Shown here piece by piece: positions 1 through 50,726 of a stretch of DNA of 50,726 bases. The position numbers and the translations under genes are program-made. Source of the stretch: an uncultured Clostridium sp. (lineage in GTDB: Bacteria > Bacillota > Clostridia > TANB77 > CAG-508); the NCBI GenBank assembly GCA_947302485.1, contig CAMYVO010000007.1:1-50726 (forward strand). The letters run 5' to 3'. The first letter of the stretch is position 1, and every line of letters starts with the position of its first letter. A model generated the notes under the pieces. The model was not told the DNA's origin. It did not search any database and saw only the letters and a list, made by a program, of their open reading frames with translations.

Positions 1-26
1 CTTTTAGCAGTAATACATTTTTTAAG

Positions 27-47
27 TTGTATATCTTTTGTATATCT
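27..47. repeat. Paired 10-bp direct repeat, possible integrase arm site
   Basis: TTGTATATCT occurs twice with an 11-bp period. The arrangement of two short direct repeats about one helical turn apart matches the other pairs listed at 36124, 49118, 49369, 49484 and 50702. Such pairs are typical of arm-type sites bound by the N-terminal domain of tyrosine integrases. The function is inferred from spacing only. Confidence 0.35.
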
Positions 48-60
48 CATTTTTTAGCCA

Positions 61-98
61 AAAAACAAATGTAAAAATCACAATTTACATTTGTTTTT
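61..98 (-). terminator. Intrinsic terminator after the 102-aa gene
   Basis: A perfect 15-bp stem (61-75 with 84-98) with an 8-nt loop. On the minus strand it is followed by a T-rich stretch, directly downstream of the stop codon of the gene at 104-412. It may act in both directions. Confidence 0.7.
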
Positions 99-103
99 AA
101 TAA

Positions 104-412
104 TTATTTTTTAATTTCGTTTAATAATTTGAACCCATCTTTTAATCCATTTAAATAATATTTTTCATTAAAATATGCATTTTCATAATCAATCACTTCA
201 ACATATTCTTCTATTGTTTTTATAATTTCATCTTTAGTTTCGTTTGAGCCATCTGAAATATTTTCTATTTGATTTTTTAAGTAATAATATTTTTTATTTC
301 TATTTGCTTCATCCTTATACATAAATATTTCATCATCTTCATTTAACCTTGCTAAATCTTCTTCTCTTGCTTCAAATATTATTTTTAACATGTTTTCAGA
401 TTCACTTTCCAT
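104..412 (-). CDS. Small acidic protein of mobile-element type (DUF6809-like)
   Basis: This 102-residue, acidic, helical protein has no recognisable catalytic motif. It starts at an ATG behind a strong GGAGGTGATGTTAC leader. Its C-terminal half (two predicted helices ending in YYLNGLKDGFKLL) resembles the ends of two other small proteins in the window: residues ending YRNGFCDAVELI at 50089-50379 and YLQGYIDCINLL at 44923-45198. All three lie in accessory DNA, and one lies directly before an integrase. The resemblance to the DUF6809 family is from memory and not verified. The function is unknown; the context suggests a phage or ICE accessory gene. Confidence 0.65.
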   Translation of the reverse strand: MESESENMLKIIFEAREEDLARLNEDDEIFMYKDEANRNKKYYYLKNQIENISDGSNETKDEIIKTIEEYVEVIDYENAYFNEKYYLNGLKDGFKLLNEIKK

Positions 413-474
413 GTAACATCACCTCCAATTTCGTGTGATGTTAACTCTGTTCAAAAATAATGTCAAGTCTATTC

Positions 475-918
475 TTAAAATTCATTTGCATAAAATTTAC
501 TAAAATCAAATTTACTATAATCTCTTTGATTTTCATTTTTTAATTTGGTATTTATATAATTTATTTTATTATTACTTTTTATATCTTTAACATTTTTGTT
601 AATAGGTAATGCACTTATTTGTTTATAGGTATTAACATATGTGTTAATAGGTATGCATTTTCTAATTAGTATTTCTTTTGAATTTTCTTTATAAATTATT
701 TCTGTTTTTATATATCCTTTTTTCTTTAGTGAATTTATTATTCTTGATACTTGTATATTACATATATTTAATATTTCTCCTATATATGCATTTGATATTG
801 TGCAGTGTTTTTCTGATGATAAATAAAGTATCATTGAATATATCATTTTTTCTTTATCATTTAAATTTTTATCTATTAATATTTCTTTTGGTATCCATAC
901 TCCTTTAAATTCTTTCAT
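475..918 (-). CDS. Winged-helix protein, replisome-organiser-like
   Basis: This 147-residue protein opens with a region (about residues 1-75) typical of the N-terminal winged-helix domain of phage and plasmid replication initiators. Features are a short GVWIPKEIL start, a 'LNDKEKMIYSMIL' helix, and a recognition helix and wing around 'ISRIINSLKKKGYI'-like sequence. The C-terminal half is Asn/Lys-rich, probably disordered, and lacks a DnaD-type domain. The ribosome binding site is weak. Directly upstream on the same strand is the array of repeated hairpins at 1101-1330, so the protein might bind there, as initiators bind iterons. Replication or regulatory function is inferred from fold resemblance and position. 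Confidence 0.6.
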   Translation of the reverse strand: MKEFKGVWIPKEILIDKNLNDKEKMIYSMILYLSSEKHCTISNAYIGEILNICNIQVSRIINSLKKKGYIKTEIIYKENSKEILIRKCIPINTYVNTYKQISALPINKNVKDIKSNNKINYINTKLKNENQRDYSKFDFSKFYANEF

Positions 919-1049
919 ATTCTATTTTTCTTTCTAATCAAACGCCTGACGTTCGATTCTGTGCCATTTAATTTTTTCTTTGGATTAGTTTATCTAATTA
1001 AAATTATCCTCCCCTTTCTTTTGTTCTATTCAAAACAGAACAACATAAA

Positions 1050-1078
1050 AAGAATATGACCTTTTTTATCATATTCTT
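1050..1078 (-). terminator. Hairpin with T-tract between hairpin array and winged-helix gene
   Basis: A 10-bp perfect stem (AAGAATATGA with TCATATTCTT) and a 9-nt loop. On the minus strand it is followed by TTTTTAT. It lies downstream of the repeated hairpin array (1101-1330) and upstream of the gene at 475-918. It could therefore end a short non-coding transcript or act as an attenuator. Confidence 0.55.
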
Positions 1079-1100
1079 AATTTTATAAACTAATTATGAA

Positions 1101-1330
1101 ATTTTTTGTTAAACATTTTTTATGCATAAAATGAGGTTTGCAAAGTATTCATTTTGCAACGTTTTTAATTATTTGGGTTGATTTTTTGCTAACAACTTTT
1201 GGGCATAAAACGAGATTTGTAAAATGCTAATTTTACAATGCTTTAAACAATTTTTGAAACTTTTTACTAACACATTTTAGGCATAACTATCTATACAAGA
1301 AAAGCAAATTTTTCTTGTAACTAGACATAA
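1101..1330. repeat. Three ~80-bp imperfect repeats, each with a hairpin
   Basis: Units begin near 1101, 1181 and 1260. Each starts with a conserved module of the form TTTTTGYTAACA-YTTTTNGGCATAA and is followed by an inverted repeat. In unit 1 the arms are TTTGCAAA/ATTTTGCAA. In unit 2 they are TTGTAAAAT/ATTTTACAA. In unit 3 they are TACAAGAAAA/TTTTCTTGTA. Arm sequences differ between units but pairing is kept, including a C/G to T/A exchange between units 1 and 2. That pattern suggests the structure itself is selected. Candidates are an iteron-type origin or control region of an accessory element, or a structured RNA on the minus strand. Confidence 0.6.
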
Positions 1331-1373
1331 TATATCACATATAAATGCACATGTCAAATTTCATTTCATAAAC

Positions 1374-2618
1374 TTAGTATTCCAAACTATTTAAATCCAG
1401 AAGGAAATCATATATACTCATTATGATTATTCCATTTTCATATCTTGATTTTTTTATATTATCACCTACAATAATGATTTTTTTAAAGAAATCATTTACA
1501 TTTAACAATGATTTTTGCTCTTGTTCAACTTTTTCTTTTGTTTTCATCTCTAAGGCAGATTGAATATATATTTTATTATTCCCTTTATTAGCTACAAAAT
1601 CAATTTCTAATTGTTTCTTTTTATCTCCCTCTCTTATCTCTACTGAACCAACATCAACATTATATCCTCTCTTCTTTAATTCTAAATATATAACATTTTC
1701 CATAGTATGTGATATTTCTTCACTTTGTCTAAAATCTAAAAAGGAATTTCTTATTCCCATATCAGTAAAATAATACTTTTGAGGTGTTTCTATAAATCTT
1801 TTACCTCGTACATCAAATCTTCTTGCTTTTTCTATCATAAATGCATCTTGCAAATACCCTAAATAGTTATAGATAGTTTTATCAGTCATTGTAGATAATT
1901 TATCTCTTTCTTTAAAGCTATTTGATAGTTTTAAAGGATTTGTAAGTGAACCAATATCAGATGCTATAATTTGTACTAACATTTCTAATTCTTCTTTATT
2001 TTGAACATTATTTCTTTCAACTATATCATTTATATAAACATTTTCTTTTTGTGATTTTAAATAATTAATTTTTGCATCATCAGATTTAGCAAGTACTGAT
2101 AGTGGTAATCCTCCATAAGTATAATATTCATTTAAAGCCTTTTCTTCAGATCCATCATATATAGAATAATATTCACTAAAAGAAAGAGGATATACTTTTA
2201 TTTCAGAACCTCTACCTCTAAATTCTGTAACAATATCAGATGATAAAAATTTTGAATTACTTCCTGTAACATAAATTTCTACATTTTTCATATGTAAAAA
2301 ACCTATTAATACAGATTCAAATTCTTCCACCTTTTGAACTTCATCAAGAATAATATAGTATTTATCTTTGTCTATAATTCTGTCTTTTACATATTTATTC
2401 AATTCATCTGGATTATGATATATAAAATTATCTCTTTCATCTAAATCTAATTTTATGATATGATCTTCTTTAACTCCTTGTTCTATAAGATAATTTTTAA
2501 AAATTGGATCTAATAGATATGATTTACCACATCTTCTAATTCCAGTAACAATTTTTACAAGATTATTATCTAACCCATCTATAAGCTGATTTAAGTAAAA
2601 ATCTCTTTTTATTTCCAT
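1374..2618 (-). CDS. P-loop ATPase with DUF4143-type C-terminus
   Basis: A 414-residue protein of the AAA-like ATPase plus DUF4143 family, common in gut anaerobes and of unknown physiological role. The Walker A motif (GIRRCGKS, residues 26-33) and Walker B (YIILDEVQ, about residues 88-95) are intact. The sensor-like 'VTGSNSKFLSSDI' and the 'EFRGRG' segment follow, and the C-terminal part contains a restriction-endonuclease-like region (EIDFVA ... QSALEMK). The ATG has a GGAGG site 8 nt upstream. A 38-bp palindrome lies immediately before that ribosome binding site and a second copy lies 77 bp further upstream, which points to specific transcriptional or RNA-level control. The family is often mobile, and its neighbours here are accessory genes. 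Confidence 0.85.
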   Translation of the reverse strand: MEIKRDFYLNQLIDGLDNNLVKIVTGIRRCGKSYLLDPIFKNYLIEQGVKEDHIIKLDLDERDNFIYHNPDELNKYVKDRIIDKDKYYIILDEVQKVEEFESVLIGFLHMKNVEIYVTGSNSKFLSSDIVTEFRGRGSEIKVYPLSFSEYYSIYDGSEEKALNEYYTYGGLPLSVLAKSDDAKINYLKSQKENVYINDIVERNNVQNKEELEMLVQIIASDIGSLTNPLKLSNSFKERDKLSTMTDKTIYNYLGYLQDAFMIEKARRFDVRGKRFIETPQKYYFTDMGIRNSFLDFRQSEEISHTMENVIYLELKKRGYNVDVGSVEIREGDKKKQLEIDFVANKGNNKIYIQSALEMKTKEKVEQEQKSLLNVNDFFKKIIIVGDNIKKSRYENGIIIMSIYDFLLDLNSLEY

Positions 2619-2630
2619 TTTAAAACCTCC

Positions 2631-2668
2631 ATTACGAATTTTTTCCGTTTACGGAACTTTTTCGTAAT
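2631..2668. promoter_or_regulatory. 38-bp nested palindrome, copy 1 (5' leader of ATPase gene)
   Basis: A symmetric element with outer arms ATTACGAA/TTCGTAAT, an inner palindrome TTCCGTTTACGGAA, and 4-nt T-rich linkers on both sides. It is identical to the copy at 2708-2745. It directly abuts the GGAGG of the DUF4143 ATPase gene, so it could be an operator, or an RNA hairpin that masks the ribosome binding site. Confidence 0.7.
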
Positions 2669-2707
2669 ATTATTATAACAAATATATTATATTAAGTCAA
2701 TTGTTTT

Positions 2708-2745
2708 ATTACGAATTTTTTCCGTTTACGGAACTTTTTCGTAAT
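2708..2745. promoter_or_regulatory. 38-bp nested palindrome, copy 2
   Basis: Identical to copy 1 over 38 bp, with two further shared bases on one side, and spaced 77 bp start to start. The 39 bp between the copies are AT-rich and may hold the promoter of the ATPase gene, so that two operators would flank it. Confidence 0.7.
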
Positions 2746-2890
2746 ATGTATTTTTAGGCGATTGCTTTTTAATTTTATAATCTATAACTATTAATATAAT
2801 AAAATAAATAATTGAGATTTTTGAAAAATATTAATTATTTATTTTTAACAAATTCTATACAAAAAAATATGTATTTTCTCAAATAAAAAT

Positions 2891-3028
2891 TTGACTCCCA
2901 GTGAAGTTGGAGTTAACTTAAAAGACGGATATAATGGTGATATATCTGCAAGAGAAGCTGGTAAAATCGGTGGTAACATGGTAAGAAAAATGATTCAACA
3001 AGCTGAAAACAACATGATAGGTAAATAG
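2891..3028 (+). pseudogene. 5'-truncated alpha/beta-type small acid-soluble spore protein
   Basis: The reading frame encodes 45 residues ending in a normal stop: SEVGVNLKDGYNGD, then ISAREAGKIGGNMVRKMI. This is the conserved C-terminal two-thirds of alpha/beta-type SASPs, which coat and protect spore DNA and carry the GPR protease site near SEVGV. The upstream in-frame sequence runs only to a stop at 2846 and contains no ATG, ribosome binding site or the expected first ~25 residues (TLVPEAR...-like). The break falls where the accessory DNA to the left ends, so an insertion or deletion probably removed the 5' part. Family assignment is firm; loss of function is inferred. Confidence 0.8.
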
Positions 3029-3084
3029 TTTTACTAGTTAAATTTTATGGTAGGAATATATTTTTTGTTTTTGTGTTTATACAT

Positions 3085-3115
3085 AAAGGCAGGATATGTG
3101 TTCCTGCCTTTTTAT
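3085..3115 (+). terminator. Intrinsic terminator of the SASP remnant
   Basis: Stem AAAGGCAGGA / TCCTGCCTTT with a 7-nt loop, followed by TTTATT. It lies 57 bp after the SASP stop, so the original terminator of that gene has been kept. Confidence 0.85.
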
Positions 3116-3272
3116 TATGCTTCTTAAAAGATTTAAATAATAGTTGTAAAATGTATAAAGCATATTAAAGGTCTTGAGAAAAGAGATTTCTTCTAAAAAA
3201 CTCTTTTAATTACATAAGAATTGTGTTAATATATTTTTAATAATTCAATAAAAAATTTAAGGAGGAATTCAA

Positions 3273-4442
3273 ATGAAAGATACGTATATTTCAGAAAACA
3301 TCAAATATGTTGGTGCAGACGATAAAGAGATTAGATTATTTGAAAGTCAATACGTTGTTCCTAACGGAATTTCATATAATTCTTATTTAATTAAAGATGA
3401 AAAAAAAGTACTACTTGATACTATTGATAAGCGTAAAACATCTGAATGGATAGAGAATTTAGAAAGAGAGCTTTCAGGACAAGCATTAGATTATCTTGTT
3501 ATTTCACATATGGAACCTGATCATGCATATAATATTGGTTTACTTGCAAAAAAGTACCCTAAAATGAAACTTGTAGGTAATAACATTACTTTTAAGATGC
3601 TGCCTCAATTTTTTGAAATTGAAAATTTAGAAGATAGAAAAGTTCTTGTTAAAGAAGGAGATACTTTAAATATTGGAAAACATACTCTTCAATTCTTTAT
3701 GGCACCAATGGTTCACTGGCCAGAAGTTATGGTTACATATGAAAAAGCAGAAAAAATCTTGTTTACCGCAGATGGTTTTGGAAAATTTGGAACTCTTGAT
3801 ACTGATGAAGATTGGGCATGCGAGGCTCGTAGATATTACTTTGGTATTGTAGGAAAATACGGAACACAAGTTCAAGCCTTATTAAAAAAAGTATCTACAT
3901 TAGATATTAATATAATATGTCCCCTACATGGACCTATTTTAAGAGAAAATTTATCATATTATATTAATAAATATGATATTTGGAGCAGCTACAAACCAGA
4001 AGATGATGGAATTTTTATTGCGTGTGCTTCTATTCACGGAAATACTAAAATAGTAGCAGACAAACTTGCCGAAATTTTAGAAAAAAAAGGTGCAAAAAAA
4101 GTTTCAGTAACTGATCTTGCAAGAGATGATATGGCAGAAGCTGTAGAAGATGCTTTTCGCTACAGTAAATTAGTTCTTGCTGCTTCTAGCTATAATGCTG
4201 GAGTATTTACACCGATGGAGCAATTTTTAAACAATTTAAAACATAGAAATTATCAAAATCGCACTGTATCAATAATTGAAAATGGATCTTGGGCTCCATC
4301 TGCTGTCAAAACAATAAAAGAAACTCTTAAAGATTTTAAGGATATTAATTTAATTGATCCAGTTATAACTATAACATCTACATTAAAAGAAGAAAATATC
4401 TCTGAACTTGAAAAACTTGCAAATAATTTATTGAAAATTTAA
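3273..4442 (+). CDS. fprA: Flavodiiron protein (A-type flavoprotein)
   Basis: A 389-residue cytosolic enzyme that reduces O2 to water and/or NO to N2O, protecting anaerobes. The N-terminal metallo-beta-lactamase-like domain carries the di-iron ligand motif H79-x-E81-x-D83-H84 (HMEPDH), with further ligands at MVHWPE and CPLHGP. The C-terminal flavodoxin domain (from about residue 245) has the FMN phosphate loop around ASIHGNT and the ENGSWAPSA segment. Length matches two-domain FprA without a rubredoxin tail, so an external rubredoxin or flavoprotein reductase must donate electrons. The start follows AAGGAGG. The gene appears monocistronic, with its own terminator at 4457. Confidence 0.95.
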   Translation: MKDTYISENIKYVGADDKEIRLFESQYVVPNGISYNSYLIKDEKKVLLDTIDKRKTSEWIENLERELSGQALDYLVISHMEPDHAYNIGLLAKKYPKMKLVGNNITFKMLPQFFEIENLEDRKVLVKEGDTLNIGKHTLQFFMAPMVHWPEVMVTYEKAEKILFTADGFGKFGTLDTDEDWACEARRYYFGIVGKYGTQVQALLKKVSTLDINIICPLHGPILRENLSYYINKYDIWSSYKPEDDGIFIACASIHGNTKIVADKLAEILEKKGAKKVSVTDLARDDMAEAVEDAFRYSKLVLAASSYNAGVFTPMEQFLNNLKHRNYQNRTVSIIENGSWAPSAVKTIKETLKDFKDINLIDPVITITSTLKEENISELEKLANNLLKI

Positions 4443-4456
4443 ATATAAATATTTTT

Positions 4457-4503
4457 AAAAAAGCAACATATTGCTTATTTTATAAACAATATGTTGCTTT
4501 TTT
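4457..4503. terminator. Bidirectional terminator between fprA and the 559-aa gene
   Basis: A 17-bp perfect stem (4457-4473 with 4487-4503) flanked by A- and T-runs on both sides. It serves the convergent genes fprA and the protein at 4502-6181, whose stop codon touches the stem. Confidence 0.9.
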
Positions 4504-6181
4504 ATTTCTGAATTTGACTTTCTGTACATATTAGTCCACTTGATATATTTACATATCTTCTTTCTTTTTTATTTCCTTGATGATCACATAAGTAATCTGG
4601 ATATCTATTGGGTAACATCATCCATTTTATATGTTCAAGGAAATGATATCTGTAGTCTGATCTGTTTAAAGTAGTATCTTTAATTTGTTTTCTTTGTTCT
4701 TTACTAAGTGGCATTAACACTTGTGTTGAAATAAATCCATTCCATTCAACATTCATGTCTTCTTTTCCTTCATATACTGGAAGCATTTTGCTACCTGTAT
4801 AATTCTCTAAAAAAGTTTCTATTTGCTTTCTTTCAATATGAAGCTTTATTGGCATATTATATCCTTTCATGTCAATGCCCATTAAAATAAATTTTTCTTT
4901 ATTTTGTATAGAATTACATCCATTTTCACTTTCAATAATATATCCCCAATTTATTGATTTATTCATCTCATTTAACATTACCATTAGTGATTCTATTGCA
5001 CAATTTTTTCTAAAATATAAATTATATCTATCTGACTCCAAATATGTTGCAAAATCCAAGTCACTCACAAAATCATTCTTAAAATCTGATAATAATATAT
5101 TATTATATAGTGAATTGTAATCGCTTTCATATTCCCCGATTGCTTGTTTCCTTGATTGACTCTTCTCCAAATCTAACGATGTTGTTTGTTTTGTATTATT
5201 AATATTAGCCTCAGCTTTTTTTATTTGCTCATTCATTATATCTGTTGAAATATCTCTTAGAAACTCTCTTTGTACTAAAATCTCTCTTATTTGTTCATCT
5301 GAAATATCTAGCTTATAATTTTCATCTTCTGTAACTTTTTCTATTAACCCCATTTTATCTGCAATATACATACTATTATTATAATTAATAGTTTCTTTTA
5401 CTAGTCTGTTACAATAAAATGCTGTCATAGCAATCAAATCTTGTATTGAAAATCTTTTTAAAAATTCTTGATTTGATAAGTCTAAAATTCCTGGCTTTTT
5501 TCCATTTGAACTAATATCATATTTTAAAATTGGTAAATTCATGTTTTCTAATACACTATTATTTCTAATATTATATTGTTCAAGTAAGCCTTCTTCATGC
5601 AAGATTCTTATAATACCTGATAATTGTGATATATATTCTGTTTTAATATGTTGTTTCATTTCTTCTGCATATATCTGTAGTATCTTTTTTACATCAATTT
5701 TAAATTGTATTTTTTCCTCATTTGTTAAATTATTTTTAACAAATTGCTTTATATATTCATCATTTTTTTCGACAAGAATAGTTCTAAATGCATCATCTAT
5801 TAATAATTCTATGTTTGATTGTATATTTGCAGTATACATATATCCTCTAACTGCATTTTTCACATATGCACTTTTATCTTTCTTTTCTATCTCATCATAC
5901 AACATATCTATATCTTTTAAAAGAATTTCTGTTGTTTTAAGACTATATATATCACTTTTATTAACACCACTTATTTTTTTCATTATATCTTTTAATCTTG
6001 TATAAAAGACATCTCTTATTTGCATATCTGAGTATTCTGGATTTTCCCTCTTTATTTGTTTTATTTTGCTTAAAAATATTTCTAAAGATTTTCTTGCATT
6101 ACTTATAGTTCTAGGATTTTCATCTATATCTCTTTTGATTATATTAATCTTATTAGCACATGCATTATTAAACAAATTCAT
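4502..6181 (-). CDS. Uncharacterised 559-aa helical protein
   Basis: I do not recognise this protein. It has 559 residues and is rich in Lys, Glu, Ile and Asn. The N-terminal 350 residues are almost entirely helical with coiled-coil-like heptads and no membrane segment or signal peptide. The C-terminal ~200 residues have more mixed composition, with 'ESLMVMLNEMNKSINWGYI' and a conserved-looking aromatic 'YRYHFLEHIKWMMLPNRYP' stretch. No catalytic motif or zinc site is evident. The start has a good AGGAGA site and the gene sits between fprA and hpf. Similar large helical proteins can be structural or nucleoid-associated, but no function is claimed. Confidence 0.8.
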   Translation of the reverse strand: MNLFNNACANKINIIKRDIDENPRTISNARKSLEIFLSKIKQIKRENPEYSDMQIRDVFYTRLKDIMKKISGVNKSDIYSLKTTEILLKDIDMLYDEIEKKDKSAYVKNAVRGYMYTANIQSNIELLIDDAFRTILVEKNDEYIKQFVKNNLTNEEKIQFKIDVKKILQIYAEEMKQHIKTEYISQLSGIIRILHEEGLLEQYNIRNNSVLENMNLPILKYDISSNGKKPGILDLSNQEFLKRFSIQDLIAMTAFYCNRLVKETINYNNSMYIADKMGLIEKVTEDENYKLDISDEQIREILVQREFLRDISTDIMNEQIKKAEANINNTKQTTSLDLEKSQSRKQAIGEYESDYNSLYNNILLSDFKNDFVSDLDFATYLESDRYNLYFRKNCAIESLMVMLNEMNKSINWGYIIESENGCNSIQNKEKFILMGIDMKGYNMPIKLHIERKQIETFLENYTGSKMLPVYEGKEDMNVEWNGFISTQVLMPLSKEQRKQIKDTTLNRSDYRYHFLEHIKWMMLPNRYPDYLCDHQGNKKERRYVNISSGLICTESQIQK

Positions 6182-6202
6182 ATTAAATCTTTCTCCTAAC
6201 TA

Positions 6203-6235
6203 ATCATAACCACCAGTTTTACTGATGGTTATGAT
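6203..6235. terminator. Hairpin between hpf and the 559-aa gene
   Basis: A 10-bp stem (ATCATAACCA / TGGTTATGAT) that extends with CAG/CTG inside, just after the hpf stop. The T-tract is poor on the minus strand, so termination efficiency is uncertain. Confidence 0.5.
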
Positions 6236-6239
6236 ACTT

Positions 6240-6773
6240 TTATACTTCTGGTTCTACTATTCCGTAATTATTACTTTCTTTTAAACGGAATATAACATTA
6301 ACTTTGTTTGTATCAATATTAATAAAAGTATAAAATACACTAGCTGGTTTTTCTTGCAATTTTAACTTTGCATCTTCTGGAGACATTGGCTTTATCTCAT
6401 AATATAAAGTTTTTATAATCTCATTTTCTATTTTAGGTAATTCTTCTGAAAACATAATTTCTTTTTCTTTGATTGAAGCTTCTTTATTTTGCTTATCTTT
6501 CTTAGTTTTCATTTTTCTAATTTGTCCTTCAAGTATATCAATATCTTTATCAATTGATGCATATAAATCTTTATGCTCTGTTACCGCTCTATATGTATTG
6601 TTTTTAACATTAACAGAAATTTCTGCTGTTTGCATATTTCTTTCTGCTTTTATTGTTACTAAAACTTGTGGCTCATCTTCAAAGTACTTTCCAATTCTTT
6701 CTAATTTTCTTTCAACATATTCTTTTATTGCTTCTGTTGCCTTTAAATCTTTTCCTGTTATTTTTATATTCAT
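6240..6773 (-). CDS. hpf: Ribosome hibernation promoting factor, long form
   Basis: This 177-residue protein binds the 30S decoding centre and dimerises ribosomes into inactive 100S particles under starvation. The N-terminal domain (residues 1-100; MNIKITGKDLKATEAIKEYVERKLERI, with the EISVNV strand and 'DLYASIDKDID' helix) is the HPF/YfiA fold. A charged linker leads to the C-terminal dimerisation domain (KPMSPEDAKLKL ... VFYTFINIDTNKVNVIFRLKESNNYGIVEPEV), which is diagnostic of the long form. The start has a strong GGGAGGAGA site. It is a stand-alone gene followed by a hairpin. Confidence 0.93.
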   Translation of the reverse strand: MNIKITGKDLKATEAIKEYVERKLERIGKYFEDEPQVLVTIKAERNMQTAEISVNVKNNTYRAVTEHKDLYASIDKDIDILEGQIRKMKTKKDKQNKEASIKEKEIMFSEELPKIENEIIKTLYYEIKPMSPEDAKLKLQEKPASVFYTFINIDTNKVNVIFRLKESNNYGIVEPEV

Positions 6774-6867
6774 AACTAATCTCTCCTCCCTTATTTGTTT
6801 TCTTTAGTTATGTTTTAATAAAATTATTATATATTGTAATTATAAATTTTTCAAGATTTTTTTATAA

Positions 6868-7596
6868 TTAAAATATATCTTCTAACTTATATTCTTTATC
6901 CAATTTTTGATTAAAATATAATTTAGATACCATTTCAATCTCTTTTATACATTTATCTGTAAGATTAAATGAGAAAAGTTTTGTTGGTGGAGCTACTATA
7001 CTATATTTAATTGCATTAATCGTACCTTGTGTAATTTCAATTGTACTTTTATCTATTTTTCCGCAAGTATAACACTTAAACCCATTATCCTTAATACTAA
7101 AATACTTTATCTCATCAATTCTTCCGCAAGATCTACATTTATTTATTTCAGGTGTATATCCTAGTAAATGTATAAGTCTTAATTTAAATACAGCAAGCAC
7201 TAAGTGCATATTTTTATCTGTTTCGGAAATTGTATATAGTGTATTTAATAAAAGTTGTAATATTTTATAGCTATTTTCATTTTCATTTGTAACATCTAAA
7301 ACAATCTTACTAATATGAGAGGCATATTTAAGTTTATCTAAATCTGTCCTAATATTATAAAACATTTCAATGGTCTCACATGAGTTTAAATGGTATCCAC
7401 CTGTTCCTTTATATAATAAATATTCTCCGAAGCACAAAAATTGAGTGCCAGCAAGCAAAAGGCTTTTGGGTCTTCTAGCCCCTTTTGCTGCACACCCAAT
7501 TTTACCATACCCAGGTGTTAACAGTGTTAACATCTTATCATAATCTCCCATATTACTTTCTAATATTATTATTCCATTCGTTTTGATTAGCCCCAT
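6868..7596 (-). CDS. recO: DNA repair protein RecO
   Basis: RecO loads RecA at gapped DNA together with RecR. The protein has the N-terminal OB fold (residues 1-80), a helical middle, and a zinc-finger with paired cysteines (CRSCG ... CYTCG). I place the start at 7596 (MGLIKTNGII), because GAGGG precedes it by 5 nt and this matches usual RecO N-termini. An in-frame ATG 12 nt upstream (7608) is possible. The start region overlaps the end of yqzL, so the two genes are translationally coupled. The order era-yqzL-recO is conserved in Firmicutes. Confidence 0.92.
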   Translation of the reverse strand: MGLIKTNGIIILESNMGDYDKMLTLLTPGYGKIGCAAKGARRPKSLLLAGTQFLCFGEYLLYKGTGGYHLNSCETIEMFYNIRTDLDKLKYASHISKIVLDVTNENENSYKILQLLLNTLYTISETDKNMHLVLAVFKLRLIHLLGYTPEINKCRSCGRIDEIKYFSIKDNGFKCYTCGKIDKSTIEITQGTINAIKYSIVAPPTKLFSFNLTDKCIKEIEMVSKLYFNQKLDKEYKLEDIF

Positions 7597-7705
7597 TTTT
7601 TCCCTCATTTATATTTTTTTCCATATTTTCTATTTCAACTAGTTCTAAAAATGTATTTATATCTCCTGTTTTCTTAAAGGTATTCCAAGCAATTTGTTTT
7701 ATCAT
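7553..7705 (-). CDS. yqzL: YqzL-family small protein
   Basis: A 50-residue ORF that begins MIKQIAWNTFKKTGDINTFL, followed by ELVEIEN. The 'W..F..TG....YL/FL' pattern is that of YqzL, a tiny protein of unknown function normally encoded between era and recO, which is exactly its position here. It has an AGGAG site 10 nt before the ATG. Its 3' end overlaps recO by over 40 bp in a different frame. The C-terminal half is Asn-rich and longer than in the Bacillus protein. Confidence 0.8.
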   Translation of the reverse strand: MIKQIAWNTFKKTGDINTFLELVEIENMEKNINEGKNGANQNEWNNNIRK

Positions 7706-7809
7706 ATGCAATCATCTCCTAAATCTTAAAAGTAGTATTTACCTTTAATTTTATCATCTGTTTTTTTTCATAATTTATACTGTAAAAATTTTCTATTAAT
7801 TAGCTTTAA

Positions 7810-8715
7810 TTATTTATTTAGTTTAAAATTTTTTACAATATTTTCTTGATCAAGCCAATCTTTTTTTACTTTAACCCAAGTTTTAAGATTAACTTTTACT
7901 CCTAGCATTTTTTCTAAGTCTTGTCTAGCATAAGTACCTATTTTCTTTAGCATATTTCCATTTTTCCCAATAATAATTCCTTTATGCGAATCCCTTATGC
8001 AAAATATTGTAGCTTCTATATTATATATTTCTTCATCTTTATTTGTTCTTGTAAATTCCATTTTTTGAACCTCAACATATAATCCGTGTGGCACTTCATC
8101 TTCAAGCAATTTTAAAGCCTTTTCGCGAATCACTTCTTCTACAAGCTGTCTTTCTGTTTGATCTGTATATTCTTCTTTATCATAATAGGCAGGTCCTAGT
8201 TTTAAAAGATTCTCAATTTCATCTAATACAACTTCTGTTTTATCACCCTTTTTAGCTGATATTGGTATTACAGCTTCAAAATCATATTCTTTTGAGTACA
8301 TATCTATTAGTTTTAATAATTCTTCTCTTTTTACTAAATCAATTTTATTTATAATTAAAATAGTTTTCTTTTTTGCTTCTTTTAATTTATTTAAAATTAT
8401 TCTATCACCTTTTCCTATCTCTTTACTTGTGGCTTCAATCAAAAATAGTACGACATCAACATCACTTATTGTTCCAAATGCTGTTTCTATCATAATGTTT
8501 CCAAGCTTTGTCTTTGGCTTATGAATTCCTGGAGTATCTATAAATATAATTTGAGAGTTTTCTCTATTTATAATTGCTTTTATAGCAGTTCTTGTTGTTT
8601 GAGGTTTATTAACCATTATTGCAATTTTTTCTCCAACAAGAGAATTTAATAAAGTTGATTTTCCTACATTAGTTCTGCCTAATATTGAAACAAAACCTGA
8701 TTTAAAATTTTCCAT
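7810..8715 (-). CDS. era: GTPase Era
   Basis: Era is an essential GTPase that binds the 3' end of 16S rRNA and assists 30S assembly. This 301-residue protein has G1 GRTNVGKST (residues 13-21), the G2 threonines in PQTTRT, G3 DTPG, G4 NKID, and a C-terminal KH domain with GxxG-type 'IIIGKNGNMLKKIG'. Length and domain order are standard. It precedes yqzL and recO on the same strand, the classical Firmicutes order. Confidence 0.97.
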   Translation of the reverse strand: MENFKSGFVSILGRTNVGKSTLLNSLVGEKIAIMVNKPQTTRTAIKAIINRENSQIIFIDTPGIHKPKTKLGNIMIETAFGTISDVDVVLFLIEATSKEIGKGDRIILNKLKEAKKKTILIINKIDLVKREELLKLIDMYSKEYDFEAVIPISAKKGDKTEVVLDEIENLLKLGPAYYDKEEYTDQTERQLVEEVIREKALKLLEDEVPHGLYVEVQKMEFTRTNKDEEIYNIEATIFCIRDSHKGIIIGKNGNMLKKIGTYARQDLEKMLGVKVNLKTWVKVKKDWLDQENIVKNFKLNK

Positions 8716-8797
8716 GTATTATACCTTTCCTTTAGCATTTATTTTACTCCTTTATTGTCGCATAATTTGTCAAAAGTTGCAAGTAGTGAATTTTTTC

Positions 8798-8839
8798 AAA
8801 CAAATATGAGTAAGATTAAAATCTTACTCATATTTGTTT
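8798..8839 (-). terminator. Long hairpin after the DUF3048 gene
   Basis: A 19-bp perfect stem (8798-8816 with 8821-8839) with a 4-nt loop, 10 bp beyond the DUF3048 stop. The stem base is T-rich, compatible with termination on the minus strand before era. Confidence 0.7.
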
Positions 8840-8848
8840 TATACTATT

Positions 8849-9910
8849 TTATTCAAAAGTTACATTAGAATCAATTGGAACTATTTGTACAAAAGTATTT
8901 CCATCATTTACTTGTATTTCATTACCTTCCAAATCTTTATATACTGTTTTTGCAGTTCTAGAATCTTTTGTACATGTTATTTTAATTGCTTTTCCGTTTG
9001 TTATATAGTATCCATCAAGTGTTCCTATATTACTTAAATCTTGCCTTCCTTTATTTTCCGCATCCTGTAAGTTATAATTTTTTGCATATGTTATTATTAT
9101 ATTTTTAGTAGAAACAGCGTTTGAGGTAGTCCAATCCTTATGTAGTTTTCCATCTTGATATCTTTCATATTTTTTAGTTTCTTCATTATATACATATTTT
9201 ACCTTTGTAGAAGTATATGGTAAATTAACTGTATTTGCTAAAATAGCATTTTCAGAATCTAAATCAATTTCTTTAGAAGTATACTTTAATATACTCTTTG
9301 CATCAGATGTTGTTCTATAATTATGTGATTTTGCTGAATCCAATATTTTCTTTGTGCTTGTTACTGCATTGTGTGGAGAAGATTTGTCTGATACTCTCCA
9401 AAATGTAGACGATGGTTCCGTAATTCCATTAATATTGTTAACTTTTAATGTAGAAATATCAGACTCAGCCTTTGGGCTCCAACCATAATGTACATATATA
9501 GCATCATTCTCTAATGCATAATCTAAAAAGTAATGTCTTGAGCTTCTAACTGGTCCTATTTTCTCTATATTAACTCCTTTAAATAATGCCATTAATCTAG
9601 TTAGTCCACCTTCAACTGTTATTTCGTAGACCATATATGCATCATTAAGTCCTGCTTGCGGTCTAGCCCCATCAACATTGTCAATCATAACTGCAATTGG
9701 TCTATCTTGTCCAGAATATATTTTTATTTCTTCTTTCTTTTCTTCTCTTCCATCTTCACTTCCTAATGATATAACTTCATTAGTTTCATCTTTATGATAT
9801 AAAAATTTAGTTGCTATAAGTGCTCCAGCAGTTATTACTAATAACGCAATTATTACTAATACAATATTAATTTTTTTCTTTTTTGAATTTTTCTTCTCTT
9901 TTCTTGACAT
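8849..9910 (-). CDS. DUF3048 (YerB-like) membrane-anchored protein
   Basis: A 353-residue extracytoplasmic protein. A Lys-rich N-terminus leads into one membrane segment (about residues 14-35, INIVLVIIALLVITAGALIA). There is no lipobox, unlike Bacillus YerB. The first DUF3048 domain includes 'RPIAVMIDNVDGARPQAGL' and 'IGPVRSSRHYFLDYA'. The C-terminal DUF3048_C domain includes 'TKNIIITYAKNY' and 'KITCTKDSRTAKTVY'. The function is unknown; a cell-envelope role is usually assumed. It lies 12 bp downstream of ybeY in a minus-strand run from pdaA to here, so it is probably co-transcribed. Confidence 0.9.
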   Translation of the reverse strand: MSRKEKKNSKKKKINIVLVIIALLVITAGALIATKFLYHKDETNEVISLGSEDGREEKKEEIKIYSGQDRPIAVMIDNVDGARPQAGLNDAYMVYEITVEGGLTRLMALFKGVNIEKIGPVRSSRHYFLDYALENDAIYVHYGWSPKAESDISTLKVNNINGITEPSSTFWRVSDKSSPHNAVTSTKKILDSAKSHNYRTTSDAKSILKYTSKEIDLDSENAILANTVNLPYTSTKVKYVYNEETKKYERYQDGKLHKDWTTSNAVSTKNIIITYAKNYNLQDAENKGRQDLSNIGTLDGYYITNGKAIKITCTKDSRTAKTVYKDLEGNEIQVNDGNTFVQIVPIDSNVTFE

Positions 9911-9922
9911 TTTCTTCTCCTT

Positions 9923-10402
9923 TTATCTTTTAATTTTTAGTCTATTTAATATAATTTCCTCTTTTAATCTCATTTCTTGTTTATCTTCTTCCTTTATATG
10001 ATCATACCCCATTAAATGATAAAATCCATGTACTAACATATATGCAAGTTCTCTATTAAAGCTATGTCCATATTCTTCTGACTGTTCCTTTACCTTCGGA
10101 ATACATATTACTATATCTCCTAAAATATCTGGAACAATTTTTTCCTTCCTTTCTATTAACTCTTGCAATTCTTCTATTTCAAACATAGGAAATGAAAGTA
10201 CATCTGTAGATTTATCAATATTTCTATGCTCTTTGTTTATATTTCTTATTTTTTCCTCGTTTGTAAGAGTTACACTTACTCCAAGTGGTGTATCATCTAT
10301 TTTTTCTTCTTTAAAGCATTCTGCTAATACATCATAAATTATTTTATTATATTCTTCTTTCTCATTTATTTCATCATAATTTATTTCAACTTGTAGATCC
10401 AT
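9923..10402 (-). CDS. ybeY: Endoribonuclease YbeY
   Basis: A 159-residue single-strand-specific RNase involved in 16S rRNA 3'-end maturation and ribosome quality control. The zinc-binding signature HGFYHLMGYDH (H-x3-H-x5-H) is intact, preceded by the 'STDVLSFPM' motif and 'LGDIVIC'. It follows the 400-aa gene by 11 bp and precedes the DUF3048 gene. In most Firmicutes ybeY lies in the yqfC-yqfD-phoH-yqfF-ybeY-era cluster. Here phoH and yqfF are absent from this stretch. Confidence 0.95.
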   Translation of the reverse strand: MDLQVEINYDEINEKEEYNKIIYDVLAECFKEEKIDDTPLGVSVTLTNEEKIRNINKEHRNIDKSTDVLSFPMFEIEELQELIERKEKIVPDILGDIVICIPKVKEQSEEYGHSFNRELAYMLVHGFYHLMGYDHIKEEDKQEMRLKEEIILNRLKIKR

Positions 10403-10413
10403 TTAATCACCTT

Positions 10414-11616
10414 CTAACTTGCTTTTTCTGATGTAACTTTTATATAATTTCCTTTGCTCTTATATGAATCTTTAAACTGCCTCATCGCTCCAAGTTCTAC
10501 TAATTTATTTTTTTCAAATCTTATTATTATTTTATATTTCTGTTCATTTTTATTTAGTGCTTTTACATCATTTTTTATAAACAATATTTCCTTTTGCTTC
10601 TGATAGTCTTTATTCTTTTTATCAAGTGCATTAAACTGTTTCCAAAACTCTTTATATTCTTCTCTTAGGCTTGGCTTGTCCCAATATATTTTTGTTGATA
10701 ATAACTTAATATTATAATCTTCTATTAAATCAATTAGCATTTGATATGCTATTTCTGTTTTCTTTTTATTTGGAGCACATATTATCAATTGCCTTGTATC
10801 TTTTAATAATTTAATATAACATTGTTCTGCCACTATTAGCGGAAGACTATGTGTAAAGAGTTTTCTACTAATTCCTAGTAAAATTATTTTCTTCTCAATA
10901 TTGTCTTTTTTGTCTAATTTTCCAGCTAAAAATCTATTAAACCTATCATACTCTGTTAGTATTTCTTTATATGTATTTTGATTATCTTCTTCGATTTTTA
11001 TAGGTAAAATACTTGCAATATATTCTTCTAATGTTTCAAAAATTTTATTATATATTTCATTTCTTTCTTGTAATCCTATATTATTATCAGATAATCTAAT
11101 TGAATATGTTTTTAATATTCCTTTATATAATGAATCCATTTTAGATACATAGAATTTTTTATATCTATTTAATAATTTAGATTTGTTCATATCATTAATT
11201 GTTTCATAATCTAATTCTAGTAAATATTTTTGTTTTCTATGCTTGTATTCTAAATATTGAGTTTCTTTTAAATGAATAACTGTATAGTACTTAGATAATG
11301 CATTTTCTTCAAATGAAGAAGCTGTTCTATTTTTTACTTTTTTATATATTGAATCCATAATATATTTATCTATGGATTCTAAGTATAGTGCATAAACATC
11401 TTCGTATTTTTTTATAATTGCATCTTTATTTTGTTGATTATTCTCATTTATTTGCTGACAGTTCTCAAATGCCTTTAACATATTATTTCTCTTAATTGTT
11501 ATTAACATTGTATTTAATCCAACTCTTGTTGGTACCAATAATTTGCTAATACCTGTTGTTAATTTAGAAAAGAATGTTTTGTTTCCATCATAAACCTTAA
11601 GTCTTCTTTCCTCCAT
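10414..11616 (-). CDS. Uncharacterised 400-aa protein between yqfD and ybeY
   Basis: I do not recognise this protein. It is basic, Lys- and Tyr-rich, mostly helical, with no clear membrane segment or nucleotide-binding motif. A short hydrophobic 'ISKLLVPTRVGLNTMLITI' stretch lies near the N-terminus, and 'LFTHSLPLIVAEQCYIKLLK' and 'TRQLIICAPNKKKTEIAYQ' lie in the last third. The start at 11616 (MEERRLKVY) has GAGGGTGAT upstream; a GTG at 11625 is also in frame. It occupies the place where phoH (and yqfF) usually lie, but has no P-loop and is not a PhoH remnant. Tight spacing (14 bp to yqfD, 11 bp to ybeY) implies one operon. Confidence 0.8.
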   Translation of the reverse strand: MEERRLKVYDGNKTFFSKLTTGISKLLVPTRVGLNTMLITIKRNNMLKAFENCQQINENNQQNKDAIIKKYEDVYALYLESIDKYIMDSIYKKVKNRTASSFEENALSKYYTVIHLKETQYLEYKHRKQKYLLELDYETINDMNKSKLLNRYKKFYVSKMDSLYKGILKTYSIRLSDNNIGLQERNEIYNKIFETLEEYIASILPIKIEEDNQNTYKEILTEYDRFNRFLAGKLDKKDNIEKKIILLGISRKLFTHSLPLIVAEQCYIKLLKDTRQLIICAPNKKKTEIAYQMLIDLIEDYNIKLLSTKIYWDKPSLREEYKEFWKQFNALDKKNKDYQKQKEILFIKNDVKALNKNEQKYKIIIRFEKNKLVELGAMRQFKDSYKSKGNYIKVTSEKAS

Positions 11617-11630
11617 TTGTATCACCCTCT

Positions 11631-12821
11631 CTAGTTTACTATTTTTTCCTTGGTGCCTATATTTTCTAATACTTCAAATATTACTTCTATTTCTATGTAT
11701 CCATCCCCTTCGTTTGTATTTATTTGCTTATTAATAATACTGTTTTTATCTTCTATCTCTGCGGATAGTTCATTTTCAAGTTTTTCTGATAGAATTTTTT
11801 TTGCTTCTTCTACAGTATAAGTTTTGGGTGTTAAAACCACTTCATAATATGTATCCGTAAGGATTTCAATAGGTAAATAAAAATTAGAAAATAATTTTAG
11901 TTTCTTATTCTCATTTATTGTATCATAATTTTTAAATTTTGGAAGACTTTTATATAAATTTATTTTAAAATTATTTAAATTAATTCCATACCTTTTTTCT
12001 TCTCTACCTGTTTTTTCCCTAGTCTCTCCACTTAATATCATTTTTTCTTTTTTACTATACCACACTTTTGCCTCAATATCTGCGTTACTATGTACATACC
12101 TTATACCCGTAAACTTTCCTTCCATCCATCCCCCAACTAGTACATCTCCTTTTTTTACTACGTCTCCTGGTTTTACAAGCAAAGTTCCATTTTGTGCACT
12201 TATTTTAGTAATTACTCCTTCTTTATCAGATATAATGCTACAATATTCTTTTTCGTCTATAATTTCTGGTTTTTTTTCTGCTTTTACTATTTCTATAATA
12301 ACATTTGTTCCTTCTAAACTAATTCCCATCCAAGCAATATCATCTCTTTTTAATCTAATATCATTTATAACTTTTTTTGTATCAACTTTGCTTTTTAGCA
12401 TTCCTATATTAACTCCACATTGATTTATATCTTGAATTATCCCATCAGTATCTACACCATCGCCTATTATTTGGATGTTCCATATAAATTTTGATGTGGT
12501 AAATAACAAAATAAGTATTAACAAAACACATATTGCAAAGATTTTTCTTTTTCTATATCTATTTAGAATAAATGGTAATCCTTTCTTTTTATCAATATAT
12601 ATTTTACATCCTGTTTTTCTTGCTACTTCTTTTAATCTTTTAAAATCTTTTATTCCAATATTAGCATGTAGAATAATGTTTCTCTTTCTTTTCATATTCC
12701 AAAGAATTATTCTTTTACTAATACAAATATTTATAAATCGTTCAATATAGTATCCTTCTATTACAACATGCACATAACCTGTTATATAATCTGATAATAT
12801 ATTAAAAAACAAAATTTTCAC
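11631..12821 (-). CDS. yqfD: Sporulation protein YqfD
   Basis: A 396-residue membrane protein with an N-terminal cytoplasmic region ('GYVHVVIEGYYIERFINICISKRIILWNMKR'), one membrane segment at about residues 93-113 (KIFAICVLLILILLFTTSKF), and a large outside domain with the YqfD signature (WNIQIIGDG ... ISLEGTNVIIEIVKAEKKPEI ... VKPGDVVKKGDVLVGG). It is the partner of YqfC and is needed for stage IV of sporulation in related species. The start codon is GTG, overlapping the yqfC stop by 4 bp (translational coupling). Length is typical. Confidence 0.93.
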   Translation of the reverse strand: MKILFFNILSDYITGYVHVVIEGYYIERFINICISKRIILWNMKRKRNIILHANIGIKDFKRLKEVARKTGCKIYIDKKKGLPFILNRYRKRKIFAICVLLILILLFTTSKFIWNIQIIGDGVDTDGIIQDINQCGVNIGMLKSKVDTKKVINDIRLKRDDIAWMGISLEGTNVIIEIVKAEKKPEIIDEKEYCSIISDKEGVITKISAQNGTLLVKPGDVVKKGDVLVGGWMEGKFTGIRYVHSNADIEAKVWYSKKEKMILSGETREKTGREEKRYGINLNNFKINLYKSLPKFKNYDTINENKKLKLFSNFYLPIEILTDTYYEVVLTPKTYTVEEAKKILSEKLENELSAEIEDKNSIINKQINTNEGDGYIEIEVIFEVLENIGTKEKIVN

Positions 12822-13117
12822 TCCTCATCCGTTATACTTTCAAACTCTATTTTTTCTATTTTACCTGTTACTATAATATCTTCCTCTGTCATTTGGTTTA
12901 AACTTAAGGACAATCCAGTTATATCTATAACACCTATATGTGTGTTAATTCTTATATATATCTCTTCATATTCTAATATGTTTTTGTAATTTTCAATAAG
13001 AATTTCATTAAATCCTAATATGGTTAACTTTGATTCATTTGTAGAAATTTCTTTTGGCATTTCCAACATACATTCTAATCTATTAATTTTTTTTCTATTT
13101 CTCTTATTTTTTTTCAT
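12818..13117 (-). CDS. yqfC: Sporulation protein YqfC (YabP/YqfC family)
   Basis: A 99-residue protein of the YabP/YqfC family: 'PKEISTNESKLTILGFNEILIENYKNILEYEEIYIRINT', followed by a beta-rich 'IDITGLSLSLNQMTEEDIIVTGKIEKIEFE'. It is a SigE-type sporulation gene in Bacillus and acts with YqfD at the forespore/spore coat. The ATG at 13117 has GGGGGAGC 7 nt upstream; a GTG 6 nt further upstream is less likely. It overlaps yqfD by 4 bp and follows the deacetylase gene by about 20 bp. Confidence 0.92.
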   Translation of the reverse strand: MKKNKRNRKKINRLECMLEMPKEISTNESKLTILGFNEILIENYKNILEYEEIYIRINTHIGVIDITGLSLSLNQMTEEDIIVTGKIEKIEFESITDEE

Positions 13118-13139
13118 GTTCACGCTCCCCCATATAGGC

Positions 13140-13952
13140 TTATTTTACAAAGTCATCTAGTGCCTTAAATTCATATCCCATATTTTTTATCTCTTTTATT
13201 ACAGTATCTAATACATTTGCATTATCTTTTGAGTTTCCATGTAATAAAATTACACATCCTGGATGTATATTATTTAAAATTTTTTCTTTTGCATATATCT
13301 CGCCTTTTTGATTATCTTCATTCCAGTCATCGTAAGCTAAGCTCCACATAACTGTTGTATATCCTAAATTATTCGTTATAGAAAGTGTTCTTTCACTATA
13401 TTCTCCTTTAGGTGGTCTAATATATTTCATTTCATAATCATATTTTTCATATACAGCTTTATGTAAGTTCATAATTTCGTTTTTTACTTCTTCGTCTGTT
13501 AAATCTGGCATACTTTTATGATTTACAGTATGATTTCCTATTGTATGACCATCTTCTATCATTTTTTTTACTAATCCATCTTCTTTATTCACGTAATATG
13601 CTGTTAGAAAGAAACATGCCTTAACATCATTTTTCTTAAGAGTATTTAATATTGGCTCTGTATATCCAGCTTCATAACCTTCATCAAAAGTTAGATATAC
13701 ATATTTGTCGTCTTTATTACCTATAGCAATTCCATTATTTTCTTCCAATAATTTTCTATTTGTACTTCCTAAATCAGGTTGCTCATGATTACTTGTTCTT
13801 TTTAACCCCCAACCTATTTTTTTATTGGACAATGCACTACTATTTATTTGAGTTATTCTTTGATTCCCCTGTATATTATTTACAATTATGCTCAAAACAA
13901 CAAAACCAACTATTATAATACTAAAAAAAATGATTTTATTTCTTTTTCTCAT
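13140..13952 (-). CDS. pdaA: PdaA-like polysaccharide deacetylase (muramic-delta-lactam)
   Basis: A 270-residue protein with an N-terminal membrane anchor/signal (residues 8-27) and a NodB-homology deacetylase domain. PdaA removes the N-acetyl group from muramic acid to form delta-lactam in spore cortex. Signature features are 'YLTFDEGYEAGYT', which replaces the usual TFDDG and is typical of PdaA, the zinc histidines in GNHTVNH, 'IRPPKGEYSERTL', 'WSLAYDDW' and 'GCVILLHGNS'. It is the first gene of the minus-strand run ending in yqfC/yqfD, fitting co-expression in sporulation. The gene symbol is assigned by signature, not by tree. Confidence 0.88.
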   Translation of the reverse strand: MRKRNKIIFFSIIIVGFVVLSIIVNNIQGNQRITQINSSALSNKKIGWGLKRTSNHEQPDLGSTNRKLLEENNGIAIGNKDDKYVYLTFDEGYEAGYTEPILNTLKKNDVKACFFLTAYYVNKEDGLVKKMIEDGHTIGNHTVNHKSMPDLTDEEVKNEIMNLHKAVYEKYDYEMKYIRPPKGEYSERTLSITNNLGYTTVMWSLAYDDWNEDNQKGEIYAKEKILNNIHPGCVILLHGNSKDNANVLDTVIKEIKNMGYEFKALDDFVK

Positions 13953-14069
13953 TACATTTCACTCCTTATTTTATTTAATATTATGAATAATACGTAAAAA
14001 AAATAACTATTACATGAATAGATTTATTGTTATTACTTTTTCCTTTAGCCGTAATCTCAAAATAATATC

Positions 14070-14098
14070 TTGACAATATAAAAAATATGAATTAATAT
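14070..14098 (+). promoter_or_regulatory. SigA-type promoter for the agr regulator/kinase genes
   Basis: TTGACA (14070-14075), 17-bp spacer, TAATAT (14093-14098), about 110 bp upstream of the response regulator gene. The long leader and the divergent pdaA gene make this the obvious start site for the two-gene transcript. Confidence 0.7.
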
Positions 14099-14207
14099 AT
14101 TCCTATAATTGGAAATATAAGGTAATTTCTTGTATTTTGTCAGATATTGATTTTACAAAAGAGTTAAAGTATTTTCCATATCAATAAAATACGCGGGTGA
14201 TAAAAAT

Positions 14208-14942
14208 ATGATGAATTTTGTTATTTGTGATGACAATATTTCTTACTTAAATAAGCTTGATAAAATATTAGACCAATTGTTTCTAAAAAACAATTTTGAT
14301 GCACAGGTATGTTTTAAATCCAATCAAGCTTATGAAGTACTAGATTATGTTAAAAACAATAATGCAAATGTTTTAATTCTAGATATTAATTTAAAGTCAG
14401 ATATTTCTGGTATTGAACTTGCTGAAAAAGTAAGGCAGACCAATAAAAATATATATTTTATTTTTACTACAGGGCATTTGGAATATGCTATGCTTGCATA
14501 TCAAGTTAAAACATTTGATTATATTCCAAAACCTGTTACTTCAGAAAGGCTAGAAACAACTTTGATTAGACTTTTTGATGATGCCACAAATTTACCTAAT
14601 AAATTTATTAATGTAGGAAACAAAACATTGGTAAAACAAGATGATATACAATATATAAAAAAAGATGGTATGAAAATTGTATTTTATACGGATAAAGATA
14701 AATATGAAACGTACAACTCTTTTTCAAAATTAGAAAATAAGTTGCCTGAACAATTTGTAAGATGTCACAAATCTTACATTGTAAATATTAATAATATATC
14801 AAATATAGAATCCAATACTAATACTATTTTATTAAATGGACAAAACAAGTGTTATATTGGACCTAAATATAGAAATAATTTTTTGGAGGTTTTTAAAAAT
14901 GGAAATTTTTCAAACAATATGGACAGTACTAATTACACCTAA
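14208..14942 (+). CDS. agrA: AgrA-type response regulator (receiver + LytTR)
   Basis: A 244-residue cytosolic transcription factor. The receiver domain (residues 1-120) has the acidic pair D8/D9, the phospho-acceptor D59 in LILDI, T88-T89 and K108 in YIPKPV. The LytTR DNA-binding domain (about 130-235) includes 'QDDIQYIKKDGMKIVFYT' and 'FVRCHKSYIVNINNI'. The kinase gene overlaps its end by 44 bp, so the two are translationally coupled. It probably controls the convergent agrD-agrB pair and other targets. The Shine-Dalgarno sequence is weak (GGGTGAT). Assignment to the agr system rests on the adjacent agrD/agrB. Confidence 0.88.
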   Translation: MMNFVICDDNISYLNKLDKILDQLFLKNNFDAQVCFKSNQAYEVLDYVKNNNANVLILDINLKSDISGIELAEKVRQTNKNIYFIFTTGHLEYAMLAYQVKTFDYIPKPVTSERLETTLIRLFDDATNLPNKFINVGNKTLVKQDDIQYIKKDGMKIVFYTDKDKYETYNSFSKLENKLPEQFVRCHKSYIVNINNISNIESNTNTILLNGQNKCYIGPKYRNNFLEVFKNGNFSNNMDSTNYT

Positions 14943-16266
14943 TCCGGATTTAATGAAAATATTAACTATACCTTTTGCGTTGTTAGAAGCATTTATTTAT
15001 ATGTTATTATTTAAAACAATATTAAATATACATGCATCCATAAAGCGACAGATTATATATGTCTTAAGTTTTTATATTTTAGGAACATTATCTAATTTAA
15101 TTTTGGGTAGTTTAGGTAGCATTATTAATGTAATTTTAGCGCCTATATTAATTATGATCATTTTTAAAACCAGTATATTAAAAGGATTTATAGCAAATAT
15201 TTTTCCTCTAGTAATTGGATCATTATTATCAATTTTAATATCTAAAATATATTTAGTTGGTTTTCAGATTAGTCAGGACACTTTTACAAATGTACCCATA
15301 TATAGAATTTCATTTACCCTTTTAGTTTATTTCTTTATGCTCATATTTTATTTAATTGCTAAACGTTTGAATTTAAATGTTCATTTGTTGGATAATATGA
15401 GTAAAGCAAATAAAAGACTTTTATTATTAAATTCAATGTTAGGTTTAATATGTTTAGGATCTCAATGCTATTTAACTGTATATTATTTAGACAAACTTCA
15501 ATTGCCTATATTCGTTACCATTATAAACATTGTAGGTATTGTTGCATATTTCTTAATTAATATTTACAGTTTAACTAGAACCACTAAATTAGAAATTGCA
15601 AATCAAGATCTTGAAGAATCACAATTATATAATAAATCGCTAAAAATTATGTATGATAATATTCGTGGTTTTAGACATGATTTTAACAACATTGTACAAT
15701 CTATTGGTGGATATGTTGCAACTGAAGATTTAGACGGTTTAAAGAAATATTATTCTCAACTTCTTGAAGATTGCCAACGTGTTAATAACTTAGCAATTCT
15801 TAGTCCAGATGTTATTAATAATCCGGCAATATATAGTTTATTAACATCTAAATATCACAAAGCAAATGAACTTGGTATTAAAATAAATTTGGACATATTT
15901 ATGGATTTATCTAAAGTAAATATGAAAATTTATGAATTTACCCGAATTCTGGGAATACTATTAGATAACGCAATTGAAGCTGCAAACCAATGTGAAAAAA
16001 AAGTTATAAATATAGAATTTAGAAATGATTTAAATAAAAATAAACAATTATTTATAATTAAAAATACATACTCTAATACTGAATTAGATATGTCGAAAAT
16101 ATTTGAGAAAGGTTATTCTACAAAGAAAGATAAAAAAGATCATGGTTTAGGATTATGGGAAGTAAATCAAATATTAAAGAAAAACAACAATATGGTTGAA
16201 CTATTTACAAATAAAATGGATGGATATTTTGTTCAACAACTAGAAATTACTATTTTGAATGAATAA
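14899..16266 (+). CDS. agrC: AgrC-type peptide-sensing histidine kinase (GHKL)
   Basis: A 455-residue membrane sensor kinase. Six or more hydrophobic segments fill residues 1-225, the AgrC-type peptide-sensing domain. They are followed by a short linker, the H-box RGFRHDFNN (H260), the N-box 'ILLDNAIEAANQ', and the G-box HGLGLWEVNQIL of GHKL ATPases. Without a HAMP or PAS domain, it fits HPK10 kinases for cyclic peptides. I chose the ATG at 14899 because GGAGG lies 9 nt upstream; an upstream in-frame ATG would lie deep within the regulator gene. It presumably senses the peptide from the agrD gene at 16340-16459. Confidence 0.9.
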   Translation: MEIFQTIWTVLITPNPDLMKILTIPFALLEAFIYMLLFKTILNIHASIKRQIIYVLSFYILGTLSNLILGSLGSIINVILAPILIMIIFKTSILKGFIANIFPLVIGSLLSILISKIYLVGFQISQDTFTNVPIYRISFTLLVYFFMLIFYLIAKRLNLNVHLLDNMSKANKRLLLLNSMLGLICLGSQCYLTVYYLDKLQLPIFVTIINIVGIVAYFLINIYSLTRTTKLEIANQDLEESQLYNKSLKIMYDNIRGFRHDFNNIVQSIGGYVATEDLDGLKKYYSQLLEDCQRVNNLAILSPDVINNPAIYSLLTSKYHKANELGIKINLDIFMDLSKVNMKIYEFTRILGILLDNAIEAANQCEKKVINIEFRNDLNKNKQLFIIKNTYSNTELDMSKIFEKGYSTKKDKKDHGLGLWEVNQILKKNNNMVELFTNKMDGYFVQQLEITILNE

Positions 16267-16270
16267 TCTT

Positions 16271-16310
16271 AAATTAAGAGCAGACTTTAAAGTCTGCTCA
16301 ATTTATCGTT
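16271..16310. terminator. Bidirectional terminator between agrC and agrD
   Basis: An 11-bp perfect palindrome (GAGCAGACTTT / AAAGTCTGCTC), extended by AAATT/AATTT, between the convergent agrC and agrD genes. It separates the two half-operons. Confidence 0.75.
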
Positions 16311-16339
16311 TTTATTAAGGATTTATTAAATTTTATCAA

Positions 16340-16459
16340 CTAGTCTTCCTTAATTAAAGAAGCTGGCATTTTTGGTTGATGATATGCAAATATTAAGAAA
16401 CATGCTGTGTTTGTTGCTTTTGCATATTTTTCTGCCAATTTAGATAATTTTTTTAACAT
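16340..16459 (-). CDS. agrD: AgrD-type cyclic lactone autoinducer precursor (39 aa)
   Basis: A 39-residue precursor peptide with an amphipathic N-terminal leader (MLKKLSKLAEKYAKATNTA), core Cys20 followed by FLIF, then a C-terminal recognition tail AYHQPKMPASLIKED. The Cys plus four hydrophobic residues, and the tail with QPKMP and an acidic end, are the hallmarks of AgrD. AgrB would cut after the ring to leave a thiolactone, plausibly the five-residue ring C-F-L-I-F with an N-terminal tail of undetermined length. The start has GGGGAGAAG 6 nt upstream. It lies 68 bp downstream of agrB on the same strand. The ring boundary is inferred. Confidence 0.88.
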   Translation of the reverse strand: MLKKLSKLAEKYAKATNTACFLIFAYHQPKMPASLIKED

Positions 16460-16527
16460 ATAACTTCTCCCCTTTCTTTAGTATAATTTATATAACTCAA
16501 AGTGACCGGTCTTTACTTTGAAATTAT

Positions 16528-17148
16528 TTACGCTGCTGCTTTTTGGTATGTTTCGTGTCCATATTTATTATTAGTTATTATATAAGCAAGTCTGCTAATG
16601 CAAAAACTTTGTAACAATCCTCCATATAAACAAATATTAGATATAACCATATCTGGTATTACTATTGCAAGTATCATTAATATACTAAATGTTATATATG
16701 ATAATATCTTCTTATTTTTTCTTTCTTTTAAGCTTATTATAGGAACATTCTCCGTATCTGCTGGAGCATATAGCTTTATCATAATCATTCCAAAAACCCA
16801 TGTACCTAATATAAATAAAAATCTTGCCAATATATTTGAAATAATAACATATTTGCTAATAAACACTGTTCCACAATATATTAATGGCGTCATAATAATA
16901 CATCCTATATGAGTCTTTAAATGAAATCCTCCTGATACAGATTTATATGGTAACAAAAGTAAGAAGCTAAAAAATGTTAATTTTCCTATTCCAAGAGCAA
17001 ATCCAATAACAAACAATAGTAATAATTTAGGGATTTCGCCAACTATTAGCTGTATTCCATACTTTATTACTTCTGCTCTTTCATCATCAATATCAGGATC
17101 TTCTCTCCTGATTTTATTAACTAGGAAATCACAAAATTTATCTATCAT
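16528..17148 (-). CDS. agrB: AgrB-type peptide processing membrane protease
   Basis: A 206-residue polytopic membrane cysteine protease that cleaves and cyclises the AgrD precursor. The catalytic pair is visible as H76 and C83 in SGGFHLKTHIGC, directly after a hydrophobic segment, exactly as in AgrB. About five to six membrane segments follow, with a charged cytoplasmic loop (LKERKNKK). The start has AAGGTGAGA upstream. It is first in the minus-strand pair agrB-agrD, convergent with the regulator and kinase genes; the classical staphylococcal order is agrBDCA on one strand. Confidence 0.93.
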   Translation of the reverse strand: MIDKFCDFLVNKIRREDPDIDDERAEVIKYGIQLIVGEIPKLLLLFVIGFALGIGKLTFFSFLLLLPYKSVSGGFHLKTHIGCIIMTPLIYCGTVFISKYVIISNILARFLFILGTWVFGMIMIKLYAPADTENVPIISLKERKNKKILSYITFSILMILAIVIPDMVISNICLYGGLLQSFCISRLAYIITNNKYGHETYQKAAA

Positions 17149-17219
17149 CTTCTCACCTTCTTTGGTAAGATGATATATTTTTTTTATTTGTTTTTTTCAT
17201 TTTAAATATTAAAAGCCGG

Positions 17220-17263
17220 ATTTTATATACAAAAAACGACAAGTTATTTTTCATATATAAAAT
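17220..17263. promoter_or_regulatory. AT-rich inverted repeat upstream of agrB
   Basis: ATTTTATATA (17220-17229) and TATATAAAAT (17254-17263) form an inverted repeat, with two CGAC words nearby (17237, 17265). The 154-bp gap between agrB and the rluA-type gene must hold the agrBD promoter and the regulator's binding site. I cannot place a convincing LytTR box or -35/-10 pair, so the role is open. Confidence 0.35.
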
Positions 17264-17302
17264 TCGACTTTTTATAAAATATTGTTTTAGATATATATTG
17301 TT

Positions 17303-18001
17303 TTAGCGAAGTAATTCTTCTTGTAATTGTTTAAGTATAATCCAGCTTCCAACCTTTTCTGGTATTGATATAAAAGACATACTTTCTTTTGTAATAGGAT
17401 GGTTTATAGTTAATTTATACGCCCATAAGGCAATTTGTTTTCCTCTTCCTCTAGTTCCATATTTTTGATCACCACATATACTATGGTTTCTACTTGCAAA
17501 TTGAACTCTAATTTGATGGTGTCTTCCAGTATGTAGTAAAACCTTTAAAACCGACAAATCTATATCCTCTTCATAATACAAAGTTTCATACTCAAGTTTA
17601 GCATATTTAGCATTTTTTGTATTTTCTTTAACTACCCTACTTATATTATTTTTTCCATTTTTTAGTAGATAATCCTCTAATACTCCTTTTTGTATTTCCA
17701 TTTTTCCATCTACAATAACTAAATATTCTTTTTTAATTTCATGACTTCGTACCTCTTCACTTAGTCTTGCTGCTGCCTTTGAAGTTTTAGCAAACACCAT
17801 CACTCCGCCTACTGGTCGATCTAGTCTATGAACTAATCCTAAATAGACATTTCCTGGTTTATTATACTTTTGTTTTAAATACTGTTTTATAATATCTAAC
17901 ATGCTAATATCATCTGTCTTATCACCTTGTGATGGCACATTTGGAATCTTTTCTACAACAATTATGTGATTATCTTCATAAATTACTTTTAAATTTTGCA
18001 T
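17303..18001 (-). CDS. RluA-family pseudouridine synthase
   Basis: A 232-residue RNA-modifying enzyme that isomerises uridine in rRNA or tRNA. The catalytic motif HRLDRPVGGVMVFAKTS contains the essential aspartate (about residue 61), and 'LHTGRHHQIRVQFA' and 'ICGDQKYG' are the other family motifs. It lacks an N-terminal S4 domain, like the short YhcT/RluA members, so the target position cannot be predicted. It follows the methyltransferase gene by 13 bp and may belong to the ispH-methyltransferase-rluA transcript. Confidence 0.92.
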   Translation of the reverse strand: MQNLKVIYEDNHIIVVEKIPNVPSQGDKTDDISMLDIIKQYLKQKYNKPGNVYLGLVHRLDRPVGGVMVFAKTSKAAARLSEEVRSHEIKKEYLVIVDGKMEIQKGVLEDYLLKNGKNNISRVVKENTKNAKYAKLEYETLYYEEDIDLSVLKVLLHTGRHHQIRVQFASRNHSICGDQKYGTRGRGKQIALWAYKLTINHPITKESMSFISIPEKVGSWIILKQLQEELLR

Positions 18002-18014
18002 CTATTTCTCCTTT

Positions 18015-18881
18015 TTAGCTTTCCCATCTTCCATATATACCACAAGGTAATACTAGTTCTGAATCTTTCATTGGAAGTCCTATTTCTCCACATGAAAACT
18101 TTCCTTTGTATTTTTTCTTCATTGTTATTTTTAACATATTAACTAATACATTTGCAGAAATACCTGTTGTATATGAATTTATACTAAAAAATAGTGGCTT
18201 ATCGGAAAGTACCTTCATGCATAACTTTACTAAATCATAAATATTATCTTCAAATTGCCATACTTCGCCATTTGTTCCTCTTCCATAAGAAGGTGGATCC
18301 ATTATAATTGCATCATATGTATTTCCTCTTCTAATTTCTCTATTAACAAATTTAATAACATCATCTACTATATACCTTACTGGTCTATCTGCTAAGCTGG
18401 AAGCTTTAATATTTTCTTTTGCCCATGCTACCATTCCTTTTGAACTATCAACATGGCACACACTTGCGCCTGCATATGCACAAGCAACACTTGCACCTCC
18501 AGTATATGCAAATAAATTTAAAACTTTTATAGGTCTTTTTGCATTTTGTATTTTTCCAATCATCCAATCCCAGTTCACTGCTTGTTCTGGGAAAAGGCCT
18601 GTATGTTTAAATCCCATTGGTTTAATTAAAAATTTTAAATCCTTGTAATTTATAACCCAGCTATCAGGCATCTTATTATTATTATATTGCCATTTACCTC
18701 CTCCTGCTTTACTTCTTAAATATCTAGCATTTGTATTTTTCCATTTTTCTGGATATGTTTTATCTCTCCATATAATTTGAGGATCAGGCCTAACTAAAAT
18801 AACCTCACCCCATCTTTCTAGCTTTTCGCCAGATGCCATATCTAAGATTTCATAATCATTCCAATTATTTGCTATATACAT
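18015..18881 (-). CDS. Class I SAM-dependent RNA methyltransferase
   Basis: A 288-residue enzyme of the Methyltrans_SAM (PF10672-like) family, related to RlmI/RlmK catalytic domains but without a PUA domain. The SAM-binding motif I is VLNLFAYTGGAS, the acidic loop after motif II is CHVDSSKG, and motif IV is DAIIMDPPSYGRG. The DPPSYGRG loop suggests a 5-methylcytosine or guanine N2 rRNA target; the exact substrate is unknown. The N-terminus overlaps the ispH stop by 10 bp, indicating coupling. Confidence 0.85.
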   Translation of the reverse strand: MYIANNWNDYEILDMASGEKLERWGEVILVRPDPQIIWRDKTYPEKWKNTNARYLRSKAGGGKWQYNNNKMPDSWVINYKDLKFLIKPMGFKHTGLFPEQAVNWDWMIGKIQNAKRPIKVLNLFAYTGGASVACAYAGASVCHVDSSKGMVAWAKENIKASSLADRPVRYIVDDVIKFVNREIRRGNTYDAIIMDPPSYGRGTNGEVWQFEDNIYDLVKLCMKVLSDKPLFFSINSYTTGISANVLVNMLKITMKKKYKGKFSCGEIGLPMKDSELVLPCGIYGRWES

Positions 18882-19744
18882 ACTTTTTCTCCTTCTAGTT
18901 TTTTTATTACTTCTTCTATACTTTTACGTGGAGTTGATGCTCCTGCCATTACTCCAACTTTTTTATATATATTTATTTCTTTAAGGTTTAAATCACTTTC
19001 ATTATGAATAAATATTGCTTTTTTACAATTTTGATTTGCTATTTCAAATAATTTTTTCGTATTTGAACTTCTACTTCCTCCAATCACTATCATGCACTCT
19101 ACCTGTTTAGATAAATCTTCTGTTTCCTTTTGCCTCTTGTTAGTCGCATTACAAATTGTATTTTTTATTTCTAGCTTTACATTTTCATCTAAAAACTTAA
19201 CTATTTCATTTATCATATTTTCAAACTTTGTTAATGAAAATGTGGTTTGAGATATTACTAATAGTTTTTGTTTTTTACTTCTTTTAAGCTTTTTTATTCC
19301 CTTTAGTATATCACTTTTTTCTTGTATTATATGACTGTTATTTCCGCAGAAACTAATTGTACCAACTGTTTCAGGATGTTTTTCTTCGGCAATAAGGAAA
19401 ATATAATAACCATTATTTGCATATTCCTCTACTTGTTTATGAATTTGCAATACTTTTACGCATGTCAAATCAACTAAAGTAATATTTTTTTCTTTAGCTT
19501 TTTGGTAAACCTTTTTTTCAACTCCATGTGCTCTAATAATGACTGTAGAATAATTTGGTGCTTCATTTATACTATTTATGACTTTTAATCCCTTTAATTT
19601 TAAATCCAGAATAACCTGTTCATTGTGAACTAAATCACCTAAACAATAAATATTACTATTTTTTTGTATAACTTTTTTTGTTTCTTCTACTGCCCTTAAT
19701 ACTCCATTACAAAATCCAGCTGTTTTTCCTAATACTATTTCCAT
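18872..19744 (-). CDS. ispH: 4-hydroxy-3-methylbut-2-enyl diphosphate reductase
   Basis: A 290-residue last enzyme of the MEP isoprenoid pathway, converting HMBPP to IPP and DMAPP with a 4Fe-4S cluster. Three cluster cysteines are present: C12 (GFCNGV), C95 (LTCVKV) and C198 (TICNAT). Substrate residues include H40 (LVHNE), H73 (RAHGVE), H123-E125 (KHPE), T167-T168 (SQTT) and 'IGGSRSSNTKKL'. The length corresponds to stand-alone IspH without an S1 domain. The downstream methyltransferase overlaps its end. Confidence 0.95.
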   Translation of the reverse strand: MEIVLGKTAGFCNGVLRAVEETKKVIQKNSNIYCLGDLVHNEQVILDLKLKGLKVINSINEAPNYSTVIIRAHGVEKKVYQKAKEKNITLVDLTCVKVLQIHKQVEEYANNGYYIFLIAEEKHPETVGTISFCGNNSHIIQEKSDILKGIKKLKRSKKQKLLVISQTTFSLTKFENMINEIVKFLDENVKLEIKNTICNATNKRQKETEDLSKQVECMIVIGGSRSSNTKKLFEIANQNCKKAIFIHNESDLNLKEINIYKKVGVMAGASTPRKSIEEVIKKLEGEKVCI

Positions 19745-19771
19745 ATATTCTCCCTTATATTATCATATAAA

Positions 19772-19978
19772 TTATAATTTACCTAATAACTTAAAAAAGG
19801 ATGTAATTAATACAAAATTAATTGCACAAAAAGTAATTGCTGTAAAAATTAATAAAGTAACAAATTTATATTGTTTTATAGCTTGTACAATTTTATTCTG
19901 TTTTTTAGTTTTAAGTCTATATGCACTTTCCTTTCTATCGTAAGTAACATTAAATAATTCATCATTTGCATAATTCAT
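19772..19978 (-). CDS. Small single-pass membrane protein (68 aa)
   Basis: I do not recognise a family. The 68-residue product begins MNYANDELFNVTYDRKESAY, is basic in the middle (KTKKQNKIVQAIKQYK) and has one C-terminal membrane segment (about residues 43-63). The start at 19978 is supported by GGGAGG 12 nt upstream; the frame is open further upstream, but that part lies in a structured leader. It sits between uvrC and ispH on the same strand. Topology suggests a cytoplasmic N-terminus and a tail-type anchor. The conserved-looking RNA structure before it hints at post-transcriptional control. Confidence 0.65.
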   Translation of the reverse strand: MNYANDELFNVTYDRKESAYRLKTKKQNKIVQAIKQYKFVTLLIFTAITFCAINFVLITSFFKLLGKL

Positions 19979-20004
19979 ATAATTTAATCCTCCCAAAAAA
20001 TATT

Positions 20005-20096
20005 CTACAAGAAAAGTGGCTTTGCCAGCTTTTCTTCTCGCCAATCTTGAGTTTGCGAGTAAAACGAGCAAATCTCAAAGGCAATAGCAATTGTAG
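20005..20096 (-). ncRNA. Candidate structured 5' leader before the 68-aa gene
   Basis: On the minus strand a closing stem CTACAA/TTGTAG (20096-20091 with 20010-20005) encloses two hairpins. One pairs TTTGAG-TTTGC with GCAAA-CTCAAG (20080-20046). The other pairs AAGAAAAG and TGGC with GCCA and CTTTTCTT around an AAA loop (20036-20009). The TTGCC before the first hairpin can also pair with the GGCAA of the second, as a pseudoknot. The layout is riboswitch-like, but it matches no consensus I can recall with confidence; it is not a clear c-di-GMP, c-di-AMP or purine aptamer. It ends 27 nt before the start codon. Confidence 0.5.
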
Positions 20097-20098
20097 CA

Positions 20099-20144
20099 TT
20101 TTTATATAATAGGAATTTTGGAAAAATTTCCTATTATATAAAAA
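20099..20144. repeat. 17-bp perfect inverted repeat downstream of uvrC
   Basis: TTTTTATATAATAGGAA (20099-20115) pairs with its complement at 20128-20144 around a 12-nt loop. It lies between the uvrC stop and the structured leader. It lacks a T-tract on either strand, so it is an unusual terminator; it could be a transcript-end stabilising stem or part of the leader. Confidence 0.55.
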
Positions 20145-20218
20145 TATATATTCATGGGAAGAGCTAAATATTACTACTATCACTTAAATATTATCATAAT
20201 CATATTTCAAGTTTCAAC

Positions 20219-22016
20219 CTAATTAGATTTTTCTAATTCTTTTTTTATTTTTTCTGCTAATTTTAATGTAATTCCGCTTACTTTACTAATTTCTGATACA
20301 CTCTCGTTTTTTATTTTATCTACACTACCAAAATATTTTAATAACTTTTGTTTTTTAACTTCTCCTATTCCATTTATATTATCTAGCATTGATTTTGTAA
20401 TATCTTTATCTCTTAATTTTCTATGATACTCAATTGCAGTATCATGTACAGAGTCTTGAAATTGTGTTATTACATTCATTAAGTTTTCAGATAATGGCAT
20501 TTCATTTCTTTCTTCATCTATCAATGCTTTTGTTCTATGTTTATTGTCTTTTACCATTCCATATATTGGAAGTGAAATATCGTATTTACTAACTGCTCTT
20601 TTAGCTGCCCTTATTTGCGTAATTCCTCCATCAACAAATATAGCATCTGGCAATTTTCCAAATCCACCTTTTGGATTCTCTATAGAATGTTTTAATCTTC
20701 TTGTAATTACCTCTTCCATACACTTAGGATCATCTTGCTCATATACTGTTTTTATTTTAAACCTTCTTGAATCTTTCTTACTAACAACTCCATCTTTTAA
20801 AACACTCATTCCTGCAACCATATATTCTCCAGATATATTTGAAATATCAAAAGTCTCTATTTTTCTTGGAAGTATTTCTAATTTTAAAATATCCTTTAAC
20901 TCATTTACAGTACTATATTTATCTTGAGATCTATTATCTAATGTTACTTTAGCATTTTTTTCTGCCATTTCCACAAATCTTAATTTTTCTCCTCTTTGCG
21001 GTGATTTTACTTCTACTTTTCTTTCAACCTTACTAGCAAGCCATGTTTCTATTGCATTTTTGTCTTCTATTTCTTCTTTTATTAAAATTTTATGTGGTAT
21101 ATGCTCAGTATCAATATAAAATTGCTTTATAAATCCTGATATAATTTCTGAATCTACCATATCTGTTAAGTCTTCAAAAAAATAGTGCTCTCTTCCAATC
21201 ATCTTACTCTTACGAACAAAAAATATTTCTACACATACTAATAGGTCGTTTTTGGCTATTCCTATTACATCTATATCATTTTCATTCATATTAGATACTT
21301 TTTGTCTCTCTGATACTCTTTCAATTGCTATCTTTTTGTCCCTTAAATATGCAGCTTTTTCATAATCTTGTTTTTCTGAAGCTTCTTTCATCTCATTATC
21401 TAATTGTTTTATTATCTTATTTGTCTTTCCTTCAAGAAGCATGATTATTTCATCTATTTGTTTATAATATTCCTTTTTTGATATATATCCGCATGCATGG
21501 GGCACTACAACGATTAATATGATAATTTAAACATGCTCTAGTATTTGATTTAAAATTTCTACACTGTCTTATTTTAAATTTATCTTTTATAAAAGATACC
21601 ATTTCCTTTGCGCTTCCAGAGCTTGCATATGGTCCAAAGTATCTTGCTCCATCATTTAAAATTCTTCTAGTTGTAATTACATTTGGATAATCTGACTTTA
21701 CATCTACTTTTATATATGGATAAGTTTTATCATCTTTTAGCAATACATTAAATTTAGGACGATATTTCTTTATCAAATTACATTCTAAAATTAAAGCCTC
21801 TGCTTCATTATCTGTTACAATATATTCAAAATGGTCAATTAAAGAAACCATGTTTTCAATTCTTCTAGTTTTATTATTTTTTCTAAAATATTGTCTAACA
21901 CGGTTTTTTAAAATTACTGCCTTACCAACGTAAATAACTTTGTCATTTTTATCTTTCATTATATATACGCCTGGCTTTACAGGTAGTTTTTTTAATTCTT
22001 TTTCAATATTGAACAT
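20219..22016 (-). pseudogene. uvrC: Excinuclease ABC subunit C, interrupted by a frameshift
   Basis: UvrC makes both incisions in nucleotide excision repair. The first part (22016-21462) holds the GIY-YIG domain (PGVYIMKDKNDKVIYVGKA) and ends its proper frame at RCSAPC. The second part (from about 21492 to 20219) continues in another frame with GYISKKEYYKQI, the UVR region, the RNase H-like domain (FDISNISGEYMVAGMSVL ... PDAIFVDGGITQIRAA) and C-terminal helix-hairpin-helix motifs. Removing one base at 21491 would join them as CSAPCMGYISKKEY, the normal sequence. All else is intact (about 598 aa), so this is either a very recent mutation or a sequencing/assembly error; there is no homopolymer at the site. 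Confidence 0.9.
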
Positions 22017-22028
22017 TATATCCTCCGT

Positions 22029-22544
22029 TTATTCTATATATCCTATGTATGGCAAATTCCTATAATATTCTGCAGCATCTAATCCATATCCCACTACAAA
22101 TTTATCTGGAATTTCAAATCCATTATAGTCCACTTTTACATCAATTATTCTTCTATCTGGTTTATTTAATAATGTACATAATTTTATGCTATTTGGCATT
22201 TTTAATTTCAAGTGTTCTAGTAAATAACTTAATGTTCTGCCAGTATCTATTATATCTTCTACTACTATAACATCTTTTCCTTCTATTGATTCTTTTAAAT
22301 CAAGTTTCATATCTATTTTCCCTGTACTTTCTGTACCATTTCCATAGCTTGAAACTTGTATTACTTCAATTATTACTTTATTACTAATGTATTTGGATAA
22401 ATCAACTGTAAAATACATAGACCCTTTTAAAATACAAATTAAAGTAATATCTTTTTCTTTATAATCTTCCATAATTTGCTCAGCTATTTGTCTTACTCTA
22501 TTTTGCAATGTTTTTTCATCAATTAATACATTTATTTTTTTCAT
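22029..22544 (-). CDS. hpt: Hypoxanthine phosphoribosyltransferase
   Basis: A 171-residue purine salvage enzyme that makes IMP/GMP from hypoxanthine/guanine and PRPP. The PRPP-binding loop VIVVEDIIDTGRTLSYL, the early 'CILKGSMYFTVDLSKYI' loop, and 'PDKFVVGYGLDAAEYYRNLPYIG' at the C-terminus are typical of Firmicutes HPRT. It lies 12 bp upstream of uvrC on the same strand; the ATG follows a CT-poor leader with a modest ribosome binding site. Confidence 0.94.
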   Translation of the reverse strand: MKKINVLIDEKTLQNRVRQIAEQIMEDYKEKDITLICILKGSMYFTVDLSKYISNKVIIEVIQVSSYGNGTESTGKIDMKLDLKESIEGKDVIVVEDIIDTGRTLSYLLEHLKLKMPNSIKLCTLLNKPDRRIIDVKVDYNGFEIPDKFVVGYGLDAAEYYRNLPYIGYIE

Positions 22545-22630
22545 TTTTTACTCTAGTATTAGTTTTAATTGCTAATACATTCCCCTTCTATATTATTAAT
22601 ATATTAATTATACTATGTTTTTGTAAAAAA

Positions 22631-22680
22631 ATAAAGAGGGGGGCAAAAAAGGGTCAGCCCCTTTTTACCCCCCTCTTTAT
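22631..22680. repeat. REP-like palindrome (GGGTCAG family)
   Basis: A near-perfect hairpin whose arms are ATAAAGAGGGGGG and CCCCCCTCTTTAT, with an inner AAAAAGGG/CCCCTTTTT and a GTCAG loop. It is unusually G/C-rich for this genome. The core GGGTCAGxCCCTTTTT recurs at 30548-30563, so it belongs to a dispersed family. It also ends in T-runs and could terminate transcription towards glmS. Confidence 0.65.
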
Positions 22681-22796
22681 CTAAATAAAAAATATTTTCT
22701 AAGTACTTGCTACTTTTTGTTTTTTAATGTAATATAATAAAGTAAATTGAATAGTATGCATAGAAAATATACAAAAGAAAGGAGTAAAAATTTATA

Positions 22797-22945
22797 AGCG
22801 CCAGGGCAATGTATGTTGCTGACGAGGGTAGAGTTTATCGAAATATTCGGCGGATGACTCTATGGCATGGTTACTGCCATTAAATATTAGCAAAAAATAG
22901 TAGTGATACTATAACAAATCTAATAGGGTAATATATGCATCATTC
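22797..22945 (+). ncRNA. glmS ribozyme (GlcN6P-activated self-cleaving riboswitch)
   Basis: The leader contains AGCGCCAGGGCAA, then GCTGACGAGG, GAGTTTATCGAAAT and TTCGGCGGATGACTC, which are the conserved core segments (P1, P2, P2.1/P2.2) of the glmS ribozyme. A P3 hairpin (ATGGCA/TGCCAT) and a region with GGGTAATAT (P4/P4.1) follow. Cleavage is expected between A22797 and G22798. It binds glucosamine-6-phosphate and cuts the mRNA to lower GlmS synthesis. A -10-like TATAAT lies at 22733-22738, about 60 bp upstream. The 3' limit is approximate. Confidence 0.93.
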
Positions 22946-22979
22946 AATTCCAAAACACTAATTTATTAGGAGGAAAAAT

Positions 22980-24821
22980 ATGTGTGGAATTGTAGGTTAT
23001 ATAGGAGATAAAAAAGCAACTCCTATATTAATAAATGGTCTTTTAAGACTTGAATACAGAGGTTATGACTCTGCTGGAATATCAACTATAGAAACAAATG
23101 GTATTTCAAATATGAAAAATAAAGGAAGAGTTAAAAACCTTTATGATATTGAAGGAATTGATAATTTAGCAGGAACTATTGGTATTGCACATACTAGATG
23201 GGCAACTCACGGAAAACCTTCTAAAGATAATTCTCATCCTCATTTAGATAACAGTAATACTTTTGCTGTTGTACATAATGGTATTATAGAAAATTATCAT
23301 GAATTAAGAGATTTCTTAACAAATAAAGGATATCATTTTCGTTCTGAAACAGATACAGAAGTAATCCCAAATTTAATTCATTATTATTTTTCAAATGATA
23401 ATGGAGATGATGAACAAAAACTATTAAAAGCCGTTAATCGTGCATGTAAAGATTTAGTTGGAAGTTATGCAATTGAAGTAATCTGTTCAGATTATCCAGA
23501 TAAGATGATAATAGCAAGAAAAGATAGTCCACTAGTTATTGGAACAGCCTACGGAGAAAATTATATTTCTTCTGATATTCCTGCTATACTTTCATTTACT
23601 AAGAATTTTTATCTATTAAATGATAATGAATTCGTGGAATTATATAAAGATAAAGCAAACTTTTTTGATAAAGATTTAAATGAAATAAAAAAAGAAATCA
23701 AAAATATTGAATGGGATGCTACAGCTGCTGAAAAAGATGGTTATGAAGATTTCATGCTAAAAGAAATTTTTGAACAACCAAATTCAGTTAGAGAAACAAT
23801 TGGATCTCATCTAAAAAAAGGGGAAATATGTTGTTTTGATGATCTAGATATTACAAAAGAATACTTAGCAAGTTTATCTAAAATATGGATTGTTGCATGT
23901 GGTACGGCAATGCATGCAGGCTTAGCCGCAAAACCAGTACTTGAAAAATTACTATCTATACCAGTAGAAGTAGATATCGCTTCTGAATTTCGCTATCGTG
24001 ACCCACTTGTTAATGATAAGATGCTAGTTATATATATTAGTCAATCTGGTGAAACAGCTGATACAATTGCTGCTTTAAAACTTGCAAAATCAAAAGGAGC
24101 AAAAACACTTGCTATTTCTAATGTAATTGGAAGTTCTATTACAAGAGAAGCTGACTTTACAATTTATACTCACGCAGGTCCTGAAATCGCTGTTGCATCT
24201 ACTAAAGCATATACTTCACAAATTGTATTATTAGATATTTTAGCTATTTATTTTGCTGAAATAATAGGAAAATATCCAAAAGATGATATAGAAATTTTAA
24301 AAAATGATATTTTATCTTTACCAGGTAAAGTAGAAAAAGTATTAAAGGATTTAGATTTAATAAAAAATTTTGCAAAAAAAGTTTACACAGAAAAAGACAT
24401 GTACTTTTTAGGAAGAGGAATTGATTATGCAGTTGCACTAGAAGCTTCTTTAAAATTAAAAGAAATATCATATATTCACTCTGATGCCTATGCTGCTGGT
24501 GAATTAAAACATGGTCCAATTGCTTTAATTGAAAATGGAATTTCTGTTATAGGTATTATGACAGATCCAAACTTGATTGAAAAATCTATTAGCAATCTTC
24601 AAGAAGTAATTACACGTGGAGCAAAAACATTAATTATTACAAATCAGGAATTAAAAAATTCAAGTTTCGAATCTGTACTTACAATTCCTGAAATTAATGC
24701 AAGTCTTTCTCCAATTCTTTCTGTAATTCCACTTCAAATTTTTGCTTATTATATTGCAAAAGAAAAGGGATTAGATGTAGATAAACCTAGAAACCTTGCA
24801 AAATCTGTTACAGTTGAATAG
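22980..24821 (+). CDS. glmS: Glutamine-fructose-6-phosphate aminotransferase
   Basis: A 613-residue enzyme that makes glucosamine-6-phosphate, the first step of amino-sugar and peptidoglycan precursor synthesis. The N-terminal glutaminase domain has the nucleophile Cys2 (MCGIVGYIG), 'RYRGYDSAGI'-type and 'HTRWATHG' motifs. Two SIS sugar-isomerase domains follow (IWIVACGTAMHAG, ISQSGETADT, FLGRGIDYAVALEASLKLKEISYIHSDAYAAGELKHGPIALI). The C-terminus DKPRNLAKSVTVE is the conserved end. AGGAGG precedes the ATG, and expression is controlled by the ribozyme at 22797-22945. Confidence 0.98.
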   Translation: MCGIVGYIGDKKATPILINGLLRLEYRGYDSAGISTIETNGISNMKNKGRVKNLYDIEGIDNLAGTIGIAHTRWATHGKPSKDNSHPHLDNSNTFAVVHNGIIENYHELRDFLTNKGYHFRSETDTEVIPNLIHYYFSNDNGDDEQKLLKAVNRACKDLVGSYAIEVICSDYPDKMIIARKDSPLVIGTAYGENYISSDIPAILSFTKNFYLLNDNEFVELYKDKANFFDKDLNEIKKEIKNIEWDATAAEKDGYEDFMLKEIFEQPNSVRETIGSHLKKGEICCFDDLDITKEYLASLSKIWIVACGTAMHAGLAAKPVLEKLLSIPVEVDIASEFRYRDPLVNDKMLVIYISQSGETADTIAALKLAKSKGAKTLAISNVIGSSITREADFTIYTHAGPEIAVASTKAYTSQIVLLDILAIYFAEIIGKYPKDDIEILKNDILSLPGKVEKVLKDLDLIKNFAKKVYTEKDMYFLGRGIDYAVALEASLKLKEISYIHSDAYAAGELKHGPIALIENGISVIGIMTDPNLIEKSISNLQEVITRGAKTLIITNQELKNSSFESVLTIPEINASLSPILSVIPLQIFAYYIAKEKGLDVDKPRNLAKSVTVE

Positions 24822-24828
24822 TTTGTAA

Positions 24829-24876
24829 AACAATAAAAATCTGTTAGGCATGGCCTAACAGATTTTTATTGTTTTA
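24829..24876 (+). terminator. glmS terminator
   Basis: A perfect 21-bp stem (24829-24849 with 24853-24873) with a T-rich 3' side, 8 bp after the glmS stop. Confidence 0.9.
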
Positions 24877-24989
24877 TCCTGTTTTATATGTAAAAATTGA
24901 GATGGTAACCACTATTTCTGCTTTTCCCTATTTTCATTTAAATTATATATTTGATGTTAATGTTTGTTAATATGTGTGTGAACATTTGT

Positions 24990-25481
24990 TTATCGAAATA
25001 TTTCTTTGAATTTATCTAGCCATTCAAATCCTTCATTATCTATTTTATCTAAATCTTCTATTTTACAATATTTAACCTTTTCAACTTCTTCAGTTTGTAA
25101 TTTACATTCACTTAAATCAACATCTTGTTTAATATAATATGTAGTATAAAATGCTTTATTTAATGCAATTTTTGTTATAGGTATCAATTTATGTTTATCT
25201 ATAATAAGTCCAATTTCTTCAAAAGTTTCTCTACAAGCTGCATCAAGTGTTGTTTCACCAAAGTCTACCTTACCTCCACATATTCCCCATTTACCTGGAT
25301 TTATCTTTTTAAACTTACTACGTTTTTGAAGTAATACTTCATTTCTACTATTTATTATTACAATTCCTACAACAGATAAATAATATCCTTCTGGTATGTT
25401 TTCTATATTCTTTAATTCTATATCAGTTATAGTTTTTCCTGTTTTTTCTCCCTTTATATCAACTAGTTCATGTTTTTCCAT
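24990..25481 (-). CDS. Nudix hydrolase
   Basis: A 163-residue Nudix protein. The Nudix box is GKVDFGETTLDAACRETFEEIGL (about residues 76-98), with all catalytic Glu residues present. The N-terminus 'HELVDIKGEKTGKTITDIE' resembles IPP-isomerase-like/YfcD-type Nudix enzymes. I place the start at 25481 (MEKHELVD), behind AAGAAGG; a longer frame from 25538 would cross the terminator hairpin of the bofA gene. The substrate is unknown. Confidence 0.85.
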   Translation of the reverse strand: MEKHELVDIKGEKTGKTITDIELKNIENIPEGYYLSVVGIVIINSRNEVLLQKRSKFKKINPGKWGICGGKVDFGETTLDAACRETFEEIGLIIDKHKLIPITKIALNKAFYTTYYIKQDVDLSECKLQTEEVEKVKYCKIEDLDKIDNEGFEWLDKFKEIFR

Positions 25482-25511
25482 TATTTTCGTACCTTCTTTA
25501 AAACTATAATA

Positions 25512-25550
25512 ATATAGAGAGTAATGTTTTGTCAACATTACTCTCTATAT
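25512..25550 (-). terminator. Terminator after bofA
   Basis: A 17-bp perfect stem (25512-25528 with 25534-25550) with a 5-nt loop, 5 bp after the bofA stop, followed on the minus strand by a T-rich tract. Confidence 0.8.
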
Positions 25551-25554
25551 TAAT

Positions 25555-25827
25555 CTATCCTAACAACAACTTTAAAAGTGTTAATAAAATTGCTCCTGGC
25601 ACTCCGAGCAATCCAACAAAAATAGCTGTTATAATATTTAAACCTATATGAAAATTCCAAAATCCTCCTATAATATTCACAATGTATATGAGAATTGCTC
25701 CTAAAGCAGAATTTAAAAGTAATTTTAATATCTTCTTAATAGGAAATATAAATAATTTCCCAAATATTAATAAAAAACAAATACAAGCTAAAAATGTTAA
25801 TATTACATTGGTATCCAGTTTAATCAC
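25555..25827 (-). CDS. bofA: Pro-sigma-K processing inhibitor BofA family
   Basis: A 90-residue integral membrane protein with two to three hydrophobic segments. In Bacillus, BofA holds the SpoIVFB protease inactive until the forespore signal arrives. Family features are the 'KLLLNSALGAILIYIVN' segment and the C-terminal 'NIITAIFVGLLGVPGAILLTLLKLLL' (GxPG motif). The start is a GTG with AAGGACGAG upstream. It follows yaaL, as in the conserved recR-yaaL-bofA order; recR is not here. Confidence 0.9.
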   Translation of the reverse strand: MIKLDTNVILTFLACICFLLIFGKLFIFPIKKILKLLLNSALGAILIYIVNIIGGFWNFHIGLNIITAIFVGLLGVPGAILLTLLKLLLG

Positions 25828-25877
25828 CTCGTCCTTTTATTAATTGATATGATTAAACAGTAATAAATATACCAAAA

Positions 25878-26165
25878 TTATACAACTTTTATATCATCTA
25901 CATTTCTTATTGCAATCTCATCAATCCTATCTAATATTAATCCATTCTTTTTAGCCTTTTTTAATAAATAATTTAACTTAGATTGATTAGCTTTTATTTG
26001 ATATAAATAGTAATCAATTAATTCTCCATCTGCATATTCATAATTTTTATTTGCACTATTTAGATCTTTTTTTGCTTTTATAATACTTTTTATTAATTCA
26101 ATGTCTAATTCTTCTTCACTTCTTTCTACTATTTTATTATCTTTTACATACTCTTCATTAATCAT
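25878..26165 (-). CDS. yaaL: YaaL-like DUF2508 protein
   Basis: A 95-residue soluble helical protein of the YaaL/DUF2508 family: 'DIELIKSIIKAKKDLNSANKNYEYADGELIDYYLYQIKANQSKLNYLLKKAKKNGL'. The family is encoded next to bofA in many spore formers and is of unknown function. The C-terminal tail (LDRIDEIAIRNVDDIKVV) is longer than in Bacillus. It begins the yaaL-bofA pair, with AGAGG before the ATG. Confidence 0.85.
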   Translation of the reverse strand: MINEEYVKDNKIVERSEEELDIELIKSIIKAKKDLNSANKNYEYADGELIDYYLYQIKANQSKLNYLLKKAKKNGLILDRIDEIAIRNVDDIKVV

Positions 26166-26281
26166 TATTTAACCTCTTTTAAAAAATTTAAAACATATAA
26201 TACTAAATATATTATATGCTTTAGATATGTAAAATATTCAATTTATGGAAATTTAATAACCATTTTTTAAAATTGTATTAT

Positions 26282-26659
26282 TTAACTAATAACTGTTGGT
26301 GCTAGATAATAAAATACAGGTATATTTCTTAATATACCAAATAAAATTGTAATTATTAATAAAACACACCAAATCCAATTTGGCACGCTTTTTTTACCAT
26401 TAAATATATATTTATAGATTAAATATATTATAGAAGGAAGTAGTAATATTATTGTTAATGGATTATATCTTAATGCTTGATATGGATTTAATCTAATTAA
26501 AGAAGCAATTGCTCTAGTAGCTCCGCATCCTGGGCAATAAAATCCTGTTAGTTCAAAAAAAATACAAGGGATTCCAATATCATATTTTAAGAACACTATG
26601 ATAGCTAGAATCCCAATTGTACATAAAATTATAATGTTTTTTAAATTATTCTTGTACAC
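26282..26659 (-). CDS. DUF2752 membrane protein
   Basis: A 125-residue protein with three to four membrane segments and the DUF2752 signature PCIFFELTGFYCPGCGATRAIASLIRLNPYQALRYNPL, where the CPGCGATR motif is diagnostic. The function is unknown. The GTG start lies within the last codons of the DUF4234 gene (14-bp overlap), so translation is coupled. DUF2752 and DUF4234 proteins commonly occur together in Clostridia. Confidence 0.88.
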   Translation of the reverse strand: MYKNNLKNIIILCTIGILAIIVFLKYDIGIPCIFFELTGFYCPGCGATRAIASLIRLNPYQALRYNPLTIILLLPSIIYLIYKYIFNGKKSVPNWIWCVLLIITILFGILRNIPVFYYLAPTVIS

Positions 26660-27008
26660 TTGTACTTTGTCTTGAAATTGTATTTAATTCATTTTGAACC
26701 ATACAGTATGTAACTATACTTAATCCAAAAATAGACAAAATTAAGTATATTGTAGAATTATCACTCGCATTAATTCCATATTTTTGGTTTGCTTCATACA
26801 TTTCTTTACCTATTTTATAATTCCAGTAAATTCCATAGATTCCACATGTTATTAGTGAAAATAAGAAGGCTTTAACCCCTGAGAATTCTGGATCATTATT
26901 TGCTCTTGATGCATCATCTGTTAATGTAATAAACCAATAAATACCATAAATACCACATGTAATAATGCTTAATAGAACAGCTACTACTATGTTTCTTTCT
27001 TTAATCAT
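26646..27008 (-). CDS. DUF4234 membrane protein
   Basis: A 120-residue protein of three membrane segments with an internal duplication: 'LLSIITCGIYGIYWFITL' and 'LFSLITCGIYGIYWNYKIG'. These TCGIYGIYW repeats define DUF4234. The function is unknown. It has a good GGAGGAAT site and is followed by the overlapping DUF2752 gene. Confidence 0.88.
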   Translation of the reverse strand: MIKERNIVVAVLLSIITCGIYGIYWFITLTDDASRANNDPEFSGVKAFLFSLITCGIYGIYWNYKIGKEMYEANQKYGINASDNSTIYLILSIFGLSIVTYCMVQNELNTISRQSTSVQE

Positions 27009-27122
27009 TTTTATTCCTCCTTCTTTTTTATATTTATAGCATACAATATTTCGACAAAAATTTCAAGTACATTATAATATATATGTTATATTTTTTAAAA
27101 AATACCAACTATTCTGAATTAC

Positions 27123-27151
27123 TTGCAAAATTCATTAAATCATGCTAAAAT
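27123..27151 (+). promoter_or_regulatory. SigA-type promoter of serS
   Basis: TTGCAA (27123-27128), a 17-bp spacer and TAAAAT (27146-27151), 55 bp before the serS start. The short leader leaves no room for a T-box. Confidence 0.65.
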
Positions 27152-27205
27152 CAGTATGTTAATATTATTAAGAGATTTTTTAATTTAGAATGGAGGTTCA
27201 AACTT

Positions 27206-28492
27206 GTGTTAGATATAAAATTTGTAAGAGAAAATCCTGAAATAGTTAAAGAAAATATTAAGAAAAAATTTCAAGATTACAAACTACCTTTAGTAGATGA
27301 AGTAATTGAATTAGATAAAAAGAATCGTGAAGCTAAGCTAAATGGTGATGAACTTCGTTCAAAACGTAATTCACTTAGCAGTCACATTGGAAACTTAATG
27401 AGAGAAGGAAAAAAAGATGAGGCTGAAAAAATAAAAATAGAAGTAAATAACATTAATGATGAATTGTCAAAAAATGAAGAATTAGAAACAGAATATTCAG
27501 AAAAAATTACAAGCATTATGATGAAAATTCCTAATATAATTCATGAATCTGTTCCTATTGGTGAAGATGATTCTAAAAACGTTGAAATCCAAAAATATGG
27601 TAACCCTGTAGTACCAGATTATGAAATTCCTTATCATACTGATATTATGGAATCACTTTGTGGTATAGATTTAGATTCAGCTAGACGTGTTGCTGGTAAT
27701 GGATTCTATTATTTAATTGGAGATATAGCAAGACTTCATTCTGCAATTTTATCTTATGCAAGAGACTTTATGATTAATAAAGGTTTTACTTATTGCATAC
27801 CTCCATTTATGATTAGAAGTGATGTAGTTACTGGTGTGATGAGCTTCGAAGAAATGGATGCAATGATGTACAAAATCGAAGACGAAGATTTATATTTAAT
27901 TGGTACAAGTGAGCATTCTATGATTGGTAAATTTAAAGGACAACTGCTACAAAAACAAGATCTTCCATACACTATGACTTCATACTCTCCATGTTTTAGA
28001 AAAGAAAAAGGAGCTCATGGTATTGAAGAACGTGGTGTGTATCGTATACATCAATTTGAAAAACAAGAAATGATTGTAGTTTGTGAACCAGAAGATAGTT
28101 ATGCATGGTATGATAAAATGTGGTCTTATACAGTTGAACTTTTCAGAAGTTTGGATATTCCTGTTCGTACTTTAGAATGTTGTAGTGGTGACCTTGCAGA
28201 TTTAAAAGCAAAAAGTGTTGACGTAGAAGCATGGAGTCCTAGACAACAAAAATATTTTGAAGTTGGAAGCTGTTCTAATTTAACAGATGCTCAAGCAAGA
28301 CGTCTTGGTATTCGTATAAAAGGTGAAAAAGGAAACTATTTTGCACATACTTTAAATAACACTGTTGTTGCCCCACCTCGTATGTTAATTGCTTTCTTAG
28401 AAAACAACTATAACCAAGATGGTAGCATTAATATTCCAGAAGTATTAAGACCATATATAGGTGGAACTTGTAGGCTTACGCCTAATAAATAA
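27206..28492 (+). CDS. serS: Seryl-tRNA synthetase
   Basis: A 428-residue class II aminoacyl-tRNA synthetase that charges tRNA-Ser. The N-terminal long coiled-coil arm (residues 30-105) precedes the catalytic core, with motif 2 'SPCFRKEKGAHGIEERGVYRIHQFEKQE' and motif 3 'FAHTLNNTVVAPPRMLIAFLEN'. The GTG start gives the usual MLDIKFVREN beginning and has TGGAGG upstream. It heads a serS-ysxC-DUF4364 operon. Confidence 0.97.
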   Translation: MLDIKFVRENPEIVKENIKKKFQDYKLPLVDEVIELDKKNREAKLNGDELRSKRNSLSSHIGNLMREGKKDEAEKIKIEVNNINDELSKNEELETEYSEKITSIMMKIPNIIHESVPIGEDDSKNVEIQKYGNPVVPDYEIPYHTDIMESLCGIDLDSARRVAGNGFYYLIGDIARLHSAILSYARDFMINKGFTYCIPPFMIRSDVVTGVMSFEEMDAMMYKIEDEDLYLIGTSEHSMIGKFKGQLLQKQDLPYTMTSYSPCFRKEKGAHGIEERGVYRIHQFEKQEMIVVCEPEDSYAWYDKMWSYTVELFRSLDIPVRTLECCSGDLADLKAKSVDVEAWSPRQQKYFEVGSCSNLTDAQARRLGIRIKGEKGNYFAHTLNNTVVAPPRMLIAFLENNYNQDGSINIPEVLRPYIGGTCRLTPNK

Positions 28493-28506
28493 AAAGAGAG
28501 GAAAAT

Positions 28507-29085
28507 ATGTTAGTTAAAAATCCAAAATTTGAAATATCTGCAGTTAGTCCAAAACAATATCCTAATAGTAACCTTCCAGAAATTGTACTTGCCGGAAAAT
28601 CAAATGTAGGAAAATCTACTTTTGTAAATACACTAATAAACAGAAAAGGCTTAGCAAGAACTAGTAGCGAACCTGGAAAAACAAGGCAAATTAATTTCTA
28701 TAACATGGATGATAAATTCTATTTTGTAGATTTGCCAGGATATGGATATAGTAAAATGTCAAAACAAGAGCAAGGCAAAGTAGGAAAATTTATAGAAGAA
28801 TACCTTTTTTCTAGAAAAAAAATTAGTCTTACCGTTCTTCTTATTGACATACGTCATCAGCCTGGAGAAAATGATAAATTAATGTTTAACTATTTGAAAA
28901 GTACAGGATTACCTTTTATTGTAATTGCAAATAAAGCAGATAAGATTGCAGTAACAAAAGTAAATTCATATTTAGAAGATATAAAAAAAGAACTAAAAGA
29001 TACATCAGTTCCTATTTTTGCATTTTCTTCTCAAAGAAGAATTTATACAGAAGCTATCTGGACAGAACTTGAAAAATATATTTAG
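28507..29085 (+). CDS. ysxC: GTP-binding protein YsxC/EngB
   Basis: A 192-residue essential GTPase for 50S subunit assembly. Motifs are G1 GKSNVGKST, G3 DLPGYGYSKMSKQE, G4 ANKADK and the late 'FAFSSQRR'. The length is typical. It is 14 bp downstream of serS and 15 bp upstream of the DUF4364 gene, with GAGAGGAAAAT before the ATG. Confidence 0.96.
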   Translation: MLVKNPKFEISAVSPKQYPNSNLPEIVLAGKSNVGKSTFVNTLINRKGLARTSSEPGKTRQINFYNMDDKFYFVDLPGYGYSKMSKQEQGKVGKFIEEYLFSRKKISLTVLLIDIRHQPGENDKLMFNYLKSTGLPFIVIANKADKIAVTKVNSYLEDIKKELKDTSVPIFAFSSQRRIYTEAIWTELEKYI

Positions 29086-29100
29086 CTAGGAGGAAATAAA

Positions 29101-29640
29101 GTGAAACTCACTTCTGACAATGATACTTTAGCAGAAAATAAAGTACTAATTTTATATATACTTAATAAGCTTAACTCACCTATTAATAACGATGCCTTAA
29201 TGCAACTTGTAATATTGGTTCAAGATATGAATTACTTTTATTTCCAACAATTCCTGTTAGACTTGTTAGAAAATAAATATATTACAGAAAAAGATTCCTT
29301 ATATGAAATAACAGAACTTGGAAAAGAAACTTTAAAACTAACTGAAGATTTACTACCAGGAATTATTAAATTTAGAATAGATAATAATATTAAAGAAGAA
29401 CTTGATGAAATTAAAAATGAAGTTGCTGTTTCTTCGGAATTTTTTGTAGATGATGATAATAACTTTCTTGTTAAATGTAAGCTAGTTGAAAATAACACTA
29501 CTATTTTTGAAATATCTACATTCGCTGGTTCTAGAGATCAAGCAAAAATCATCTCTGACAATTGGGAACAAAATGCAAATGATTTATATCCTAAAATGAT
29601 GAATTTATTAGTAAATCCAAGTGAAAAAAATTGCCATTAG
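29101..29640 (+). CDS. DUF4364 family winged-helix protein
   Basis: A 179-residue protein of the clostridial DUF4364 family. The N-terminal winged helix is 'ILYILNKLNSPINNDALMQLVI ... FQQFLLDLLENKYI ... YEITELGKETL', and a beta-rich C-terminal domain follows. It is probably a transcription factor; no target is known. The GTG start has AGGAGGAAAT upstream. The last residues (NCH and the TAG stop) lie inside an inverted repeat whose other arm provides the same end to the neighbouring convergent gene, so the original C-terminus has probably been altered. Confidence 0.88.
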   Translation: MKLTSDNDTLAENKVLILYILNKLNSPINNDALMQLVILVQDMNYFYFQQFLLDLLENKYITEKDSLYEITELGKETLKLTEDLLPGIIKFRIDNNIKEELDEIKNEVAVSSEFFVDDDNNFLVKCKLVENNTTIFEISTFAGSRDQAKIISDNWEQNANDLYPKMMNLLVNPSEKNCH

Positions 29641-29732
29641 GGACGGTTCTCTTTGGCAATTTTTTGTATAGAAAATAATTTATTTTATAAACAGATGAAA
29701 TTGCCAAAGAGAACCGTCCCTAATGGCAATTT
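29628..29732. repeat. 35-bp perfect inverted repeat (GGGACGGTTCTC family), MITE/REP-like
   Basis: The arm at 29628-29662 and its exact complement at 29698-29732 flank a 35-bp spacer. The arm contains ATTGCCATTAGGGACGGTT and GGCAAT repeats. GGGACGGTTCT words are common in clostridial intergenic repeats linked to IS200-like (RayT) transposases; that link is from general knowledge. Each arm encodes AAT TGC CAT TAG, so both flanking convergent genes end in Asn-Cys-His. It may also act as a bidirectional terminator. Confidence 0.85.
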
Positions 29733-30517
29733 CTCCTAACCTTATTTCTCACATATTCATATACAACAATCCCTGTCGCTACAGAGGCATTAAGACTTTC
29801 TGTTTTTCCTAACATTGGAATTTTTACTTTCTTATCTACTACTTGTAATACTTCTTCAGACACACCATTTGCTTCATTTCCTATTACTACTACCTTTTTA
29901 ACTGGTCCCATATCGTAAATACTTTCATTAGTTTCTAAATAAGTCGCTATTGTTTCATAGCCTTGTTTTTTAAGCTCTTGTAAAGTATGAGTTAAATCTT
30001 CCGAAATAATTACATTTACTCTAAATATCGCACCCATGGTAGAACGTACCACTTTAGGATTATAACTATCTGCTGTATTCTTTGAAACAATAACTTGAGA
30101 AAACCCAGCACTATCTATAGTTCTTATAATTGTTCCCAAGTTTCCTGGATCCCCAATCCCATCTAAAACTATAATCATTTCTTCACTAGAATTTATAGAA
30201 TTTTCACTTGTATTTTTTCTTTCTATTACTGCTAAAATTCCTTGTGGAGTAACAACATCAGTTAGCATTCTAAAAACTTTATTTGTAACATATATGCACG
30301 AATAATTATTTATAGTATTTTTAAAATCCTCTTGTAATAATTTTGCAGCATCTTCTGATACAACAATATACTTAATTTTTACATTTTCTTCTATAGCTTC
30401 TTTAATTAGTTTTTCGCCTTCAATTACATATACATTATCTAAATCTCTATACTTTTTCTCTTTTAATTTTCTGATATATTTTACCAATTCATTATCTTTA
30501 CTGGTTATTACTTGCAT
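29720..30517 (-). CDS. SpoU/TrmH-family RNA 2'-O-methyltransferase
   Basis: A 265-residue SPOUT enzyme (RlmB/TsnR-like) that methylates ribose 2'-OH in rRNA or tRNA. The N-terminal substrate-binding domain is 'NVYVIEGEKLIKEAI'. The trefoil-knot SAM domain has motif 1 'DGIGDPGNLGTIIRTIDSAGF', motif 2 'VVVIGNEANGVSEE' and motif 3 'VKIPMLGKTESLNASVATGIVVYE'. The start at 30517 (MQVITSKDNE) has AGGAGG 7 nt upstream; an ATG at 30523 is too close to it. The C-terminal RNCH is contributed by the inverted repeat at 29628-29732. Confidence 0.92.
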   Translation of the reverse strand: MQVITSKDNELVKYIRKLKEKKYRDLDNVYVIEGEKLIKEAIEENVKIKYIVVSEDAAKLLQEDFKNTINNYSCIYVTNKVFRMLTDVVTPQGILAVIERKNTSENSINSSEEMIIVLDGIGDPGNLGTIIRTIDSAGFSQVIVSKNTADSYNPKVVRSTMGAIFRVNVIISEDLTHTLQELKKQGYETIATYLETNESIYDMGPVKKVVVIGNEANGVSEEVLQVVDKKVKIPMLGKTESLNASVATGIVVYEYVRNKVRRNCH

Positions 30518-30533
30518 ACTCATTCCTCCTATG

Positions 30534-30566
30534 GGGCAATGGGTCAGACCCTTTTTGGTCCCCTCT
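30534..30566. repeat. REP-like palindrome between mfd and the SpoU gene
   Basis: GGGGCAATGGGTCAGACCC is followed by CTTTTTGGTCCCCTCTC. GGGTCAGACCC is itself a palindrome, and GGGG/CCCC arms flank it. It is related to the element at 22631-22680. It lies 5 bp after the mfd stop on the minus strand and may serve as its terminator. Confidence 0.65.
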
Positions 30567-30570
30567 CAAT

Positions 30571-33500
30571 TTATTTTATTGTTTTTAAAAATTCTTTTGT
30601 TTCTTTTATTACTTCTTTATCTATTGTGTTATTTAGCTTTAATGTAATATATGGTTCTGCTGCTGGTGAAAACCTTATTTTATTTTTATATTTGTTTACT
30701 AGTTCATCAACCATGTCCATATTAAATAATGATGTATCAAAATTAAATACAATGTTTTGACCTTTTTGCAGTATTTTTATAACTCCACTTTTTTTAGCTA
30801 ATTCTTTAATTCTTGTAATTTCTAATAAGTTTTCTACTTCTTTTGGCATTTCTCCGAATCTATCAATCATTTCGTCTATTACTTCCCTAATCTCTTCTTC
30901 TGTTCTGCATAATGCAATATTTTGATACATTTCAATTTTTTGAGAACTGTTTTCTATATATTCGTCTGGCAAATAGCTTGATACATTTAAATCTATTTGC
31001 ACGTCCACCTCTTCTGATATCTCTTCACCTTGTATTTCTTTTACAACTTCATCTAATAACTTGCAATATGTATCATATCCTACTTGATTCATATGTCCGT
31101 GTTGTATTTCACCGAGTAAACTTCCTGCTCCTCTAATTTCAAGATCCCTCATTGCAATTTTGAATCCAGAACCAAATTCTGTAAATTCTTTTATTGCCTT
31201 TAGTCTTTTATCTGCAACCTCTGTTATAAGCTTATCTCTTCTGTATGTTATATATGCATATGCTTGTTCTTTGCTTCTTCCAACCCTTCCTCGTATTTGA
31301 TACAGCTGTGCTAAGCCCAATCTATCTGCATTCTCCACAATTATAGTATTAGCATTTGGTATATCTATTCCGGATTCCAATATTGTAGTACAAACCAATA
31401 CATCTATCTTTTTATCTACAAAGTCCATCATTATTTCTTCTAGTTCATTTCCTGACATTTTACCATGTGCAAATCCTACTTTTGCCTCTGGTACAAGATC
31501 TGCTATAGTTTCAGCCTTTCTTATAATTGTGTCTACTTTGTTATATAAATAGAATACTTGGCCTCCTCTTTCAAGTTCTTTTAAAATAGCTTCTTTAATT
31601 ACTTCTTCATCATATTCTAAGATATATGTTTGTACTGGTTTTCTGTTTTGTGGTGGCTCATAAATTACAGACATATCTCTTACTCCAACAATTGACATGT
31701 GAAGTGTTCTTGGTATTGGAGTTGCTGTCATTGTTAGCACATCTACATTTGTTTTTAATTCCTTAATTTTTTCTTTATCTTTTACACCAAATCTATGCTC
31801 TTCGTCTATAATAAGAAGGCCTAAATCTTTAAACTCTACATCTTTACTAAGCATTCTGTGTGTTCCAATAACAACATCTACTTCGCCTAATTTTAATTTC
31901 TTTATAAGATCTGTTTGCTCCTTTTTTGTACGAAAACGATTTAATACTTCAACGTGTATTGGAAATTCTTCCATTCTTTCTTTAAAACACTCATATTGCT
32001 GATTGGCAAGTACTGTAGTTGGTACTAAGTATGCGACTTGTTTTTGCTCCATACATGCTTTAAATGCTGCTCTTATTGCAACTTCTGTTTTACCATAACC
32101 AACATCCCCACAAAGAAGTCTATCCATTGGCTTTTGTTTTTCCATATCTTTTTTTACTTCATCTATACATCTTAATTGATCTTCAGTTTCTACATATGGA
32201 AATGTATCCTCAAACTGCTTTTGCCATGGTGTATCTTTACTATAGGCATATCCTTTAGCTTTTTGTCTTTTGGCATATAACTCTATTAAATTTCTTGCCA
32301 CCTCTCTTAGGTTGTTCTTTACTTTAGCCTTTGTATTTGCCCACTCTTTACTTCCTAGTCTATTAATTTTAGGTGAGCTTTCCCCTTCTCCTATATATTT
32401 TCTAATGTTATCTAAGCTATTAGTTGGAACATATAATATATCATCATCTTTATAACGAATCTTAATGTAGTCTTTTACAACTCCATCTGCTTTTATGGTA
32501 TTTACTCCTATAAATTGTCCAATTCCATGTGTCTTGTGTACAATATAGTCACCTACCTTTAAATCTGCGAAAACTACTTTTTCTCCTTGCTTAAATACTG
32601 ATGATACTCTTTTCCTTTTTGTTTCTTTATAAAATAAATTATCATCTGTAAGTACCTTTAAATCTATATCATAACATTCGAATCCACTTGATAAAACGCC
32701 TTTTGTAATTACAACTTCTTCTTTTTCTATGTCTTTTAGTTTTTCTTGGTAATTGTGACTAATATTATTTTGGTTCAATAATTCAATTATCTTCTCTATA
32801 TTTTTTTCATTACCAGAAAATATAACTATTTTCTTATTTGATTTAAGTCCGGATTCTAGCTCTTCTAGCAAAAACATAGCATTACTTTTAAATAAATTAA
32901 TTTCTCTAAATGTAAAACTAAATGCGTTTTTTTTGTTAAATCCTATATCTTGTTTTTCAAGATAAATTATCTGACTTTTGCAAATATCTTGTAATTTCTC
33001 ATAAGATTTCATGTTCATTAGAACATCTGGTACTATTCTTTGTTTTTCTAATAATGTTTTTATCACTATACTATTATCATGAAGAATATTTGCAGTTCTT
33101 GCCCTAATTTTACTTTCCTCATCAATAAATATAATAGTATTATTTGATAAATATTCTAAAAAAGTTGCTGTTTTACTATAGAAACTATCTAAATATTTAT
33201 CTATTTTGCTAATATATTCACCAGAACTAATTGCTTCTATATCTTCTTCTACATTCTCATATCTACTAGATATATCTTCTATAGTATCTTTTATGTTTTT
33301 TTCTAAAACATATTCATGTGCTGGATATATTTCTATCTTTTCTATATTTTCGGTTGACCTTTGAGATAAAATGTTAAAAATTCTTATTGAATCTACTTCA
33401 TCTCCCCAAAATTCAATTCTTGCACCTTTTTTATCAGAAATTGCAATATCTAATATATCACCTCTAACGCTAAATTGTCCTTTTGCTTCAATTAGATCCA

Positions 33501-33978
33501 TTCTTTGATATCCAAGTCCTACAAGACTTTGTTTTATTTCTTCTAAGGAATATGATTTTCCTACTTTAAATTTTAGTATGTTTTTATATAACACATCATT
33601 TGAAATCATGGGCTGCATTGCAGCTTCAATTGTTGTTACAATTATATCTATTTTTCCTTCATATGTTCCATTTAATATATCAATTCTTTCATAAAGCAAG
33701 TCCTTACTTTCTGCTAAATAATCGTATGTTACTATCTCTTTTTTAGGCATAAGTTTTACATTATCTGTAAAATAGTTTAAGTCACTAACTATTTTTTTAG
33801 CTTGAATTTCATTATATGTTAATATACAAATTGGTCCTTTTATATTCTTCTTTGTAGCTGCACAGATAAGACTTTTGCCCACGTCAGTAAGCCCCAATAA
33901 TGATATTGGGGAAATTTTACTTTTTATTGTTTCTAAGTATTCTTTAAATTTTTCGCTTTTCGATAATTGTTGTATCAA
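30571..33978 (-). CDS. mfd: Transcription-repair coupling factor Mfd
   Basis: A 1135-residue translocase that removes RNA polymerase stalled at lesions and recruits UvrA. In order it has the UvrB-like N-terminal module (LLGLTDVGKS, QFSVRGDILDI), the RNAP-interaction domain (VGDYIVHKTHGIGQFIGV), the RecG-like helicase core (Walker A CGDVGYGKTEVA, DEEH in LLIIDEEHRFGV, TMTATPIPRTLHMS, QIRGRVGRS) and the TRCF C-terminal domain. I place the start at the TTG at 33978, because AAAGGAG lies 8 nt upstream; a TTG 24 nt earlier is also open. Its partner gene uvrC is frameshifted in this window. Confidence 0.96.
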   Translation of the reverse strand: MIQQLSKSEKFKEYLETIKSKISPISLLGLTDVGKSLICAATKKNIKGPICILTYNEIQAKKIVSDLNYFTDNVKLMPKKEIVTYDYLAESKDLLYERIDILNGTYEGKIDIIVTTIEAAMQPMISNDVLYKNILKFKVGKSYSLEEIKQSLVGLGYQRMDLIEAKGQFSVRGDILDIAISDKKGARIEFWGDEVDSIRIFNILSQRSTENIEKIEIYPAHEYVLEKNIKDTIEDISSRYENVEEDIEAISSGEYISKIDKYLDSFYSKTATFLEYLSNNTIIFIDEESKIRARTANILHDNSIVIKTLLEKQRIVPDVLMNMKSYEKLQDICKSQIIYLEKQDIGFNKKNAFSFTFREINLFKSNAMFLLEELESGLKSNKKIVIFSGNEKNIEKIIELLNQNNISHNYQEKLKDIEKEEVVITKGVLSSGFECYDIDLKVLTDDNLFYKETKRKRVSSVFKQGEKVVFADLKVGDYIVHKTHGIGQFIGVNTIKADGVVKDYIKIRYKDDDILYVPTNSLDNIRKYIGEGESSPKINRLGSKEWANTKAKVKNNLREVARNLIELYAKRQKAKGYAYSKDTPWQKQFEDTFPYVETEDQLRCIDEVKKDMEKQKPMDRLLCGDVGYGKTEVAIRAAFKACMEQKQVAYLVPTTVLANQQYECFKERMEEFPIHVEVLNRFRTKKEQTDLIKKLKLGEVDVVIGTHRMLSKDVEFKDLGLLIIDEEHRFGVKDKEKIKELKTNVDVLTMTATPIPRTLHMSIVGVRDMSVIYEPPQNRKPVQTYILEYDEEVIKEAILKELERGGQVFYLYNKVDTIIRKAETIADLVPEAKVGFAHGKMSGNELEEIMMDFVDKKIDVLVCTTILESGIDIPNANTIIVENADRLGLAQLYQIRGRVGRSKEQAYAYITYRRDKLITEVADKRLKAIKEFTEFGSGFKIAMRDLEIRGAGSLLGEIQHGHMNQVGYDTYCKLLDEVVKEIQGEEISEEVDVQIDLNVSSYLPDEYIENSSQKIEMYQNIALCRTEEEIREVIDEMIDRFGEMPKEVENLLEITRIKELAKKSGVIKILQKGQNIVFNFDTSLFNMDMVDELVNKYKNKIRFSPAAEPYITLKLNNTIDKEVIKETKEFLKTIK

Positions 33979-34045
33979 TTTTAAAGCTCCTTTTTGATTC
34001 AATACTATTATATTACAATTACGTGACTTTTACAATAAAAACTAT

Positions 34046-34091
34046 GAAAAGAAATCTCCTTAATGCTTTTTTTTTAAGTAGATTTCTTTTC
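34046..34091 (-). terminator. Terminator after the lipid kinase gene
   Basis: Stem GAAAAGAAATCT / AGATTTCTTTTC with an inner CTTAA/TTAAG pairing, 4 bp beyond the stop of the gene at 34096, followed by a T-rich tract on the minus strand. It separates that gene from mfd. Confidence 0.8.
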
Positions 34092-34095
34092 TAGT

Positions 34096-34968
34096 TTACT
34101 TTATTTTCATTATATTTTCTACAAATTCATTATCATTATATATTGTAATTGCTTTAGGCAATATTTCAATTATAAATTTTCTATCAGTTAATTTTTCTCC
34201 ATCAACATTAAAGGTGATTTTTTCTTTAAAGTTCAATTCTATATGATTTGATCTAAATTTATGTACTTTTTTCTTCCCAACATGTTTTCCTTTTTTTAGT
34301 TTTAAAAGTAATGGTATCATTTTAAATCTTGACATTTGTTCTATATAATATACATCTAAAATTCCATCTGTTAATGTAGATTTAGGTGATATATTAAATC
34401 CTCCTCCATAGTATCCACCATTACATATACTTATTGCACTAAATCCATCTTCAAATTTTTTAGTATCTGTTTTAAAATTTATCTCTTTAAATTTATAATG
34501 TGTAAAAGTATAGAATATACTGGCATTATATAGCTGACTTGTTGGTATAAATGTATTTCTTACTTTATCTAAATTATTGGCAACATCTGCATCAATTCCT
34601 GCACATGCTACATTAATAAAGTATTTGTTGTTGATTTTACCTAAATCTATTAAGATTTCGCCTTTATCTAACTTCTTTATTGTTCTATATGTGTCATTAC
34701 CAGATCCTGCAGGGATTATCCCTAATTTATTTTTAGTCCCTACTATTCCAGCTAGTGTCCTAGTTAATGTTCCATCTCCTCCAATAACATATATAACATT
34801 TTCATCATTTTTGTATTCCATAGCTATATCAGCACCTGTTATCTCTCCAGTTATATATCTTATTTCATATTCTATGTTTTTTTCACTACAAATTCTTTGA
34901 ATATTAGGTAGTATTTTTTTATATTTTCCTCTTCCTGCTATTTGATTAATTATAAATATGTATTTCAT
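34096..34968 (-). CDS. Diacylglycerol/lipid kinase (DagK/YegS family)
   Basis: A 290-residue soluble lipid kinase that phosphorylates diacylglycerol or a related lipid. The N-terminal 'IINQIAGRGKYKKILPNI' nucleotide loop, the GGDGTLTRTLAGI motif and 'LGIIPAGSGNDTYRTI' are the family's signatures. The C-terminal domain has 'ISICNGGYYGGGFNISPKSTLTDGILDVYYI' and 'FNVDGE'. It follows plsC by 6 bp, forming a small phospholipid metabolism operon. Confidence 0.92.
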   Translation of the reverse strand: MKYIFIINQIAGRGKYKKILPNIQRICSEKNIEYEIRYITGEITGADIAMEYKNDENVIYVIGGDGTLTRTLAGIVGTKNKLGIIPAGSGNDTYRTIKKLDKGEILIDLGKINNKYFINVACAGIDADVANNLDKVRNTFIPTSQLYNASIFYTFTHYKFKEINFKTDTKKFEDGFSAISICNGGYYGGGFNISPKSTLTDGILDVYYIEQMSRFKMIPLLLKLKKGKHVGKKKVHKFRSNHIELNFKEKITFNVDGEKLTDRKFIIEILPKAITIYNDNEFVENIMKIK

Positions 34969-34974
34969 ATTTTC

Positions 34975-35553
34975 CTACTTTCTTAATAATTTCAATACTT
35001 CTTGTTTTAAATAATCATTAGCTTCTTCTATTTCCATATTACTTACATCTATTGTCTTACCAAGTTCTAAAACCAATCCTTTGCGAAATATTCTGTATCT
35101 TCCTTTTATTGCAAATGGAAGTATTAAACTATTGGTACTTTTAGCCATTTTAGCTGCACCACTTTTAAATTTTAATAATTCTTTATCTGTTCTATTTCTT
35201 GTCCCCTCTGGAAATATACCAATTGTTCCTCCATTATTTAATATCTTCTCAGCTTCTATTACTGCTCCAGTATTTACCCTTCCTTTATATATTCTTATTA
35301 CACCTAATTTATCAAATAATTTACCATGTAATCCCCTGCACACTTCTTCTTTTGCTAAGAAATGCACTATTCTATTTGTTGAGCTCATTACAACTGTTGG
35401 ATCTACAGCTTGTTTATGATTTCCTGCAAAAATTAAACTTCCATATTTAGGAATGTTTTCTTTTCCTACCACTTTGGGTCTAAATATTATTTTTAAAAGT
35501 ACACTATATATAGCTTTAAAAAAGTTATATATAAATTTATTTTCTTTTTTCAT
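34975..35553 (-). CDS. plsC: 1-acyl-sn-glycerol-3-phosphate acyltransferase
   Basis: A 192-residue membrane-associated enzyme that converts lysophosphatidic acid to phosphatidic acid. Acyltransferase block I is NHKQAVDP (NHxxxxD), block III FPEGTRNR (FPEGTRS type), and a block II-like 'GVIRIYKGR' lies between. One hydrophobic N-terminal segment (about residues 8-25) anchors it. The start at 35553 (MKKENKF) has AGGTGA about 8 nt upstream. The lipid kinase gene follows at once. Confidence 0.92.
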   Translation of the reverse strand: MKKENKFIYNFFKAIYSVLLKIIFRPKVVGKENIPKYGSLIFAGNHKQAVDPTVVMSSTNRIVHFLAKEEVCRGLHGKLFDKLGVIRIYKGRVNTGAVIEAEKILNNGGTIGIFPEGTRNRTDKELLKFKSGAAKMAKSTNSLILPFAIKGRYRIFRKGLVLELGKTIDVSNMEIEEANDYLKQEVLKLLRK

Positions 35554-35573
35554 ACACATTCACCTAAATTTTA

Positions 35574-35900
35574 TTACCTATTTAATATTTCATCTACCAT
35601 TTTTGCCGCTTCACCTACATAATCATTACATCTTCGTTCATGTGTCATTAGTTCTGCACATTTTGAATATCCAAATCTTTTAACAAATTCTTTTTCAAAA
35701 TCCTCTATTTTGTCTTCGTGTCCTTTTTCTTTTAAAATTTTCTTTGCTGTTAATAATGCACCACATTTTCCTTCTATACTTCTTGGTGCAGGGAAATCTT
35801 TACTTAATTCTATATCTTCTGAAAAAGAATTGTGCAAAGACGTTGAACAATTATTTCCTTGCCTATGCAAATTTCTTGCTCTTTCTTCATGATTAATCAC
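35574..35900 (-). CDS. C_GCAxxG_C_C family protein
   Basis: A 108-residue cysteine-rich protein of the redox-active-motif family (PF09719-like): 'NLHRQGNNCSTSLHNSF', then 'SIEGKCGALLTAKKIL', then 'FGYSKCAELMTHERRCNDYVGEAAKMVDEIL'. The cysteines in GNNCS, GKCGA, SKC and RRCNDYV match the family's spacing, though GCAxxG is here KCGALL. The role is unknown and may be redox- or metal-linked. The GTG start has AGGAGG 9 nt upstream. It is the last chromosomal gene before the integrated element. Confidence 0.85.
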   Translation of the reverse strand: MINHEERARNLHRQGNNCSTSLHNSFSEDIELSKDFPAPRSIEGKCGALLTAKKILKEKGHEDKIEDFEKEFVKRFGYSKCAELMTHERRCNDYVGEAAKMVDEILNR

Positions 35901-35990
35901 TTGATAATCCTCCTAAATTCTTATTTACAACTTTTGCTTAATTATATCATAATCTCTAATTTATTTAAATACTGTTTTATTATAACTTTT

Positions 35991-36007
35991 GACCTTCGGG
36001 TTATGAG
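35991..36007. other. Left attachment site (att core)
   Basis: GACCTTCGGGTTATGAG; its last 13 bp (TTCGGGTTATGAG, 35995-36007) recur in direct orientation at 49217-49229. The complement CTCATAACCCGAAGGTC equals the anticodon arm and following bases of bacterial initiator tRNA-fMet, from general knowledge. The rest of that tRNA is not present here. Confidence 0.7.
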
Positions 36008-36045
36008 AAATAGAATACATTTTTCGTTTTTTCTATTATATTATA

Positions 36046-36083
36046 AAGAGTGCTATTCTGTAGGGTTACAGCATAACACTCTT
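36046..36083 (-). terminator. Terminator of the nuclease-STAND gene
   Basis: AAGAGTGCTATTCTGTA pairs with TACAGCATAACACTCTT with one mismatch. On the minus strand it is followed by TTTATAAT, about 65 bp after the stop of the gene at 36148. Confidence 0.7.
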
Positions 36084-36123
36084 CTTATTATTTACTAATA
36101 ATTCTATTATTTTTTAGGTCGGT

Positions 36124-36142
36124 AGGGGTATTTTTAGGGGTA
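36124..36142. repeat. Left integrase arm-type repeat pair
   Basis: AGGGGTA occurs at 36124-36130 and 36136-36142 (12-bp period), within GGTAGGGGTATTT. The same GGTAGGGGTATTT word opens the pair at 49118, near the other end of the element. Arm-type function is inferred from position and spacing. Confidence 0.55.
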
Positions 36143-36147
36143 AACTA

Positions 36148-38853
36148 CTAACTGTTTTCTATAATAAACTTTGCCCAATTATATATCTTTCCATAAGAAG
36201 CTTTTTTATACTCTTTAGAATTAATATTTTCAACTAACTCTTTAGATTCCACCTTAAATTCTGTAATATTCTTTATATTTTTTTCTTTAATTATTTCAAC
36301 TGCTTTGCTTATTTTATACGGTCTATTAGCTAATTGACAAAATTTCTTTTTAAATTCTATATCATCCACTTGTTTAGCATATTCTCTTCCTAATTTAGTC
36401 AAACCAATTGTATCTCCCCAGTAATATAATAAGCCTATTGCACTTAAGTCGTATAGTGATTTAGTATTTTTATTCTTATTATATACTTCTACATTTTCTA
36501 CAATATCATAAAAAGTTTTTATATCATCTTCCAACTTTTTCTGTGGTGTAAAACTGTTCAATTGATCTTTTACTTTTTTATTAGGCAAAAATCTTCCTTT
36601 TGAATCTCCTGTTAGTGGGTAAATTGCAATATCTTTATCATCAACATACCTTATCCAATTCAAGAAAATTCTTATATAAGTTCCCCAAGTTCTATTTTTA
36701 AAGTTATTCCCCTTAAATGTGTCTTTAAATATTTTTTCAATCTGCCCAATTGTTATATTTTCTTGATTTAATCTTTGTAATTTCAAATATGGTGTATATC
36801 TTTGAAATTTTTCCCTCATAAATTCAACGAAGTAATCCTTTGTAATTTCATTATTTTCACAAACGACTTTATAATAATTACCTTCTTTAACCACTAACCC
36901 CAAATTAATTAATTCACGCATTACATTGTCTGTGCTCTTTTCTGATAAATTTCCAATTTTTTTAGATAATTGATATGGAGTTTGCTTTATATCTCCTTTA
37001 AATAATAAAAACATATTTAAGCATGTTACAGGATGTTGTCTTAATAAATAACTTTCTCCTATTAAAGGTATATCATCTGTAACCAGATAGTCCCTAAATA
37101 TATCCCAATATATATTATATTTTGTACCAGATTGTATTACTAATCTTTTGTTTATAAGAGCCATTAATAATTGATTGTCAATTACATCATCTATTTCTGT
37201 AGCATCAAACATATTTCCATCAAATGCTCTTTTAGCAATATATTTTAATGCTTTTATTTCATTAGAGTTTAAATCTTCTAACTCTTTCTCAAATAAAGCT
37301 TTAATATTTAGTTCTTGTTCTAATAAATTTTCAAATGTCTTTCCACTCTTAATTTGATTGTACATATGTATACATAATTTTTTCGTTAACCATGGAAATC
37401 CTTGTGACCCCTCTACTATTCTTCTTCTAATATTTGGATCTAAGTTTTTTCCTATTGAGTTCTGTAATTGATTTATAACTCCATTTACTTCACTTGCATC
37501 AAATTCTCTCATACTAATTGAAAAAGTATACTCTTTCATTGTTTGCCATAAATAATATGCTTCATTATCTATTGGAACATTAATTTCTGTTTTCCAAGAA
37601 AATCCTAATAATATATTTCCACATAAATTATTAATATCTGTGAGAAATTTATAAAATACTTTAAAAATGTCTTCTTTTTTAAAAATATCTTCAAACTGAT
37701 CGAATATTAGTATCAAATATTTATTGTTATCTTTTAAATATTTAATTAATTCTTCAATGTAGCAGGAATTTAGTATATCATAGTTAGATCCAATTTCAAC
37801 TTGCGCACTTTGTGACTCCTTATTTATAAAATTTTCAGCTATTGATTTTTCTATCATTTTCTTTAATGATAATCCTATAAAATTATTAGTTGATGCACTT
37901 CTGGTATCCACTGCAAAAATAAAAAATTTCTTTTTATTATATCTATTTTTGCTTTTGTCTCTAATTGCAGAAATAAATGAACTTTTTCCCCATCCTGATT
38001 TTCCATCTATATAAAATACTCTTTTTTCAGTTTCATTATTTCTAACACTATTTAAAAAACCAAAAAAATCTTCAATTAAATCTTTTCTTCCTACAAAATG
38101 CTTTCCTGCTGTTGGTAAATAATCAAACCAATTATCACTTTGTTTTAGTTCTGCAACTTTTTCTATTGGTTGTTGCTCGGTTAATAATTCGTATGGAATC
38201 TTTTCATTTTCAATATTTACATATTCTAAATCCTTTATTTCCTCAATATGATTATAAATTAATTCTATTTTTTCTTCATCTTCTACAATCTTATTTGTCT
38301 TAGCATCCATTACAGTAAATTGATTATTCAATGTATTTTCTTGCATAATAAAAACTCTATATATTCCAAAATAAGAATATACTAATATCTCTTTAACAAA
38401 TCTAAAACCGTTATATTTCTTCATATCAACTTCTTTAATTATTTTCGCGTCTTCCAATAATTCAATTATTTTTGTAGGACCCCAAAAATATAAATTATTG
38501 TATTCTTTCTTTTGATTCATTTCTTCTATTAGTCCTGCGACTTGATGTGCATAATCTGTAGTAGATAAAAAATATCCATACTGTGCATCTTTAAATTTTG
38601 TATTAAACGCAAAACTTTTTATATCTTTTGCTTCTAAACTTTGTCTAGCTTTACATTCTATATACACAATTTCATTTTTTCTATCTATGTGTTGTGCTAT
38701 TAAATCAATTTCCATTCCAGTAAAATTGACTCTTTCTTTTATTGCATATCTTTGGGTTTTAAATATGTTTGAAACTATTTCTTCAAAAAAATCTCCCCTC
38801 TTTATCGCATTATCTTCCTTGTTAACAATTATATTCAACTCTCTTTTATGCAT
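36148..38853 (-). CDS. Nuclease-STAND NTPase fusion, putative defence protein
   Basis: A 901-residue protein with three parts. Residues 15-140 form a PD-(D/E)xK restriction-endonuclease-like (Mrr-type) domain: D50 in GMEIDLIA and E66-x-K68 in YIECKAR. Residues 250-520 form a STAND-type P-loop NTPase: 'HFVGRKDLIEDF', Walker A GKSGWGKSS (284-292) and Walker B LILIFDQFEDIF (380-391). Residues 520-900 look like winged-helix and helical sensor modules. The effector-NTPase-sensor order is that of Avs-like or other nSTAND antiviral proteins, but I do not recognise a named system. It is transcribed alone, at the left end of a mobile element, a common place for defence cargo. Confidence 0.8.
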   Translation of the reverse strand: MHKRELNIIVNKEDNAIKRGDFFEEIVSNIFKTQRYAIKERVNFTGMEIDLIAQHIDRKNEIVYIECKARQSLEAKDIKSFAFNTKFKDAQYGYFLSTTDYAHQVAGLIEEMNQKKEYNNLYFWGPTKIIELLEDAKIIKEVDMKKYNGFRFVKEILVYSYFGIYRVFIMQENTLNNQFTVMDAKTNKIVEDEEKIELIYNHIEEIKDLEYVNIENEKIPYELLTEQQPIEKVAELKQSDNWFDYLPTAGKHFVGRKDLIEDFFGFLNSVRNNETEKRVFYIDGKSGWGKSSFISAIRDKSKNRYNKKKFFIFAVDTRSASTNNFIGLSLKKMIEKSIAENFINKESQSAQVEIGSNYDILNSCYIEELIKYLKDNNKYLILIFDQFEDIFKKEDIFKVFYKFLTDINNLCGNILLGFSWKTEINVPIDNEAYYLWQTMKEYTFSISMREFDASEVNGVINQLQNSIGKNLDPNIRRRIVEGSQGFPWLTKKLCIHMYNQIKSGKTFENLLEQELNIKALFEKELEDLNSNEIKALKYIAKRAFDGNMFDATEIDDVIDNQLLMALINKRLVIQSGTKYNIYWDIFRDYLVTDDIPLIGESYLLRQHPVTCLNMFLLFKGDIKQTPYQLSKKIGNLSEKSTDNVMRELINLGLVVKEGNYYKVVCENNEITKDYFVEFMREKFQRYTPYLKLQRLNQENITIGQIEKIFKDTFKGNNFKNRTWGTYIRIFLNWIRYVDDKDIAIYPLTGDSKGRFLPNKKVKDQLNSFTPQKKLEDDIKTFYDIVENVEVYNKNKNTKSLYDLSAIGLLYYWGDTIGLTKLGREYAKQVDDIEFKKKFCQLANRPYKISKAVEIIKEKNIKNITEFKVESKELVENINSKEYKKASYGKIYNWAKFIIENS

Positions 38854-38948
38854 CTATTTCTACTCCTCATTTTTTCTAATCTCTATTTTTAGTATTTTAT
38901 CATACTTTTTATAAATTTGCCAGACGTCTATCAAATTCAATTCGCGTT

Positions 38949-40178
38949 TTAGTAATTTTTCCCAATTTTCTTTCTTCCCTCAAACACTTCAATCCTTTGT
39001 AACATATCCTCAACTGTAATTTCACCTTCAGCACATTCTTGTTTTAATTCTAAAGCCAAATAATTCCATTTATTAAACTCGCTTTTTGAAATTATTTTTC
39101 TATCTGCTTTATACTTATATCTTTTATATACTCTCCAATATTCTTTTTCTCCTGGTATATCTCCTGCTTTTTCTTTATGTCTATTCATTGCACCAACATC
39201 CTTACAGGTTTTATCTGTTCCTTTTATTGGTCGGTTACAGTATATTTCATCTTTTCTGTTTACTGGTATAAAATATTGATGACAATTTTCACATTCTTTA
39301 AATTCAATATCACTACTTACAAATTTCAGTAATTCAAATCTAATTAAATCATTCATATCTTTTATTTCATAGAGTTCCTTTATTTCTGTATTATCTCTTT
39401 TTATTACACTAATTAGGTCTTTACTAGTCTTATATTCAATATTTTCATCTAAGTTAGGAACTGCTCTATAAAATACATTAAATGGCTTATTTATATAAAA
39501 ATTATCCTGTTTATTTTCTATAATTCTTGATTGATCAAGTAAATATAATTTTTGAGTATTTGACATTTCCTCTAATTCGCTATTAGTTACTTTTTTATAA
39601 ATATAATCTATTTCTTGCTTTAAAATATCTCTTTTTCTTTTTATATCAGTTATTATTTCTTCTCTTACATAATGATAAAAATTTATATAACTTTCTTTTT
39701 TATTCTCATCAACTACTGATGCTAATTTTCTAATTCCCGCATATCTATCTATTTTTGACTTTTTATCATTACTTGCATTTTCATGTTCTATATAAATACA
39801 GTTTTTTACAGTAGTATCTGGCATTCTTTTTTCTAAAATGTCCATTCTCTCTACTCCACTTATTGGCGTTTCAGACATTATCTCATATAGCATTTGTGTA
39901 TAAAAATGCATATAAACACAACTATTATCCATTTGTCCCATTAAGTCTTGTATCAAATCTATGTATTGAAACATTGATATTTTTGTATTTGAAGCATTTT
40001 TTGTTAAGTAATCAATCACTTGTGTATATGCAGTATTAATTTCATCAATATCTATATACATAAAATTTAATAGATGTATTCCTAACGGAAATTCCATCAT
40101 TTGTACTCCCAAAAAATCCTCATTATCTGGATAAATACATATATGATTATTTTCTGTTAAAGTCGCATATAAAGCCAT
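38949..40178 (-). CDS. DUF6076-like zinc-motif protein
   Basis: A 409-residue protein. The first 280 residues are helical without clear motifs. The C-terminal part carries a zinc-ribbon-like CENCHQYFIPVNRKDEIYCNRPI, with a later KTCKDVGAMNRHKEK segment, which resembles the C-terminus of DUF6076 proteins seen beside integrases in Clostridia (from memory). The start at 40178 (MALYATLTENN) has AGGAGAGG 5 nt upstream. It is divergent from the excisionase gene, and its promoter region has three CGAT words (40201-40245) that may be operator sites. The function is unknown. Confidence 0.7.
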   Translation of the reverse strand: MALYATLTENNHICIYPDNEDFLGVQMMEFPLGIHLLNFMYIDIDEINTAYTQVIDYLTKNASNTKISMFQYIDLIQDLMGQMDNSCVYMHFYTQMLYEIMSETPISGVERMDILEKRMPDTTVKNCIYIEHENASNDKKSKIDRYAGIRKLASVVDENKKESYINFYHYVREEIITDIKRKRDILKQEIDYIYKKVTNSELEEMSNTQKLYLLDQSRIIENKQDNFYINKPFNVFYRAVPNLDENIEYKTSKDLISVIKRDNTEIKELYEIKDMNDLIRFELLKFVSSDIEFKECENCHQYFIPVNRKDEIYCNRPIKGTDKTCKDVGAMNRHKEKAGDIPGEKEYWRVYKRYKYKADRKIISKSEFNKWNYLALELKQECAEGEITVEDMLQRIEVFEGRKKIGKNY

Positions 40179-40256
40179 TTTACCTCTCCTTAATTTTTGG
40201 AATATCGATATTTGATATTTTTTAGAAAATCGATTTCTACGATACATATTATACAA

Positions 40257-40504
40257 AACTATTGCATTTTTTTCAATATGGTTTTATCATTTCCATCAGA
40301 AGCAAATAAAAATTTTATATTTGCTATAGCACATTGAAAACTAAATAGTCCAGATATATACAGATAATGAAACTTCTACCTGGCTAACGTGATGTAAAGG
40401 GGTAGCTCTCTTGGCTTGAGGGAATGGAAACAAAACCATTATGGTATTAAATACATATATAAGGACATTAAACAAAAAATTTTAATCAAGGAGGACTAAC
40501 ACAT
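40257..40504. promoter_or_regulatory. Divergent control region between DUF6076-like and excisionase genes
   Basis: A 248-bp non-coding stretch. It is less AT-rich in the middle (40376-40440), where CTACC (40377) can pair with GGGTAG (40400), and an ACCATTATGGT palindrome follows at 40435. The long 5' leader of the excisionase gene is therefore possibly structured. No firm -35/-10 pair was found. AAGGAGG stands before the excisionase start. Confidence 0.4.
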
Positions 40505-40708
40505 ATGAAAAGTACATTTAAAACAAACGAAGAATTACCAGCAACATTGTCGGCGACAGATATAAGTAAATACTTAGGAATTTCAAAAGCTAATTCTTAT
40601 CAATTGATGAATCGTTCTGATTTTCCTACATTAAGACTTGGCAAAAGAAAATTAGTACCAAAAGATAAATTTTTAATATGGGTAAATAACAATACAAATG
40701 TTATTTAG
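40505..40708 (+). CDS. xis: Excisionase-like helix-turn-helix protein
   Basis: A 67-residue MerR-like/HTH_17 DNA-binding protein: 'LSATDISKYLGISKANSYQLMNRSDFPTLRLGKRKLVPKDKFLIWVNNN'. This is the usual small 'excisionase family' protein of Gram-positive integrative elements. It either bends att DNA to favour excision or regulates the operon. AAGGAGG lies before the ATG. The replication protein gene follows by 12 bp, so it heads the replication-mobilisation operon, about 4.5 kb from the integrase gene. Confidence 0.85.
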   Translation: MKSTFKTNEELPATLSATDISKYLGISKANSYQLMNRSDFPTLRLGKRKLVPKDKFLIWVNNNTNVI

Positions 40709-40720
40709 AAGGAGTAACTT

Positions 40721-42643
40721 ATGGAAGAAAACATAAATAAAAAAAATAATATTCAGGTAAATGCTTTAAATGTTGGCACAGAGAAAGCATCTTCTAAATA
40801 TTATTCTTATCAAAATGATTATACTGATATTATACAGGCAAATACAAATAATTTCAATGGAAATGAAGAAATTTCTTTAAGTTCTCTATTTCAAAACACA
40901 CCTTATGAAATAATTGATAGCTGTTTATACAAGGTTACAAATAAGAAAGGTAATAAGGTTTATCAGAAATTATCTAACTTTGTTCCCTATTTAAAGAATG
41001 AAACAATTATTGATGATGGTGTAGATAGCAAAAGATATTTAGTTATGGAAGGTAGACATTCTAATGGAAAGAAATTACCTTCTATTAGAATATCTGCAAA
41101 TGATTTTAACAATATGAACTGGATAACAAAAAACTGGGGGTTACATTGTAATATTGAAACAGGACAAACTGTAAAAGACTGTATAAGACATGCTATTCAA
41201 TGTACTGCTAATAATATAATTACAGAACATATCTATTGTCATACTGGTTGGACAAAAATCAATAATAAATTAGTATTTTTATCTAATGGCTTATATTTAG
41301 CTAATGATATAGAAGCAAATGTTGAATTAGACGGTAAACTATCAAGATATCGTTTAACAGATGTTACTGAAAGAAATATTGATGAAGATTTAAATTGTAT
41401 AAAGAAATTACTAGATACTGAGTTTATACCACATAAAATTATACTCCCTTTAATTGCTTTAGCATTTTTATCTCCATTAAATCATTTTCTAAAAATTGCT
41501 GATTGTGAACCTAAATTAGTATTATTTCTAGTTGGAAAAACAGGAGCTAAAAAAAGCACTTTAGCTTCTCTTATTCTATCTTTCTTTGGAGATTTTACTA
41601 ATACAGATTTACCGATATCTTTTAGAGATACAGCTAACAGTATTATAGCCCAAGCATTTATTCTAAAAGATGTTTTAACAGTAATTGACGACTACCACCC
41701 TTCTACAAAATCAGATGAACAGTCTATGAATAAAACAGCCCAAGTAATTATGAGATCTTATGGCGATAGAATAGGCAAAAATAGATTAAATTGTGATAGT
41801 ACATTAAAAATATCAAAACCACCTAGAGGAAATGTAATTATTACTGGAGAATCTACTCCTGATATTTCTCAAAGTGGAACTGCTAGATATATAAGTATTG
41901 AGTTAAATCCAAATGATATTAATATTACAAAATTGACTGAACTTCAAGAGTTATCAAGAAATGGTGTTTTTAAATCTGTTATGAGTTTTTATATTAGATT
42001 AATTTACCAATATTTAAATGGCGTTTATACTGAAAAACAATATGCTGATAGATTAAGAAAAGCTTTTATGCAAAACAGAGAGATTTTAAATTCAGAATTA
42101 ACAAGTAAAAAAATACCTTTTCATCCTAGAATACCAGAAGCATTATCTTGGCTCTTTATAGGATTTGAGAAATTTTTAAATCTTATGAGCAACGAAAAAA
42201 TTTTAACAGATGATGAACTTCAATCCTTAGTTTCCGAGTTCGTAGATATTTCAATTAACTCAGCAATATCTCAAGCTAAAAAAGTAACTGAAGATAATCC
42301 TAGCATAAAGTTTATTACTAAATTAAATTCATTGTTAGAAGGTAAACTAGCAAGAGTTCAAAATTTAAAAACTTATCAATATGCAGGTGGAGATGGTTTT
42401 ATTGGCTATGAAGATGATACTTATTATTATCTAATACCTAGTATATCCCATAAATTAGTAAAAAAACTTTGTGATGAACAAGGAGAACTATTTTCAGTAA
42501 GCGAGAAAACTTTGTTAAAACATTTAGATGAAGATGGATTTATAGAAATTTCAAAAAGCAGTAGAACTAAACTATTGCGAATTGGCGATAAAGTACAAAG
42601 ATTTATATGGATAAAAAAAGAAAAATTTAATAGTATTATATAA
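40721..42643 (+). CDS. Replication ATPase/helicase (DUF927-like)
   Basis: A 640-residue protein. The middle carries a P-loop NTPase: Walker A VGKTGAKKST (271-280) and Walker B VLTVIDDYHP (about 316-325), followed by a sensor-like 'VIITGE' and an 'ISQSGTARYISIEL' arginine-finger region. The N-terminal third resembles DUF927/primase-associated proteins of IMEs and phage satellites. The C-terminal 100 residues form a winged-helix-like tail ('VSEKTLLKHLDEDGFIEI'). It probably unwinds DNA at the iteron cluster directly downstream (42653-42839). Replicative function is inferred. Confidence 0.82.
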   Translation: MEENINKKNNIQVNALNVGTEKASSKYYSYQNDYTDIIQANTNNFNGNEEISLSSLFQNTPYEIIDSCLYKVTNKKGNKVYQKLSNFVPYLKNETIIDDGVDSKRYLVMEGRHSNGKKLPSIRISANDFNNMNWITKNWGLHCNIETGQTVKDCIRHAIQCTANNIITEHIYCHTGWTKINNKLVFLSNGLYLANDIEANVELDGKLSRYRLTDVTERNIDEDLNCIKKLLDTEFIPHKIILPLIALAFLSPLNHFLKIADCEPKLVLFLVGKTGAKKSTLASLILSFFGDFTNTDLPISFRDTANSIIAQAFILKDVLTVIDDYHPSTKSDEQSMNKTAQVIMRSYGDRIGKNRLNCDSTLKISKPPRGNVIITGESTPDISQSGTARYISIELNPNDINITKLTELQELSRNGVFKSVMSFYIRLIYQYLNGVYTEKQYADRLRKAFMQNREILNSELTSKKIPFHPRIPEALSWLFIGFEKFLNLMSNEKILTDDELQSLVSEFVDISINSAISQAKKVTEDNPSIKFITKLNSLLEGKLARVQNLKTYQYAGGDGFIGYEDDTYYYLIPSISHKLVKKLCDEQGELFSVSEKTLLKHLDEDGFIEISKSSRTKLLRIGDKVQRFIWIKKEKFNSII

Positions 42644-42652
42644 TATTTTTTC

Positions 42653-42839
42653 TGTTACAATTGTTACACTTTTCTGAAACACATACTGCTGTAAGAAATT
42701 ATTCGTAACATTTATAATAAATTATCTGATTCAAAAATGAAACAGATTTTGTTACAACTTGTAGCAGATATGTAACAACAAAATAATTCTTAAAACATTT
42801 TATAATACTATATCTTATAGATTTGTAACAGATGTAACA
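42653..42839. repeat. TGTAACA iteron cluster, putative replication origin
   Basis: Seven copies of TGTTACA/TGTAACA or its core lie at 42653, 42662, 42705, 42750, 42771, 42824 and 42833. The outer pairs are spaced exactly 9 bp (42653/42662 and 42824/42833) and face each other in opposite orientation, which gives the region overall dyad symmetry. It follows the replication ATPase gene and precedes mobC. This fits an iteron origin or Rep-binding control site. Confidence 0.7.
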
Positions 42840-42912
42840 GTATTATTATATATACTACTCTCTATCTTGATAAGATTAAGCTATTCTTTATAGTTTTTTT
42901 CTTGGCAAGATT

Positions 42913-42967
42913 CCTAATTGTATAGACATACAATTAGCTTTCACACCCAAATTTTTAAATTAGGTGT
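42913..42967 (+). other. Candidate origin of transfer (two hairpins before mobC)
   Basis: CTAATTGTAT (42914-42923) and ATACAATTAG (42928-42937) form a perfect 10-bp hairpin with a 4-nt loop. ACACC...GGTGT (42943-42967), with inner AATTT/AAATT, forms a second. Both lie 55-105 bp upstream of mobC and the relaxase gene, where oriT normally lies in MobC/relaxase modules. The second hairpin is followed by six T and could alternatively be a terminator. Confidence 0.4.
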
Positions 42968-43019
42968 TCTTTTTTGGGAGAGCCCAAACCCCTTTAAAAG
43001 AATTGGGAGAAAGGAATTA

Positions 43020-43334
43020 ATGATGAGAAAAAGTAATAAACAAATAAATTTTAGAGTTAGTGAAAAAGAATATTGCTATATAAAAAAGCAAGCAGAAAAA
43101 TCAAATACTACTTTAACTGACTATTTAAAATATTCAGCACTCAATAAGAACATATATGTAATTAATGGATTAGATGATGCTACAAGAGAACTCGCTAAAA
43201 TAGGAAATAACTTAAATCAATTAACCAGACTATGTCATCAAGGTGTTATTACTTGTTTAGATTTAAGTGATATTAGAGAGCAGGTGAAACATATATGGCA
43301 ATTATTAAATTTACTAACTCCAAGTCAACTTTAA
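43020..43334 (+). CDS. mobC: MobC-type relaxosome accessory protein
   Basis: A 104-residue protein with an N-terminal ribbon-helix-helix ('KQINFRVSEKEYCYIKKQAEKSNTTLTDYLKYSAL') and the MobC signature 'ELAKIGNNLNQLTRLCHQG'. MobC helps to open oriT DNA for the relaxase. I chose the start at 43020 (MMRKSNKQ), because GGAGAAAGG lies just upstream; an open frame runs back to 42918 but crosses the hairpins. The relaxase gene overlaps its end by 40 bp in another frame, so the two are translationally coupled. Confidence 0.9.
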   Translation: MMRKSNKQINFRVSEKEYCYIKKQAEKSNTTLTDYLKYSALNKNIYVINGLDDATRELAKIGNNLNQLTRLCHQGVITCLDLSDIREQVKHIWQLLNLLTPSQL

Positions 43335-44545
43335 AACATATTATAAATTACATTACACAAGATGCTAAAACTACTACTGAATTAATTACGGGAAAAGATT
43401 GCACTTCAGACAATGCTTTAGAAGAAATGCAAACTGTAAAAAATTTATATAATAAAACAACTGGCAGACAATATATTCACTTAGTACAATCTTTCTCCCC
43501 TAATGATAATTTAAGTTTTGAAAAAGCACATGAAATTGGATTACAGCTTGCTAAGCAATACAGAGGTTTCCAGGTACTAGTTGCAACACACACTGACAGA
43601 GAACATATACATAATCACCTAGTAATAAATTCTGTATCTTTTGAAGATGGTAAAAAATTTCAACAAAGTCAAAAAGATATGGAGAAAATAAAAGAATTTT
43701 CAAATAAATTATGTGCTGAAAATGGACTTGCTACTATTGAATTAAAATCCACCTCAAAAGTTAGTAGTAATATAACATTAAAAGAATATCAAGTAGCAAT
43801 GAAAGGTAAAAGTTGGAAAATGAAATTAATAAATGCTATTGATTTTTCAATGGCTAATTCATTAAGTAAAGATGAATTTATATCAAATATGAATAGTCTA
43901 GGCTATCAAGTTACTTGGACTGATACACGAAAGAATATTACTTACACTACTCCAAATGGAATGAAATGTAGAGATAATAAATTATATGATGATAAATATT
44001 TAAAGGAGAATATGCAAAATGAATTTAATAGAAAATTTAAAAGAGAAAAATCAAATACCTCAACAAACACAAATGAAAGCAGAATTTTACACAGTTCAAC
44101 CAGAAACGTGGATAACTCTATTCAAATGGATAGAAGATACGAAAGACAAAATCAAAAATATGGAATACAAAATGGACAAGCAAATATCAATGACAGATAT
44201 TTTGAATACACTCAAGAAGGAACTTACAGAAGCAACAAGAATACATTTGGAAGTTCAGATGATGAAATATCAAGAGGAGTTGAAGGAACTTCAGAAGATA
44301 AAATGGAAAAATATATTCAAAGGAATACCAATAGGTATTGTGATAGGTATTTTAGTAACCGTTCTTTGGATACACTAATCTCTCTTGCCTATTTACTACA
44401 AAATAATCAAGAGAATCAAAATAGACCAAAAAGAATAATTAGAGGTTTTAGAAATTTAAGCAAACGAGCTAGAAAAGAATGGATTTTAAAACATAAAAAT
44501 TCAAGTAGTTTCAATTGGTTCGAAGAAGATGAATGGGAAATGTAA
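43295..44545 (+). CDS. mobA: Mobilization relaxase (MobA/VirD2 family)
   Basis: A 416-residue relaxase that nicks oriT and pilots single-stranded DNA. The N-terminal domain has a candidate catalytic Tyr19 (HIINYITQ) and the HUH metal site H104-I-H106-N-H108 in HTDREHIHNHLVINS. Residues 1-230 form the relaxase domain. The C-terminal half is low-complexity and basic, and its coding DNA also encodes a second protein in the +1 frame (44019-44378). The start codon sits inside mobC. Length is typical of small Gram-positive mobilizable elements. Confidence 0.92.
   Translation: MAIIKFTNSKSTLKHIINYITQDAKTTTELITGKDCTSDNALEEMQTVKNLYNKTTGRQYIHLVQSFSPNDNLSFEKAHEIGLQLAKQYRGFQVLVATHTDREHIHNHLVINSVSFEDGKKFQQSQKDMEKIKEFSNKLCAENGLATIELKSTSKVSSNITLKEYQVAMKGKSWKMKLINAIDFSMANSLSKDEFISNMNSLGYQVTWTDTRKNITYTTPNGMKCRDNKLYDDKYLKENMQNEFNRKFKREKSNTSTNTNESRILHSSTRNVDNSIQMDRRYERQNQKYGIQNGQANINDRYFEYTQEGTYRSNKNTFGSSDDEISRGVEGTSEDKMEKYIQRNTNRYCDRYFSNRSLDTLISLAYLLQNNQENQNRPKRIIRGFRNLSKRARKEWILKHKNSSSFNWFEEDEWEM
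44019..44378 (+). CDS. MobB-like protein nested inside mobA (alternate frame)
   Basis: This 119-residue ORF lies wholly inside the relaxase gene in another frame, with AAGGAG 14 nt before its ATG. The product has a helical, Glu/Lys-rich coiled-coil region (about residues 40-90) and a clean C-terminal membrane segment (IFKGIPIGIVIGILVTVLWIH). Coiled coil plus C-terminal anchor, nested in the relaxase gene, is the known arrangement of MobB/MbeB-type accessory proteins of RSF1010, ColE1 and staphylococcal plasmids. Chance open frames seldom combine a ribosome binding site with such an ordered hydrophobic end. The relaxase frame here encodes a weakly constrained linker, which permits the overlap. 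Confidence 0.68.
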   Translation: MNLIENLKEKNQIPQQTQMKAEFYTVQPETWITLFKWIEDTKDKIKNMEYKMDKQISMTDILNTLKKELTEATRIHLEVQMMKYQEELKELQKIKWKNIFKGIPIGIVIGILVTVLWIH

Positions 44546-44563
44546 AATATTTTCAAAAAAAGT

Positions 44564-44606
44564 TTGACTTTTGTCCGACAATATAGTATTATATATTTGT
44601 CAGACA
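44564..44606 (+). promoter_or_regulatory. Promoter with two TGTCNGACA operators (RHH gene)
   Basis: TTGACT (44564-44569), 17-bp spacer, TATTAT (44587-44592). Palindromes TGTCCGACA (44572-44580, in the spacer) and TGTCAGACA (44598-44606, just after the -10) bracket the -10 box. A third TGTCAGACA lies at 44803-44811, after the small gene. Repressor binding would block polymerase, so autoregulation by the RHH protein is likely. Confidence 0.75.
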
Positions 44607-44622
44607 GAAGTGGAGGTGATTA

Positions 44623-44787
44623 ATGACTGACCGTAAAATGGGACGTCCAACTGATAATCCAAAAAATAATAGAATTACTATAAGATTAGATAATGATACA
44701 TTTCAAATATTAAATAATTATTGTAAAAAACATAATGTTAATTATACTGATGCTATTAGAGATTTTATTAAAAAGTTGGAAAAATAA
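44623..44787 (+). CDS. Ribbon-helix-helix repressor (54 aa)
   Basis: A 54-residue protein beginning MTDRKMGRPTDNPKNNRITI, then RLDNDTFQILNNYCKKHNVNYTDAIRDFIKKLEK. The 'R(I/T)TIRLD' strand followed by two helices is the Arc/CopG ribbon-helix-helix fold. TGGAGGTGAT precedes the ATG. Its promoter holds two TGTCNGACA palindromes and a third stands downstream, before the next gene, so it probably represses itself and tunes the following small protein and integrase genes. Such switches control excision in mobilizable elements. Target identity is inferred from the operators only. Confidence 0.8.
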   Translation: MTDRKMGRPTDNPKNNRITIRLDNDTFQILNNYCKKHNVNYTDAIRDFIKKLEK

Positions 44788-44802
44788 AAAGGAATTAGTA
44801 GC

Positions 44803-44811
44803 TGTCAGACA
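44803..44811. promoter_or_regulatory. Third TGTCAGACA operator
   Basis: Identical to the palindrome at 44598-44606, located after the RHH gene and upstream of the small-protein/integrase pair. It would allow the same repressor to act on those genes. Confidence 0.55.
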
Positions 44812-44845
44812 AACAATTTTACTAACTCCTTAGCCCTACCTTGCA

Positions 44846-44882
44846 GTAGAACCATATTTAGTATATCACATATGGTTTCTAC
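44846..44882. repeat. Inverted repeat before the integrase transcript
   Basis: GTAGAACCATAT (44846-44857) pairs with ATATGGTTTCTAC (44870-44882) apart from one bulged base. It lies 40 bp before the small gene at 44923. No T-tract follows, so it is more likely an operator or leader hairpin than a terminator. Confidence 0.45.
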
Positions 44883-44922
44883 TTACAATGAATTTTTTAA
44901 AATTGGAAGGAGAAACTTTTTT

Positions 44923-45198
44923 ATGAACAATGTTTTTGAAAAAATTTTTAATGATTTTCTATATGAAATCAAATCTAACTATCTTAGCAATTTACTTAAA
45001 GAAAATAATGATTATATTAAATTAACTAATGATATGCACACTTTTTTAGATGATTTAATTGATGAAATACCTGAATTTGATGAAATTCTAGATGATTTTC
45101 TAGATATTTTTTATCAGATTGTAGAAATTGAAAATAGCTTTTTATATCTTCAAGGATATATTGACTGCATAAATTTACTAAAACTTCTTGGTTCTTAA
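44923..45198 (+). CDS. Small acidic mobile-element protein (DUF6809-like)
   Basis: A 91-residue acidic helical protein (MNNVFEKIFNDFLYEI start) ending with 'SFLYLQGYIDCINLLKLL', resembling the C-termini of the small proteins at 104-412 and 50089-50379. The start at 44923 has AAGGAG 9 nt upstream; an open frame runs back to 44872 but lacks a ribosome binding site. The gene ends 16 bp before the integrase start and is probably co-transcribed. The function is unknown. Recurrence next to element functions suggests a role in element control rather than cargo. Confidence 0.7.
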   Translation: MNNVFEKIFNDFLYEIKSNYLSNLLKENNDYIKLTNDMHTFLDDLIDEIPEFDEILDDFLDIFYQIVEIENSFLYLQGYIDCINLLKLLGS

Positions 45199-45214
45199 AT
45201 CAAGGAGGTACCAA

Positions 45215-46501
45215 ATGTCAAAAAGAGGTCAAAATGAAGGCAGTATTAGACAAAGAAAAGATGGTACTTGGGAAGCTAGATATACAATTGGTGTAAAAGA
45301 GAATGGAAAACCTAACAGAAAATCTGTATATGCTAAAACAAGAAAAGAAGTTAAGGACAAACTAAATGCTATTTTGTTATCTCTAAAAAATGGAACTTAT
45401 ACTAATTCAAATAATGTATTATTTATAGACTGGCTTAGCAAGTGGCTTGAAACTTATGCTAAGCCTAATATAAAACTTGCTACATATACAAGCTATGAAA
45501 CATATATACGAGGTCATTTAAAACCTTATTTTCTAAATACAAAATTACAAGCTGTTTCAGCAGAAATGCTACAAAAATTCTTTAATTATAAACAAAATAA
45601 TGGTAGATTAGACAATCGTGAAGGTGGCTTATCTGCTAAAACTTTAAAGAATATATATAACATGCTACATGCCTCTTTCAAACAAGCATATATAAATGGA
45701 TTAGTTCAAACAAATATTGTTGAATCCATAAGAACACCTAAAATTTTTAAAAAGGAAATGCGAGTTCTAACTAGAGAAGAACAAAATAAATTAATTCATG
45801 TTGCAAGAAATTATAGACTTGGCATTGTTGTTATATTAGATTTATTTACAGGAATGAGATTAGGCGAAATCTTAGCTTTAAGATGGTGTGATGTTGATTT
45901 AAAAGGTGAAAGTTTAATTGTAAGAAATAGTATTAAAAGATTATCTACACATGAAAAAACGTCTAAAAATCAAAATAAAACTAAATTAATTTTAGATACT
46001 CCAAAATCTCAGACAAGTTATAGAGAAATACCACTTCTCTCTCCTATTGTTAAAGAATTAAAAGCTCACAAAAGTAAGCAAAATCTTGAAAAGCAATTAG
46101 CAAGTAACTCTTATATAAATAAAGATTTTCTATTTTGCAATACAATTGGAGAACCTTATGATCAGAAAACTTTTTGGAAAGAATATTCTCTAATGTTAGT
46201 AGAAGCTGGTCTAAGAGATAAAAAAGAAAAGCCTATTAGAAATAAAATTAAAAAGAATATAAAATCTAAGCCAAAATCTCATGCTGACAAAGTTCAAGTT
46301 ACATTCCATACTTTAAGACATACTTTTGCTACAAGAGCAATTGAACAAGGGATGGAAATTCCAGTACTTAGTAAAATTTTAGGACATGCTGATATAAGTA
46401 CCACTCTAAATAAATATTGCCATGCTATTCCAGATAGGAAACGTGAAAATATGGAAAAAATTGAGTGTTTATATGATGATAGCCTAGATGGCAAAATCTA
46501 G
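45215..46501 (+). CDS. int: Tyrosine recombinase/integrase
   Basis: A 428-residue Tn916/phage-type integrase that recombines att sites. The N-terminal AP2-like arm-binding domain (residues 1-50, GSIRQRKDGTWEARYTIG) is followed by the SAM-like core-binding domain (65-170) and the catalytic domain, with R215 (TGMRLGEI), H365-x2-R368 (HTLRHTF), H391 (LGHADISTT) and Y401 (NKYCH). All catalytic residues are present. The start at 45215 has AAGGAGG 6 nt upstream; the frame opens 27 nt earlier. The stop codon lies inside its terminator hairpin. Confidence 0.96.
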   Translation: MSKRGQNEGSIRQRKDGTWEARYTIGVKENGKPNRKSVYAKTRKEVKDKLNAILLSLKNGTYTNSNNVLFIDWLSKWLETYAKPNIKLATYTSYETYIRGHLKPYFLNTKLQAVSAEMLQKFFNYKQNNGRLDNREGGLSAKTLKNIYNMLHASFKQAYINGLVQTNIVESIRTPKIFKKEMRVLTREEQNKLIHVARNYRLGIVVILDLFTGMRLGEILALRWCDVDLKGESLIVRNSIKRLSTHEKTSKNQNKTKLILDTPKSQTSYREIPLLSPIVKELKAHKSKQNLEKQLASNSYINKDFLFCNTIGEPYDQKTFWKEYSLMLVEAGLRDKKEKPIRNKIKKNIKSKPKSHADKVQVTFHTLRHTFATRAIEQGMEIPVLSKILGHADISTTLNKYCHAIPDRKRENMEKIECLYDDSLDGKI

Positions 46502-46506
46502 GCTAT
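46479..46506 (+). terminator. Integrase terminator overlapping the stop codon
   Basis: ATAGCCTAGAT (46479-46489) pairs with ATCTAGGCTAT (46496-46506). The integrase TAG (46499-46501) lies in the 3' arm, followed by TATTATTCTAT. It may also end the convergent HD-domain operon. Confidence 0.7.
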
Positions 46507-46533
46507 TATTCTATATCTTATATATCTATTCTT

Positions 46534-47322
46534 TTAATCATTATTTATTTTTTTATCTATATATTTGTTTACAATCTGTCTTATATTTTCCATTCTACCT
46601 TTTGTTTCTTTATCTCTATATACAAATCTATCTATTAACACATTTATATAATCATTTTCTTTTACAATTTTATATGTTACATCAAAATTTAAATCAAATG
46701 TAAATGCTAATATGCATACCCAAAAATCTAATGGAGTAACTCTATCATGAATGTCTACACATCTTTTATTTATTACCGTTTCATATACTTTATCACTCAA
46801 TAAACTATTTTCCATATCTTCTTTTTTACTAACTCTAGTTGGAAATATTGCTTCTATTTTTTCATCTTTCTTCACTCTATAATTATCTAATTTATCAGCA
46901 TCTCTTATTATTTTTGAATGTAATAAAGTTCTTTCATCTAATCCTTCTTTTATCGCTAATCTACTATGATTTTCTATTGCATTTTTTATTATTTCATCAA
47001 ATTGATTATCTTCAATAAAATTTCTTATCATTCCGTTTTCAAATAACATTTTAGAGCCATGTAATGCATGATCATATTTAACACTATTCAATTCTTTAGT
47101 AACTTTTAGTTCTTCAAATCTTCCTATATCATGCAATAATCCAATTAATTCAGCAAGTTCTATATCTTCTTGATTTAATTTCAATTTTTCTGCTATTTCT
47201 TTTGCATTTTTTGCAACATGATATGTATGTACTACTTTTAAGTTAAAACTTACATGCTCTTTATCTTCATATTGATTTAAAAAAACTTTGAAAGCAATTT
47301 TTGCCTTTTCAATGTCAATCAT
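46534..47322 (-). CDS. HD-domain phosphohydrolase
   Basis: A 262-residue metal-dependent hydrolase of the HD superfamily. The metal ligands are H in 'VVHTYHVAKNA', HD in 'LIGLLHDIGRFEEL', the DHALHGS segment and D in 'IIRDADKLDNYR'. The substrate is unknown; relatives hydrolyse nucleotides. The start at 47322 (MIDIEKAK) has GGAGG 10 nt upstream. It is the last gene of a four-gene minus-strand operon (HD, Nudix, GNAT, HD) between the integrase and the right att site. Confidence 0.88.
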   Translation of the reverse strand: MIDIEKAKIAFKVFLNQYEDKEHVSFNLKVVHTYHVAKNAKEIAEKLKLNQEDIELAELIGLLHDIGRFEELKVTKELNSVKYDHALHGSKMLFENGMIRNFIEDNQFDEIIKNAIENHSRLAIKEGLDERTLLHSKIIRDADKLDNYRVKKDEKIEAIFPTRVSKKEDMENSLLSDKVYETVINKRCVDIHDRVTPLDFWVCILAFTFDLNFDVTYKIVKENDYINVLIDRFVYRDKETKGRMENIRQIVNKYIDKKINND

Positions 47323-47356
47323 CCTACATTTCCTCCATTTTAAAATGCATTTCTTT

Positions 47357-47800
47357 TTACCTAACCTTCTCCATTTGATAATGTGTTTCAGTTTCTCCAT
47401 ATACTGTAAAGCCTAAACTCTCGTAAAATTTCTTGGCTGGATTATCTTTAAACACCTGTAATATAGTTCTTATACCTTTTTTATGATTTTCATTTAACTG
47501 TTTTTCAAGAATACCTCTACCTATACCTTTATTTTGATATTCTTTAGTTATGCTTATTTCATTAATAAAAAGATCTCCATCTTCTGTAATATGTATTGCA
47601 TAAACACCTATAGGCTTGTTTTCATACATAATGATTCTTTTATGTGATAAATGTTCGTTTAAATCTTGTTTTAACTTTTGTTTTTGTTCATTATCTTGCC
47701 AACCCCATATTTTATCTACATACCATTTAAAATTCTCTTTCTTTAAATTAAATAGAAAGTCAAAATCTTCAAGTGTACATTTTCTAAAACTATATTCCAT
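47357..47800 (-). CDS. GNAT family N-acetyltransferase
   Basis: A 147-residue acetyltransferase. Motif A is 'INEISITKEYQNKGIGRGILEKQL' with the acetyl-CoA pyrophosphate loop Q-N-K-G-I-G, and motif B is 'NPAKKFYESLGFTVYGETETHYQMEKV'. The start at 47800 (MEYSFRKCTLEDF) has AAGGA 9 nt upstream; an ATG at 47809 overlaps that site. The stop is 34 bp before the HD gene and the Nudix gene ends 12 bp upstream. The substrate is unknown; relatives often modify antibiotics, polyamines or protein N-termini. Confidence 0.9.
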   Translation of the reverse strand: MEYSFRKCTLEDFDFLFNLKKENFKWYVDKIWGWQDNEQKQKLKQDLNEHLSHKRIIMYENKPIGVYAIHITEDGDLFINEISITKEYQNKGIGRGILEKQLNENHKKGIRTILQVFKDNPAKKFYESLGFTVYGETETHYQMEKVR

Positions 47801-47812
47801 ATGTATCATCCT

Positions 47813-48337
47813 TTAATAATTTTCTTTTATATACTTAAATAATTTATTATATTCTTCATCGTGAATTAATAATCCTTCAACTTTATCTGCAACCATCTTT
47901 TCTAAATCTTTATAAAAGACATATTTTACTTCTGAAACTTCTTTATCTTCAAATATATATTGTTCTATAGTATTATTACAATTTAACAAATAAACATATT
48001 GAAATTCATGATTTTTTGGATTCTTTATACTTTTTACTGTTGTTATATACTCTAATTCATTTTCTTTAGCTGTAACTCCTAATTCTTCTTTCAGCTCTCT
48101 TATTGCCCCTTGCGTTACAATTTCTCCTGCCTTTATATGTCCTGCGCTGGAAATATCCCAACAATTAGGATGTGTTTTCTTCGTTGAACTCCTTCTTTGT
48201 ATTAGTAACTCAAATTTATCATTTATAATCCAAACATGTACAGTTCTATGAAAATTTCCATCTTCATGTGCTTTATCCTTATCTTTTACTTGATTTGTTG
48301 GATTATTATTTTCATCAAATATATCTATAAGTTCCAT
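47813..48337 (-). CDS. Nudix hydrolase, IPP-isomerase-like
   Basis: A 174-residue Nudix protein with the isopentenyl-diphosphate-isomerase-like N-terminus 'ELIDIFDENNNPTNQVKDKDKAHEDGNFHRTVHVWIIN' and the Nudix box GHIKAGEIVTQGAIRELKEELGV with intact catalytic glutamates. The C-terminal part has 'SEVKYVFYKDLEKM'. Such proteins are usually housekeeping nucleotide-diphosphate hydrolases of uncertain substrate. It is the second gene of the HD/Nudix/GNAT/HD operon. Confidence 0.9.
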   Translation of the reverse strand: MELIDIFDENNNPTNQVKDKDKAHEDGNFHRTVHVWIINDKFELLIQRRSSTKKTHPNCWDISSAGHIKAGEIVTQGAIRELKEELGVTAKENELEYITTVKSIKNPKNHEFQYVYLLNCNNTIEQYIFEDKEVSEVKYVFYKDLEKMVADKVEGLLIHDEEYNKLFKYIKENY

Positions 48338-48374
48338 TTTTATCCTCCACTATTTCACTCATTTATATTATATC

Positions 48375-49013
48375 TCATTTAACCAATACATTATAATCTC
48401 TTAATTTAGTTATGTACTTTACTATATTTTCATCGTTTATATCATCTGGAACTAAGTTACAATTTTCCATAACTTGTGTTTCTATACCTAAAGCACATTC
48501 TATTAAGTGATTTGCTTTTTCCTCATTAGACCAAACAGATAAAGGTTTATTTTTATATCGTATTTTGGCATCTTCTAATCTTGATTTTAAATCTACTACT
48601 CCATCTGGTGCAACTCTTTGATCACAATAAGCACAAATCTTAATTTCATAAGAATCAGATTTTAAAGTTTCCTCATTTTTTCTTGATCTTTTACCATCTA
48701 ATATTATTAATTCTTTTTTTGACAAACCTTCTACTCGACCTATTTCTAAATTTATTTCATGGTCATTTGTTCCATATTTTTCAAAATACTTTCTTCTTAT
48801 CTTTATAAATTCTTCGTCATTAGAAAAATCTTCTGGTATCTTTACCATATTCCCCATGTCATGTAATAAACAAACTCTTATTATTGCTTCTTTATCTATT
48901 TCTTTACCGTTCCAATTATCCATAATAAGATTACTACAAGCAGCAACTCTCAACATGTGCATCTGTAAATTTTCAGGCAAATGATATTTATTATAAATTT
49001 GAATGATATTCAC
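48375..49013 (-). CDS. HD-domain hydrolase, first gene of cargo operon
   Basis: A 212-residue HD-superfamily protein: H in 'MHMLRVAACSNLI', HD in 'VCLLHDMGNMVKIP', and D in 'ICAYCDQRVAPDGVV'. The arrangement resembles HDIG/YfbR-like nucleotide phosphohydrolases. I prefer the GTG start at 49013 (MNIIQIYNKYHLP), with AAGGAG 7 nt upstream, over a TTG 18 nt earlier that overlaps this ribosome binding site. It heads the four-gene operon. With a second HD gene and a Nudix gene in one transcript, the operon may deal with nucleotides or modified nucleosides. Confidence 0.87.
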   Translation of the reverse strand: MNIIQIYNKYHLPENLQMHMLRVAACSNLIMDNWNGKEIDKEAIIRVCLLHDMGNMVKIPEDFSNDEEFIKIRRKYFEKYGTNDHEINLEIGRVEGLSKKELIILDGKRSRKNEETLKSDSYEIKICAYCDQRVAPDGVVDLKSRLEDAKIRYKNKPLSVWSNEEKANHLIECALGIETQVMENCNLVPDDINDENIVKYITKLRDYNVLVK

Positions 49014-49117
49014 TATATTTCTCCTTACCAAATTAATTCCTTTATTGCTATTAATATATCACAAATTCCTTAATTATTCCATAGTTTACACTTATTTTTA
49101 TTATTTTTCATTGTGGT

Positions 49118-49137
49118 AGGGGTATTTTACTGGGGTA
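49118..49137. repeat. Right integrase arm-type repeat pair
   Basis: AGGGGTA (49118-49124) and TGGGGTA (49131-49137), 13-bp period, within GGTAGGGGTATTT, the same word as at the left end (36121). They lie about 80 bp inside the right att core. Confidence 0.55.
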
Positions 49138-49216
49138 AAGCACAAAAATAAGACTACTTAATATCTTGTAGTCCTACTTATGTCTATATTTCATAATTTA
49201 ATTTTTGTTTGCTTGT

Positions 49217-49229
49217 TTCGGGTTATGAG
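49217..49229. other. Right attachment site (att core)
   Basis: TTCGGGTTATGAG, identical to 35995-36007 and in the same orientation. Joining the left flank (GACC) to the right flank (C) around the core would give an attB matching 18 nt of the initiator tRNA-fMet anticodon arm. Confidence 0.68.
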
Positions 49230-49537
49230 CGAACATCAGTTCTTTTTGTGTGATATTTTATTTTGTTTTAAAATGGTGCAAATTGTTACTATTCTAAGCA
49301 TTAGCTTGTTATATTTTAGTGTATTTTATTTTGCAATATTACCCCTTATTTTCCATTTTTGAAACTTTCGCCACTTTTACGCCACTTTTTTTGTTGGTAA
49401 TAAATGGATTGTTCGGTTATTTTAAAATGCAATTTATTTCTTTGATTTCTGGTCGACCAATGGTATACCAAATGACAACCAAGTGGATACATTTTGGATA
49501 CATCATGTATACAAAAAAAGTAGGTTAATCTACCTAC
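49230..49537. repeat. Non-coding stretch with two further paired direct repeats
   Basis: No credible gene is seen in these 308 bp. CGCCACTTTT occurs at 49369-49378 and 49380-49389, and TGGATACAT at 49484-49492 and 49495-49503, both with an 11-bp period. These look like arm sites for two other integrases. GGTCGACC and TGGTATACCA palindromes lie between them (49451-49470). Confidence 0.45.
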
Positions 49538-49987
49538 TTAAATTGCTGGATATATTCTTTTACATTTATGTTTTTTTCCATATGTATCTATAATATTAAT
49601 ATTAAAATCTCTATTAAGTTCTTTATATTCTATCTGTTCCATATATCGTCTATCTACTGAATAATGAAGATTCATGCTTTCAGTAGGCATCAAAGTTTTA
49701 TTATTATCGTTATTTTTTGATGGTGAAATATGCATTTTTTTATACATAACACTTATTGATTCTATTCCTAATACTTTATATCCACAATTTACAATGTGAA
49801 TTCTTAGATTTTCCTTTTCATTTTCATCTAATAAGAACATAGCATAAATACTAAATTTCTTTTTATTTTGTAATATAGTATTTAAAACAGATATTACTAT
49901 GGCTATAATACTAATTATTATTGTACAACATGATAATATAAAAGACAAAAATCCTTGATTTTGATTACACCAATTTATAAATTCCAT
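49538..49987 (-). CDS. Uncharacterised membrane-anchored protein
   Basis: A 149-residue protein with one strong N-terminal membrane segment (about residues 13-36, FLSFILSCCTIIISIIAIVISVL), followed by a soluble beta-rich domain ('FSIYAMFLLDENEKENLRIHIVNCGYKVLGIESISVMYKKMHI'). Such 'TM plus beta' small proteins are common in mobile elements and are sometimes phage-exclusion or signalling proteins. I do not recognise a family. The gene appears to be a single-gene transcript; the leader contains GGGAGGGAAAAT. Confidence 0.72.
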   Translation of the reverse strand: MEFINWCNQNQGFLSFILSCCTIIISIIAIVISVLNTILQNKKKFSIYAMFLLDENEKENLRIHIVNCGYKVLGIESISVMYKKMHISPSKNNDNNKTLMPTESMNLHYSVDRRYMEQIEYKELNRDFNINIIDTYGKKHKCKRIYPAI

Positions 49988-50088
49988 ATTTTCCCTCCCA
50001 CAGCTATTTTATCATATTTTTTACAAAATTACTTGACTTTTTACGAACTTTAAGTGATTAATAACAACAATTTTTAAGGAGGTAGCTT

Positions 50089-50379
50089 ATGGGAAGTTAT
50101 AGAAAAGTCGGTGATGATATTTTAAAAGAATGGTTGGATTTCAGAGAAGAAGAACTTGGTTCTCTCACTTGCAAAGAAGATAAAGATCATTTTATCTATT
50201 TTGAAGAGATATCAACGGATATTTTAAATAATGTTTCTGGCAATAATATTGAATATGTAAAATCTCAATTAGAAAAGCTAGATGATAATATTATGGACTA
50301 TATGCATTATTGGTTTGAAAAGTATTATAGAAATGGTTTCTGTGATGCTGTAGAATTAATCTCAGGCTGTCTTAAGTGA
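50089..50379 (+). CDS. Small acidic mobile-element protein (DUF6809-like)
   Basis: A 96-residue acidic helical protein (MGSYRKVGDDILKEWLDFRE start) ending 'MDYMHYWFEKYYRNGFCDAVELI', similar to the C-termini of the proteins at 104-412 and 44923-45198. AAGGAGG precedes the ATG. The zinc-ribbon gene follows 4 bp after its stop, so the two form an operon. The function is unknown. Confidence 0.7.
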   Translation: MGSYRKVGDDILKEWLDFREEELGSLTCKEDKDHFIYFEEISTDILNNVSGNNIEYVKSQLEKLDDNIMDYMHYWFEKYYRNGFCDAVELISGCLK

Positions 50380-50383
50380 CTCT

Positions 50384-50539
50384 ATGGATCAATTTAAGAT
50401 ATGTCCTAAATGTAATCAAAAATATACTCAACATTCTGCTATTTCTAGATTTGATAATAAAACCAATATATGTCCAACCTGTGGAATTAAAGAAGCATTA
50501 ATTCAGTTTATTAAGCAACAAAATGCCCCAAGGAATTAA
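50384..50539 (+). CDS. Small zinc-ribbon protein (51 aa)
   Basis: A 51-residue protein beginning MDQFKICPKCNQKYTQHSAI with a second knuckle CPTCGIKEALIQF. The two CxxC knuckles (C7/C10 and C30/C33), 'SRFDNKTNICPTCG' and 'EAL' match a tiny zinc-ribbon family common in phage and ICE accessory regions of Clostridia. It is probably a nucleic-acid or protein-interaction module. It lies 4 bp downstream of the acidic small protein gene and has its own terminator. Confidence 0.78.
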   Translation: MDQFKICPKCNQKYTQHSAISRFDNKTNICPTCGIKEALIQFIKQQNAPRN

Positions 50540-50560
50540 CTCCCTGGGGTTGTATTTTTA
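50526..50560 (+). terminator. Terminator after the zinc-ribbon gene
   Basis: CCCCA (50526-50530) and TGGGG (50545-50549), with an inner GG/CC pairing, then TTGTATTTTTATT. The 5' arm is in the last codons of the gene. Confidence 0.75.
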
Positions 50561-50701
50561 TTATTTTGTACCACTGCCACATGGTGTACTGTTCAAGCTG
50601 TATTTTTTTGCACTATCCTCCATTTTAGTCAACTTCTTTGCATTTCAAACAACTAAAATGCACTAAAAAGTACTCTAAAAATGATGAAATTTTTTATTTT
50701 A

Positions 50702-50722
50702 GTATCTAAAAACGTATCTAAA
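50702..50722. repeat. Paired direct repeat at the window end
   Basis: GTATCTAAA at 50702-50710 and 50714-50722 (12-bp period), preceded by three ACTAAAA/CTAAAAA words (50652-50690). This is the same type of paired repeat as the other proposed integrase arm sites. The 160 bp before it contain no gene I can support. Confidence 0.35.
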
Positions 50723-50726
50723 TTCT

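Follow-up and report, generated by a model that had tools for sequence, protein, structure and literature searches.

A predicted mobB-like gene nested in the relaxase gene of an integrative mobilizable element from an uncultured Clostridium

We identified a nested gene at positions 44019–44378 (forward strand) of the window, the 50,726-nucleotide stretch of DNA from an uncultured Clostridium sp. that was analysed here as a whole. As judged from comparison with related loci, it is a real protein-coding gene that is overprinted on the relaxase gene mobA in the +1 frame and has its own ribosome-binding site. Its product is quite probably a MobB-type relaxosome accessory protein that would act as a tail-anchored adaptor. 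The surrounding mobA (43295–44545, forward strand) encodes a MOBP-type relaxase of 416 amino acids (PF03432, E = 2.6e-37), and the overlap falls on the C-terminal linker of this protein, ahead of the conserved tail LSKRARKEW...FEEDEWEM. An earlier note on this DNA had described a 119-codon frame inside mobA with its own AAGGAG motif, and a check of the open reading frames agreed with it on coordinates, length, frame, complete containment and spacing. The predicted Shine-Dalgarno motif (44003–44008, forward strand) lies within Lys-Glu codons of the relaxase and is separated by a 10-nt spacer from the nested ATG at 44019; at this site, relaxases of this family that lack the nested gene usually have AAAGAA, CGAGAA or AAAGAC.

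The 119-residue protein is predicted to consist of a short N-terminal helix, a helical or coiled-coil body and a C-terminal tail anchor. Its last 23 residues (97–119) are hydrophobic with a Kyte-Doolittle value of 2.19, which agrees with the membrane segment proposed before, and the coiled coil proposed with it is plausible: AlphaFold2 modelled the protein, with moderate confidence, as all-helical, with helices at residues 2–10, 28–54 and 58–118 (mean pLDDT 69.7, pTM 0.27). A search for relatives among solved structures gave weak helical or coiled-coil matches and nothing better.

The relaxase gene is part of a predicted chromosomally integrated mobilizable element (IME) that extends over positions 38947–46537, the stretch common to the window and genome G227. 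This span is 81–88% identical to G227, and the flanks of G227 differ. Genes on the forward strand of the element encode an excisionase-like HTH protein (40505–40708, PF12728), a 640-amino-acid protein with the Walker-A-like motif GKTGAKKST and no Pfam match (40721–42643), which is probably the replication/helicase protein of the element, the NikA-like RHH relaxosome protein MobC (43020–43334, PF21983 with E = 6e-19 and PF05713 with E = 8e-11), whose gene overlaps the start of mobA, an RHH-type protein of 54 amino acids (44623–44787), and a tyrosine integrase (45215–46501, PF00589, E = 2e-24). The element has neither a VirD4 coupling protein nor a type IV secretion system (T4SS) of its own. The prediction as an IME derives from this gene content, and the earlier suggestion of an overlapping architecture in a chromosomal clostridial element was right in kind. 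No direct or att repeats of at least 9 nt marking the IME ends were found within the window. A perfect 10-nt inverted repeat (CTAATTGTAT/ATACAATTAG, 4-nt loop) at 42914–42937, upstream of mobC, is a candidate oriT feature. At the left end, a DUF6076 protein is encoded on the minus strand (38949–40256); it is probably cargo, because G227 has it too. The element is adjoined at 36148–38853 by a defence-like gene whose 901-amino-acid product has an Mrr-type nuclease domain and a STAND-like NTPase domain.

Genomes of the family, order and class were searched for relaxases, and a scripted survey of the results yielded 71 relaxase places in Clostridia. Thirty-five of these bear a +1 nested ORF of 113–187 amino acids that starts around relaxase codon 227–260, and they are spread over at least nine Clostridia families as defined by the group codes of the genome set. 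Hydropathy predicts a C-terminal membrane segment at all 35 loci, where the anchor lies at a median distance of 3 residues from the C-terminus and is preceded by a net basic flank at 31 of them; the hydrophobicity of the +1 frame is partly set by the relaxase codons (P < 0.001 to 0.2 per locus). Both expectations raised by the earlier note for homologues, an alternate frame that stays open and a hydrophobic C-terminus that is kept, were thus borne out. Searched with a profile of the nested protein, 284 family genomes contained intact copies at relaxases only, with all other matches being fragments or degenerate, and no free-standing intact MobB away from a relaxase. Individual loci have lost one or the other frame: a stop interrupts the nested frame in L122, the relaxase carries a stop and the nested ORF is intact in L016 and L061, and the nested stretch is gone through internal deletion in L023 and L024.

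An open +1 frame might simply result from the codon composition of the relaxase gene and encode nothing. When synonymous relaxase codons were resampled as a chance model, the +1 frame was open across the nested stretch in 2.6–3.6% of the recodings, and an equally long run in the +1 or +2 frame arose anywhere in the relaxase gene in 14%. Because 3–14% of recodings thus give such a frame, the window taken singly supports the claim only weakly, and it is the relatives that carry it. The nearest of these, L002, has a relaxase that is 84% identical and a nested protein that is 97% identical, and the relaxase frame within the overlap is 85% identical. Substitutions between the window and L002 at relaxase codon positions 1, 2 and 3 number 21, 18 and 43 upstream of the overlap, 15, 4 and 2 within it, and 9, 7 and 13 downstream. 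The third-position share accordingly drops from 0.52 upstream (43/82) to 0.10 in the overlap (2/21; Fisher p = 0.0004) and recovers to 0.45 downstream, which is the suppression of synonymous variation relative to the mobA frame that had been anticipated. The same drop was seen in seven further, partly non-independent pairs (p from 0.08 to 5e-8). The nested-frame pN/pS (pNN/pNS) is 0.03–0.37 in close pairs, which indicates purifying selection on the nested protein, as compared with a pNN/pSN of 0.27–1.15 for the relaxase frame within the overlap. By these ratios, selection guards the nested frame more tightly than the relaxase frame, and the relaxase there is largely a loose linker. The overlap is a clean case in which the nested and not the annotated frame bears most of the constraint. 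The collapse of third-position substitutions in the overlap only, the low nested-frame pN/pS, and the frame kept open with Shine-Dalgarno motif and tail anchor at 35 loci from nine or more families all speak against a codon by-product, which we regard as extremely improbable. The comparative substitution patterns refute a chance open frame, and the joint recurrence of open frame, Shine-Dalgarno motif, start, tail anchor and wobble shift across relatives argues for coding far beyond chance. Suppressed synonymous change by itself cannot distinguish a protein from a DNA or RNA element in the relaxase gene, such as a second oriT or an RNA structure. Here substitutions were moved to the wobble position of the nested frame and not suppressed overall, with the share at relaxase position 1 rising from 0.26 to 0.71 in the overlap, and nested-silent changes accrued about as fast as synonymous changes upstream of the overlap (pNS 0.26 versus upstream pS 0.33, window versus L002). 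This shift strongly disfavours a DNA or RNA element, which we consider highly improbable as an explanation.

The nested protein (P0001) matched no MbeB or DUF334 model in Pfam, NCBIfam or PHROGs. Membership in DUF334 (PF03904) was rejected, with no match up to an E value of 0.5, as was membership in the ColE1 MbeB family, for which neither Pfam nor NCBIfam gave a profile match. Searching plasmid records by tblastn with P0001 or with the MobB of a relative gave no match, the clostridial and Bacilli MobB profiles do not align (hhalign probability 5%), and sequence comparison detects no homology to MobB proteins of studied function. The clostridial nested proteins form a new family that the libraries do not recognise, within the nested-mobB architecture already known. 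This architecture is recognizable by position. Relaxase relatives with about 31–37% identity occur on plasmids of Staphylococcus, Macrococcus, Priestia, Planococcus and E. faecium, and the nested start falls at the same relaxase codon and in the same +1 frame in Clostridia and in eight Bacilli plasmid loci. In both groups, the Shine-Dalgarno motif is within conserved relaxase Lys-Glu/Gly codons and the ATG straddles a codon boundary four codons on. The clostridial gene thus has the arrangement of a pC221-type nested mobB, an ORF after the relaxase domain, in the +1 frame and with a Shine-Dalgarno motif in relaxase codons. Position points to a common origin of the clostridial nested gene and the Bacilli mobB, which sequence similarity alone cannot show.

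Among the known systems to which the nested frame had been likened, the staphylococcal pC221-type parallel holds, with the same codon and frame, and RSF1010 mobB and ColE1 mbeB are analogies. The RSF1010 MobB has a membrane segment, and the accessory genes for MbeB and MbeD of ColE1 are overprinted on the relaxase gene mbeA. ColE1 differs from the window in having a MOB-HEN relaxase. RSF1010 and R1162, in which MobB is likewise a small protein overlapping mobA and is required for the type IV system to transport the relaxase, differ by their Gram-negative background and a MOBQ relaxase with fused primase, and no library match named RSF1010 MobB. The overlap of mobB with mobA in RSF1010 (PMC5572225) and the partial overlap of staphylococcal mobA, mobB and mobC (PMC6157413) have been described. 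The staphylococcal pC221-type genes (NZ_CP034004, NZ_CP119111; MobB = DUF334) belong with a relaxase of the same family PF03432 (about 33% identity) and share with the window the mobC-mobA order, the +1 frame, the start and Shine-Dalgarno codons, and one or more C-terminal membrane segments. Staphylococcal MobB, however, has about 230–270 amino acids and two hydrophobic segments and extends beyond the end of mobA, whereas the clostridial protein is shorter, has one tail anchor and is fully nested. Unannotated nested MobB proteins of Priestia (NZ_CP140274) and Planococcus (NZ_CP016536) resemble the clostridial ones in register, Shine-Dalgarno motif, frame and single C-terminal membrane segment, but have 197–214 amino acids, extend beyond the relaxase stop and are encoded on replicating plasmids.

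The earlier note expected standard annotation to drop such a gene. According to the gene tables of PLSDB, which are incomplete by PLSDB's own statement, the nested mobB is absent from the Priestia and Planococcus plasmids, and it has a start 18–95 codons late in Macrococcus, S. aureus, S. equorum and S. epidermidis. In Macrococcus the nested mobB is listed and the relaxase is not. The Staphylococcus and Macrococcus versions carry a DUF334 or mobilization protein annotation. Since fully nested genes are dropped or shortened in this way, databases would lack or misname a part of the relaxosome in many mobile elements of Bacillota. The annotated DUF334/MobB genes of four staphylococcal plasmids (L039 2198–2890, L040 1056–1745, L041 2207–2977 and L042 2210–3019) look truncated, because they start 68–95 codons after the conserved nested start. 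A natural un-nesting is seen on a Vagococcus plasmid (L045 2406–2855), where a 149-amino-acid tail-anchored MobB-like protein is encoded directly after the relaxase; in a single comparison its N-terminus resembled the E. faecium nested ORF (E = 7e-5). The nested frame of the E. faecium plasmid (L038 3707–4003) ends early without a membrane segment, and downstream frames look broken.

The most interesting new lead, which is first described here, is the mutual exclusion of nested MobB and coupling protein. In the survey of 71 places, 35 had nested MobB only, 23 a VirD4-type coupling protein only, none had both and 13 had neither; the coupling-protein count covers the VirD4 type alone, and 20 of the 35 MobB loci had 5 kb of flanking sequence on each side. 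Where the nested frame is missing, the relaxase is in most cases short (301–334 amino acids) and followed by a VirD4-like coupling protein, usually about 1.2 kb from the relaxase start. An AGGAG-type sequence occupies the Shine-Dalgarno site in all 34 MobB loci with a full relaxase versus 8 of the 23 coupling-protein loci. Outside Clostridia, a related E. faecalis conjugative plasmid has VirD4 and lacks nested MobB, and a related Lactococcus plasmid has neither. The switch between MobB and coupling protein needs about three changes on the tree, so that the exclusion, though a strong pattern, depends on few events, and a phylogenetically controlled test of MobB against coupling protein was not significant with so few independent switches. 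Several of the 13 places with neither gene are broken, truncated or at contig ends. As some elements have neither gene, MobB is not universal in coupling-protein-less elements. Five relaxases with neither MobB nor a nearby coupling protein (L125, L127, L128, L129 and L171) show hydrophobic stretches within the C-terminal part of the relaxase itself, which may serve as a built-in anchor.

Anatomy, the exclusion pattern and the staphylococcal, RSF1010 and R1162 precedents are the grounds on which we infer that the protein inserts into the membrane, binds the relaxase or MobC and docks to the coupling protein of a helper. For R1162, the title of Parker & Meyer 2007 (cited in PMC10025392) states that relaxase transport signals require MobB; no open paper describing biochemical work on pC221 MobB was found. 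The helical N-terminal part of MobB, in the cytosol, would bind the relaxase or MobC at oriT, and the tail anchor at the C-terminus would keep the relaxosome membrane-bound. An element without its own coupling protein or mating channel could then rely on a VirD4-type coupling protein supplied by a conjugative element in the same cell. Through nesting, with the Shine-Dalgarno motif lying within mobA, MobB production would be tied in cis to that of the relaxase. Small proteins with a coiled coil and a tail anchor serve many functions, and the family of the nested protein is named in no library, so a real nested gene might instead encode an exclusion or entry-exclusion protein, a relaxase regulator or a small membrane toxin-like protein. 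We think this rather unlikely, as the gene is always nested in the relaxase of a mobilizable element and starts at the Bacilli mobB codon, and a toxin or exclusion function would give no reason to expect it to be missing from elements that carry a coupling protein. If the product is a MobB-type adaptor, a broader proposal follows that could equally well prove right or wrong: overprinted mobB would be ancient and systematically unannotated across this Bacillota relaxase family and would let coupling-protein-less elements hijack a foreign VirD4. With the same even confidence, as part of that proposal, elements keeping their own coupling protein would lack the nested gene and have a correspondingly short relaxase linker. 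Presence or absence of nested mobB would then predict hitchhiker elements from sequence, and the exclusion offers a testable hypothesis on how mobilizable elements connect to a helper, a question in Gram-positive conjugation. In the genome of the window itself, other contigs (G000:C20:568–1773 and G000:C8:4943–5329) carry a VirD4-type coupling protein gene with a single internal TAG as well as a second MOBP relaxase; these are possibly a helper or its remains.
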